The position numbers and the translations under genes are program-made. Positions 1 through 43,229 of a stretch of DNA of 43,229 bases are shown here, piece after piece (within the stretch, counting starts at the first letter, position 1; the number at the start of each line of letters is the position of its first letter). Source of the stretch: Erysipelotrichaceae bacterium. Its GTDB lineage: Bacteria > Bacillota_I > Bacilli_A > Erysipelotrichales > Erysipelotrichaceae. The notes beneath the pieces are model-generated. The model was not told the DNA's origin. It saw nothing but the letters and a program-made list of their open reading frames with translations, and ran no database searches. The stretch lies in contig JAQXQU010000104.1 in the NCBI GenBank assembly GCA_029101345.1, positions 1 to 43,229 of the forward strand, in the 5' to 3' direction.

Positions 1-49
1 ACACCTTAACTGGTTTCTCGCGCTCTTCCTGTTTTATAAGTTATGCCAC

Positions 50-131
50 TGGCTCTCTAGCTCCGATTTAGTGGCTCTGTTTAGGCCGACTCAATGGCTC
101 TATTTCTCCGTTTTATTGGCTCTTTGGCTCC
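50..131. repeat. Phased TGGCTCT direct repeats
   Basis: TGGCTCT occurs at 50, 72, 95 and 117, with a TGGCTCC variant at 125. The main copies are 22-23 bp apart, about two helical turns. The approximate unit is TGGCTCT-N4-CTCCG-N-TTTA. Such arrays can be multiple protein-binding sites, for example at a transposon end whose body lies left of the window, but no transposase is visible here. The rest of 1-270 holds no supported gene. Confidence 0.5.
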
Positions 132-273
132 GCCATTTTCAAATCGTCAATCGATATTCTTCAGACCATCAAAGAGCTCAGCAAAGGATTTTATTCCCAT
201 GCATTTTCAATATGAAAGCTTTGTTATCTCTCTGGGCTTTATGACAATCGGGGCAATTGAATAAGCACTCAGC

Positions 274-304
274 AGGACATTTCCCTTAGGGAAGTGTCCT
301 TTTT
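274..304 (+). terminator. Intrinsic terminator
   Basis: AGGACA-t-TTCCC, loop TTA, GGGAA-g-TGTCCT, then a T run. It insulates the sugar operon promoter from transcription entering from the left. The transcript it ends begins outside the window or in 1-270. Confidence 0.75.
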
Positions 305-342
305 ATTGTTTCCATCATTGATTGAAGAGGAGATTATTAATA

Positions 343-447
343 ATGAAACAACTTTTATTAAAATATTTAACAAAAGTTGTTGACATTATTGGAAACGCTT
401 TCTATACTTTAGTTAAGAACTTTTATAAAATATCTTTACAAAAGTAA
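343..447 (+). CDS. Possible 34-codon small ORF upstream of the sugar operon
   Basis: This ORF encodes a basic, amphipathic-looking peptide that starts MKQLLLKYLTKVVDIIGNAF. An AGAGGAG lies 10 nt before the ATG, and the stop is 15 nt before the binding-protein start. Against it, the ORF lies across a consensus promoter (TTGACA-N17-TATACT) and two operator-like elements, so transcripts from that promoter could not encode it. It would need an upstream start, and the terminator at 274-304 argues against readthrough from the left. I do not recognise a family; it may be chance. Confidence 0.2.
   Translation: MKQLLLKYLTKVVDIIGNAFYTLVKNFYKISLQK
347..381 (+). promoter_or_regulatory. 10-bp inverted repeat operator, candidate ROK site
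   Basis: AACAACTTTT (347-356) and AAAAGTTGTT (372-381) form a perfect inverted repeat with a 15-nt AT-rich spacer. The right arm runs into the -35 hexamer. The position fits an operator for the ROK regulator encoded at 5735-6865 in the same operon; that assignment is inference. Confidence 0.5.
380..408 (+). promoter_or_regulatory. SigmaA-type promoter with embedded cre-like site
   Basis: TTGACA (380-385), 17-nt spacer, TATACT (403-408). Between and overlapping the two is TTGGAAACGCTTTCTA (389-404), close to the CcpA cre consensus with a defect only near its 3' end. CcpA or another LacI-type repressor bound here would block polymerase, which fits a sugar-uptake operon. Confidence 0.75.
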
Positions 448-462
448 AGACGGAGGAAAGAA

Positions 463-1467
463 ATGAAAAAGTTACTTACTATCCTGCTTGCAGTTCTGAT
501 GATTGCGACTTTAGGTGCTTGTTCAAAGACTGATGATTCTACCGGTGACAACACCGATGAAACAATCACTGTCGGTTACTCATTGAACTCAATGGACGCT
601 ACAATGAAGACAATGGCTGACTACTTCGAAGCAGAAGCTAAGGCTCGTGGTTGGGAACCAGTTCTTCTCAATGCTAATGGCGATGTAGCTACTGAACTTA
701 ACAATATGGAATCACTAATGAATATGGGTGCCAAGGCTGTTGTCATCATGGGCTGTGATACAGATGGTTCAGCTGCAGCTATCAACGAATTAGGTGCTGC
801 TGGCATTCCTGTTATCATTGCTGGTCGTCCATTAAATGCTGATGAAGACAAGTACTTCACATTCGTTACTGGTGATCATAAGGATGCTGGTAGAGCTCAG
901 GCTTCTTACTTGAATGGCTTGCTTGCAGAAAATGCAGACCTTACATTAAACATTGGCTTCATCTATGGCCAGTCTGGTTCATCTTCTGTTCAGCAGAGAT
1001 ATGAAGGTTTCGAAGAAGCAGGCTTAAAGGGTGAATATGCTGATCGCTATAACCTTGTTGCTTCCCAGTATGCTGAATTTGATACTCAGAAGGCATATGA
1101 TATCACTACTGATATGCTGACAACATATCCTGAAATCAACTGCTTTGTAACACAGTCAGATGAACAGGCTTCAGGCATCATCAATGCTATCAAGGCAAAG
1201 AATCTTGATGTCAATGAATTCATCATCGTTTCCATTGACTGCTCAACAACTGGTCAGACTTATCTGGCATCAGGTGAACTTGATGCAACAGTTCTGATGG
1301 CAATGAAGCAGCTGGCTATCTCTTCTGCTGATTATGTCCAGAAGGCATTGGATGGCGCTGAAGTAGCAAAGAAGAACCCAGTAGAAAACTACTACAAGCT
1401 TGTCACTCCAGAGACTTATGAACAGACTCTTGTCGACAGTGGCATGGAAGTTTCAGTAGCTAGATAA
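463..1467 (+). CDS. Sugar ABC transporter substrate-binding lipoprotein
   Basis: Periplasmic-binding-protein type 1 (RbsB-like) receptor that delivers a sugar to the membrane ABC importer encoded just downstream. A lipoprotein signal ends in LGAC with the lipidated Cys at residue 20. The body shows the family pattern: repeated Asn/Asp near the N-terminus (TVGYSLNSMDATMKTM), a GCDTDG stretch and a central QRYEGFEEAG segment. The length of 334 aa is normal. The start is supported by a GGAGG-type site before the ATG. A strong hairpin separates it from the ATPase gene, as is common when the receptor is made in excess. The ligand cannot be read from sequence; a pentose, hexose or amino sugar is likely. 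Confidence 0.9.
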   Translation: MKKLLTILLAVLMIATLGACSKTDDSTGDNTDETITVGYSLNSMDATMKTMADYFEAEAKARGWEPVLLNANGDVATELNNMESLMNMGAKAVVIMGCDTDGSAAAINELGAAGIPVIIAGRPLNADEDKYFTFVTGDHKDAGRAQASYLNGLLAENADLTLNIGFIYGQSGSSSVQQRYEGFEEAGLKGEYADRYNLVASQYAEFDTQKAYDITTDMLTTYPEINCFVTQSDEQASGIINAIKAKNLDVNEFIIVSIDCSTTGQTYLASGELDATVLMAMKQLAISSADYVQKALDGAEVAKKNPVENYYKLVTPETYEQTLVDSGMEVSVAR

Positions 1468-1488
1468 TTACTGATATTCAATAACTCA

Positions 1489-1515
1489 TGTGCCAGGGCA
1501 AAAAGCTCTGGCACA
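1489..1515 (+). other. Intercistronic hairpin in the sugar operon
   Basis: TGTGCCAG (1489-1496) pairs with CTGGCACA (1508-1515), extended inward by GGC/GCT around an A5 loop. No T run follows, so it is more likely an mRNA-stabilising or partial attenuation element than a full terminator. It would raise receptor mRNA over that of the ATPase and permease. Confidence 0.6.
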
Positions 1516-1535
1516 TTAATTAAAAGGAGAATGAA

Positions 1536-3032
1536 ATGAAAATCTTAGAGGTCAACAATGTCAGTAAGAATTTCTATTCAACTCAGGCTCTAAGCGATGT
1601 AAGCTTTGACCTTGAAAAAGGTGAAGTATTGGCTTTAGCTGGAGAAAATGGTGCAGGAAAGTCAACAATGATGAATATCCTGCTGGGATCATTTCCGCCA
1701 AGTAAAGGTGATTTGACATTGAATGGAAAACCATACGTGCCTAAAAACCCAAGCGATGCATTAAGCCAAGGCATTTCCATGATTCATCAGGAATTATGTC
1801 TTGTTCCATCCATGAGTGTTGCAGAAAATGTATGGATTGGCAGAGTAAAGAATTTTAGCCGTAATGGCGTATATATTCCATCATTATGTATTGAAAAGAC
1901 ACAGGAACTATTTGATGAATATGGCATCAATATTTCCCCCAAAGAAAGCGTAAAGAACCTGTCAACTGCTCAGATGCAGATGATTGAAATTGCTCGAGCA
2001 ATCTCTTATGATGCACAGATTGTCATCATGGATGAACCAACATCAGCTCTCTCTGACAAGGAAGTCAAAGTTCTCTATGACATCATCAGAAGACTGACTT
2101 CCGAAGGAAGAGCGGTGCTCTTCATCTCTCATAAGCTTGAAGAAGTCTTTGACTTGGCTGATCGGGTTGTTGTCTTCAGAGATGGCCACATGATCATCCA
2201 AAGGGACGTTGAAGGATTGAATATGGATGATCTTGTCAGCTATATTGCTGGCCGTAAGGTTGAAAATGTCTACCCAAAGGAAGATATAGAAAAAGGTGAA
2301 GTCATCCTTGAAGTCAGGAATCTTAATAAGAAAGACACCTTCCATGACATCAGCTTTGAAGTAAGGGCTGGTGAAGTATTGGGTTTTGCTGGTCTGGTTG
2401 GAGCTGGTCGAACTGAAGTCATGCAGGGCATCTATGGCATTGCCCCTGCTGATGAAGGTGAAATCATTGTTGAAGGAAAGAAAGTCGTTAACAGGACTCC
2501 AAGACAGGGTCTGAAGAATGGCATTGCCATGGTAACTGAAGATCGTCTAAGACAGGGCGTTGTCAAGAAGATGGATGTTGAAAGAAATATGACTTTGGCC
2601 TATTTCTATTCCATCTGTAAGCTGGGCATGATTTCAAATGATCAGGAAGATAAGGATACGGAAGATATGATTAAGAAGCTTTCAGTCAAGACAGCTTCCA
2701 AGAACGCACCAATCTGGTCCTTATCAGGCGGCAATCAGCAGAAGGTCATGGTAGGACGTGCTTTGCTCAATAATCCTAAAGTGCTGATAATGGATGAACC
2801 GACAAGAGGCGTTGATGTTGGTGCTAAATCCGAAATCTATGAATATTGCAATATGCTGGCCAAGCAAGGCATGGCTATTCTGCTTGTTTCTTCTGATTTG
2901 CCAGAAGTCATGGGCATGTCAGACCGGGTGGCTGTCATGCGTGAAGGCAGAATTGTTGCCATCCATGAACGTGGAGAAGCAACTTCAGAACAAATCATGG
3001 CCGAAATGTTCGGACTTAAGGGGGACAAATAA
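1536..3032 (+). CDS. Sugar ABC transporter ATP-binding protein (RbsA/MglA type)
   Basis: Tandem ATPase that powers the monosaccharide-type importer at the inner face of the membrane. The first nucleotide-binding domain (about 1-225) has Walker A GENGAGKST and Walker B VIMDEPTSAL, but a weak signature (LSTAQMQ). The second (about 245-495) has a degenerate P-loop GLVGAGRTE, a full LSGGNQQK signature and VLIMDEPTRGVDVG. This asymmetry is typical of the family. A Shine-Dalgarno AAAGGAG sits about 8 nt before the ATG. The stop overlaps the permease start, so translation is coupled. At 498 aa it is full length. Confidence 0.93.
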   Translation: MKILEVNNVSKNFYSTQALSDVSFDLEKGEVLALAGENGAGKSTMMNILLGSFPPSKGDLTLNGKPYVPKNPSDALSQGISMIHQELCLVPSMSVAENVWIGRVKNFSRNGVYIPSLCIEKTQELFDEYGINISPKESVKNLSTAQMQMIEIARAISYDAQIVIMDEPTSALSDKEVKVLYDIIRRLTSEGRAVLFISHKLEEVFDLADRVVVFRDGHMIIQRDVEGLNMDDLVSYIAGRKVENVYPKEDIEKGEVILEVRNLNKKDTFHDISFEVRAGEVLGFAGLVGAGRTEVMQGIYGIAPADEGEIIVEGKKVVNRTPRQGLKNGIAMVTEDRLRQGVVKKMDVERNMTLAYFYSICKLGMISNDQEDKDTEDMIKKLSVKTASKNAPIWSLSGGNQQKVMVGRALLNNPKVLIMDEPTRGVDVGAKSEIYEYCNMLAKQGMAILLVSSDLPEVMGMSDRVAVMREGRIVAIHERGEATSEQIMAEMFGLKGDK

Positions 3033-4012
3033 TGAACAAGAAGAAAATGTCAAAGGATCAGTTCCTATTATTCTTTCTAAAGAATCGTGCCTTATTGCTG
3101 GTACTGATCTTCTCAATCCTATTATCAATCTTTACCAATACATTCCTGACAAAGGGCAATCTGATGTCCTTAGCTCGTCAGATTGCGGCTAATGGCATTA
3201 TTGGTGTTGGCTATACCTTCCTGTTGGCTTCTGATTCCGTTGACCTTTCTGCAGGTTATATGATGTGCATGGTTGGTATTGTTTCCGGCTTATTAAGCCA
3301 GACTTCACTGCCATTTATTGCCATTCTTCTGATCTGTGCTGTTGTTGGTATTGTCTGCTCATCATTCAATGCCATGATTGAAAACAAATTCAATCTGCCA
3401 CCATTCCTGGTGACTTTGGCTATGCAGCAGATTTTCAAGGGAACTTTGATGTTGCTATCAAATGGTTCACCAATTCCTAATCTGCACGAGGGCATTATCT
3501 TTCTGGGACAGGGCTATCTCTTTGGTGTCTTCCCAGCATCTGTTGCCTTGATGCTGCTATTTATTGTCATTGGTCATTTCATCTTTGCAAGAACCCAGTT
3601 TGGCCGTAATGTCATTGCTGTTGGCGGCAATCCGGAAGCAGCTAGAGTATCGGGCATCGATGTCAAGAAAACTCGTGTTCAGGTTGCAGCTTTATTAGGT
3701 TTCACTATTTCCATTATGGCTCTTGTCAGCTGTGGCCGTGTTGCCAGCGCTCAGACCACGCTTGGTGGTGATACAGTTATGGATATCATTGCTGCTGTTG
3801 TTATTGGTGGTACACCAATGGGCGGTGGCTCAGGAACTGTTGTTGGTACATTATTTGGCTGTCTGGTCATTGGTTTGATCTCCAATGGTCTAAACCTTTT
3901 GAAGGTCTCTTCCTACTGGCAGATGGTTTCCAAGGGTGTTATCATTCTGGTTGCTGTTATTCTTGATGTTTATTCTGAACGCATCTACGACCGTATGCGT
4001 AATAAGGACTAA
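3032..4012 (+). CDS. Sugar ABC transporter permease (RbsC type)
   Basis: Multi-spanning membrane subunit of the same importer. It shows the RbsC-family block around residues 200-290: a GRNVIAVGGNPEAARVSGI cytoplasmic loop that contacts the ATPase, then a glycine-rich VVIGGTPMGGGSGTVVGTLFG helix pair. About eight to ten hydrophobic segments are visible in 326 aa, the usual size. The start overlaps the ATPase stop and is preceded by an AAGGGGG site. The GH3 gene follows after 2 nt. Confidence 0.92.
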   Translation: MNKKKMSKDQFLLFFLKNRALLLVLIFSILLSIFTNTFLTKGNLMSLARQIAANGIIGVGYTFLLASDSVDLSAGYMMCMVGIVSGLLSQTSLPFIAILLICAVVGIVCSSFNAMIENKFNLPPFLVTLAMQQIFKGTLMLLSNGSPIPNLHEGIIFLGQGYLFGVFPASVALMLLFIVIGHFIFARTQFGRNVIAVGGNPEAARVSGIDVKKTRVQVAALLGFTISIMALVSCGRVASAQTTLGGDTVMDIIAAVVIGGTPMGGGSGTVVGTLFGCLVIGLISNGLNLLKVSSYWQMVSKGVIILVAVILDVYSERIYDRMRNKD

Positions 4013-4014
4013 TT

Positions 4015-5709
4015 ATGGTAGATTTACGTGCAAAACCCTTTTATCTTGATGATGAAGGTGTCAAATGGGTTGAAGAAACATTTGCTTCATTAAGTGATCG
4101 GGAAAAGATTGGCCAGCTCTTCTGTGAAATTCTTTGGGATCGTCCAGGGTCAAATCCTGACAAGATCTTTGAATTCATTGAACCAGGTGCTGTCATGTAT
4201 CGTCCTTTCCCATCAAAAAAGATGTATGAATTCTCTAAGAAGGTCCAGGCCCAGGCCAAGGTTCCTTTGCTGATTGCCTGCAATCTTGAAAGAGGTGGCA
4301 GTGGTGGCAATGGTGGTCTGATTGATGGCACCTATGTAGCTTCACCTATGGGTGTTGCGGCTACTAATGACCCAAAAGCAGCCTATAACTTAGCTAAAGT
4401 CGCTTGTGAAGAAGGCGGTGCTTGTGGTGTCAACTGGACTTTTGAACCAATTATTGATATTGATCTCAATCCGGAAAATCCTATCACTAATGTCAGGACC
4501 TTTGGCTCTGATTGTGCTAAGATTGTTGAGATGTCCAAGGCCTATATTGATGCCTGCCGGGAAAATGACTTTGTAACTTCCATCAAGCATTTCCCAGGCG
4601 ATGGTGTTGACTATCGTGATCAGCATCTGATGGTCACAACCAATTCCCTTAGTGCCAAGGACTGGTATGACAGCTATGGCAAGAACTATCAGGAACTGAT
4701 CGATTATGGTGCGCCAACTATCATGTGTGCCCATATCCGCCAGCCTAATGTGACAAGGGAAATCAACCCTGATATCAAGGATGAAGACATCATGCCTGCA
4801 TCACTTAGCAAGGAATTGATGCAGGGTGTTATCAGAGAGAAGTTTGGCTTCAATGGCCTGATTATTACTGATGCAACCCAGATGGTTGGCTTTACATGTT
4901 CAATGCCTCGCCGTCTGGCGGTACCAACTTCCATTGAAAATGGTGCCGATATGTTCCTCTTTACTATTGATCAGAGGGAAGATGTCCAATATATGATTGA
5001 TGGCTTAAGGGATGGCATCCTGTCACATGAAAGACTTGATGAAGCATGTCTTAGAGTCTTGGCTTTAAAAGCTATGATCCATCTGGACCGCAAGAATCCT
5101 TTGAAGGATGAATCCTGCCTTAAGGATGTCAAATCGGAAGAACATGTAGCTATTGCCAAGGATGTTGCCGATAGAAGCATCACTCTTGTCAAAAACAAGG
5201 AAAACCTTTTGCCGCTTAGTCCAGCAAAGACCAGAAAGATCAAGCTGATTCAGATTACCAATGAACGTTTGCCAGAAGATGGCATTTTGCCTGAAGTCAA
5301 GCTCTTCAAGGAACTATTGGAAAAGGAAGGCTTTGAAGTCAGCTATTTCAAGGATGGCAAATATCCTGATGTTGGCTATTCCATTGCGGAATTCAAGAAG
5401 GAAACTGATCTTGTCATCTATTATGCCAACATGAAAGTTGGTTCCAATCAGACAACAATCAGAATTACCTGGGATGATTTCCTTGGTGAAAGTTCACCTA
5501 AATATGTTCATGATTTGCCATATCTTTTCCTGTCATTCTCTAATCCATATCATTTAGTGGATGTACCGATGGTCAAGACATACATCAATGCCTATACATC
5601 CAATGAATATCATGTCAGAGCAATGGTAGAGAAACTGATGGGCAGAAGCGAATTCAAGGGTGTTTCACCTGTTGACCCATTTGCGGGTCTTTGGGACACT
5701 AGATTATAA
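4015..5709 (+). CDS. Glycoside hydrolase family 3 (NagZ-like), cytoplasmic
   Basis: Retaining beta-glycosidase. The (beta/alpha)8 domain (about 1-370) carries KHFPGDG and, a few residues on, a DQH that aligns with the Asp-His acid/base dyad of NagZ-type beta-N-acetylglucosaminidases. The likely nucleophile is D286 in LIITDATQMV. A second alpha/beta domain (about 380-560) follows. There is no signal peptide, so it acts on imported substrate. It is translated with the transporter genes (2-nt gap, AAGGA site), so its substrate is probably a small glycoside brought in by that importer. Specificity could be N-acetylhexosaminide or glucoside; the dyad favours the former. Confidence 0.85.
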   Translation: MVDLRAKPFYLDDEGVKWVEETFASLSDREKIGQLFCEILWDRPGSNPDKIFEFIEPGAVMYRPFPSKKMYEFSKKVQAQAKVPLLIACNLERGGSGGNGGLIDGTYVASPMGVAATNDPKAAYNLAKVACEEGGACGVNWTFEPIIDIDLNPENPITNVRTFGSDCAKIVEMSKAYIDACRENDFVTSIKHFPGDGVDYRDQHLMVTTNSLSAKDWYDSYGKNYQELIDYGAPTIMCAHIRQPNVTREINPDIKDEDIMPASLSKELMQGVIREKFGFNGLIITDATQMVGFTCSMPRRLAVPTSIENGADMFLFTIDQREDVQYMIDGLRDGILSHERLDEACLRVLALKAMIHLDRKNPLKDESCLKDVKSEEHVAIAKDVADRSITLVKNKENLLPLSPAKTRKIKLIQITNERLPEDGILPEVKLFKELLEKEGFEVSYFKDGKYPDVGYSIAEFKKETDLVIYYANMKVGSNQTTIRITWDDFLGESSPKYVHDLPYLFLSFSNPYHLVDVPMVKTYINAYTSNEYHVRAMVEKLMGRSEFKGVSPVDPFAGLWDTRL

Positions 5710-5734
5710 TAAATGGAAAGGGGGTCTAAAACTG

Positions 5735-6865
5735 ATGAAGGAATATGTTACAAGCAATATCTCTTTAAGACTCCTCAATCAGAATAGAATCCTGAATCTT
5801 TTATACAATGAGGGCAGTTTGACCCAATCAGAAATCAAGAAAAAGAGCAGCCTGAGTGGACCAACAGTCAACTCAGCACTGCAACTTTATAAGGAAGCAG
5901 GCATCTTCATTTGTGGTGAGGCTTTGGCGTCATCAGGAGGCCGCAAGCCAATGTTATTGGAATTCAATTATGACTACCGTTATGCCATTGGCTTGGAAAT
6001 CAGGAAGCACCATGTCGATATCTCCATCATCAATCTCAAAGGATCCTGCCTGGCTTTCAAGTCAATCAGGAAAGTCTTTGCCATGACTGATGATTATCTA
6101 AGGGAAGTCAATGGTCTTGTCAAGGAACTGGTAAAGGAAAATGGCATTGCAGAAGAAAGGCTCTTAGGCATTGCCATGGCCTTCCCGGGTGAAATATCCT
6201 TATCTGGTGATGAAATAACCAGAGCTACTGTCCTGAATATTCATAATGTACCACTTAGCAGTTTCCGTGAAGCCTTTGATTATCCATTGCTAATAGAATA
6301 TGGTCCTAATGCAGCCGGTTTTGGTGCTGTCTTCAGAGACAAGTCCATTGATGATGCTGTCTATGTTGTCATTACTGACAATGGTATTGCTGGTTCCGTA
6401 GTTATTGATAAGAAGATCTATCGGGGCAGGACAGGCAAGGCCGGTGCTTTTGGCCATATTGCTCTTGATCCTAATGGAAGGATCTGTGATTGTGGCAGAA
6501 GAGGCTGCTGGTCAGCTTGCTGTGCCCTTAATGTCTTGACTAATAATGATGAAATCAAACTCAAGGACTTCTTTGCCAAAGTAGATGAAGGTGACAGCGA
6601 AGCCAAAGGATTATTGGACAAGTATCTGCATGATCTGTCATCAGGTCTTATTGATGTGCGTCTGGCTTATGATACAGATATCATCATTGGTGGCAAAATT
6701 GCCCCTTATCTTTGTGACTATTTAGACACCATCAAGGAATATGTTTTCAGTTATCCGGTATTGAAGGATGATGAATTTGAAATAGCTCTTGATATGTCAT
6801 CCAGTTCACCAATGTCCTTGGGTGCAGCTCTGATGCTGGTTGATGATTTTCTTAAGAGGAATTAG
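5735..6865 (+). CDS. ROK-family transcriptional regulator
   Basis: Sugar-responsive repressor of the NagC/XylR type. The N-terminal winged helix (about 5-60) contains LTQSEIKKKSSLSGPTVNSA. The ROK domain has the zinc motif CDCGRRGC after GHIALDPNG. The kinase-type N-D-A block is replaced by YGPNAAGFGA, lacking the catalytic Asp, so it should bind sugar without phosphorylating it. I chose the ATG at 5735, preceded by AAAGGGGG, over an upstream in-frame ATG at 5660 that lies inside the GH3 gene. It probably controls the operon it belongs to, perhaps through the inverted repeat at 347-381. Confidence 0.88.
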   Translation: MKEYVTSNISLRLLNQNRILNLLYNEGSLTQSEIKKKSSLSGPTVNSALQLYKEAGIFICGEALASSGGRKPMLLEFNYDYRYAIGLEIRKHHVDISIINLKGSCLAFKSIRKVFAMTDDYLREVNGLVKELVKENGIAEERLLGIAMAFPGEISLSGDEITRATVLNIHNVPLSSFREAFDYPLLIEYGPNAAGFGAVFRDKSIDDAVYVVITDNGIAGSVVIDKKIYRGRTGKAGAFGHIALDPNGRICDCGRRGCWSACCALNVLTNNDEIKLKDFFAKVDEGDSEAKGLLDKYLHDLSSGLIDVRLAYDTDIIIGGKIAPYLCDYLDTIKEYVFSYPVLKDDEFEIALDMSSSSPMSLGAALMLVDDFLKRN

Positions 6866-6867
6866 CA

Positions 6868-8052
6868 ATGAAGAAACATACGCCATTTATAGTTCTTCTT
6901 GGCTGCATTTTATTGCAAGGAGGCACCATTGGCATCATGGCCAATTGCATGTCTGTCTTCTTTGCCCCAATTGCCAATGAATTTGGCTTTTCCAACTTTG
7001 AAATGTCGTTGATGACCACCATTAGGACATTAGCCATTTCCTTGGCAATGATTAATGGACCCAAACTCTATCAGAAACTGGGATTTAACTCATTATTAGC
7101 AATAGGCGCAGCGATGGCAGGCATTGCTTATGCTTCCATGGCTTTTCTTAAAAGTGCATTAGCTTTTGATATCTGCTGTGCAATTATTGGCATTGGCTTT
7201 GGCTTGCTGATAACAATCCCTGCTACAATCATGATCAACAACTGGTTCAATAAATCAGTGGGCTTCTACCTGGGCCTATCTTTAGCGGCTTCAGGCATTT
7301 TTGGTTCAATCTTTTCACCCATTTCCTCATCTTTGGCTACAGCTTATGGCTGGCGCGTGGCAGTTATGGCCTTCGCCTTATTTGGCACAGCCATGACCCT
7401 TCCGGCAACCTTATTTCTATGCAAGATGGCACCAGCTGATAATGAAGCCAGATATGGTGAAGCTGCAGTAGCCAGCAAGGAAGTTCCTGCTGGCAAGAAT
7501 ACTGGTGGTTTAGGAATCTTGCTTTTGACAATTATCATTATGCTTGTTGGCAATTGCATTACTCAGCTGACTTACCAGTTCTCATTGTTTACGAAGCAGA
7601 TGGGAATGGCATTAAGTGTTGCGGGTGGTCTTAATCTGGCCTGCATGCTTGGCAATACTGGTGGCAAAGTCATCCTGGGATTCCTAAATGATAAGATTGG
7701 TCCTTGGAAAACACTGCTGTTGTCATTTGGACTGATTGGGGTTGCTTTAGTTGTCTTTGTTTTAGGCAATGAAACCCTCATGTATATAGCAGCTGGCATT
7801 ATCGGTGCTTCCTTTGGTGTAGTGGTCCATATTCCATCAATGGTTGCTCGTGCCTTATATGCTGAAAAGGTTGGCTGGTTTACAAGTCTTACTTCTGGCA
7901 TTGCAACCTTCGGTTCTGCTATTTTCGCAAGCTTTATTGGCTACTTGTCTGATGCCTTAAATGGCTATACACTAATCTATCTGACCTTTGGCTTATTATG
8001 CCTGCTGTCAATTGCCATTATCCTAAAGATAGCAGCTGAAGCCAGATCATAA
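6868..8052 (+). CDS. MFS transporter
   Basis: Twelve-helix major facilitator carrier of 394 aa. It shows an N-terminal half with a GIGFGLLITIPATIMINNWF segment, a central hydrophilic loop (about 185-215) and a C-terminal half that repeats the pattern. It starts 2 nt after the ROK stop with a GAGGAA site, so it is the last gene of the sugar operon. A terminator follows. The fold resembles oxalate/formate- or nitrate-type MFS proteins, but the substrate is unknown. In this setting a second sugar or a product exporter is possible. Confidence 0.85.
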   Translation: MKKHTPFIVLLGCILLQGGTIGIMANCMSVFFAPIANEFGFSNFEMSLMTTIRTLAISLAMINGPKLYQKLGFNSLLAIGAAMAGIAYASMAFLKSALAFDICCAIIGIGFGLLITIPATIMINNWFNKSVGFYLGLSLAASGIFGSIFSPISSSLATAYGWRVAVMAFALFGTAMTLPATLFLCKMAPADNEARYGEAAVASKEVPAGKNTGGLGILLLTIIIMLVGNCITQLTYQFSLFTKQMGMALSVAGGLNLACMLGNTGGKVILGFLNDKIGPWKTLLLSFGLIGVALVVFVLGNETLMYIAAGIIGASFGVVVHIPSMVARALYAEKVGWFTSLTSGIATFGSAIFASFIGYLSDALNGYTLIYLTFGLLCLLSIAIILKIAAEARS

Positions 8053-8071
8053 ACAATCAATAAATGCAAAT

Positions 8072-8097
8072 GGGATGCCTTTAATGGCATCCCTTTT
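8072..8097 (+). terminator. Terminator of the sugar operon
   Basis: GGGATGCC, loop TTTAAT, GGCATCCC, then TTTTCT. It is placed 20 nt after the MFS stop. Nothing coding is seen between here and 8228. Confidence 0.85.
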
Positions 8098-8227
8098 CTA
8101 ATGCTTGGATTTGCTCTTGTTAGTTTCAGCAATGCTGATTAGTACTAATGGAATTAATAAACTACCTAAAAATTGCTTAAGACTGGCAAATAGGTTTATT
8201 CAAGAAGATTCTTCATTTAAAGACATC

Positions 8228-9004
8228 TTAGAAGATCATATTGAAGGCAATGATGAAGATGGAAGTTACTACCATCACAATGCCAACAACTTGATTTAAT
8301 GTCTTGGTGCTTGCCTTATTGGCTAAAACAGCCGCAATTCTTGCCCAAACCAAAGTAAAGAGGACACAGAGGATCAAGGAGCCAAGATCTGGCATGCCGC
8401 CAATGGCAAAATGGGAAATGCCACCAGTCAAAGCAGTAAAAGCCATGATGAAGACTGACGTACCAACTGCCATATGCATCTCATAGCCAAGGAATGAAGT
8501 AAGGACAAATAGAAGCATCATGCCACCACCTGCACCAACAAAGCCACAGATGAAGCCTACCAATACACCGCCAATGATTGCTCTAATGATCCTTTGCTTA
8601 GGGGTCATTTCTGTCATCTGCTGTTTGGTTGCATTATTCGGCTTGATCAGGAACTTTAAGCCTATTATCAGCATGCCAAATTGCGAGAAGGAACCCATGG
8701 TACGATCTGGCAGCATTGATGCAACAAGGGAGCCTGCAACAGTCATTACCAAGACGCTTAATAGAAGAGGCAGGGAATTTTTTACATCAAGATTGCCATG
8801 TTTCTTATATGTATAGGCACTGATGAAACTTGCCAGAACATCAGATGCCAGGCCAATGCCAATGGCCTGATAAGGTGGAAGACCAAGGAAGGTAGCCAGA
8901 ACAGGGCCAATAACGGCTGCTGCTGACATGCCTGCAAAACCGGTACCAATACCGGCGCCTGCTCCGGCAATAAAGCAGACCAATACTTTAATAAAAATGT
9001 TCAT
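8228..9004 (-). CDS. TSUP/TauE-family membrane permease
   Basis: Sulfite/organosulfonate-exporter type membrane protein of 258 aa with about eight helices. The family is marked by two glycine-rich repeats, GAGAGIGTGFAGM near the N-terminus and GFICGFVGAGGGMMLL mid-protein, each starting one half of the molecule. Related proteins export sulfite, sulfoacetate or thiosulfate; the substrate here is unknown. There is no Shine-Dalgarno site. Instead TGC-TATTGT lies exactly 6 nt before the ATG, which suggests a leaderless mRNA. The upstream gene's hairpin terminator abuts this promoter. Confidence 0.87.
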   Translation of the reverse strand: MNIFIKVLVCFIAGAGAGIGTGFAGMSAAAVIGPVLATFLGLPPYQAIGIGLASDVLASFISAYTYKKHGNLDVKNSLPLLLSVLVMTVAGSLVASMLPDRTMGSFSQFGMLIIGLKFLIKPNNATKQQMTEMTPKQRIIRAIIGGVLVGFICGFVGAGGGMMLLFVLTSFLGYEMHMAVGTSVFIMAFTALTGGISHFAIGGMPDLGSLILCVLFTLVWARIAAVLANKASTKTLNQVVGIVMVVTSIFIIAFNMIF

Positions 9005-9010
9005 AAAATA

Positions 9011-9043
9011 ACAATAGCACTATTTTAGCGGGAAATAGTGCTA
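9011..9043 (-). terminator. Terminator after the VanZ/RDD gene
   Basis: On the minus strand TAGCACTATTT pairs with AAATAGTGCTA (11 bp) across a 7-nt loop, followed by TTGTTATTTT. It overlaps the stop codon of the VanZ/RDD gene and the putative -10 of the TSUP gene. Confidence 0.7.
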
Positions 9044-10227
9044 AAAGGTTGCTTAGGTCGATTAGCGACAACAACCCTGATTTTTGAGAAATAGTCCCAA
9101 GGAGTCAGTTTATGTTTCTTATAGATGCCAAAGGTGATGGCGATAACTGCTAGAACAACAGCACCAGTACCAAGAATACCCATCAGCTTTAGGATTGCGG
9201 CATTGTCATACATGAAGAGGATGATGCATATCAGCAGCATGAACATGATCATCATTAGCCCTAAAGGAATCAGGAAGAAAATCAGAAAATATCTGACACA
9301 ATAGTTGAAAATGGATGGTGTCTTGCGCCTATTGTCAGTGGAGATGGCTTTGAGCCTGACGACATATTTGCCAAAGGTTATGCCATTAAAAAGCCTTTGC
9401 AGGATGATGAAGTAGAAGATGAATAGCGGGAAATAATAGGTTTCACCTAAGTCAAAGCAGAAGTGCTTGACAGCTAGTGATTGGATCAAGGTGCCAACGG
9501 CTGATGAAATCAAGCCAATTGAAATGAAGTCAATGGCACTGGCAACAATCTGCCTGAGTACAGTGGCCTTATCACCTTTTCGCCAGGAGATAAGATCAAG
9601 TTCTTCTCTTTTAGGCAGGAAGAATGTAAAGACAGGGGCAATCAGATAGCCAATCAGAGCTCCCAAGGTATTGACCATCAGGTCATTGATATCTGGACAG
9701 CGATAAGGACGAGGATAGATGAACCAAAGGCCAGTCAGCTGAGTTACTTCCAAAAACAATGATGCCAAAAAGCCAAAGAGGACAGTTTTCCTAAGACTAA
9801 AGCCAAAATAATAGCGAAGATAGATGCCTAGAGGTATGGTCATGGCAATATTGGCCACTATCTGGAAGAACATCTTTGATCTTAGATAATCAAGCCAGAT
9901 GGAGATATTGGTCCAGGTAGCAGGGTTTGAAGTCATCCCATAGTAAACTAGGCCCTCCCTAAGATTTGAAAAGGGGATGAAGTTGATGCCAATGGGATCC
10001 ATGGCCAGGACTTCCTGTCTGCTTGGAAGCGGAAGGGCGGTTAATAGAAAGACACAAAGCAGATAGAGGACAAATGAATAGAAGATGATGGTCTTAAGGA
10101 TGGAGATGCCACCATATTTGCGATAATTGGCAATGGTAAATGGCAATGTTATGAACATGCTCACAAAAGGAAAGACCAGCAAAGCTATGGCTATGGAAAA
10201 GATGTAAGGGTTCTTAAGTAATTGCAT
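9025..10227 (-). CDS. VanZ-RDD fusion membrane protein
   Basis: Two-domain integral membrane protein of 400 aa. Residues 1 to about 215 form a VanZ-like domain with four or five helices and the motifs NFIPFSN, a NIAMTIPLGI segment and DINDLMVNTLGALIGY. Residues about 225-390 form an RDD domain, with A-x-x-IDFISIGL and FGKYVVRLKAIS. VanZ relatives raise teicoplanin tolerance in enterococci, but most have no proven role. There is no Shine-Dalgarno site. A TATAAT lies 8 nt before the ATG, so the message may be leaderless or nearly so. Confidence 0.87.
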   Translation of the reverse strand: MQLLKNPYIFSIAIALLVFPFVSMFITLPFTIANYRKYGGISILKTIIFYSFVLYLLCVFLLTALPLPSRQEVLAMDPIGINFIPFSNLREGLVYYGMTSNPATWTNISIWLDYLRSKMFFQIVANIAMTIPLGIYLRYYFGFSLRKTVLFGFLASLFLEVTQLTGLWFIYPRPYRCPDINDLMVNTLGALIGYLIAPVFTFFLPKREELDLISWRKGDKATVLRQIVASAIDFISIGLISSAVGTLIQSLAVKHFCFDLGETYYFPLFIFYFIILQRLFNGITFGKYVVRLKAISTDNRRKTPSIFNYCVRYFLIFFLIPLGLMMIMFMLLICIILFMYDNAAILKLMGILGTGAVVLAVIAITFGIYKKHKLTPWDYFSKIRVVVANRPKQPFSTISR

Positions 10228-10305
10228 ACAATCAAATTATAGCTTGCAAGAACACCAAAACATCTTACACTTTTGTAATAGTTGATTTGTCAAATTAAGA
10301 TAGAT

Positions 10306-10328
10306 AAAAAAGGCACATTAACTGTGCC
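10306..10328 (-). terminator. Terminator after the DUF4143 ATPase gene
   Basis: On the minus strand GGCACA, loop GTTAA, TGTGCC, then TTTTTT. It lies 8 nt after the stop of the ATPase gene. Confidence 0.85.
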
Positions 10329-10335
10329 TGATAGA

Positions 10336-11592
10336 TTAGAGATTAAGGGAATTCTGTTCAAGAAGGAATTCCTCAAGGGATATGATCAGAATGCCATTTT
10401 CATCCCAATATGATTTGAAATAATCGTTGATAACAGCAATTTTCTTGAATGAACCTGGAACATCCAGAAGACTGTGATATTCATTGATGCCATGCTGGCC
10501 ACCAGGAATCCTATCCATTACCTGGATGTAGTACTCTCTGCTTCCTTGGCGGGCAATGAAATCCACTTCCTTGTTCTTTTTGACATAGCTTCCTTCCTTG
10601 TTCTTCTCTCTTGTTTCAATCATGCCGATATCAACAGCATAACCTCTTTTTCGCAGTTCGTTATAGATGACAGTTTCAATGCCAAAGCCCTTGTCCATTT
10701 GCCGGAAGTTGATCCGGGCATTGCGAAGGCCAACATCTTCGGGATAGCATTTGAAAGGAGTAGTCAGATAATTCTTGCCTTTGATGTCAAATCTTTTTGC
10801 TATTTCAAATAGAAAAGCATCTTCAACATAATTGATATATTGGAAAATGGTATCGTTTGCTAATTTGAAATGCTTTTCAACTTGCAAGGTACCAGATAGA
10901 CTGTTGGGATTGACTAAAGAACCCGTAGTTGAGCATAAAACATCAAACAGAGCACTGAATTCTTCTGTTAAGCGAATATTGTTTCTTTCAATGACATCAC
11001 TAAGATAAGTGCGATCAATCAAGTTGCTAAGATAAGTCATCTTTTCCGACTCATCCTTTTCATTAAGCAGATAAGGCATCCCTCCATAGGCAAGATAATC
11101 ATTTAAGGCAAAATGCTTATCACCATCATAGACTTCATAGAATTCGGCATATGAAAGGGGATGGACACGGATTTCAACACCACGGTCCTTGAAATTGGTG
11201 GAAATGTCCTTGGAAAGAAATCTGGAATTGCTGCCAGTAATATAAACATCGTAGTTTGGATGGTTATTCAAGGAGATGATGGTTCCTTCAAAGTCTTTGA
11301 CCATTTGGACTTCATCAATAATGATATAGTATTGGCTGTTTTCGTCATTGGCCTTTTCTTCAATATATTCCCTTAGGCAAGCTTTGTCCCTTTGCTTTTC
11401 AAAACGGTCATCATCAAGTTCGACAATTATGATCTGATCTTTTCTGACACCTGATGCCAAAAGATGATCACAAAAGAGCTTCTTTAGCAAAAAGCTCTTT
11501 CCGCATCTTCTGATACCAGTAATTATCTTGATATAGGGGTAGTGTTTCTTATTGATCAGCTTATTAAGATAATAGTCTCTTTTTGCTAGCAT
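10336..11592 (-). CDS. AAA-type ATPase with DUF4143 domain
   Basis: Prokaryotic AAA+ ATPase of 418 aa. Walker A is GIRRCGKS (about 26-33), Walker B is YYIIIDEVQM, and sensor-1-like DVYITGSNSRFLS follows. The C-terminal half is the DUF4143 domain with a restriction-endonuclease-like core: the VDFIAR and YYIQVMD strands match the PD-(D/E)XK pattern (E-VDF, Q). Family members are scattered in gut bacteria and their role is unsettled; toxin-antitoxin or defence functions have been suggested. It stands alone with its own TAGGAGA site and an AT-rich upstream region (about 11600-11715), which may point to transfer. Confidence 0.88.
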   Translation of the reverse strand: MLAKRDYYLNKLINKKHYPYIKIITGIRRCGKSFLLKKLFCDHLLASGVRKDQIIIVELDDDRFEKQRDKACLREYIEEKANDENSQYYIIIDEVQMVKDFEGTIISLNNHPNYDVYITGSNSRFLSKDISTNFKDRGVEIRVHPLSYAEFYEVYDGDKHFALNDYLAYGGMPYLLNEKDESEKMTYLSNLIDRTYLSDVIERNNIRLTEEFSALFDVLCSTTGSLVNPNSLSGTLQVEKHFKLANDTIFQYINYVEDAFLFEIAKRFDIKGKNYLTTPFKCYPEDVGLRNARINFRQMDKGFGIETVIYNELRKRGYAVDIGMIETREKNKEGSYVKKNKEVDFIARQGSREYYIQVMDRIPGGQHGINEYHSLLDVPGSFKKIAVINDYFKSYWDENGILIISLEEFLLEQNSLNL

Positions 11593-11733
11593 TATTGTCT
11601 CCTATCTGAAATTAATGGCATAATTGTCATAAATTTCAACTAATAATATTATACATGATTGCTAAATAATAATAAATATTTGAATTAATTATACATTATG
11701 TACCTAAATTTCAAATAGAATCCTAGGCAAATT

Positions 11734-11757
11734 AAAACCACCACAGTTGTGGTGGTT
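11734..11757 (-). terminator. Terminator after the aldo/keto reductase operon
   Basis: AACCACCAC and GTGGTGGTT pair around a short loop and are followed on the minus strand by TTTT. It lies just after the aldo/keto reductase stop. The AT-rich stretch 11600-11733 also holds the DUF4143 gene's promoter region, with a TATAAT on the minus strand at 11648-11653. Confidence 0.75.
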
Positions 11758-11764
11758 AGGATTG

Positions 11765-12874
11765 TTATTGCTTAGCTTCGACCTCTTCAGCAATGATTTC
11801 AAGCCATTTTCTGATTTCCAGCTGTTGTGGGCATGCGCCTTCACAGGCACCACATTTGAGGCATTCTGATGGCTTGGCATAATCACTGACAGCTGCTCCA
11901 TAGGCACTGGCTGAAATACGATTGAACTTCTTGTAATTATTATAGACTTCAAAGAGATTTGGAATGGCCATATTGATAGGGCAGACTTCCATGCAGTATC
12001 TGCACTTGGTACATGGAATGGTTACAGCTGCCCTAAGGATTTCTGCTGCTGCCAAAACTGTACTTCTCTCTTTATCATTTAATGGCTTGAAGGCTGCATC
12101 ATTCATATAAGAGACATTATCTTCAACCTGCTGAGTATTTGACATGCCAGAAAGGACCATGTAGACATTTGGCAAAGAAGCCGCAAATCTGACAGCAAAT
12201 GAAGCCTGGGATACCGTATCATCAAGCTCTTTTAAGAGTTTGCCGGCATCATCCATGATATTAGCCAAGGAACCACCCTTGACTGGCTCCATGACAATGA
12301 CTGGCTTATTGTATTTGACACAGACTTCATAGTTCTTTCTGGACTGGACATTTTCGTCTTCCCAGTCAAGATAGTTGAGCTGAATCTGGACATATTCGAA
12401 TTCTGGATGTTCACTTAGGATGTTTTCAAGCATTTCTGCATTATCATGGAAAGAAAAACCGAGGTGCTTGATCTTGCCAGCTTCTTTCATCTCTTTGATA
12501 AAGGCAAAAGCTTCAGCATTGAGGGCTTTTGGGAGTGTATTGCGATTGAGATTATGGAGCCAGTAGTAGTCAAAGTATTCAACGCCACATCTTTCAAGCT
12601 GTTCATTGAAGATTCTTGCACAGTCGTCTTTGCAAGTCAGATGGTGACAAGGCAGCTTATCAGTAATCGTATAGGAGTCTCTTGGAAAGCGTTTGACAAC
12701 CGCCTCCCTGAAAGCTTCTTCGGATTTGCCGTTATGGTACATGTAGGCTGTATCAAAATAAGTACCACCCGCAGCTCTGAAGATATCGACCTGTTTCTTG
12801 AACTGTTCGATATCAATGTTTTCAGATACGCCGCCAATTAAGGGAAGGCGCATTAGACCAAAACCAAGTTTCAT
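11765..12874 (-). CDS. Aldo/keto reductase with two 4Fe-4S clusters
   Basis: NAD(P)H-type oxidoreductase of 369 aa. The TIM-barrel domain (about 1-270) carries the family residues: YFDTAYMYHNGKSEE (Asp and Tyr), the Lys of TITDKLP and the His of YFDYYWLHNL. The C-terminal part has a ferredoxin module with CTKCRYCMEVCP and CLKCGACEGACP, enough for two 4Fe-4S clusters. This fused form is common in strict anaerobes, where ferredoxin may be the electron partner. The substrate is unknown. It has a strong AAGGAGG site and lies 14 nt after the phosphodiesterase gene, so the two are probably cotranscribed. Confidence 0.9.
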   Translation of the reverse strand: MKLGFGLMRLPLIGGVSENIDIEQFKKQVDIFRAAGGTYFDTAYMYHNGKSEEAFREAVVKRFPRDSYTITDKLPCHHLTCKDDCARIFNEQLERCGVEYFDYYWLHNLNRNTLPKALNAEAFAFIKEMKEAGKIKHLGFSFHDNAEMLENILSEHPEFEYVQIQLNYLDWEDENVQSRKNYEVCVKYNKPVIVMEPVKGGSLANIMDDAGKLLKELDDTVSQASFAVRFAASLPNVYMVLSGMSNTQQVEDNVSYMNDAAFKPLNDKERSTVLAAAEILRAAVTIPCTKCRYCMEVCPINMAIPNLFEVYNNYKKFNRISASAYGAAVSDYAKPSECLKCGACEGACPQQLEIRKWLEIIAEEVEAKQ

Positions 12875-12888
12875 TTTAATATTCCTCC

Positions 12889-13431
12889 TTATAACTTGAA
12901 AGACTGGTAAATTCTATTGTCTAAATCATGATATTCAATATTGTTTTCATCAATGATCATGAATGAATGTGGGGAATTCTCCTTAGGAATGGAAACAGAG
13001 CCTGGATTGAGATAAAGCTTGCTTCCGACTCTTTCATAGAGAGGGACATGAGTATGTCCATAGATCATGACATCATAGTATTCATTGGTATTGGGATTAT
13101 TGATGTTGCTATGATGGCCATGGGTAAGGAAGATGAAATTGTCGTTGATGGATAAGAAGAGCCTTTCATGCATGATGGCATTATCTAAGACCATGGAATC
13201 AACTTCAGCATCGCAATTGCCTTTGATGAAGGTAATGTTGTTAAGATGGGGTTTTAGCATTCTGATGACTTCCTTGGGATTATAGTTTTCTGGCAGATCA
13301 TTGCGAGGACCATGATAAAGGATATCGCCTAAAAGGATGATCTGGTCAGGTGCTTCCTGATTGATGATATCAATTAGCTTTTGGGTGCATGATGCTGAAC
13401 CATGAAGGTCAGATGCAATCAGGTATTTCAT
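12889..13431 (-). CDS. YfcE-like metallophosphodiesterase
   Basis: Calcineurin-like phosphoesterase of 180 aa with all five metal-site motifs: DLHGS, GDILYHGPRN, GNCD, THGHHSN and YGHTHVP. The YfcE/MJ0936 group hydrolyses phosphodiesters with two metal ions; its physiological substrate is not known. There is no Shine-Dalgarno site. TATAAT lies exactly 6 nt before the ATG and predicts a leaderless transcript. The FNT gene's terminator sits immediately upstream, so this gene and the reductase after it form their own transcription unit. Confidence 0.9.
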   Translation of the reverse strand: MKYLIASDLHGSASCTQKLIDIINQEAPDQIILLGDILYHGPRNDLPENYNPKEVIRMLKPHLNNITFIKGNCDAEVDSMVLDNAIMHERLFLSINDNFIFLTHGHHSNINNPNTNEYYDVMIYGHTHVPLYERVGSKLYLNPGSVSIPKENSPHSFMIIDENNIEYHDLDNRIYQSFKL

Positions 13432-13443
13432 AATTCAATTATA
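13432..13443 (-). promoter_or_regulatory. -10 element of a leaderless promoter (phosphodiesterase)
   Basis: TATAAT at 13443-13438 on the minus strand, then 6 nt, then the ATG at 13431. Initiation 6-7 nt after the -10 would place +1 at the start codon. Confidence 0.6.
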
Positions 13444-13458
13444 AAATATCAGAGTAGG

Positions 13459-13482
13459 AAAAAAGTGCATTCCATGCACTTT
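13459..13482 (-). terminator. Terminator of the pgmB-FNT operon
   Basis: AAAGTGCAT, loop GGA, ATGCACTTT, extending into TTTTTT on the minus strand. It overlaps the FNT stop codon. Confidence 0.85.
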
Positions 13483-14107
13483 ATTTCAATCTTTCAAGTA
13501 TTGGTATCAAAAGCCCGCCTGCTATATTGCCAAGAGTTATTATCAAGAGGATAAAGATTACCTTGTCACTCCAGATATTGGCCATGCCAAAGTAGAACAT
13601 ATCAGCTACACAATGCTCAAAGCCTGCCAGGATAAAGCCGGCAACACAGAAGACAAGACCAAGATACTTGCCAAATTCATGATTGTTCTTCTTAAAGCCA
13701 TCAACGGCAATATACATGAGGATATTGCAGAAGATGCCAAGAATGAATAAGGACAGATAATTGTCATTTAGCTTGGCATTGCAGATGATTGTCGCTTTTT
13801 CTATAAAAGCAGGTGCTAATCTTGTCATTCTCAGGGAATAGGCCACTGCATTAGTGCCTATCAGGTTGCCAACCCAAATGGCAATCAGTTCAAAGATGTA
13901 GTGGAGGTCATTATCCAACAGATAGCCAACTCTGCCGGTAAATAGTCCTAATTGCCTCGTACAGATGGTAAAGAGCCCTAGCGAAAAGAAGACAGAGCCA
14001 ATGACTTTATTTTCGATTGCCAGAAAGAAGGCACCGCCAATGCCAATGCAAATGCCACCAAGAATGCCATTGACAAGCATTCTCAGATTCTTGAGATTAG
14101 AGAACAT
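13481..14107 (-). CDS. Formate/nitrite transporter family channel
   Basis: FocA/NirC-type pentameric channel, 208 aa and so shorter than the usual 250-280 aa. Six hydrophobic segments are seen. The family's central-His segment is present as GFEHCVADMFYF and the LFTGRVGYLL loop is recognisable. In a fermenter it most likely exports formate. The ATG lies inside the last codons of pgmB, an 11-bp overlap, with AAGGAT serving as ribosome site, so translation is coupled to pgmB. Confidence 0.87.
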   Translation of the reverse strand: MFSNLKNLRMLVNGILGGICIGIGGAFFLAIENKVIGSVFFSLGLFTICTRQLGLFTGRVGYLLDNDLHYIFELIAIWVGNLIGTNAVAYSLRMTRLAPAFIEKATIICNAKLNDNYLSLFILGIFCNILMYIAVDGFKKNNHEFGKYLGLVFCVAGFILAGFEHCVADMFYFGMANIWSDKVIFILLIITLGNIAGGLLIPILERLK

Positions 14108-14726
14108 TCAAAAGATCCTTGAAGCTGTCAAGCTTATAAGTCACTTCCTGATGTTCCCTGGCTTCACCAAGACCGGCTGACTTAAAACCACCACGATAAG
14201 CTGCCTCAATGCCGGCTAAGGCATCTTCAACAACCAGACAGTCTGCAGGCTTTTCATTAAGATATTCTGCAGCTTTTAGGAATACTTCGGGATCAGGCTT
14301 GGAATTGGTGATATTGGTACCATCAGAGATGGCATCGAAGAAGCAGCCAAGTCCAATCTGTTTGAGGATAGTCTTGGTATTTTTCGAAGAAGAGCCAATT
14401 GCCAGCTTATAGCCTCTGTTTCTTAAGGCAATCAAGGTCTCTCTTACTTCATCACTTAAGTCATTTTCTGACATATTGGCCAGAAGTGTGACATAGTAGT
14501 CATTCTTGTATTTGGCCAGTTCTTCCTTTTCTTCCTGACTATATTTCCTATTGGCTCTTTCCAGAATGATTTCCAGCGAAGCCATGCGGGAAACGCCTCT
14601 TAAGCGGTTGTTAATGGTCTCATCAAAATAGACGCCGATATTATCGGCCATTTTTTTCCATGCCAAATAATGGTATTTGTCAGTAAAGCAGATGACACCG
14701 TCCAGATCAAATATTACTGCTTTCAT
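14097..14726 (-). CDS. pgmB: Beta-phosphoglucomutase
   Basis: HAD-superfamily mutase that interconverts beta-glucose 1-phosphate and glucose 6-phosphate after maltose or trehalose phosphorolysis. The nucleophile motif is VIFDLDGVICFT (D8, D10), followed by a helical cap with RLRGVSRMASLEIIL, typical of PgmB. Further motifs are the Ser of GSSSKN, the Lys of NSKPDPE and VVEDALAGIEAA. At 209 aa it is the right length. AGGAGGA precedes the ATG. Close HAD phosphatases cannot be fully excluded. Confidence 0.88.
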   Translation of the reverse strand: MKAVIFDLDGVICFTDKYHYLAWKKMADNIGVYFDETINNRLRGVSRMASLEIILERANRKYSQEEKEELAKYKNDYYVTLLANMSENDLSDEVRETLIALRNRGYKLAIGSSSKNTKTILKQIGLGCFFDAISDGTNITNSKPDPEVFLKAAEYLNEKPADCLVVEDALAGIEAAYRGGFKSAGLGEAREHQEVTYKLDSFKDLLNVL

Positions 14727-14748
14727 AATTGTTCCTCCTGCTTATTAG

Positions 14749-14776
14749 ATTATAGCAGATTAGTTGATGTTATAAT
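14749..14776. promoter_or_regulatory. Divergent extended -10 promoters
   Basis: On the minus strand TGC-TATAAT (-10 at 14754-14749) drives pgmB. On the plus strand TGT-TATAAT (14768-14776) drives the small gene at 14799. The two -10 boxes are about 20 bp apart and fire outward, so polymerases could compete. Confidence 0.65.
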
Positions 14777-14798
14777 TTTGGAAAAAGGGGCAATGATT

Positions 14799-15236
14799 AT
14801 GGCAATCAAGGATTTGTTTGAAGTTACTTCCAAAGAGGAAAGAGAAGAAAGAAGCAGGAACTTTGAAAGAAAGATCTTTCCTTTTGGCGATAGGCAAAGA
14901 AAGTGGGCAACCAGTATGCTCAATGATAATATCAAGTCCAGGATTTCTGATAATGAGAAGCTCTATCATTTCATAAATATCAAATCCATCAAGCTTGAAG
15001 AATCTGCCATCAGTAAGGAAAAGGCCTTGGACAAGTGGTGCAAAGGCTTCTTGAAGAAGACGCTTGCTGATAGCGATGTCGCCTTTCTGTTTGCCATGGC
15101 TGAGCTTGATATCATTTCAAGCAAGGAAGATGAATTCCCTGATCTTGCAAGCATCCTTGCACTAGCAAGAGAATATGAAACAAGCCTTCTTCCTGAACTT
15201 AAGCAACGGTGCAAAAAGAAATACATCTTCTTTTAA
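14799..15236 (+). CDS. Hypothetical helical protein
   Basis: I do not recognise this 145-aa protein. It is charged, predicted all-helical and soluble, begins MAIKDLFEVTSKEEREERSR, and ends with a basic KKKYIFF tail. There is no signal peptide, membrane segment or cysteine cluster. I prefer the ATG at 14799, 8 nt after AAAAAGGGG; an ATG at 14793 would be too close to that site. It has its own extended -10 promoter and a terminator right after the stop, so it is monocistronic. It could be lineage-specific. Confidence 0.7.
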   Translation: MAIKDLFEVTSKEEREERSRNFERKIFPFGDRQRKWATSMLNDNIKSRISDNEKLYHFINIKSIKLEESAISKEKALDKWCKGFLKKTLADSDVAFLFAMAELDIISSKEDEFPDLASILALAREYETSLLPELKQRCKKKYIFF

Positions 15237-15254
15237 AAGGCCAAGGCCTTTTTT
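15235..15254 (+). terminator. Terminator overlapping the stop of the hypothetical gene
   Basis: AAAAGGC, short loop, GCCTTTTTT. The T run ends 2 nt before the -10 region of dtd. Confidence 0.75.
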
Positions 15255-15262
15255 GCTAGAAT
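15254..15262 (+). promoter_or_regulatory. Extended -10 of leaderless dtd promoter
   Basis: TGC-TAGAAT, with the hexamer at 15257-15262, then 6 nt (TTAATT), then ATG at 15269. There is no Shine-Dalgarno site and no good -35 because the terminator occupies that place. Confidence 0.65.
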
Positions 15263-15268
15263 TTAATT

Positions 15269-15721
15269 ATGAGATTGATTGTACAGTTAGTTAAGGAATC
15301 ATCATGTACCATTGATGGCAGGATTACTGGCGCTATAAATAAGGGTTTTATGGTTCTAGTGGGTTTTGGACCTGATGATAATGAAGAGATAACCCGAAAG
15401 ATGGCAGAGAAGATGGTCAAGTTGAGGATCTTTGGTGATAATGAAGGAAAGATGAATCTCTCTTTGAAGGATGTTGATGGTGCCATCCTTTCAATATCCC
15501 AGTTTACTTTATATGCTGATTGCAAAAAGGGCAATCGGCCATCATTCAGTGGAGCTATGGAGCCAAACAAGGCCAAAGAGCTCTATCTTTACTTCAATGA
15601 ATATCTAAGAAGCCTTGGCTATCAGGTTGAAGAAGGCATCTTTGGGGCAGATATGAAAATAGCATTAGTCAATGATGGACCAGTCACCATCATTCTTGAT
15701 TCAAAGGAGGTAATTCGATGA
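15269..15721 (+). CDS. dtd: D-aminoacyl-tRNA deacylase
   Basis: Removes D-amino acids (and glycine wrongly attached to tRNA-Ala) from tRNAs, which protects translation. It begins MRLIVQLVKESSCTIDG, contains the signature SQFTLYADCKKGNRPSF (family S-Q-F-T-L) and ends with GADMKIALVNDGPVTIILDS, whose NDGPVT carries the Gly-cisPro-like motif region. At 150 aa it is full length. The mRNA is predicted leaderless. Its last codons overlap the folD start by 4 bp, with an AAAGGAGG ribosome site for folD inside dtd. Confidence 0.93.
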   Translation: MRLIVQLVKESSCTIDGRITGAINKGFMVLVGFGPDDNEEITRKMAEKMVKLRIFGDNEGKMNLSLKDVDGAILSISQFTLYADCKKGNRPSFSGAMEPNKAKELYLYFNEYLRSLGYQVEEGIFGADMKIALVNDGPVTIILDSKEVIR

Positions 15722-16554
15722 AGATCATCTATGGTTCGGAATTATCAAAGGAAATGAAAGAGGCAATGGCCAACGAGGTCAAGACCCTTGACCGCAAGCC
15801 TTGTCTGGCTGTTCTTTTAGTTGGGGATAATCCGGCATCAGTTTCCTATGTCAAAGGCAAAAACAAGGCCTGTCTGGAAGTGGGCTTTGACTATCGGCAG
15901 ATTGATTTAAGCGAAGATGCCAGCGAGATGGAAGTCATTGATGTTATCAAGAGCCTGAATGAAGATGATTTTGTTGATGGCATACTGGTTCAGCTTCCTT
16001 TGCCAAAGCACATCAATGAACAAAGAGTCATCAATTCCATTGATCCCGGCAAGGATGTCGATGGACTTCATCCTGTCAATTTTGGAAGATTATTCGCAGG
16101 GCTTGATGCCTTTTATCCATGCACGCCTTTGGGCATCATTGAATTATTGAAGAAGATGGAAGTTGATCTGGAAGGCAAGAATGTTGTTGTCGTTGGCCGT
16201 TCAAATCTTGTAGGTTTGCCAGTATCAAGACTCCTGTTAAAGCAGAATGCAACAGTTACCATCTGTCATTCAAGAACCAAGGATCTTGCAAGAATTACAA
16301 GAGAAGCTGATGTCCTGGTAGCAGCGATTGGCAAGCCAAGATTCTTTACAGAAGAATATATCAAGGATGGTGCCTATGTCATTGATGTTGGTGTCAATCG
16401 GGTTGATGGCAAACTGTGTGGTGATGTTGACTTTGATAATGTCAAAGACAAATGTGCAGCTATTACACCAGTACCTAAGGGCTGTGGTCCAATGACCATT
16501 ACCATGTTGCTGGAAAATACAATGAAATCCTATCGGATGCGGAGTAGCAAATGA
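15718..16554 (+). CDS. folD: Methylenetetrahydrofolate dehydrogenase/cyclohydrolase
   Basis: Bifunctional enzyme that oxidises 5,10-methylene-THF to methenyl-THF and hydrolyses it to 10-formyl-THF, feeding purine and formyl-Met synthesis. It shows the substrate-site Tyr/Lys block SYVKGKNKACLEVG, the VQLPLPKHI motif, the D-V-D-G motif in PGKDVDGLHP, the nucleotide-binding VVGRSNLVGLPVSRLLL, and PVPKGCGPMTITMLLENT near the end. At 278 aa it is typical. It overlaps dtd upstream and the DUF951 gene downstream, so the three form one operon. Confidence 0.95.
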   Translation: MKIIYGSELSKEMKEAMANEVKTLDRKPCLAVLLVGDNPASVSYVKGKNKACLEVGFDYRQIDLSEDASEMEVIDVIKSLNEDDFVDGILVQLPLPKHINEQRVINSIDPGKDVDGLHPVNFGRLFAGLDAFYPCTPLGIIELLKKMEVDLEGKNVVVVGRSNLVGLPVSRLLLKQNATVTICHSRTKDLARITREADVLVAAIGKPRFFTEEYIKDGAYVIDVGVNRVDGKLCGDVDFDNVKDKCAAITPVPKGCGPMTITMLLENTMKSYRMRSSK

Positions 16555-16754
16555 TTGAGAATTATGATTTGAATGATATTGTCCAGATGAAAAAGGACCA
16601 TCCTTGCAAGAAATCGCATTTCTGGAAAATAACAAGAATGGGAGCTGATATCAAGATCAAATGTGAGGGCTGTGGTTCTATCGTCATGATGGAAAGAAGA
16701 GAATTTGAGCGTAAATGCAAAAAGCTCATCAGGAAAGCAGATGAGATCATATAA
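16551..16754 (+). CDS. DUF951 zinc-ribbon-like small protein
   Basis: Protein of 67 aa in the conserved DUF951 family found across Bacillota. It carries the hallmark DIVQMKKDHPCKKSHFWKI, RMGADIKIKCEGCGSIVMM and a basic C-terminal helix. The Cys at HPC and the CEGC pair could bind zinc. Its function is unknown; the small beta-barrel pattern recalls nucleic-acid-binding folds. The start overlaps the folD stop by 4 bp with a GGAG site. The dehydrogenase gene follows after 24 nt. Confidence 0.85.
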   Translation: MIENYDLNDIVQMKKDHPCKKSHFWKITRMGADIKIKCEGCGSIVMMERREFERKCKKLIRKADEII

Positions 16755-16778
16755 TTGAAGGAAAAGAGGAGAAAAACA

Positions 16779-17930
16779 ATGGCAAACAGATTTGTAAACA
16801 ACAGGATTTCCTATCATGGACCTGGGGCAATTGCAGAAATCATAACAGAAGTAAACAATCATGGCTTCAAGAAGGCCCTGGTCTGTTCAGATCCTGATCT
16901 CTTGAAATTTGGTGTAACAGCCAAGGTCACTGACCTTCTAGACAAAAATGCAGTCGCTTATGAAGTCTATGACAATATTCAGCCTAACCCAACAATTGAA
17001 AATATCCAGTCTGGGGTTGTTGCCTGCAAGAAAGCTGAAGCTGATTTCATTATTGCAGTTGGTGGTGGTTCATCAATGGATACTGCCAAGGCCATTGGTA
17101 CAATTATTGCCAATCCGGAATTTTCTGATGTCAAATCATTAGAAGGCGTTGTAACAACCAAGAACCCTTGCCTGACAGTCTTTACGGTGCCAACTACTGC
17201 TGGTACTGGTGCTGAAGTAACAGCTTCCTATGTTGTAACTGATGTTGAAAAGAGAAGGAAGTTTGTCTCTGTTGATCCCCATTGTGTTCCAGAAATTGCC
17301 TTTGTTGATCCGGAAATGATGTCTTCAATGCCAAAGGGCTTGACAGCTGCCACAGGTATGGATGCTTTGACCCATGCGATTGAAGGCTATCTGACCAAGA
17401 CAGCTTGGACTATTACCGAAATGATGTCCTTAGAGGCAATTCGTCTTGTCTCTAAGCATCTAAGAAGTGCTTATGCTGGTGAAAAGGAAGGAAGAGAAGG
17501 CATGGCGCTAGGCCAGTATATTGCTGGTATGGGCTTCTCCAATGTCAATCTGGGCATTGACCATTCCATGGCTCATATCCTTTCTGGCTATTATGGCACT
17601 CCGCATGGCATTGCCTGTGCAATTCTTTTGCCAACTGCCATGGAATTCAATGCTTGTGCAACAGGCGAAAAATACAGGGAAATTGCCAGAGCCATGGGTG
17701 TTGAAGGCGTTGATGGAATGAGTCAGGAAGAATACCGCAAGGCTGCAATTGATGCTGTCAAGAAGCTTTCAGCAGATGTCAATATTCCAACAACTCTTAG
17801 GGGCATTGTCAAAGAGGAAGATATTCCTGAACTGGCTAAGAATGCCTTGGCTGATGCTTGTACCTTAGGCAATCCAAGAGATGTTTGTGTTGAACAGATC
17901 ATTGAAATGTATCAGTCATTAATGAAGTAA
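16779..17930 (+). CDS. Iron-containing alcohol dehydrogenase, FucO-like
   Basis: Group III NAD(P)-dependent alcohol dehydrogenase of 383 aa. It resembles lactaldehyde/1,2-propanediol oxidoreductase along its length: GGGSSMDTAKAIG (NAD site), TVPTTAGTGAEVT, EKRRKFVSVDPH, and metal ligands in MDALTHAIEGY, IDHSMAHILSGYYGTPHG. It reduces short aldehydes to alcohols to recycle NADH. I use the ATG at 16779 with AGAGGAG before it rather than an ATG at 16755. A terminator follows. The exact substrate (lactaldehyde, acetaldehyde or other) is open. Confidence 0.88.
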   Translation: MANRFVNNRISYHGPGAIAEIITEVNNHGFKKALVCSDPDLLKFGVTAKVTDLLDKNAVAYEVYDNIQPNPTIENIQSGVVACKKAEADFIIAVGGGSSMDTAKAIGTIIANPEFSDVKSLEGVVTTKNPCLTVFTVPTTAGTGAEVTASYVVTDVEKRRKFVSVDPHCVPEIAFVDPEMMSSMPKGLTAATGMDALTHAIEGYLTKTAWTITEMMSLEAIRLVSKHLRSAYAGEKEGREGMALGQYIAGMGFSNVNLGIDHSMAHILSGYYGTPHGIACAILLPTAMEFNACATGEKYREIARAMGVEGVDGMSQEEYRKAAIDAVKKLSADVNIPTTLRGIVKEEDIPELAKNALADACTLGNPRDVCVEQIIEMYQSLMK

Positions 17931-17959
17931 GATCTCTTCAACAATGCTTTTTCACTAAT

Positions 17960-17989
17960 GCCATAGCATGCATAATGCTGTGGCTTTTT
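17960..17989 (+). terminator. Terminator of the dtd-folD-DUF951-adh operon
   Basis: GCCATAGCAT, loop GCATA, ATGCTGTGGC (one G-T wobble), TTTTT. Confidence 0.85.
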
Positions 17990-18006
17990 CATTTCTTATA
18001 GGCATG

Positions 18007-18034
18007 AAAAAACGGCGTTTTGTTAAACGCCGTT
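18007..18034 (-). terminator. Terminator of the PadR-DUF2812 operon
   Basis: Perfect 10-bp stem AACGGCGTTT/AAACGCCGTT, with TTTTTT on the minus strand. With the hairpin at 17960 it forms a convergent pair. Confidence 0.85.
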
Positions 18035-18069
18035 AATGCATCGATGAATAATGTTCCTTGAATGGATTC

Positions 18070-18567
18070 TTATTCGTAGATTTCCCTTTCCTTTAGCAAC
18101 ATATCCTTTTTGCCATCAATCCGGCCCCAGCAATATGTCAGAAGCATCGCTACCAATAGATTAATCCAACCGGTTCCAATATGGTTATTGCCTAAACCGA
18201 TGCAGACATTGGCAAAGCAGGCAGCTTTGATCATTGTGGCAATCCGGCTGAGGTGATTGATCTTGGAATCAAGATCACCATTGATTTCAAAAGGACCCAA
18301 TTCACTTCTTCTGGCATAAAAACGCCAGCGGAAGAAGCGGGCAACCTCAACAGCTCCCATTTCTTCAATCAGATTGCCGAGATTTCCATTGTTATCGTCC
18401 AGTACCACTCTGATGATATATTCACCAGGTTCACATTCCTCAAATGTATAGGAACATAAGCCTACTGATACGAGCTTATAGCCTTTCATGGCCATTTCAT
18501 TTAGCCATTGTTCTTCCTTATCGAAATCATAGACAAAGAACAGCTTATGAATCTTCTTCATCATCAC
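18070..18567 (-). CDS. DUF2812 membrane protein
   Basis: Protein of 165 aa. The N-terminal region carries the DUF2812 pattern KLFFVYDFDKEEQWLNEMA with KGYKLVSVG. Two hydrophobic segments lie near the C-terminus (about 108-145), and a short charged tail follows. DUF2812 proteins are almost always encoded beside PadR regulators, as here, and probably act as membrane partners or targets of that regulator; the mechanism is unknown. It overlaps the PadR gene by 23 bp in another frame and has an AGGAGG site within that gene. Confidence 0.85.
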   Translation of the reverse strand: MMMKKIHKLFFVYDFDKEEQWLNEMAMKGYKLVSVGLCSYTFEECEPGEYIIRVVLDDNNGNLGNLIEEMGAVEVARFFRWRFYARRSELGPFEINGDLDSKINHLSRIATMIKAACFANVCIGLGNNHIGTGWINLLVAMLLTYCWGRIDGKKDMLLKEREIYE

Positions 18568-18877
18568 ATCCTCCTAAAATGACATTTCCATTTTCAACCA
18601 ATTCCCGAAGTCTTCTGACTTCGTTTTTCAATGCTTTAAGACCTCTTTCCGTTAGCTGATACTCCTTTTTGCGGCTATTGCTTTCAATTGGCAACATTGT
18701 GATCCAATCCTTTTCCATCAGGGTATTAAGAGCACCATAAAGCGTACCAGGTGAGAGATTAAGGCGTCCATTTGAGAGCTTCTCCACCTTTTGCATGATG
18801 CCATAGCCGTGATTTGGTTCATAAAGAGCTAACAGGATATAGTAGGTCGCTTCTGTTAAGGCAATTGATTCCTGCAT
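18545..18877 (-). CDS. PadR-family transcriptional regulator
   Basis: Winged-helix repressor of 110 aa (PadR-s1 group). Key blocks are ATYYILLALYEPNHGYGIMQ, the recognition region GRLNLSPGTLYGALNTLMEK and the wing with KKEYQLTERG, ending in a short helix for dimerisation. It heads a two-gene operon with the DUF2812 gene and has a strong GGAGG site. Two identical-pattern palindromes lie over its promoter and leader (18892-18940), so autorepression is very likely. Confidence 0.93.
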   Translation of the reverse strand: MQESIALTEATYYILLALYEPNHGYGIMQKVEKLSNGRLNLSPGTLYGALNTLMEKDWITMLPIESNSRKKEYQLTERGLKALKNEVRRLRELVENGNVILGGCDDEEDS

Positions 18878-18891
18878 ATATCCTCCACAGA

Positions 18892-18948
18892 TATATCGTA
18901 TTACGATATATCTAAAACCAATATATCGATTAACGATATAGTTGTCAA
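18892..18948 (-). promoter_or_regulatory. PadR promoter with twin operators
   Basis: The minus-strand promoter is TTGACA (18948-18943), 17 nt, TATATT (18925-18920). Two palindromes TATATCG-N5-CGATATA lie at 18892-18910 and 18922-18940, start-to-start 30 bp. The distal one fills the spacer and part of the -10. The other covers the transcription start region before the ribosome site. This is the layout of an autorepressed gene. Confidence 0.85.
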
Positions 18949-18970
18949 TGATAATTCAATTCTTTTGTTA

Positions 18971-19001
18971 AAAAAGCTGTTAGAATCAATTTCTAACAGC
19001 T
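18971..19001 (-). terminator. Terminator of the M24 peptidase gene
   Basis: Perfect 11-bp stem AGCTGTTAGAA/TTCTAACAGCT followed by TTTTT on the minus strand. Confidence 0.9.
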
Positions 19002-19007
19002 GATCAA

Positions 19008-20237
19008 TCAGATCTTGTAGATGCCTTGAGGTGCACTGAGATATTCAAGTTTATTGTCTTGGAAGATGACACTTTCTTCCGTAAAGAAGAAGATCTCCCT
19101 TCCATATTCAGGAATATGATAGCGGGTATTCAGTTCCAAGGCATAGCCTGTCTTGTCATGGAGGATGTTAGTGCCAGCAGGGAAAACCGGTCCCTGATTG
19201 GAGAAAAGGCCAATAGTTGGTCCTGGCGCATGGCCAAAGAGTCCAAGGGGATGGGTATACAGCATGGGCTTTAGGCCCTTTTCCTTGCCCTTGCTGATGG
19301 CTGCTTCAAAGATTTCATTGCCGCTTAAGCCTTCCTTGAAGGAGTCTCTTACCAGCTGATGGAATTCCATGTTCTTCCGATAGCCTTCCTTGATGCTAGC
19401 CGGGATATCATCCTCATCATCCTTTAGGATATAGGCTAGTCTTTGGGTGTCGGTTTTTAGTGATAGGTAGTCAATGCCAAAGTCGCAATGCAACAGATCG
19501 CCCTTATTGATGATCGTGGTCTGCATCGGATTATCATTATTGCCATTCTGCAGGTTGACATCAGGTGAAAACCAATAATCAAGGCCTAGCTCCTTGACTC
19601 TTTGTTTCATAAACCATTCAACATCAGTGGTTGTTGTAAAGCCTGGCTTGATGATTTCAGGTGAGAAGGCTTCTTCTATGATGCTGATAGCTACATCCAT
19701 TATTTCCTTGTAGTATCTGATTTCCAGATCACTTCTTTTTTCACAATAGCTGATACCAAGCTTTTCACTGCTTTCGAACCTGCTTGTCACCTTCTCATCA
19801 AGTTCTTTGATCAGAAGATCATATAGACCTTTGCTTAAGCCATCAAAGTAGGCATAATTGCTTGAGACATCAATGGCAATCCTCTTGGCATTGATTGATA
19901 GAAGATAGTCATTCAAGGCTGCAAACTGGCTTTTGGAGCGATCAGTATAGACATTTTCATAGATTTCTTCCAGGGATCCATCAGGGTTATTGCAGCAGCA
20001 TTTATGCATTTTTTCACCATCATAGTGAAGAATGAGTATTGAAAGCCTGCGAGCTGTCAGGAAATTGGCTGGTGTCAAAAGCTTGAACATTGGGTCTTCG
20101 CAATATTCCTTGGAAGGGATGAGCCAGGTATCAATGCCAGTAGTAATCATGGCATCTTTGAGGATGTTATCAAGGCGATATTTGAGAATTTCATCCTTGA
20201 TTTGTGCTTGTTCACGCTGAGTTCTTACTGTTATCAT
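19008..20237 (-). CDS. M24-family metallopeptidase (Xaa-Pro peptidase-like)
   Basis: Protein of 409 aa with a creatinase-like N-terminal domain and a pita-bread catalytic domain (about 170-409). The metal ligands are recognisable: Asp in LLHCDFGIDY, Asp in LKTDTQR, His in THPLGLFGHAPGPTIG, Glu in ALELNTRYHIPEYG, and a final Glu near FFTEESVIF. Xaa-Pro aminopeptidases cut N-terminal residues before proline; the unusual N-terminal half makes the exact substrate uncertain. No signal peptide is seen, so it is cytoplasmic. It has an AGAGAGG site and is monocistronic. Confidence 0.85.
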   Translation of the reverse strand: MITVRTQREQAQIKDEILKYRLDNILKDAMITTGIDTWLIPSKEYCEDPMFKLLTPANFLTARRLSILILHYDGEKMHKCCCNNPDGSLEEIYENVYTDRSKSQFAALNDYLLSINAKRIAIDVSSNYAYFDGLSKGLYDLLIKELDEKVTSRFESSEKLGISYCEKRSDLEIRYYKEIMDVAISIIEEAFSPEIIKPGFTTTTDVEWFMKQRVKELGLDYWFSPDVNLQNGNNDNPMQTTIINKGDLLHCDFGIDYLSLKTDTQRLAYILKDDEDDIPASIKEGYRKNMEFHQLVRDSFKEGLSGNEIFEAAISKGKEKGLKPMLYTHPLGLFGHAPGPTIGLFSNQGPVFPAGTNILHDKTGYALELNTRYHIPEYGREIFFFTEESVIFQDNKLEYLSAPQGIYKI

Positions 20238-20352
20238 TGGCTATAACCTCTCTTAGTGATATTTTAATCATCATTATTATGATAAACAATGAAAATGATG
20301 TCGTATTTTGTGTATAATTTTAAATGTTGTTTTTATTAGATAGGGAAAACAT

Positions 20353-21579
20353 ATGTTAAATTTCATTAAAGCAAATACTGAAAAGAACAAAGCGGTCAAA
20401 ACAATTGAAATCATTGTCTTAGTCCTATTGGCAATAGCTTCAGCAATCGGCTTTGGCTTGGGATTGGCAAAAGTCAATGGTGATTGTGGTGAACTTCAAT
20501 ATGCCGGTGAAGTTGAAATGATCCGTGATTTTGCAAGCGAAGACTATGATGAAGAATCGACGGTCTGTGATGTCATCTATTATGCTGGTGACAAGCAGAT
20601 GGTTGTCAAATACAGCTATGAAGAATACGAAATGCTGGAAAGCGATCGGATTATTGGCCATGAATTCATCACATCCGATGGTGATTCCCTTTTCTTTATC
20701 AGCAGTAATCCAACTGTTGAGGAAATCGGAAGCGTCTATCGTGATGTCATGTCCGCCAAGACCATGCCTTTATTCAATTTAGGCATTGCCAGCCTGATTC
20801 TCATCATGTCCATTCTTCTTGTCTATCTCTATTCAGGTTTCTTTACAACTTATGAGAAGTGCTGGTTTATTTCCATCATGGTTCTGGCTACCATTGTCTC
20901 TGTTGCTTTTCCAGAAGAGAGTGCCAATGGTGTCAATGGCATTGTCATCATGTTGCTATACCTCCTGGATACCTTCTTCAATATCCTTTGTGAATTGCTG
21001 ATCTCCAAGCAGTCAAGATACAATTTCCTGGTATCGGTTGTTGTTGAAATACTGGAAATACTGATCTGTGTTGTCCTGATGTATCGCTTTGCGACAATGA
21101 TTACAACATTGTTCTTCTGGCTGCCGATTGATATCCTGAGCTTTATCAACTGGACTAAGCATAAGGATGAAGTTGAGGACGAACTGACAGCAGTCCGCAG
21201 ACTGAAAGGCTATCAGGAAGTATTGATCATTATGGCTATTGTCATTTGGACTATTGTTGTTGGCTACTTCCTCAGTGGTCTTGATATCTCAACTGATTTC
21301 TTTGGCAATAACCGTTCATTGATGACAGCAGTCGCCTATATGGATGCTTGTGCATCAGCAGTGGGTGTAGCTAATGGCTTATTCATTTTCTTCAGATTGC
21401 GGGAACAATGGATTGCCTGGTACATCTGTGCCATCCTTGAAGGCATCATCAACATCGTTACCGGCCAATATGTTCTTCTTGTGCTTAAGCTAGGCTATCT
21501 GACCAATACGACCTATGGCTATCTCAAGTGGAGCAGGTATATCAGAGAACATCAGGAACAGAAGTTAACAATGTTTTGA
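20353..21579 (+). CDS. PnuC-like transporter with extra N-terminal extracytoplasmic domain
   Basis: Integral membrane protein of 408 aa. Residues about 161-408 resemble Bacillota PnuC vitamin transporters (nicotinamide riboside and related vitamers): FFTTYEKCW, SFINWTKHKDEVEDELTAVR, then a helix series ending LREQWIAWYICAILEG and GYLKWSRYI. Ahead of it is an added unit: a helix at about 17-38, a roughly 100-residue acidic soluble region (about 41-138) with two cysteines, C45 and C72, and another helix near 142-160. Usual PnuC proteins are near 200-260 aa. The promoter TATAAT is at 20313-20318. The substrate is unknown. Confidence 0.75.
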   Translation: MLNFIKANTEKNKAVKTIEIIVLVLLAIASAIGFGLGLAKVNGDCGELQYAGEVEMIRDFASEDYDEESTVCDVIYYAGDKQMVVKYSYEEYEMLESDRIIGHEFITSDGDSLFFISSNPTVEEIGSVYRDVMSAKTMPLFNLGIASLILIMSILLVYLYSGFFTTYEKCWFISIMVLATIVSVAFPEESANGVNGIVIMLLYLLDTFFNILCELLISKQSRYNFLVSVVVEILEILICVVLMYRFATMITTLFFWLPIDILSFINWTKHKDEVEDELTAVRRLKGYQEVLIIMAIVIWTIVVGYFLSGLDISTDFFGNNRSLMTAVAYMDACASAVGVANGLFIFFRLREQWIAWYICAILEGIINIVTGQYVLLVLKLGYLTNTTYGYLKWSRYIREHQEQKLTMF

Positions 21580-21604
21580 TAAACATCGGTTAAACAAGTA
21601 TAAT
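21576..21604 (+). promoter_or_regulatory. Promoter of efp
   Basis: TTGATA (21576-21581), 17-nt spacer, TATAAT (21599-21604). The -35 overlaps the stop of the preceding gene. Confidence 0.75.
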
Positions 21605-21636
21605 AAAAAGGAAATATACATTAAAGGAGTAAAAAT

Positions 21637-22194
21637 ATGGCAATTGAAGCTGGCGATTTCAAAACAGGCTTAACTGTAATCGTAGATAATGATCCATGGG
21701 TAGTTCTTGACTTTATGCATGTCAAGCCAGGCAAGGGTGCTGCTATCCTCAAGACCAAGATGAAGAATCTGAAGACAGGTTCAACACAGGAAAGAAACTT
21801 CAATGCATCAACCAAGTTTGAAGCAGCAATGATTGAAAAGAAGAATGCAACCTTCTCTTATGAAATGGGTGGCACTTACTATTTCATGGATGATGAAACC
21901 TATGAACAATATGAACTGGATGAGAATATTATCGGTGATAACAAATACTACATTCTTGAAGGTCTAAGTGTCATGCTGATGTTCTTTGAAGGAAGTGTTC
22001 TCAATGTATCGGTTCCAGCCAGTGTAGAACTTACTGTTGTTGAAACAACACCAGCTATCAAGGGTGCTCCTTCAACTCAGACCAAGGATGCTATTACAGA
22101 AACTGGCCTATCATTAAGAATTCCACAGTTCATTGAGCAGGGTGAAAAGATTGTTGTCACTACTGCTGATGGCAAATATTCATCAAGAGCTTAA
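21637..22194 (+). CDS. efp: Translation elongation factor P
   Basis: Binds between the ribosomal P and E sites and relieves stalling at polyproline. Three beta-barrel domains fit the 185 aa. The tip loop is HVKPGKGAA with K33 at the position that is modified in many bacteria. It is followed by TKMKNLKTGSTQERNFN and ends with the conserved GLSLRIPQFIEQGEKIVVTTADGKY. No EpmA/EpmB-like genes are seen here. AAAGGAG precedes the ATG, and a terminator overlaps the stop codon. Confidence 0.97.
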   Translation: MAIEAGDFKTGLTVIVDNDPWVVLDFMHVKPGKGAAILKTKMKNLKTGSTQERNFNASTKFEAAMIEKKNATFSYEMGGTYYFMDDETYEQYELDENIIGDNKYYILEGLSVMLMFFEGSVLNVSVPASVELTVVETTPAIKGAPSTQTKDAITETGLSLRIPQFIEQGEKIVVTTADGKYSSRA

Positions 22195-22210
22195 TCATTA
22201 AGCTCTTTTT
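22185..22210 (+). terminator. Terminator of efp
   Basis: AAGAGCTTAA, loop TCA, TTAAGCTCTT and then more T residues. It ends only 6 nt before the ATG of the SDR gene. Confidence 0.85.
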
Positions 22211-22216
22211 GTTATT

Positions 22217-22963
22217 ATGGGAAGAATTGTACTTGTAACAGGCGGGGCCAAAGGCATAGGCAAGGCCATTGTCCAGGAACTCGCGAAAAATGGCTATGAT
22301 ATCATCATCAATTATCTGACATCCAGGGATGAAGCCTTGGCATTAAAGGATGAGATCATCAAGGAAAATGGCATCAGAGCCCTGGCTATCAGAGCAGATA
22401 TCTCCAAGGAAGAAGAAGTGGATGAAATGTTCAGGGAGGTCGAAGAGAAGCTTGGCAATGTTGATATTCTTATCAACAATGCTGCTATTGATTATCCCAA
22501 TCTCTTTCATCTAAAGACAGCAGATGAATTCAGAAGAGTTCTTGATGTCAATGTGGTAGGTGCCTATCTATGTGCCAAAAGAGCCTATCAGAAGATGAAG
22601 GAAAGAGAATATGGACGCATCATCAATATCTCTTCAACCAATGGTCTTAATAGCTATTATCCAATGTGCTTTGACTATGATGCCTCCAAAGCAGCTCTTA
22701 ATTCCTTGACTCATAACCTGGCAGCTCAGATGGGCCCTTATGTGCATGTCAATGCCATTGCCCCTGGCTTTATTGGAACAGTTAAGGAACTGGAAGGCTA
22801 TGATGAGGAATTCCTAAAGGAAGAGGTTGACAAGATCATGGTCAAAAGATATGGCAAGCCAGCAGAGGTTGCTTATCTTGTCCGGTTTTTGATCAGCAAT
22901 GAAGCTGATTATATCAATAATGCCATCATCAGAATTGATGGTGGACAAATGGGAAGCTATTAG
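22217..22963 (+). CDS. Short-chain dehydrogenase/reductase, FabG-like
   Basis: NAD(P)-dependent Rossmann-fold oxidoreductase of 248 aa. Motifs are GGAKGIGKAI (cofactor loop), ILINNAAI, the catalytic Ser in NISSTNG, and YDASK (Tyr and Lys). The C-terminal RIDGGQMGSY is typical of 3-oxoacyl-reductase-like members. The specificity is not readable, and no fatty-acid synthesis genes are nearby. Oddly, there is neither a Shine-Dalgarno site nor room for a promoter: only 6 nt lie between the efp terminator and the ATG. Confidence 0.88.
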   Translation: MGRIVLVTGGAKGIGKAIVQELAKNGYDIIINYLTSRDEALALKDEIIKENGIRALAIRADISKEEEVDEMFREVEEKLGNVDILINNAAIDYPNLFHLKTADEFRRVLDVNVVGAYLCAKRAYQKMKEREYGRIINISSTNGLNSYYPMCFDYDASKAALNSLTHNLAAQMGPYVHVNAIAPGFIGTVKELEGYDEEFLKEEVDKIMVKRYGKPAEVAYLVRFLISNEADYINNAIIRIDGGQMGSY

Positions 22964-22975
22964 CTTCCCATTTTT
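22950..22975 (+). terminator. Terminator of the SDR gene
   Basis: TGGGAAGCT, loop ATT, AGCTTCCCA, TTTTT. It overlaps the SDR stop on one side and the stop of the convergent PLP-enzyme gene on the other. Confidence 0.85.
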
Positions 22976-24227
22976 ATTTATTCATGATTTTTGTCAAGGC
23001 AAGAAGAATTGAAAGCTTGCCATATTCCAATGTCAAACCACCCTGCATGAATAAGGTATAGGGTTCAATGACTGGGGCATCAGCGCTTAATTCAATGGTA
23101 CTGCCTTGCGTAAAGGAGCCAGAGGCCATGACTTCATCAAAGGGATAGCCAGGCATGGGAGCTGGCATGACTTTGACAAAGGAATCAATTGGTGATGATT
23201 CCTGAATGCCTTGGGTAAATCTTACCAGATTGTCCTTGTTTTTCAGTTCAACGGTCTGGATGATATCAGTTCGATATTCATCAAAGCGTGGGGAGATATT
23301 GTCAAAGCCGAGCTTTTCCAGCATATAAGCTGTAAAGACGGCAGTTTTTAGGGCACTTCTTGTGGCATTTGGAGCCATGAAGATGCCTTTGAAGAAGGCA
23401 TTGTTCATATTGAAATTAGCGCCTAATTCCTTGCCAATGCCAGGGGCTGTCAGTCTTTCGGCTACCATGCCAATGAGGTCTTTTCTACCGGCAATATAGC
23501 CACCGGTTGGGGCAATGCCACCACCAAGATTCTTCATAAGAGAACCAACAACAAGATCAGCTCCGACATGGCCGGGTTCTCTTGTTTCCACCAGTTCACC
23601 ATAGCAGTTATCTACCATGATGATGACATCCTTATTGACTGCTCTGATTTCATCAATGACTTCTTCAATCTGGGCAATCGTCAATGATTTGCGCTGGGAA
23701 TAGCCCCTTGATCTTTGGATTTCCACCAGTTTGACATCATTTTCAGCTAGCCGCTTGACAATGGCTGCTAGATCAAAGCGGTTGTCAACAAGATCAATCT
23801 GTTCATATTTGACACCATGGGCTTTTAAGGATTGGCTGGAATTGCCAAAAAGGCCAATCATTTCCTGCAAGGAGTCATAAGGGGCACCTGATAGGGATAT
23901 CATGGTATCACCATGTTTTAAAAGAGCGCTAAAAGCCAGATAGAGGGCATTGGTCCCACTCATGATCTGGGGTCTGACCAGGGCATCTTCACATCCTAGG
24001 ACACTGGCAAAGATCTTTTCCAATTTGTCACGGCCACTATCATAATTGCCATAGCCATTGATATCGGTGAAGTCTGTATAGGAGACATTGTTTTCAATGA
24101 AGGCTGAGAGAATGCGATTGGAATTAAGCAGGCAGGTCTTATCGATTTCATCATAGATGTCTTTGAGCTTTTCATCTGATTCCTTAGCCAATGCAAGCAG
24201 TTTCTTATCAATTTGTTCTAATATCAT
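22974..24227 (-). CDS. YnbB-like PLP enzyme (methionine gamma-lyase family)
   Basis: Fold-type I PLP protein of about 417 aa, the family once called aluminium resistance protein. It shows PQIMSGTNALYLAFSALLKHGD, the IIMVDNCYGELVE segment (cofactor Asp) and a GSLMKNLGGGIAPTGGYIAG block whose Lys should hold PLP. The family is placed near cystathionine/methionine gamma-lyases, but its reaction is not firmly known. I favour the ATG at 24227, about 8 nt after AAAGGA; an ATG at 24233 is too close to it. It is divergent from the HAD-GH3 gene. Confidence 0.87.
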   Translation of the reverse strand: MILEQIDKKLLALAKESDEKLKDIYDEIDKTCLLNSNRILSAFIENNVSYTDFTDINGYGNYDSGRDKLEKIFASVLGCEDALVRPQIMSGTNALYLAFSALLKHGDTMISLSGAPYDSLQEMIGLFGNSSQSLKAHGVKYEQIDLVDNRFDLAAIVKRLAENDVKLVEIQRSRGYSQRKSLTIAQIEEVIDEIRAVNKDVIIMVDNCYGELVETREPGHVGADLVVGSLMKNLGGGIAPTGGYIAGRKDLIGMVAERLTAPGIGKELGANFNMNNAFFKGIFMAPNATRSALKTAVFTAYMLEKLGFDNISPRFDEYRTDIIQTVELKNKDNLVRFTQGIQESSPIDSFVKVMPAPMPGYPFDEVMASGSFTQGSTIELSADAPVIEPYTLFMQGGLTLEYGKLSILLALTKIMNK

Positions 24228-24278
24228 AATCATTTTCCTTTATCGTCACAAAAACATTATATATGATTAACTGTTGTT

Positions 24279-24284
24279 TATAAT
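24279..24284 (+). promoter_or_regulatory. -10 element of leaderless HAD-GH3 promoter
   Basis: TATAAT, then GGAGAT (6 nt), then ATG at 24291. The GGAG is too close to the ATG to act as a normal ribosome site, so a leaderless start is likely. Confidence 0.6.
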
Positions 24285-24290
24285 GGAGAT

Positions 24291-27200
24291 ATGAAATACA
24301 AAATGGTAGTAACTGATCTTGATGGCACCATCATCAAAAGAAGAATGATGGCTCCTTCAGCCTATACGATACAAACTTTGCATGATCTTAAGAAGAAGGG
24401 GGTTATTCTGGCTATTGCTTCAGGTCGGGCAATTGGGATTATATCCAAGGAAACGCTGGATGCCGGCTTTGATTATGCCTTATGTGCCAATGGCACTTGC
24501 ATCTATGATTTAAAGAATGATGATCTTCTATCTGAACAGCATTTTCCACTTGCTACAATCAGGGAGCTCTATGATTTTGCTATAGGAAGAGGGGATTTGT
24601 ATACCCTTGTCGCAAAGAAGCCGATGTTTGACAATGCCGAACTGGAAAAGATTGTGGCTTTCTTTGGTGGAATACGCAATGATTTTCATGAAATCCATGA
24701 TAATCTATGGGACTATCTGGTTGAAAACAAAGTCGATATCCATAAATTTGAAATCTTTCTAAGACCAGACAAGGTCAAAAAGACCATGGAGATCTACAAG
24801 CAAACCTTCAATGATCTCGTAGTAACAACAGCAGGTCTTTCCAATATTGAGATATTGCCAAAAGGCACTGGCAAGGACAAGGCTCTATTGGCGCTATGTG
24901 AAAAACTAGGCATTGATAGCAGCGAGACAATTGTCATGGGTGATAGTGAAAATGATTTGGAAATGCTGAAGGTTGGCGGTTATCGTATTGTGCCAAGCAA
25001 TGGCAAGAAAGCTCTAAAGGAAATGGCTGACTACGTTGCCCTTCCTTGTGATCAGGATGGACCAGCCAAGGCCTTAAGAGAAATATTTGAACTGGATAAA
25101 GGGGATACTATGGATATTAGCATCAAGGAACGCTGTCATTTGCTAACAGGCAAAGGCAACTGGCATACTGATGATCTAAATGGCAAGATAGCCAATATCA
25201 AGATGTGTGATGGTCCTCATGGACTTCGTGCGCAGGAAGATGGTCAGGAAGTCAATGATTCAATCAGAGCGACCTGTTTTCCAACAGCTTGTGCAATTGC
25301 CAACAGTTTTGATGAAGACATGGCTTTCCTTGAAGGCCAAAGAATTGCCATGGAATGTCTTAAAGAAGGTGTAGGTCTCTTGTTAGGGCCTGGTGTTTGC
25401 ATCAAACGCAGTCCATTATGTGGCCGTAATTTTGAATACTATTCAGAAGATCCGCTCTTGGCAGGCAAGATGGGCGCTGCTTTTATCAAGGGTGTACAGT
25501 CAATGGGTGTTGGAGCCTGTGTCAAGCATTTTGCCGGCAATAATCAGGAAACCCATCGCATGATTTCCAACTCTTTGATTGATGATAGAGCCTTAAGGGA
25601 AATCTATTTAAGAGCTTTTGAGATAGCTGTCAAGGAAGCTGATCCTTCAGCTGTCATGGCCAGCTATAATCTTCTTAATGGCAAGCATGCAACAGCTAAT
25701 AGCTATCTGTTAAAGGATATCCTTAAGAAGGAATGGAAGTATGAAGGGGCCGTCATTTCTGATTGGTGTGCTTGTGCAGATTTGAAGGAATGTGTTGAAA
25801 ATGGCCTTGATTTAGAGATGCCCGATAGTTTTGGCAATCATTATGACCTATTGGTCAAGGCTATCAGAAAAGCTGAAATCAAAAACGAGGACATTATCGA
25901 AGCTTCTGATCGAGTCTATAAACTTGTAAAAAAGCATCAAGCTTGCAATAACCGGAGGGACTTCCCTGATTTATTAGGCAAGAACCATGAAATTGCCCGA
26001 CAAATGGCAGCTGATAGTGCTGTTCTTTTGAAGAATGATGGCTATTTGCCACTTCATAATGAAAGAGTGTTGATTGTTGGCGATTTGGCTAAGAATGTTC
26101 GCTATCAGGGCAATGGTTCATCCCATATCAATACGGATGAGATTGATGATATCTTTGTTGAACTGAAGAAATGCGGATATGATGTTGAATATGCAAAGGG
26201 CTATGATGTCACTAAGACTGATATCTGCTTTGATTTGGAAAATGAAGCCATAGCCAGGATTCAGAAATTCGATGGCAAAATCCTATTCTTTGGCGGTCTT
26301 ACTGACAAGGTTGAGGGTGAAGGCTATGATCGAAACAGTTATGAACTTCCAGTTAATCAGCTTTCATTATTAAAAAAGATTCTGGATATCAGAAAAGATG
26401 TTGCCTTTATTGCCTTCTCTGGTTCACCTTTTGCCTTGGGTCAGGCAATTGATTGCAAGGCAATCCTTCATATGTATCTGGGTGGTGAAAGCGTGATGGG
26501 TGGTTTATGTGATCTTTTGGTTGGCAAAACATCACCATCAGGCCGCTTGGCAGAATCTTATCCTTATTCAATCGAAGATACGCCATGTTATGAAAACTTT
26601 GGATTGCAGAACAAAAGCGTTGATGATGTTCATTATCTTGAGTCAATCTTTGTTGGCTATCGCTATTATGACACTTTCAATATCAAGACGGCTTTTGGCT
26701 TTGGTGATGGCTTAAGCTATGCAAGCTTTGAATATTCTGATCTGAAGATTGAAGGTCGGATTGTATCCTTCAATCTAAGAAATACTTCCAGGATGAAGGC
26801 CAAGGAAGTCTGTGAAGTCTATGTTCAAAACTCCAAAACGCCATTCCTAAGGGCAAAGAGGGAATTAAGAGGCTTTAAGAAAGTTGAACTTCTGCCGAAT
26901 GAAGAAAGAAGGATCTTCATTGAACTTGATGAGCGCTCCTTTATGGTTTATGCTGATAAGACAATGGCTGCTGATAAGGGATATGTTACGATTGGTGGCA
27001 ATTATCTCATTGAAGTAGGTCCAACCATGAAGGATATCAGATTAAGTGAAAGCATTGAGGTAGCAGGTGAAGATGTCGCCTGTCTGAAGGTCGTTGAAAG
27101 GATTCCGATGACTATTGATGATTTTGCGGATATCTATGAATATGAACTGACGGATATTACAAGCGGCAATGCTGGCGACTTCAGCTTCTGGAATTCTCTT

Positions 27201-27413
27201 TCCCAATTGTCCAAATATTCAAAGAAAGCCTTAGACCTATCAAGGATTATCAGAGCTTATCTGGCCAAAGGCAAGGAAGAGGATGATCCGGTTACCATCA
27301 TGAATATCAACACTGTCCTTGAAGGACCGCTTGATTGCATTACCAATCGCCTAGGCAAGGCAGGACTTCTGTTAGGAAAGGCGCTTTTGGCTGATGCAAA
27401 TAAAAGGAAATAA
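24291..27413 (+). CDS. HAD phosphatase - GH3 beta-glucosidase fusion
   Basis: One 1040-aa reading frame with two complete enzymes. Residues 1 to about 270 are a Cof-type HAD phosphatase: nucleophile D9 in VVTDLDGT, the IASGRA motif, Lys in GTGKDKALL, and VMGDSENDLEML. From M274 onward is a family 3 beta-glucosidase: GNWHTDDLNG, KMCDGPHGLR, KHFAGNNQETHR and nucleophile D491 in GAVISDWCAC, then a second alpha/beta domain, an FGFGDGLSYASF turn and a fibronectin-III-like domain (about 820-910) with an extra helical tail. There is no signal peptide. AAAGGGG at 25098-25104 with ATG at 25110 could start the GH3 part separately. The coupling suggests cleavage and dephosphorylation of phospho-glycosides, as inference. 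Confidence 0.87.
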   Translation: MKYKMVVTDLDGTIIKRRMMAPSAYTIQTLHDLKKKGVILAIASGRAIGIISKETLDAGFDYALCANGTCIYDLKNDDLLSEQHFPLATIRELYDFAIGRGDLYTLVAKKPMFDNAELEKIVAFFGGIRNDFHEIHDNLWDYLVENKVDIHKFEIFLRPDKVKKTMEIYKQTFNDLVVTTAGLSNIEILPKGTGKDKALLALCEKLGIDSSETIVMGDSENDLEMLKVGGYRIVPSNGKKALKEMADYVALPCDQDGPAKALREIFELDKGDTMDISIKERCHLLTGKGNWHTDDLNGKIANIKMCDGPHGLRAQEDGQEVNDSIRATCFPTACAIANSFDEDMAFLEGQRIAMECLKEGVGLLLGPGVCIKRSPLCGRNFEYYSEDPLLAGKMGAAFIKGVQSMGVGACVKHFAGNNQETHRMISNSLIDDRALREIYLRAFEIAVKEADPSAVMASYNLLNGKHATANSYLLKDILKKEWKYEGAVISDWCACADLKECVENGLDLEMPDSFGNHYDLLVKAIRKAEIKNEDIIEASDRVYKLVKKHQACNNRRDFPDLLGKNHEIARQMAADSAVLLKNDGYLPLHNERVLIVGDLAKNVRYQGNGSSHINTDEIDDIFVELKKCGYDVEYAKGYDVTKTDICFDLENEAIARIQKFDGKILFFGGLTDKVEGEGYDRNSYELPVNQLSLLKKILDIRKDVAFIAFSGSPFALGQAIDCKAILHMYLGGESVMGGLCDLLVGKTSPSGRLAESYPYSIEDTPCYENFGLQNKSVDDVHYLESIFVGYRYYDTFNIKTAFGFGDGLSYASFEYSDLKIEGRIVSFNLRNTSRMKAKEVCEVYVQNSKTPFLRAKRELRGFKKVELLPNEERRIFIELDERSFMVYADKTMAADKGYVTIGGNYLIEVGPTMKDIRLSESIEVAGEDVACLKVVERIPMTIDDFADIYEYELTDITSGNAGDFSFWNSLSQLSKYSKKALDLSRIIRAYLAKGKEEDDPVTIMNINTVLEGPLDCITNRLGKAGLLLGKALLADANKRK
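25098..25112 (+). promoter_or_regulatory. Internal ribosome site at the HAD-GH3 junction
   Basis: AAAGGGG followed 5 nt later by an in-frame ATG (25110), exactly where the GH3 homology begins. It could yield a free GH3 protein of 767 aa, or be a relic of a separate gene. Confidence 0.5.
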
Positions 27414-27436
27414 ATGTAAGCGTTTAGGATTATAAT
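27414..27436 (+). promoter_or_regulatory. Candidate promoter of the alcohol dehydrogenase gene
   Basis: TATAAT at 27431-27436. Just upstream ATGTAAGCGTTTAGGA (27414-27429) matches a cre site except at two positions in its right half. There is no clear -35. Confidence 0.4.
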
Positions 27437-27463
27437 AGAGAAAGAGATTTAGGAGGAAAATTT

Positions 27464-28669
27464 GTGAAGGATTTTAATTATTTCTATCCAACTGATGTTA
27501 CATTAGCACATGATGCTGAATGCCAAGCTGGTGCCAAGGCTGCACAATTTGGCAAAAAGGCCCTGATTCATTTTGATGGTGATTTCTTAGAAGCCAATGG
27601 TGTTTTGCCAAGAGTTCGCCAGTCCTTGAAGGATGCTGGCGTTGAATATTATGAATTAGGTGGTGTTCGTCCAAATCCAAGAGTAACACTGATGAGAAAA
27701 GGTGTTGAAATCTGCAAGGAAAATGATGTTGATGTTGTCATTGCCATTGGCGGCGGTTCAACTATGGACTCTGCTAAGGGCATCTGCATGGGTGCAGCTA
27801 ATCCTGACAAGGATATCCTGGACTTTGCTGTTCCATTCTCATGCGAAAAGTCTTTGCCAATGATTGCCATCCCAACAATGTCTGGTACTGGTTCAGAAGT
27901 ATCAATCTGTGCCATGGTTTGTGATGACCTGGCTGAACCAGAAGTCAAATACGGCATCCTGAGCTTTGCAATTATGCCAAATGCAACACTTGTTAATCCT
28001 GAACTGCAATATACTTTGCCACCACGCCAGGTTGCTTCTGGCTGCATGGATATCATTTCCCATACAATGACGGCATATTTCACTGATACCAAGAATGTCT
28101 ACTTCTCAGATCGCTTAGGTGAAATCATCATGGAAACAGTCATGAAATTTGCGCCAATGGCACTGGAAACACCAGACAACTATGATGTCCGTGCTCAGAT
28201 TGCTGCCTGTGCAATGGAAGCTATCGTCTATATGGTTTCCTATGACCGTGACAGCCGTGAAGTTTCCCATACAATTGAGAATCCATTTACTGTCATGCAT
28301 ATGTTGCCACATGGTACATCACTGGCTGTCATTACACCAGCTTTAATGAAGTATACCTACAAGCGTGATGTTGAAAGATTTGCCCAGTTTGCCACAAGAG
28401 TCATGGGTGTTACACCTGATACCCAGGATCTGGAATGGACAGCAAGAGAAGGCATTGCCAGATTTGAAAACTTCATCAGGGATCGCCTGCACCTTCCTGT
28501 TCGCATGTCTGAAGTTGTCACAAGAGATAACAAGGATGTTGCAGGAACAACTGATATTGATGCATTAATAGAAAACATCAAGGCATCAAGAGGCTTCCCG
28601 CTAAATCCTGGATCTGTCTATGAATTATCTGAGGATGATGTCAGAGCCATCTACGAATTAGCCAAGTAA
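27464..28669 (+). CDS. Iron-containing alcohol dehydrogenase
   Basis: NAD(P)H-dependent group III dehydrogenase of 401 aa, nearer butanol dehydrogenase (YqhD/BdhA) types than FucO. It begins MKDFNYFYPTDVTLAHDAEC, has GGGSTMDSAKGI for cofactor and a metal site from IISHTMTAYF, VSHTIENPF and LPHGTSLAVI. It probably reduces C2-C4 aldehydes during fermentation. The start is GTG, fixed by AGGAGGA 6 nt before it. A terminator overlaps the stop. This is the second such enzyme in the window. Confidence 0.9.
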   Translation: MKDFNYFYPTDVTLAHDAECQAGAKAAQFGKKALIHFDGDFLEANGVLPRVRQSLKDAGVEYYELGGVRPNPRVTLMRKGVEICKENDVDVVIAIGGGSTMDSAKGICMGAANPDKDILDFAVPFSCEKSLPMIAIPTMSGTGSEVSICAMVCDDLAEPEVKYGILSFAIMPNATLVNPELQYTLPPRQVASGCMDIISHTMTAYFTDTKNVYFSDRLGEIIMETVMKFAPMALETPDNYDVRAQIAACAMEAIVYMVSYDRDSREVSHTIENPFTVMHMLPHGTSLAVITPALMKYTYKRDVERFAQFATRVMGVTPDTQDLEWTAREGIARFENFIRDRLHLPVRMSEVVTRDNKDVAGTTDIDALIENIKASRGFPLNPGSVYELSEDDVRAIYELAK

Positions 28670-28690
28670 GACGTCAATTTGACGTCTTTT
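28668..28690 (+). terminator. Terminator of the alcohol dehydrogenase gene
   Basis: AAGACGTCA, loop ATT, TGACGTCTT, TT. It begins within the stop codon. Confidence 0.75.
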
Positions 28691-28760
28691 CTAGTGGTTC
28701 ATTGACTATTGATAATAAAAGCATTAGAATATATACGCACTATTATCGAGGTGAATTGAC

Positions 28761-28982
28761 ATGTTAAGAGTTATTTTATTGGTTGTTGCGATTTTGCTTA
28801 TACTGATTTCATTATTGCAGGGCGGCAAGTCAGAAGGTTTAAGCGCCTTTACTGGTTCTGGTGATTTAGGTTTATTTCAGAATGTCAAGGAAAGAGGTCC
28901 AGAGAAAGTCATTTCCTATATTACAATGGCACTCGGAATCATCTTCTTTATCCTTGTCATTATCATCAGAATTGTCGAGTAA
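28761..28982 (+). CDS. secG: Preprotein translocase subunit SecG
   Basis: Small subunit of the SecYEG channel, 73 aa. Two membrane helices (about 3-20 and 53-71) flank the conserved loop LLQGGKSEGLSAFTGSG. It has a GAGGTGA site, and a TAGAAT -10-like box lies about 35 nt upstream. In many Bacillota secG precedes rnr and smpB. Here rnr is missing between secG and smpB, so the order is secG-smpB. Confidence 0.93.
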   Translation: MLRVILLVVAILLILISLLQGGKSEGLSAFTGSGDLGLFQNVKERGPEKVISYITMALGIIFFILVIIIRIVE

Positions 28983-28983
28983 G

Positions 28984-29008
28984 GGATCAGTTATGATCCT
29001 TTTGTTTT
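28984..29008 (+). terminator. Hairpin with T run between secG and smpB
   Basis: GGATCA, loop GTTA, TGATCC, TTTTGTTTT. It ends 4 nt before the smpB ATG, which is unusual because smpB has no promoter of its own visible. Confidence 0.7.
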
Positions 29009-29011
29009 AAG

Positions 29012-29458
29012 ATGGGTATCAAGGAAGTCGCTGTGAATCGCAAGGCCTATCATGATTACTTCATAGAAGACAAATATGAAGCAGGTCTTGTATTAACGGG
29101 AACTGAAATCAAAAGTGTCAGAAATGGCAAGGTTCAGCTCAAGGAATCCTACGTCTCCTTCAAGGAAGGGGAAGCCTTTATCAAGGGCATGCATATTGCT
29201 CACTATGGCTTTGGTTCCTATAACAATCATGATGAAGATCGGGATCGCAAGCTCCTGTTACATAAAAGGGAAATAACCAAGCTCTTTTCCAAGACCAAGA
29301 TCCAAGGCTATACTGTTGTTCCTTTGAAGATGTATCTCAAGGAAGGCAAATGCAAACTGGAGATTGGCTTAGCCAAGGGCAAGACCTTATATGACAAGAG
29401 AGAAGATGACAAGGTCAAAACAATGAAAATGGAAGCAGCTAAAGCAATGCGAAGATAA
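29012..29458 (+). CDS. smpB: SsrA-binding protein SmpB
   Basis: Oligonucleotide-binding-fold protein that carries tmRNA into stalled ribosomes. At 148 aa it shows VAVNRKAYHDYFIEDKYEAGLVLTG (broken here only by my choice of ends), GTEIKSVRNGKVQLKESYV, and the basic C-terminal tail GKTLYDKREDDKVK that enters the mRNA channel. Its partner tmRNA is at 34598-34945. No Shine-Dalgarno site precedes the ATG. A terminator-like hairpin is directly upstream and another terminator follows the stop. Confidence 0.96.
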   Translation: MGIKEVAVNRKAYHDYFIEDKYEAGLVLTGTEIKSVRNGKVQLKESYVSFKEGEAFIKGMHIAHYGFGSYNNHDEDRDRKLLLHKREITKLFSKTKIQGYTVVPLKMYLKEGKCKLEIGLAKGKTLYDKREDDKVKTMKMEAAKAMRR

Positions 29459-29487
29459 TAGCTACCTGGGTAGCTATTTCTTTTTTT
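29457..29487 (+). terminator. Terminator of smpB
   Basis: AATAGCTAC, loop CTGG, GTAGCTATT, then TCTTTTTTT. Confidence 0.85.
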
Positions 29488-29492
29488 GCCAT

Positions 29493-29516
29493 AGTTATGG
29501 ACATATGCCCATAACT
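29493..29516 (+). promoter_or_regulatory. 24-bp palindromic operator upstream of the DUF134-NifX gene
   Basis: AGTTATGG-a-CATATG-c-CCATAACT, a palindrome with a single mismatched pair. It lies 30 nt before the start of a gene that encodes a predicted DNA-binding DUF134 protein. An autoregulatory site is the simplest reading. Confidence 0.6.
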
Positions 29517-29545
29517 AATGGATAATGATATCAGGAGATGCAAGA

Positions 29546-30289
29546 ATGCCTAGACCTGTCAAATGCCGGAAAATCTGTTTTTACCCTATAAACAGTGATT
29601 ATGGACCCCTTGATGAAAAAGAAGCACTAGCAATCAATCTCAGTCTTGATGAATATGAAACCATCAGATTGATTGACTACATGAAACTGAGTCAGCAGGA
29701 ATGTGCTTTATGCATGAAGACATCAAGAACAACAGTCCAGAGAATCTATGAAACAGCCCGCTTCAAACTGGCCATGAGCCTTGTTGAAGGAAAAAGGATT
29801 CACATCGAGGGCGGTGATTTCCATTTATGCAAAGGGGAAAGCTGTGGTTTAGGGGCTTGTTATCTGAAGAATATTGTCAGGGAATTAGGTAAAAAGAAGG
29901 AGAATCAGATGAGAATTGCCGTAACTTTTGAAAATGGTGATGTATTTCAGCACTTTGGACACACAAAACAGTTTAAAATAGTAGATGTAGAGAATGATCG
30001 AATCAGCACTAGCAAGATTGTCGATACCGAAGGAAATGGACATGGTGCTTTAGCTGGCTTGCTTAAGTCAATGGATGTTGATGTTTTGATCTGTGGGGGC
30101 ATTGGCCAAGGGGCCATCAATGCCTTGAAGGATCTTGATATCAAACTCTATGGTGGAGTAAGAGGCAGTGCTGATATGGCTATAAGATCATATCTATGTG
30201 GCACTTTGCTTTATGATCCAAATGTACATTGTGACCATCACGACCATGGTGAAGACCATGATTGTGGAAGTCACAGTTGCACAAAATAG
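29546..30289 (+). CDS. DUF134 - NifX-type cofactor-binding fusion
   Basis: Protein of 247 aa. Residues 1 to about 115 form a DUF134 domain with MPRPVKCRKICFYP and a sigma-region-4-like helix-turn-helix (LSQQECALCMKTSRTTVQRIYE), then a CKGESCGLGAC cluster. From residue 122 (MRIAVTFENGDVFQHFGH) runs a dinitrogenase Fe-Mo cofactor biosynthesis domain of the NifX/NifY kind, found also without nitrogen fixation. The end is a His/Cys-rich tail (HCDHHDHGEDHDCGSH) suited to metal. I use ATG 29546 with AGGAG upstream rather than 29525. An internal AAGGAG and ATG at 29909 could also start the second domain alone. The superoxide reductase gene follows after 21 nt. A metal or redox sensor-regulator role is likely. 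Confidence 0.85.
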   Translation: MPRPVKCRKICFYPINSDYGPLDEKEALAINLSLDEYETIRLIDYMKLSQQECALCMKTSRTTVQRIYETARFKLAMSLVEGKRIHIEGGDFHLCKGESCGLGACYLKNIVRELGKKKENQMRIAVTFENGDVFQHFGHTKQFKIVDVENDRISTSKIVDTEGNGHGALAGLLKSMDVDVLICGGIGQGAINALKDLDIKLYGGVRGSADMAIRSYLCGTLLYDPNVHCDHHDHGEDHDCGSHSCTK

Positions 30290-30310
30290 ATAGAAAAGGA
30301 GGAAATATTC

Positions 30311-30679
30311 ATGAGATTTTTCGTATGTGGACATTGTGGCAACCTAGTTGAAATGGTTAAGGACAAGGGTGTACCAATGATGTGCTGTGGCCAGAAGATG
30401 ACTGAACTTGTAGCTGGCACTGTTGAAGCAGCAGCTGAAAAGCACATCCCTTCCTATGCAGTTGAAGGAAATGTGGTCAAAGTCAATGTCGGTTCTGTTG
30501 ATCATCCAATGGTAGCTGAACACTACATTGAATGGGTTGTCGTTGAAACTCTCAAAGGTGTATACAGAGTCAATCTGAAGCCTGAAGAAAAACCATATGC
30601 TGAAGTAGTATTGAATGCTGGCGATGAAGTTGTCGCTGTCTATGCTTATTGCAATCTGCATGGACTTTGGAAGGCATAA
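30311..30679 (+). CDS. Superoxide reductase (desulfoferrodoxin)
   Basis: Reduces superoxide to hydrogen peroxide without making oxygen, the usual choice of anaerobes. At 122 aa it has an N-terminal desulforedoxin centre (CGHCG and MMCCGQ, four Cys for an Fe(SCys)4 site). The catalytic iron ligands are His in EKHIPSY, His in VDHPM and AEHYIEW, and Cys and His in YCNLHGLWK. It has an AAGGAGG site. It is cotranscribed with the DUF134-NifX gene and ended by a terminator. Confidence 0.93.
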   Translation: MRFFVCGHCGNLVEMVKDKGVPMMCCGQKMTELVAGTVEAAAEKHIPSYAVEGNVVKVNVGSVDHPMVAEHYIEWVVVETLKGVYRVNLKPEEKPYAEVVLNAGDEVVAVYAYCNLHGLWKA

Positions 30680-30701
30680 TCTTCAATCAAATGGTTAGGT
30701 A

Positions 30702-30729
30702 AAAGTGTGATCCTGTATCACACTTTTTC
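30702..30729 (+). terminator. Terminator of superoxide reductase gene
   Basis: AAAGTGTGAT, loop CCTGT, ATCACACTTT, TT. The 170 nt from here to nrdD show AT-rich sequence that may contain its promoter; I see no convincing NrdR boxes. Confidence 0.88.
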
Positions 30730-30900
30730 TTTCTCTTCAAGGAAATAACTGCTGAAAATATGTAAGTCATTTTCATTGCCAATTTTGAAGCATCAATCAC
30801 TATGAAAACAATGGGATGATGTATACTTAATGGTGTACAGATAAGTGGATTAGATAATCTCAAGTTGTATAAAAATCATATTAATTAGCGAGGTGAGCAT

Positions 30901-33126
30901 ATGAGCTACAAAGTAAAGAAAAGAAATGGCGATTACGTCAACTACAATCCCGAAAAGATTCTCAAGGCCATTCGTGGCGCAAATAACAGCTTAGGAGAAT
31001 TTGGCAAAGCTGTCCCTGAAAGAAAAGTCCAGGATATCTATGAAGATGCCCAGAAAGAAGTCTTGAAGCTATTTGCGGAAGATAGCGAATCCGTAACAGT
31101 TGAAAAGATCAATGATATTGTCGAAGTAGCAATCATGAAAAATGACTGTTATCTTTTAGCCAAGGTCTTTATTGAATACCGTTATGAGCATAAGCTGATC
31201 AGACAGTCCAATACTACTGATAAGACTATCAGAGAGCTGATTGATGGTGACAGTGAATATTGGAATACGGAAAATTCCAATAAGAATGCCAAGGTTGTCA
31301 CTACGCAGCGTGATTATATTGCCGGCATTTCTTCAACTGATATTACCAGAAGATTTCTTTTGACTGATGATATTGTCAAAGCTCATGATGCTGGTATCCT
31401 GCATTTCCATGATGCCGACTATTTTGCCCAGAAGTCACTTCATAACTGTGATTTGGTCAACCTGGAAGATATGTTGCAGAATGGTACCAATATCAACGGT
31501 GTCATGATCAACAAGCCTCATCGTTTCCAGACGGCTGTTACCATTGCTGCTCAGATCATTACAGCTGTTTCTTCATCGCAATATGGTGGTGTTTCCATTA
31601 CACTTACCCATTTGGCACCATTTGTCCGTGATTCCAAGAAAGCTTTGGTCAAGAAGTATCAGGCTCGTGGCTTATCAGAAGAACAGGTTGAACAGTTTGC
31701 GATGGAAGATCTGCGCAAGGAAATCGTTGATGGTGTTCAGACTTTCCAATACCAGGTCAATTCCATGGCAACAACAAATGGCCAGGCTCCTTTCCTTTCA
31801 GTTTGCATGTATCTTGGTGAAACTGATGAGTATAAGGAAGAATTGGCAATGCTGATAGAAGAAACACTAAAACAGCGTACTCAGGGCATGCAGAATGAAA
31901 AGGGTGTCTGGATTACACCAGCCTTCCCTAAATTGCTCTATGTCTTGGAAGAAGACAATGTCCATCCAGATAGCAAATACTTCTATTTGACAGAACTGGC
32001 TGCAAAATGCACTGCTAAGCGAATGGTTCCTGACTATATCTCTGAAAAGGTCATGAAACAGCTCAAGCATTCAGCCTATGGTACCGATGACTGCTACCCA
32101 TGCATGGGCTGCCGTTCCTTCCTGACTCCTGATCGCACAACAACCAATGTTGCCAAGTCATTGAATTATGTTGAAGGCAAGCCAAAATACTATGGCCGTT
32201 TCAACCAGGGAGTTGTTACCATTTCCCTTCCTGATGTAGCTCTGTCATCAGGCGGTGATATGGATGAATTCTGGAAGATCTTTGATGAAAGACTGGAATT
32301 ATGCCATAAGGCTATGCGCATGCGTCATGAAAGACTAAGACTGGCAACCAGCGATGTTGCACCAATCTTATGGCAATATGGTGCTCTGGCACGTTTAGGC
32401 AAGGGTGAAAAGATTGAACCATTATTATACGGTGGCTATTCAACATTATCCCTTGGCTATGCTGGTCTCTATGAATGTGTCAAATATATGACTGGTGTTT
32501 CCCATACCCATGAAGATGGCAAGGGCTTTGGCCTTGCGGTCATGCAGCATATGAATGATATGTGCAATAAGTGGAAGGCAGAAGAGGACATTGACTATTC
32601 GGTCTATGGCACACCAATTGAATCAACAACCTATAAGTTCGCCAAGTGCCTGAAGAAGAGATTTGGCAAGGATGTCTTCATCAAGATGGATGGCAGAGAT
32701 CGTGATTACATCACCAATTCCTACCATGTCCCAGTCTTTGAAGAAATCGATGCCTTCACTAAGCTCTTATTGGAAGCTGATTTCCAGAAGCTTTCACCAG
32801 GCGGAGCTGTTTCCTATATTGAAACACCTAACCTGACCAATAATATTGAAGCTGTCCTTGAAGTCATGCATTTTATCTATGACAACATCATGTATGCCGA
32901 ACTTAATACCAAGTCCGACTATTGCCAGGCCTGTGGCTATGATGGCGAAATCCTGATTGATGATCAGATGAACTGGTTCTGCCCTAACTGTGGTAACCGT
33001 GATCAGGGAAAACTGAATGTTGCTAGAAGAACCTGTGGCTATATTGGTACCCAGTTCTGGAATAAGGGACGTACCCAGGAAATCAAGGAAAGAGTCATTC
33101 ATTTGGATAACAAGGATTATGAGTAG
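30901..33126 (+). CDS. nrdD: Anaerobic ribonucleoside-triphosphate reductase
   Basis: Class III reductase that makes dNTPs with a glycyl radical. Residues about 3-95 are an ATP-cone (KVKKRNGDYVNYNPEKILKAI) for allosteric control. The barrel has the active-site Cys region SLHNCDLVNLEDML and DDCYPCMGCRS. A C-terminal zinc site (CQACGYDG and CPNCGNRD) precedes the radical loop RRTCGYIG with the radical Gly at residue 713. At 741 aa it is full length. It has a GAGGTGA site and overlaps nrdG by 8 bp. Confidence 0.97.
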   Translation: MSYKVKKRNGDYVNYNPEKILKAIRGANNSLGEFGKAVPERKVQDIYEDAQKEVLKLFAEDSESVTVEKINDIVEVAIMKNDCYLLAKVFIEYRYEHKLIRQSNTTDKTIRELIDGDSEYWNTENSNKNAKVVTTQRDYIAGISSTDITRRFLLTDDIVKAHDAGILHFHDADYFAQKSLHNCDLVNLEDMLQNGTNINGVMINKPHRFQTAVTIAAQIITAVSSSQYGGVSITLTHLAPFVRDSKKALVKKYQARGLSEEQVEQFAMEDLRKEIVDGVQTFQYQVNSMATTNGQAPFLSVCMYLGETDEYKEELAMLIEETLKQRTQGMQNEKGVWITPAFPKLLYVLEEDNVHPDSKYFYLTELAAKCTAKRMVPDYISEKVMKQLKHSAYGTDDCYPCMGCRSFLTPDRTTTNVAKSLNYVEGKPKYYGRFNQGVVTISLPDVALSSGGDMDEFWKIFDERLELCHKAMRMRHERLRLATSDVAPILWQYGALARLGKGEKIEPLLYGGYSTLSLGYAGLYECVKYMTGVSHTHEDGKGFGLAVMQHMNDMCNKWKAEEDIDYSVYGTPIESTTYKFAKCLKKRFGKDVFIKMDGRDRDYITNSYHVPVFEEIDAFTKLLLEADFQKLSPGGAVSYIETPNLTNNIEAVLEVMHFIYDNIMYAELNTKSDYCQACGYDGEILIDDQMNWFCPNCGNRDQGKLNVARRTCGYIGTQFWNKGRTQEIKERVIHLDNKDYE

Positions 33127-33613
33127 ATATAACAAAATTCGCAAAATGGATATCTCCAATGGTCCAGGAGTGAGAGTATCAATCTTTCTTCAGGGCTGTG
33201 ATTTCCATTGTCCAGGCTGTTTCAATGCGGAAACCTGGGATTTTGGCGGTGGTAAGGAATTTACTGCTGAAACCTTGCAAACACTATTGAAGCTTGCGCA
33301 AAGCAAGACGATTGCTGGGCTCAGCATCCTTGGTGGTGAACCGCTTCATCCCGGTAACCTTGAAACATCATTAGCTATTGTCAAAGCCTTCAAGGATGCA
33401 TATCCAGAAAAGACAATCTGGATGTGGACCGGCTATCTCTATGAAAACCTCACAAATAAGCAAAGGGAAGTCATATCCCATCTTGATGTTTTGGTTGATG
33501 GCCAGTTCAAGCAGGAATTAAAGAATCTCTCACTTCCATATTGTGGTTCTTCTAATCAGCGGGTCATTGATATCAGAAAGTCATTGGCCAATGGAAAGCT
33601 TTGTCTAAAATAA
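33119..33613 (+). CDS. nrdG: Anaerobic RNR activating protein
   Basis: Radical-SAM activase that generates the glycyl radical on NrdD. The cluster motif is GCDFHCPGCFN (C-x3-C-x2-C), preceded by KMDISNGPGVRVSIFLQ and followed by LGGEPL. At 164 aa it is the usual size. I chose the ATG at 33119, inside the end of nrdD with AAGGA before it, over a longer frame beginning at 33017 that lies in nrdD. A terminator follows. Confidence 0.95.
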   Translation: MSRYNKIRKMDISNGPGVRVSIFLQGCDFHCPGCFNAETWDFGGGKEFTAETLQTLLKLAQSKTIAGLSILGGEPLHPGNLETSLAIVKAFKDAYPEKTIWMWTGYLYENLTNKQREVISHLDVLVDGQFKQELKNLSLPYCGSSNQRVIDIRKSLANGKLCLK

Positions 33614-33621
33614 CCATTATT

Positions 33622-33651
33622 ACGCCCAAAGAACTCTCTGGGCGTTTCTTT
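33622..33651 (+). terminator. Terminator of nrdDG
   Basis: ACGCCCA and TGGGCGT pair across an internal AGA/TCT, then TTTCTTTT. Confidence 0.85.
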
Positions 33652-33696
33652 TGCCTTTAATATGTTATTATTTTGATTAAGAATTAAGGAGTATTT

Positions 33697-34536
33697 ATGG
33701 CAAATTTTCTAGTATTTCAAAGCGACTTTGGCCTGGTTGATGGTGCAGTAAGTGCCATGAAAGGTGTCGCTTACAAGGTTGACCCAACACTGACAATCGG
33801 TGATCTGACTCATGATATTACACCATACAACATCTTTGAAGCATCTTATCGTCTCTTCCAGACAATTGAATACTGGCCAGAAGGAACAGTCTTTGTCTCA
33901 GTTGTTGACCCAGGTGTTGGTTCTAATCGGAAATCAGTTGTTGCCAAGACCAGCAGGGGACAATATATTGTTACACCTAACAATGGCACATTGACACATA
34001 TCAAGCGTTTTGTTGGCATTGAGGAATTAAGGGAAATCGAAGAAAAGACCAATCGTCTAGCAAATTCTGAATTGTCCTATACTTTCCATGGCCGTGATGT
34101 CTATGCCTATACTGGTGCACGACTGGCAGCTGGCGTCATTGATTTTGCTGGTGTTGGCCCTAGACTTGATGTAGAAGAAACCATCATGCTTGATCTTTAT
34201 GGTTCAAGCTATGAAGATGGTGCTGTCAAGGGTCAGATTGATATTCTTGATGTCAGATTTGGCTCATTATGGACTTCAATAACCTTTGATGATTTCAAGA
34301 AGCTCAATGCTTCCTTTGGTGAATATCTGGAAGTGCAGATCTTTAATCATAAGACTATGGTCTATTCCAACCGTGTCATCTATGGCCATTCCTTTGCGGA
34401 TGTCATGATTGGTGCGCCAATCATTTACATGAACTCAGTCAACCATATGGCACTAGCTATCAATCAGGGTTCCTTTGCCAAGGCCTATAATGTTGGCGTT
34501 GGTTCATCCTGGGAAATCTCATTCAGAAAGATCTAG
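33697..34536 (+). CDS. SAM hydroxide adenosyltransferase (DUF62)
   Basis: Member of the fluorinase-like family that hydrolyses S-adenosylmethionine to adenosine and methionine. At 279 aa the N-terminal domain has FQSDFGLVDGAVSAMKG (Asp binds adenosine ribose), ITHDI-type DLTHDITPYN, VVDPGVGSNR and TPNNGTL, with FHGRDVYA. The C-terminal beta-barrel holds FGSLWTSI and the substrate Asn region YMNSVNHMALAINQGS. Its physiological role is unclear. TAAGGAG precedes the ATG. It stands alone between terminators. Confidence 0.9.
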   Translation: MANFLVFQSDFGLVDGAVSAMKGVAYKVDPTLTIGDLTHDITPYNIFEASYRLFQTIEYWPEGTVFVSVVDPGVGSNRKSVVAKTSRGQYIVTPNNGTLTHIKRFVGIEELREIEEKTNRLANSELSYTFHGRDVYAYTGARLAAGVIDFAGVGPRLDVEETIMLDLYGSSYEDGAVKGQIDILDVRFGSLWTSITFDDFKKLNASFGEYLEVQIFNHKTMVYSNRVIYGHSFADVMIGAPIIYMNSVNHMALAINQGSFAKAYNVGVGSSWEISFRKI

Positions 34537-34554
34537 GAGGCAAAGCCTCCTTTT
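34535..34554 (+). terminator. Terminator of the DUF62 gene
   Basis: AGGAGGC, loop AAA, GCCTCCT, TTT. It starts at the stop codon. Confidence 0.88.
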
Positions 34555-34597
34555 CTTATTGACAGCCAAGGGCAATCGTTTAATAATATCAATACAT

Positions 34598-34945
34598 GGG
34601 GCTGTAATTGGTTTCGACGGGTCTGTGTTTGATTTTGACTGCAGTGGAGTGATGACCTAATCATCAAACAAAATTATTCGGCAATAACGAATTAGCTTTC
34701 GCGTAAATTAAGTCGACATAGACTTGCGAGCTTTCAGTAGCCAGGTTCATAACTGCTGATCGTATCCATGAACTAGGAAAAACAAGTTTCGTCCTATATC
34801 TTGTCATCCGAAAACCGAAAAGGCAAATTCAGTGTCAGGTTAGCCTATTCCAAAGGCACTGTCTTATGCAAATATAGGCTAAACTGTAGACGTTGAAATG
34901 TGGGGCCTCTCCCGGACGAGGGTTCGACTCCCTCCAGTTCCACCA
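34598..34945 (+). ncRNA. ssrA: tmRNA
   Basis: Transfer-messenger RNA for ribosome rescue with SmpB. The 5' GGGGCTG (34598-34604) pairs with the 3' CAGTTCC before ACCA, with two G-U pairs. The 5' side has the conserved GGTTTCGACGGG, and the 3' side has the T-loop GGTTCGACTCC; CCA is encoded. The likely tag frame resumes at GGC (34680) and reads GNNELAFA, then TAA at 34704-34706. The resume codon is inferred from the spacing and from B. subtilis, which also resumes at Gly. Several pseudoknot-like pairings lie between 34707 and 34880. Confidence 0.95.
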
Positions 34946-34954
34946 TTTTGCAAT

Positions 34955-34977
34955 AAAGCCGACTCATTGCGGCTTTT
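34955..34977 (+). terminator. Terminator of ssrA
   Basis: AAAGCCG, loop ACTCATTG, CGGCTTT, T, then CGTTTT. Confidence 0.8.
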
Positions 34978-34979
34978 CG

Positions 34980-35032
34980 TTTTGCCTTTAGCAGTAATAA
35001 ATGAGTAGACAATTGTCTTGCTAAGGCAAAAA
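34980..35032. promoter_or_regulatory. Long inverted repeat upstream of the MATE gene
   Basis: TTTTGCCTTTAGCA (34980-34993) faces TGCTAAGGCAAAA (35019-35032) with one extra T in the left arm. Between them sits the perfect 12-bp palindrome AGACAATTGTCT (35007-35018). This may be a cruciform or regulator site for the exporter gene, or an RNA hairpin in the ssrA trailer. Confidence 0.45.
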
Positions 35033-35089
35033 TCCACCTGGCTTGATATCATATGAGCATCAGGAATGCTCTCTTTGTAAAACCCACCA

Positions 35090-35118
35090 TGTACAAGCAA
35101 GAGTGCATATGCTATATT
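35090..35118 (+). promoter_or_regulatory. Promoter of the MATE gene, leaderless geometry
   Basis: TGTACA (35090-35095), 17-nt spacer ending in TGC, TATATT (35113-35118), 6 nt, ATG at 35125. The extended -10 is complete and no Shine-Dalgarno site is present. Confidence 0.6.
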
Positions 35119-35124
35119 GGTCTA

Positions 35125-36456
35125 ATGAACAAGTCAGATAAGATGGCAAATTGGCCAATAGTAAAACTCTTCTTTTCCATGGGCATACCAGCAGTCTTTT
35201 CCATGCTGATCCAGGCCCTTTACAATATTGTTGATACCATTTATATTTCCCAATACTCCCAGGATGCCTTATTTGCCATCGGCTTAGTAACACCGCTCCA
35301 GATGGTAGGACTATCAATTGCCTTAGGTGGTGGTGCTGGTGTAGCTACTCTTGTTTCCAGAAGACTGGGTGAAGGTGAACATGATGAAGCCGGCAATGTA
35401 GTTGCGACTGGCATTATCCTGACCATCATTCATATTCTGGCTGTCGTCTTGTTAGGCATCTTTGTCACAAAGCCTTTTATTGGCCTTTTTACAGATCAAA
35501 GTGCTGTTATCAAGCTCGGCTATGATTATCTTCTTATTGTCATGACTATCTGCTTTGGCCAGCATTTTGCCATTCTCTTTGAAAGGTCGTTTCAAGCCCA
35601 GGGCAATATGCTGATTCCAATGCTGTCGCAACTGCTTGGCGCTTTGACCAATATCATCCTTGACCCAATTCTGATCTTCGATTTCAATCTGGGTATCAGA
35701 GGCGCTGCTATTGCCACAGTAGCTGGTCAGATTCTATCAACCCTGTTCCTATTGCTGATGCTAAGAACCAAACATAACGAGTTGAAGATCCATGTCTTCA
35801 AGCACAGGTTTACACTTGATAGAGTAGGGGATATCTATAATGTTGGTCTTCCAACAATGATCATGAATGCAATCGGTTCCTTTACTACTATCATGATGAA
35901 TAATATCCTGATCAAATTCTCCACTGAAGCAGTCTCTTCATTAAGCATCTATTTCAAAGTGCAATCCTTCTTCTTCATGCCAGTCTTTGGCTTTAGTCAG
36001 GGAGCAATGCCAATCCTTTCCTATAATTATGGTGCCAACAACAGAAAACGTTTCCTCATGACTCTGTTAACATATCTTATCTCGGCAGTTGCTATCATGT
36101 CACTTGGCACAATAGCCTTCAGATTCTATCCCCAGATTGTCCTTTCCTTCTTTGAAATGGATGATGTCTTAAGACCTGTTGCGACTGAAGCCTTAAGGAC
36201 TATCAGCATCTGTTTTGTCTTTGCGGCTGTATCCATCGTCATGACCACCATGTTGCAATCATTTGGCCGTGGAACATTATCGATGCTTCAATCAATCCTC
36301 AGACAAATTGTTGTGCTGATTCCAGTTGCCTATCTCTTATCGCGCTTTGGGGTTTTGGGTTATGTCTGGTATGCTTATCCAATTGCCGAAATTCTGGTCA
36401 TGTTGCTATATATACCAATATCGATCAAGACTTATCATAATCATTTCATTGACTAA
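35125..36456 (+). CDS. MATE-family efflux transporter
   Basis: Na+ or H+ coupled exporter of the MATE family, DinF/NorM-like, 443 aa with twelve helices in two halves. Conserved pieces include the first-helix FSMGIPAVFSMLIQALYNIVDTIYIS, GAGVATLVSRRLGEG and FFMPVFGFSQGAMPILSYNYGA. Substrates are typically cationic drugs or metabolites. I chose ATG 35125, which begins MNKSDKMANWPIVKLFFS, rather than ATGs at 35053 or 35089, because a matching promoter lies just before it and the family usually starts here. Confidence 0.88.
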   Translation: MNKSDKMANWPIVKLFFSMGIPAVFSMLIQALYNIVDTIYISQYSQDALFAIGLVTPLQMVGLSIALGGGAGVATLVSRRLGEGEHDEAGNVVATGIILTIIHILAVVLLGIFVTKPFIGLFTDQSAVIKLGYDYLLIVMTICFGQHFAILFERSFQAQGNMLIPMLSQLLGALTNIILDPILIFDFNLGIRGAAIATVAGQILSTLFLLLMLRTKHNELKIHVFKHRFTLDRVGDIYNVGLPTMIMNAIGSFTTIMMNNILIKFSTEAVSSLSIYFKVQSFFFMPVFGFSQGAMPILSYNYGANNRKRFLMTLLTYLISAVAIMSLGTIAFRFYPQIVLSFFEMDDVLRPVATEALRTISICFVFAAVSIVMTTMLQSFGRGTLSMLQSILRQIVVLIPVAYLLSRFGVLGYVWYAYPIAEILVMLLYIPISIKTYHNHFID

Positions 36457-36477
36457 ACAGCAGGCCTGCTGTTTTTT
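36455..36477 (+). terminator. Terminator of the MATE gene
   Basis: AAACAGCAGG/CCTGCTGTTT palindrome followed by TTT. It overlaps the stop codon. Confidence 0.88.
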
Positions 36478-36478
36478 C

Positions 36479-36530
36479 ATTTAGAAAAACATCTAAATAT
36501 GCTATTATCAATTTAGAGGAAATTCTAAAT
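36479..36530 (+). promoter_or_regulatory. Autoregulated promoter with two ATTTAGA-N6-TCTAAAT operators
   Basis: Operator 1 is 36479-36498 and operator 2 is 36511-36530, an exact 32-bp step. Between them is an extended -10, TGC-TATTAT (36500-36508); the -35 (TTTAGA) lies in operator 1. Operator 2 covers the start site, the GAGGAAA ribosome site and the bases up to the ATG at 36531. Repression by the ArsR/SdpR protein encoded next is strongly suggested. Confidence 0.85.
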
Positions 36531-36797
36531 ATGAGCTTTAACGAAACAATGAAAGCCTTAAGTGATTCAGAAAGAAGGAAGATTCTTGATCTTCTGAAGA
36601 AGGGGAGCTTGACGGCTGGAGAAATAGCCAATCAATTCCAGATGACAAATGCGACCATTTCCTATCATTTATCTAAGCTCAAAGCAGCAGGATTAATCAG
36701 TGAAAGAAGGGAGAGGAACTTCATCTGGTATAGCCTCAATGCATCGGTTTTGGAAGAGGTCTTGTTGTGGATTGAAGATTTAAGAGGTGGAAAATGA
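36531..36797 (+). CDS. ArsR/SdpR-type autorepressor
   Basis: Winged-helix repressor of 88 aa resembling SdpR: ALSDSERRKILDLLKKGSLTAGEIA and the recognition helix TNATISYHLSKLKAAGLI, then a wing with RRERNFIWYSLN. There are no metal-binding cysteines, which fits SdpR rather than ArsR sensors. In B. subtilis SdpR is held at the membrane by toxin-bound SdpI. The next gene encodes an SdpI-like protein with a 4-bp overlap. Confidence 0.92.
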   Translation: MSFNETMKALSDSERRKILDLLKKGSLTAGEIANQFQMTNATISYHLSKLKAAGLISERRERNFIWYSLNASVLEEVLLWIEDLRGGK

Positions 36798-37426
36798 TGA
36801 AGGATCTCAAAAAGTGCATTATGCCAATCATATTCATTTTATTGCCAGTGGCCTATGGATTGCTCATCTATGATAAACTACCCAGCATGATGCCTATCCA
36901 TTTCAACTATCAAGGAGTAGCTGATGGCTTTGCGACAAAGAATTTTGCTTTGTTTTTTACACCTGCTGTCTTTATTGTCCTGATTATTCTGCTGCCTATC
37001 ATTATCAAGGCTGACCCTAAGTATCAAAGTGGCAAGAATATGGTGCTGGATGTCGCTATCTATATGCTGGCTTTGATCTGTGCTTTCCTATCAGCAGCGA
37101 TGATTGCTGTTAGCTTAGGGGTTGATATTGATGTCAATTTCATCATGAATATGCTGATGGGAGCCATGTTGATGGCAATTGGCAATTATTTGCCAAAGAC
37201 AAACCTTAGCTATATGGTGGGCATCAGGCTGCCATGGACTCTCAATAGCGAGGAGAATTGGAAAAGAACCCATCGCTTTGCTGGCTTTATCTGGGTATTG
37301 GCCGGCATTATGATGATTGTCAATGCTTTGACTATCAATTTTGGCCTAGCCATTATCGTTATTATTTCAATAGCGATAATCGTGCCAGGAGTCTATTCCT
37401 ATCTTCTTTATAGGAAGGGCATCTAG
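36794..37426 (+). CDS. SdpI-family membrane protein
   Basis: Membrane protein of 210 aa with about six helices. The N-terminal DUF1648 part has the hallmark LPSMMPIHFNYQGVADGFA, and the C-terminal SdpI part has IGNYLPKTNLSYMVGIRLPWTLNSEENWKRTHRFAG. In B. subtilis SdpI gives immunity to the SdpC toxin and signals to SdpR. No SdpA, SdpB or SdpC-like gene is seen in this window, so it may sense a foreign toxin or another envelope stress. Confidence 0.92.
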   Translation: MMKDLKKCIMPIIFILLPVAYGLLIYDKLPSMMPIHFNYQGVADGFATKNFALFFTPAVFIVLIILLPIIIKADPKYQSGKNMVLDVAIYMLALICAFLSAAMIAVSLGVDIDVNFIMNMLMGAMLMAIGNYLPKTNLSYMVGIRLPWTLNSEENWKRTHRFAGFIWVLAGIMMIVNALTINFGLAIIVIISIAIIVPGVYSYLLYRKGI

Positions 37427-37530
37427 CTAATTTGCTTGGAAGGATAAATAAATGATGATATCCCACTGTGATTGCTAGTGAATTGCTAAGAGGGTGGGAA
37501 TTATCATATTTATATACAAAGGAGATCTAT
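37427..37530 (+). other. Leader between SdpI and the ABC exporter
   Basis: ATGATATCCCAC (37452-37463) and GTGGGAATTATCAT (about 37494-37507) form an imperfect inverted repeat. An 8-codon ORF (MMISHCDC, 37452-37478) with AAGGA upstream begins in its left arm. It could be an attenuator or leader peptide, or chance. No T run follows. Confidence 0.3.
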
Positions 37531-38247
37531 ATGTTAAGAATTGAACATTTAACTAAGAAATATGGAGAAAAGAAGGCGGTTGATGATCTCAACCTCCATA
37601 TTGAAAAAGGCGAAATCTATGGCTTTATTGGTCATAACGGTGCTGGTAAGACAACAACCCTCAAGAGTGTTGCCGGCATCCTGAAATTTGATGAAGGTGA
37701 CATTCTGATTGATGGTAAGTCAATCAAGAAGGAACCGATTGCCTGCAAGAAAATCATGGCCTATATTCCTGATAATCCCGATCTTTATGAATATATGACT
37801 GGTATCCAATATCTGAACTTCATTGCCGATATCTTTGAAGTATCAGCCAATGATCGCAAGGAAAGAATAAGAAAATACGGTGATATGCTGGAACTTACTG
37901 ATGATCTGGCATCATCCATCTCATCCTATTCCCATGGCATGAAGCAGAAGCTGGCGATTATTTCCGCCCTTGTTCATGAACCTAAGCTTATCCTGCTTGA
38001 TGAACCATTTGTGGGACTGGATCCAAAGGCAGCTCATCTATTAAAGCAGCTGATGAGGGAAATGTGTGATAATGGCTCTTCCATCTTCTTCTCAACCCAT
38101 GTTCTGGAAGTTGCCGAAAAGCTTTGTGATAAGGTCGCTATTATCAGAGGTGGCAAGCTCATCAAGCATGGCACAATGGAAGAAGTCAAGGGTGATGAAT
38201 CACTGGAAGATGTCTTCCTGGAATTGACTGAAGACAAAGAGGTTTAA
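37531..38247 (+). CDS. ABC exporter ATP-binding protein
   Basis: Single ATPase of 238 aa of the ABC-2/drug-exporter type. Walker A is GHNGAGKTT (about 34-42), the Q-loop region is YIPDNPDLYEYMTG, the signature is SSYSHGMKQKL, and Walker B is LILLDEPFVGLD with the switch His in FFSTHV. The start at 37531 has AAAGGAG 6 nt upstream; a longer frame from 37468 is unlikely. The permease gene follows after 2 nt. It probably works with that permease as an exporter. Confidence 0.92.
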   Translation: MLRIEHLTKKYGEKKAVDDLNLHIEKGEIYGFIGHNGAGKTTTLKSVAGILKFDEGDILIDGKSIKKEPIACKKIMAYIPDNPDLYEYMTGIQYLNFIADIFEVSANDRKERIRKYGDMLELTDDLASSISSYSHGMKQKLAIISALVHEPKLILLDEPFVGLDPKAAHLLKQLMREMCDNGSSIFFSTHVLEVAEKLCDKVAIIRGGKLIKHGTMEEVKGDESLEDVFLELTEDKEV

Positions 38248-38249
38248 TC

Positions 38250-39872
38250 ATGTTCAAACTGATGCTCAAAAAGCAGCTCTTGTCTTTCAAGCTGTATTTC
38301 ACTTCCAATCCACGCACTAAAAAGAAAAGGACCTTGATGCAAAGCATAGGCTTTGCCTTGCTGGTGATTTTTGTCATTTTCTCCCTTGGCCTATCAATGT
38401 TTTTCATTGCCTTTTTGATGGCAGATAGCCTATTGCAGCCAGGCTTTATGGCTGGCAACCGCTTTGATTGGCTCTATTATGCCATTATGGGTGTGATGGC
38501 TATGATGCTAGGCATTGTGGGATCGGTCTTTACAACCTATAACTCCATTTATCGCGCTAAGGATAATGACCTCCTGTTGTCAATGCCAATCAAGCCTGTC
38601 TATATCATTGGTTCAAGACTATTCTCAATTGCCCTTTTGGCTATTATCTATAGTGGCATAGTCTATCTTCCAACGATCATCGTCTATTGGATTTTCAAGG
38701 GCATGACGATTCCAACCATTGTTCTGCCAATTGTCTTATGGCTGGTCAGCTGTCTGTTCATTGTTACAGTCTCCTGTCTTTTGGGCTATTTTGTAGCAAT
38801 CATTTCGGCTTTCTTCCCAAAGAACAATCTGATTACAATGGTTCTCTATCTAATATTCTTTGCCTTATATTTCTACTTTTGCTTCAACATGAATTCATTG
38901 CTGGAAGGATTGGTAGCTAATGCTGAGAATATTGGCAAAACCATTTCGGTCTGGATCTATCCTGTCTATCTGATGGCTTGCGGATCAGCCGGTGATATCA
39001 GATCAGCCGTATTCTATATTCTGTTAGTTATAGTGCTCTTTGGCATCTGCTGGCTATTGTTAAACCATTCCTTTATCAATATTGCCACCAGCAATCGTGG
39101 CGAAAGAAAAGTCAAATATGTTGAAAAGGATACCAAAGCCAAAGGTGTGATAGCAGCTCTTGTCAATAAGGAAACGAAACGTTTCATGTCTTCGACTACC
39201 TATATGCTAAATACTGGCTTGGGATTGCCGATGGTGCTGATTGCCTGTGTCATGGCAGTTATCAAGCGTGATGCCTTATTGCAGGTCAAGGACATGTATG
39301 TTTCCTTCTTCCCATTTGTTGAAGATATTCTTCCGGCAATTCTTGTTTCTTTCATCTGCATGATAGTTTCAACAACTGATGTTACAGCTCCATCAATTTC
39401 CCTTGAAGGAAAGAATCTCTGGGTATTAAGAAGCCTGCCTATCAAGACGGGGGAAATACTAAATGCCAAGGCCTACTTTGGCATTGCCATCAATGCAGTG
39501 CCTGTTATTGTAGCAAGCCTTGTTCTTGGACTTGTTTTAGGCATTGAGATTCCAATGATTGCCATCATAGCCGTTACTTCAATGCTATATGCCATTATGA
39601 CTTCCTATTTTGGTGTCATGCTTAATCTCTTAAGGCCATCACTTGATTGGACAAACGAGGTCCAGCCTGTCAAGCAATCAATCCCGGTCTTTGTTTGCCT
39701 CTTTGGTGGCTGGCTTGTCAGTGCAGCTATTGGCCTATGCGCCTTTTTCCTTAGAGATAGAATTAATGCCATTACTTATCTCACACTTGTAAATGTCATC
39801 CTGATTATCCTCTTCCGTTTGATTCGCCAGTGGATGATGACCAAAGGCGTTGAAATCTTTGAATCATTATGA
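38250..39872 (+). CDS. ABC exporter permease
   Basis: Large membrane protein of 540 aa with about twelve hydrophobic segments in two halves. The first half has FTTYNSIYRAKDNDLLLSMPI, and the second has LVSFICMIVSTTDVTAPSISLEGKNLWVLRSLPI, an arrangement seen in putative two-part ABC-2 permeases of Bacillota whose substrate is unknown. It is cotranscribed with the ATPase, has an AAAGAGG site, and overlaps the AlkD-like gene by 4 bp. Confidence 0.87.
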   Translation: MFKLMLKKQLLSFKLYFTSNPRTKKKRTLMQSIGFALLVIFVIFSLGLSMFFIAFLMADSLLQPGFMAGNRFDWLYYAIMGVMAMMLGIVGSVFTTYNSIYRAKDNDLLLSMPIKPVYIIGSRLFSIALLAIIYSGIVYLPTIIVYWIFKGMTIPTIVLPIVLWLVSCLFIVTVSCLLGYFVAIISAFFPKNNLITMVLYLIFFALYFYFCFNMNSLLEGLVANAENIGKTISVWIYPVYLMACGSAGDIRSAVFYILLVIVLFGICWLLLNHSFINIATSNRGERKVKYVEKDTKAKGVIAALVNKETKRFMSSTTYMLNTGLGLPMVLIACVMAVIKRDALLQVKDMYVSFFPFVEDILPAILVSFICMIVSTTDVTAPSISLEGKNLWVLRSLPIKTGEILNAKAYFGIAINAVPVIVASLVLGLVLGIEIPMIAIIAVTSMLYAIMTSYFGVMLNLLRPSLDWTNEVQPVKQSIPVFVCLFGGWLVSAAIGLCAFFLRDRINAITYLTLVNVILIILFRLIRQWMMTKGVEIFESL

Positions 39873-40585
39873 TCAAAGATGAATTATTCAAAAAGCAGGA
39901 TTTATCCTATCGGGAATTTACTGCTGTCTCAGTTCCCACTATCAATAAGGAAAGGATCATTGGTGTCCGAGTTCCGATTATCAGACAATTAGCCAAGGAA
40001 CTTAATAAAGAAGAAAAGCAGGATTTTCTCAAGTGTCTTCCTCATGAATATTATGAGGAAGACCTTTTGCATGTCATCCTGCTTAACAATATCAAAGACT
40101 ATGATGAAACCATCACTGCCATTGAAGAGTTCTTGCCTTATATCGACAATTGGGCTACTAATGATACCTTAAGACCTAAAAGTCTTAATAAAAGGCCAGA
40201 TAAGCTTCTTTTAAGAATCAAAGACTGGATTGCGACCGACAAGGAATATTATCTGAGATTCGCTGTCTCTTGCCTTATGCACTATTTCCTTAAAGAGAAT
40301 TATGATAAGGAACAGTTGAAACTGGTAGCTGATATTAAAAATGATGCCTATTATGTAGAGATGATGAATGCCTGGTATTATGCCACTGCTCTCATTGATC
40401 ATTATGATGACGTCATCATTTATCTAAAGAACAGCCTTCTTTCAATTGATGTTCACAATAAGACGATCCAGAAAGCAATTGATTCCTATCGGATCAGTCC
40501 AGAAAAGAAGGAATATCTAAGAAGCCTGAGAAGAAAAAAGGCTCGCCTTCAGGCAAGCCCCCAACAATTTCATTATAGCCTATAA
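39869..40585 (+). CDS. DNA alkylation repair protein (AlkD-like)
   Basis: HEAT-repeat-type protein of 238 aa. Family marks are IIGVRVPIIRQLAKEL near the start, then ALLHVILL-like EEDLLHVILLNNIK, and the DNA-base segment YIDNWATNDTLRP, with MMNAWYYATALIDHYDDV later. AlkD-type enzymes remove bulky or cationic N3/N7-alkylpurines without flipping the base. It starts within the permease stop (ATGA overlap) and has no clear ribosome site, so it relies on coupling. The last codons contain a hairpin that faces the other strand. Confidence 0.85.
   Translation: MIKDELFKKQDLSYREFTAVSVPTINKERIIGVRVPIIRQLAKELNKEEKQDFLKCLPHEYYEEDLLHVILLNNIKDYDETITAIEEFLPYIDNWATNDTLRPKSLNKRPDKLLLRIKDWIATDKEYYLRFAVSCLMHYFLKENYDKEQLKLVADIKNDAYYVEMMNAWYYATALIDHYDDVIIYLKNSLLSIDVHNKTIQKAIDSYRISPEKKEYLRSLRRKKARLQASPQQFHYSL
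40534..40559 (-). terminator. Minus-strand terminator inside the alkD-like 3' end
   Basis: Read on the minus strand: GGCTTGCCT, loop GA, AGGCGAGCC (one mismatch) and TTTTTT. On the plus strand no T run follows. It would stop antisense transcription coming from the 40.6-41 kb region. Confidence 0.6.
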
Positions 40586-40608
40586 AAAAATTAATTAAAA
40601 GACTTAAA

Positions 40609-40630
40609 ATGATAGCGCTTTCATTATATC
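40609..40630 (+). promoter_or_regulatory. Full-consensus cre site with weak -10
   Basis: ATGATAGCGCTTTCAT (40609-40624) fits the 16-nt CcpA consensus at every defined position. TTATAT or TATATC follows at 40624-40630 as a possible -10. No good -35 is seen. It would place the transcript below under catabolite control. Confidence 0.65.
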
Positions 40631-40676
40631 ATGAAGATGTAAAAGGAAGCAGAGCTTCCAAAAGGAGCAGAAGACG

Positions 40677-40701
40677 ATGAAGGAGATCCTGAAGGAAATT
40701 C
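40677..40701 (+). repeat. 25-nt motif, copy 1
   Basis: Starts ATGAAGGAGATCCTGAAGGA and ends AATTC. It is identical to 40852-40876, and the two copies start 175 nt apart. The surrounding bases are unrelated apart from a shared TGAT shortly after. Confidence 0.9.
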
Positions 40702-40706
40702 ATTGA
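40677..40706 (+). CDS. Micro-ORF 1 (MKEILKEIH)
   Basis: Nine codons and TGA, with AAAGGAG 9 nt upstream. The peptide is amphipathic and differs from micro-ORF 2 only in the last residue. It may be a translated peptide, a translation-sensing leader, or a by-product of an RNA motif that contains ATG and GGAG. Confidence 0.25.
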   Translation: MKEILKEIH

Positions 40707-40851
40707 TCTTCCAGCCAGCAGGAGCACTGGCCGGAAGTAAAGCCAGAATCCATGCAGAAAGTGAAAGCTCAGAGGACAGACCCAAAGACATAGAAGATAG
40801 ATGCACCATCAGGTGCAGATGGAAATATATATTAGAAAAGAGGCAATCAAC

Positions 40852-40876
40852 ATGAAGGAGATCCTGAAGGAAATTC
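40852..40876 (+). repeat. 25-nt motif, copy 2
   Basis: Identical to 40677-40701. It sits in the loop of a 9-bp stem with one bulged A. Confidence 0.9.
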
Positions 40877-40881
40877 GCTGA
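40852..40881 (+). CDS. Micro-ORF 2 (MKEILKEIR)
   Basis: Nine codons and TGA, with AAAAGAGG 8 nt upstream. The ribosome site lies partly in the 5' arm of the predicted stem and the stop in its 3' arm, so translation and folding would exclude each other. Confidence 0.25.
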   Translation: MKEILKEIR

Positions 40882-40965
40882 TGCCTCAGCTGAGCCCATG
40901 GCAGTATCAGCTGAGTGCAGCTTCACTGCCAAAGGAGACTAGACCAATGGACAGGATAATGACAA

Positions 40966-40992
40966 GGAGAGTTCAGTGAACTCTCCTTTTTT
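40966..40992 (+). terminator. Strong terminator of the 40.6-41.0 kb transcript
   Basis: GGAGAGTTC, loop AGT, GAACTCTCC, TTTTTT. It is strand-specific and separate from the gdhA terminator, which implies a real plus-strand transcript ending here. Confidence 0.92.
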
Positions 40993-41005
40993 ATATTGGA
41001 ATAAG

Positions 41006-41027
41006 AAAAGTCCTGATGACAGGACTT

Positions 41028-41029
<2 letters not shown>
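41006..41029 (-). terminator. Terminator of gdhA
   Basis: AAAAGTCCTG, loop ATGA (plus strand), CAGGACTTTT. Read on the minus strand it ends in TTTTCTT. It overlaps the gdhA stop. Confidence 0.8.
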
Positions 41030-42365
<1,336 letters not shown>

Positions 42366-42435
42366 CTAAAACATGTTTCTATTTTAATACTATTTAGGGA
42401 TAATTTTTACATTTTTTCTGAAAATAATATGAAAA

Positions 42436-42930
42436 CTAGTGATTGGCGCTATTAGCTGCATCTGCTGCACTATCCTTATAGGCATCAATGGCTATTGCTA
42501 GCATCAGGACATAGAGCTCATCTTCCTGATTGTCTATATCGAGGACATAGTGGTCAGTGAAATGGAAGAGCTCCTTGGCAATATGGGCAATATGATGGTC
42601 GTAACGATCATAGATGTCAAAGTCCCAGCCCAGGAAGTCGCCTTCGCAATACCAGCCATTGAAATCAATGTCGAATTGATGATCAAAGAGAGTAAAGCGT
42701 TTGGTAATGGTACCGACTATTTCACCTCTGATTTCTATTTCATATTTTGGTAATAGTGAGAAACAGGAGTGGACAACACCCAATTCATCATTATTGAAGT
42801 CATAGATATGGATGTGTCTAAGAAAGGTCAGAAATTCAGCTTTGACATAATAGAGTTCATGTTCATATTCATCGTAGACATGATAGGTATCACCTAAGGC
42901 AAAGGCCTGCTGTTTAATATATAATTTCAT
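42436..42930 (-). CDS. LURP-one-related (YxjI-like) protein
   Basis: Protein of 164 aa with the tubby-like beta-strand pattern of the LURP-one family: MKLYIKQQAFALGDTYHVYDE, YYVKAEFLTFLRHIHIYD, then repeated short strands and a final hydrophobic helix (VLMLAIAIDAYKD). It is acidic and rich in Tyr, His and Asp, with no signal peptide. In bacteria these proteins have unknown function; a phospholipid-scramblase-like fold suggests membrane contact. It has a good AAAGGAG site and lies 79 nt before gdhA on the same strand. Confidence 0.85.
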   Translation of the reverse strand: MKLYIKQQAFALGDTYHVYDEYEHELYYVKAEFLTFLRHIHIYDFNNDELGVVHSCFSLLPKYEIEIRGEIVGTITKRFTLFDHQFDIDFNGWYCEGDFLGWDFDIYDRYDHHIAHIAKELFHFTDHYVLDIDNQEDELYVLMLAIAIDAYKDSAADAANSANH

Positions 42931-43029
42931 TGATATGCTCCTTTAATCAATATCTTATGATAAAGCCTATGACACATAAATGGAAAAGTCATCAGGATAG
43001 CGGGACTTATCCTGCTATATGATAGAGAT

Positions 43030-43229
43030 ATGCAAAGCGTTGATGATGTTTTCAAGAAACTTGATCGTTCCAGATTTCGCTCTTCCTTTCATCTTAAGGC
43101 CAAGGATATCAAATATATTAATAATAAAGGCATGGATGAAATCAGAAGCCATGCGATGGATTTTATCAGAGCCAAACTTGTTCATTATGATAGGGAAAAT
43201 GATGGCAAGCAGACGCCAATGAGAGGACA
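43030..43229 (+). CDS. DUF4186 protein, cut by the window end
   Basis: The first 66 residues of a DUF4186 protein: DVFKKLDRSRFRSSFHLKAK, MDEIRSHAMDFIRAKLVHYD and NDGKQTPMRG are the family's N-terminal signatures. The usual CxCCRGCL part would lie beyond the end. The function is unknown. TATGAT (43018-43023) lies 6 nt before the ATG and there is no Shine-Dalgarno site, so the mRNA is probably leaderless. Confidence 0.8.
   Translation, partial: MQSVDDVFKKLDRSRFRSSFHLKAKDIKYINNKGMDEIRSHAMDFIRAKLVHYDRENDGKQTPMRG

Follow-up and report, generated by a model that had tools for sequence, protein, structure and literature searches.

A family of stand-alone RNA genes in Erysipelotrichaceae with putative micropeptide ORFs and a conserved fold past each stop codon

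The window analysed here, a whole stretch of 43,229 nucleotides from an Erysipelotrichaceae bacterium, carries a terminator-bounded RNA gene at positions 40535-40994, which consists of two tandem modules. Each module contains a hairpin, a Shine-Dalgarno (SD) sequence, a micro-ORF of nine codons with its stop, and an H-type pseudoknot 1-4 nt past that stop. The RNA gene lies between a DNA-alkylation-repair-like ORF and a convergent gene for glutamate dehydrogenase. A sequence-only reading of this DNA had started the element at 40586; the gene begins about 50 nt further upstream, and its left end overlaps the final codons of the preceding ORF. A second copy of the gene is present in the same genome, at a contig end. 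Similarity between the two copies starts at 40535 and continues for as far as both are sequenced, they have a terminator (40956-40994) in common, and the ends of the cassette were therefore placed at 40535 and 40994. The DNA-alkylation-repair-like ORF (39869-40585) reads through the left terminator hairpin of the cassette, and its final codons are cassette DNA.

On the plus strand, a putative promoter for the RNA (TTAAAA-17-TATCAT, 40604-40632) matches the consensus weakly, has a homologue in relatives, the TGTTACTAT promoter, and holds a cre match in its spacer. The first module opens with hairpin P1 (GGAAGC AGA GCTTCC, 40645-40659; fold z -2.8), which covaries in relatives. An SD, AAGGAG (40662-40667), precedes the ORF MKEILKEIH (40677-40706), identified by the repeat match and by codon evidence from across the family. 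In the pseudoknot that follows (40708-40746), stem S1 pairs CTTCC with GGAAG and stem S2 pairs CTGGC with GCCAG; taken alone it reaches p 0.046, and the homologous position covaries in relatives. A degenerate copy of a 3' element, GAGGACAGACCCAAAGACA (40772-40790), was recognised by comparison with the consensus GAGGACAGACCAATGGACA. The second module comprises a hairpin supported by its fold and by a stem match (TGCACC/GGTGCA, 40802-40817; z -2.9), an SD (AGAGG, 40839-40843), the ORF MKEILKEIR (40852-40881), found by the repeat match and by the covariance model R1 described below, and a pseudoknot (40885-40931; S1 CTCAGCTGA/TCAGCTGAG, S2 TGGCAGT/ACTGCCA) with p 0.007. Both p-values come from 150 mononucleotide shuffles. 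The two pseudoknots have unrelated letters, and each lies directly past its own stop. They are followed by the conserved 3' element GGAGACTAGACCAATGGACA (40934-40953) and by an intrinsic terminator (40964-40994), which forms the right end of the cassette and is the right boundary of the second copy as well. Much of the sequence-only description is borne out by these features: the 25-nt repeat ATGAAGGAGATCCTGAAGGAAATTC occurs in exact copies at 40677 and 40852, with zero expected in shuffles, the several hairpins include the two given above, the plus-strand terminator is strong (40964-40988 plus a T-run), and both of the twin micro-ORFs have an SD.

A nearly gap-free unit of about 105 nt lies upstream of every copy. 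Promoter elements on its minus strand are a -35-like GTCTGTTTTT and an extended -10 (TGnTATAAT); a conserved UGUUGGGG also lies there, as does a terminator hairpin with a U-tract. In the window this unit occupies 40534-40637 on the minus strand, with its -10 (TATAAT) and its terminator hairpin (40537-40562), faces the plus-strand promoter and folds at -16.7 kcal/mol (z -3.3); it matches the promoter model R2 at 50.7 bits, the window being among the 27 training rows of that model. A divergent, terminated transcript of 25-35 nt is predicted from the minus strand, UUGUUGGGGG in the window, and the 31 copies examined are predicted to share this arrangement, with a terminator directly after the promoter. 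Partial self-matches of the promoter unit occur on both strands, and it may serve as a common operator.

R2 was built from upstream promoter DNA as a sequence-only model, without ORF information, from 27 rows that include the window copy. At E <= 0.01 it matches 190 of the 316 genomes of the order, and in many of these E falls below 1e-9, although the matches near E 0.01 include chance ones and the weak ones could be due to chance. An even sample of the class gave 17 genomes with R2 matches at E <= 1e-4, 13 of them Erysipelotrichaceae. R2 also indicates a third, weaker locus in the window genome, with the ORF MKEILLNYH. In two genomes of one genus (L122 and L125) it matches a different repeated element. 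With the window excluded from its construction, the covariance model R1 finds both modules of the window (40818-40935 at 44 bits and 40644-40748 at 34 bits), the second copy in the window genome, and members in a second genus. Searching the genus at the DNA level placed the motif within a stand-alone RNA in many genomes, and the named records that carry it are mostly ruminant-gut Erysipelotrichaceae MAGs. The genus relatives usually have one module where the window has two; across the family the number of tandem modules ranges from one to four, the latter at L147. No Rfam 15 family overlaps the RNA at the gathering score, either in the window or in relatives, in agreement with the sequence-only statement that the layout belongs to no known RNA family. 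Nor was the family found described in the open-access literature searched by titles and abstracts. Thousands of candidate structured RNAs have been predicted in human microbiomes (PMC8040213), and the main text of that report makes no mention of Erysipelotrichaceae. At the level of genome sequence, these RNA genes form a family that is widespread in Erysipelotrichaceae and absent from Rfam.

The structure of the module was examined in 15 same-genus relatives (alignment A3), in which the order is hairpin P1, SD, ORF MKEILKEIH, stop, crossing helices, more hairpins and a terminator. The crossing helices of these relatives (S1 CTCATCG/CGATGAG, S2 TGATCAG/CTGATCA) and P1 comprise 20 pairs, of which 99.7% of cells are paired. 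Seven pairs have changed on both sides, with contributions from all three helices, so that both stems of the pseudoknot covary. The covariation score is 0.289 against 0.137 in shuffles, none of 500 shuffles reaching it, and when the partners were slid by 1-3 columns pairing was at most 51%. Beyond the genus, the fold past the stop has a median z of -3.0, and its first paired base lies a median of 2 nt past the stop. The pseudoknot is not evident in every genus under the search used (p 0.26 at L116, p 0.97 at L032). By comparison of sequences, the post-stop fold, a pseudoknot or hairpin that begins within 1-5 nt of the stop, has been kept while its letters changed across the family. A selected RNA structure had been proposed from the window alone, in the form of stems enclosing each 25-nt copy; selection is evident from the covariation in relatives, but it acts on the post-stop pseudoknot. 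The enclosing stems can be drawn, between the SD region and the post-stop arm, yet family-wide they reach -8.0 kcal/mol against -7.6 kcal/mol for non-cognate pairings. Sequestration of the SD by the post-stop arm was rejected on the same ground, cognate pairing being no better than non-cognate.

Among 40 R2 loci read, an SD and a micro-ORF come next in 31, and 26 of these 31 micro-ORFs encode peptides of the form M-K/R-x-I/V-L-L/K-E/N-Y/I/F, such as MKKVLLEY and MKEILLEI, with MRKILLNYK at a further locus, L108. MEPT... or MTPT... peptides account for the remaining five. The MKEIL peptide is therefore not universal: some loci of the promoter family have these other micro-ORFs or carry only the 3' element. 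One pattern match, L035, was excluded because it is an ordinary coding gene. When ORFs were collected by nucleotide similarity alone, each of the 11 differences of a single base between them was synonymous, where 19% are expected (p 1e-8). The 45 distinct ORFs of a set filtered by peptide pattern use six different codons for Leu5. Their third codon ends in G without exception and GAA encodes Glu7 throughout, which indicates an RNA-level constraint beyond the peptide. As far as sequence comparison can show it, selection acts on the ORF at the level of the peptide, and on that account the micro-ORF is very probably translated. A programmed frameshift or readthrough was rejected for want of a conserved extended frame beyond the stop: the numbers of open codons past it have medians of 9, 11 and 15 and minima of 1-2 over all frames, and no frame stays open.

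An RNA with a short ORF that includes Ile, Leu and Val codons, followed by alternative structures, could be a leader-peptide attenuator or a cis-regulator of the adjacent gene. This is very improbable, because no conserved downstream gene was found: the adjacent genes change from one genome to the next, and every RNA seen is closed by a terminator of its own. Attenuation of a neighbour is thereby largely refuted. Multiple copies and the absence of fixed neighbours in the genus, together with the predicted small divergent transcript, would suit a selfish repeat or a type I toxin-antitoxin pair, with a toxin micro-ORF and a divergent antisense RNA, but this is the least probable of the alternatives. 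Duplex energies between the divergent RNA and the micro-ORF RNA are not distinct from those of shuffles or non-cognates, and antisense action of the tiny RNA was rejected since its complementarity does not exceed that of shuffles. The peptide, of 8-9 residues, is polar. The second genus has several loci per genome, some of which keep orthologous flanks between species, and those loci were therefore inherited in place there. A phage, plasmid or IMG/VR origin was likewise rejected, as no match for the RNA gene was found in any of these sources.

It is also rather doubtful that the RNA acts in trans, as an sRNA or as a sponge of C-rich sRNAs or of the anti-SD, with micro-ORFs that serve RNA stability alone. 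Its stand-alone, multi-copy and terminator-bounded nature would be expected of such an RNA, as would its many GGAGG motifs and the conserved 3' element AGACCAATGGACA; a 3' element of consensus GAGGACAGACCAATGGACA is found in most family members. Near-exclusive synonymous change, however, is not predicted by a trans-acting role, and the tiny divergent transcript shows no cognate pairing with the RNA. The notion that AGACCAATGGACA is a second conserved ORF was given up because the codons past ATG-GAC are not conserved. The sequence-only reading had counted about a dozen GGA triplets and considered titration of CsrA; 14 are present against about 9 expected, a modest excess. Since the CsrA family was found in 0 of 64 genomes (61 relatives and three genomes of a second genus, one that carries the RNA), with positive controls, a CsrA sponge is refuted.

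Catabolite control had been suggested by the full-consensus cre at 40609-40624. The site itself is exact, on the minus strand, with 0.006 expected per window, but it is exact only in this copy and does not extend to the family as a trait: the other copy within the window genome departs from it at two positions, and 29 of 29 further copies checked have 3-6 mismatches. The best CcpA-like protein scores below its family cut-off. Any catabolite control is at most local to this copy.

A different physiological setting is suggested by the promoter unit, which lies directly upstream of hpf/raiA, the gene for a ribosome hibernation factor, in three genera (L149, L152 and L153). Among hpf loci from 22 genomes, it stands at positions consistent with an hpf promoter in several more. 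The hpf of the window genome itself has no such promoter, its start abutting the upstream ORF, and co-regulation with hpf is thus seen in relatives only. In Bacillus subtilis, the induction of hpf as cells leave growth depends on (p)ppGpp (PMC12421865), and from this we infer that the RNA is expressed together with hpf at nutrient limitation.

Taken as a whole, the locus is probably a micropeptide-coding RNA gene of a starvation or hibernation regulon, with the micropeptide as its likeliest product and the holding of ribosomes as the second candidate. The RNA would be transcribed at nutrient limitation alongside hpf. Its strong SDs would recruit ribosomes, which would translate the micropeptide and run up against the pseudoknot at termination. 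The pseudoknot might then delay release or recycling, shield each module from 3'-5' decay, or both, while tandem modules and extra loci would increase dosage. The peptide is favoured over the held ribosome on account of its amino-acid conservation and its multiplication in tandem modules. A more specific and tentative proposal is that the RNA forms a new arm of ribosome hibernation, in which an RNA with an hpf-type promoter brings ribosomes to tandem ORFs of 8-9 codons and holds them at the stop against the pseudoknot, or the conserved octapeptide acts on the resting ribosome, or both. The pseudoknot is positioned by the stop, and not by the start, in 8- and 9-codon ORFs alike, which would suit an RNA that parks ribosomes in starvation and whose peptide merely sets the stall; the strong multiple SDs, the SD-like 3' element and the hpf-type promoter point the same way. 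Parking as the whole function is nevertheless unlikely, as peptide-level conservation with free codon choice is unneeded for it and no stall peptide is known.

Dual-function sRNAs such as SgrS/SgrT, SR1/SR1P and RNAIII are stand-alone structured RNAs with a single, longer translated ORF. The window RNA resembles them in being a stand-alone structured RNA with a short ORF, and it has its own promoter, terminators and codon-level selection, its expression being predicted from sequence. It differs in that its ORFs have 8-9 codons, are in tandem and meet a pseudoknot or hairpin at each stop. In the IncI/IncL controls of the repY-repZ type, translation of a leader-peptide micro-ORF meets a pseudoknot. 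Translation of the window micro-ORF would meet one too, but here the RNA stops at its own terminator with no downstream gene. The raiA RNA (RF03072) is likewise a structured RNA linked to hpf/raiA; the present family is linked to that gene by a promoter type in common, and unlike raiA RNA has probably translated micro-ORFs and is not adjacent to the hpf gene. RF03072 gave no match in 61 genomes, in a search whose controls were silent too. A very short ORF near pseudoknots is also found in tmRNA, although the window RNA has its own SD and AUG, and tmRNA is a separate gene (34598-34945, plus strand, 92 bits).

If translated, ORFs of 8-9 codons, well under the lengths normally called by gene finders, would be among the smallest selected genes known, recurrent across a gut-bacterial family. 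The fixed register of the pseudoknot to the stop codon offers a testable case of structure acting on terminating ribosomes, and the promoter in common with hpf raises the question of what else cells make when they rest their ribosomes.

Identity with 6S RNA was rejected, as a separate 6S candidate lies elsewhere in the genome (43.8 bits against a cut-off of 46.4). Most genomes with the micro-ORF RNA gave no match to 6S RNA, and many members of the genus without the RNA were matched, as was the window genome; this uneven pattern may reflect divergence of 6S RNA.
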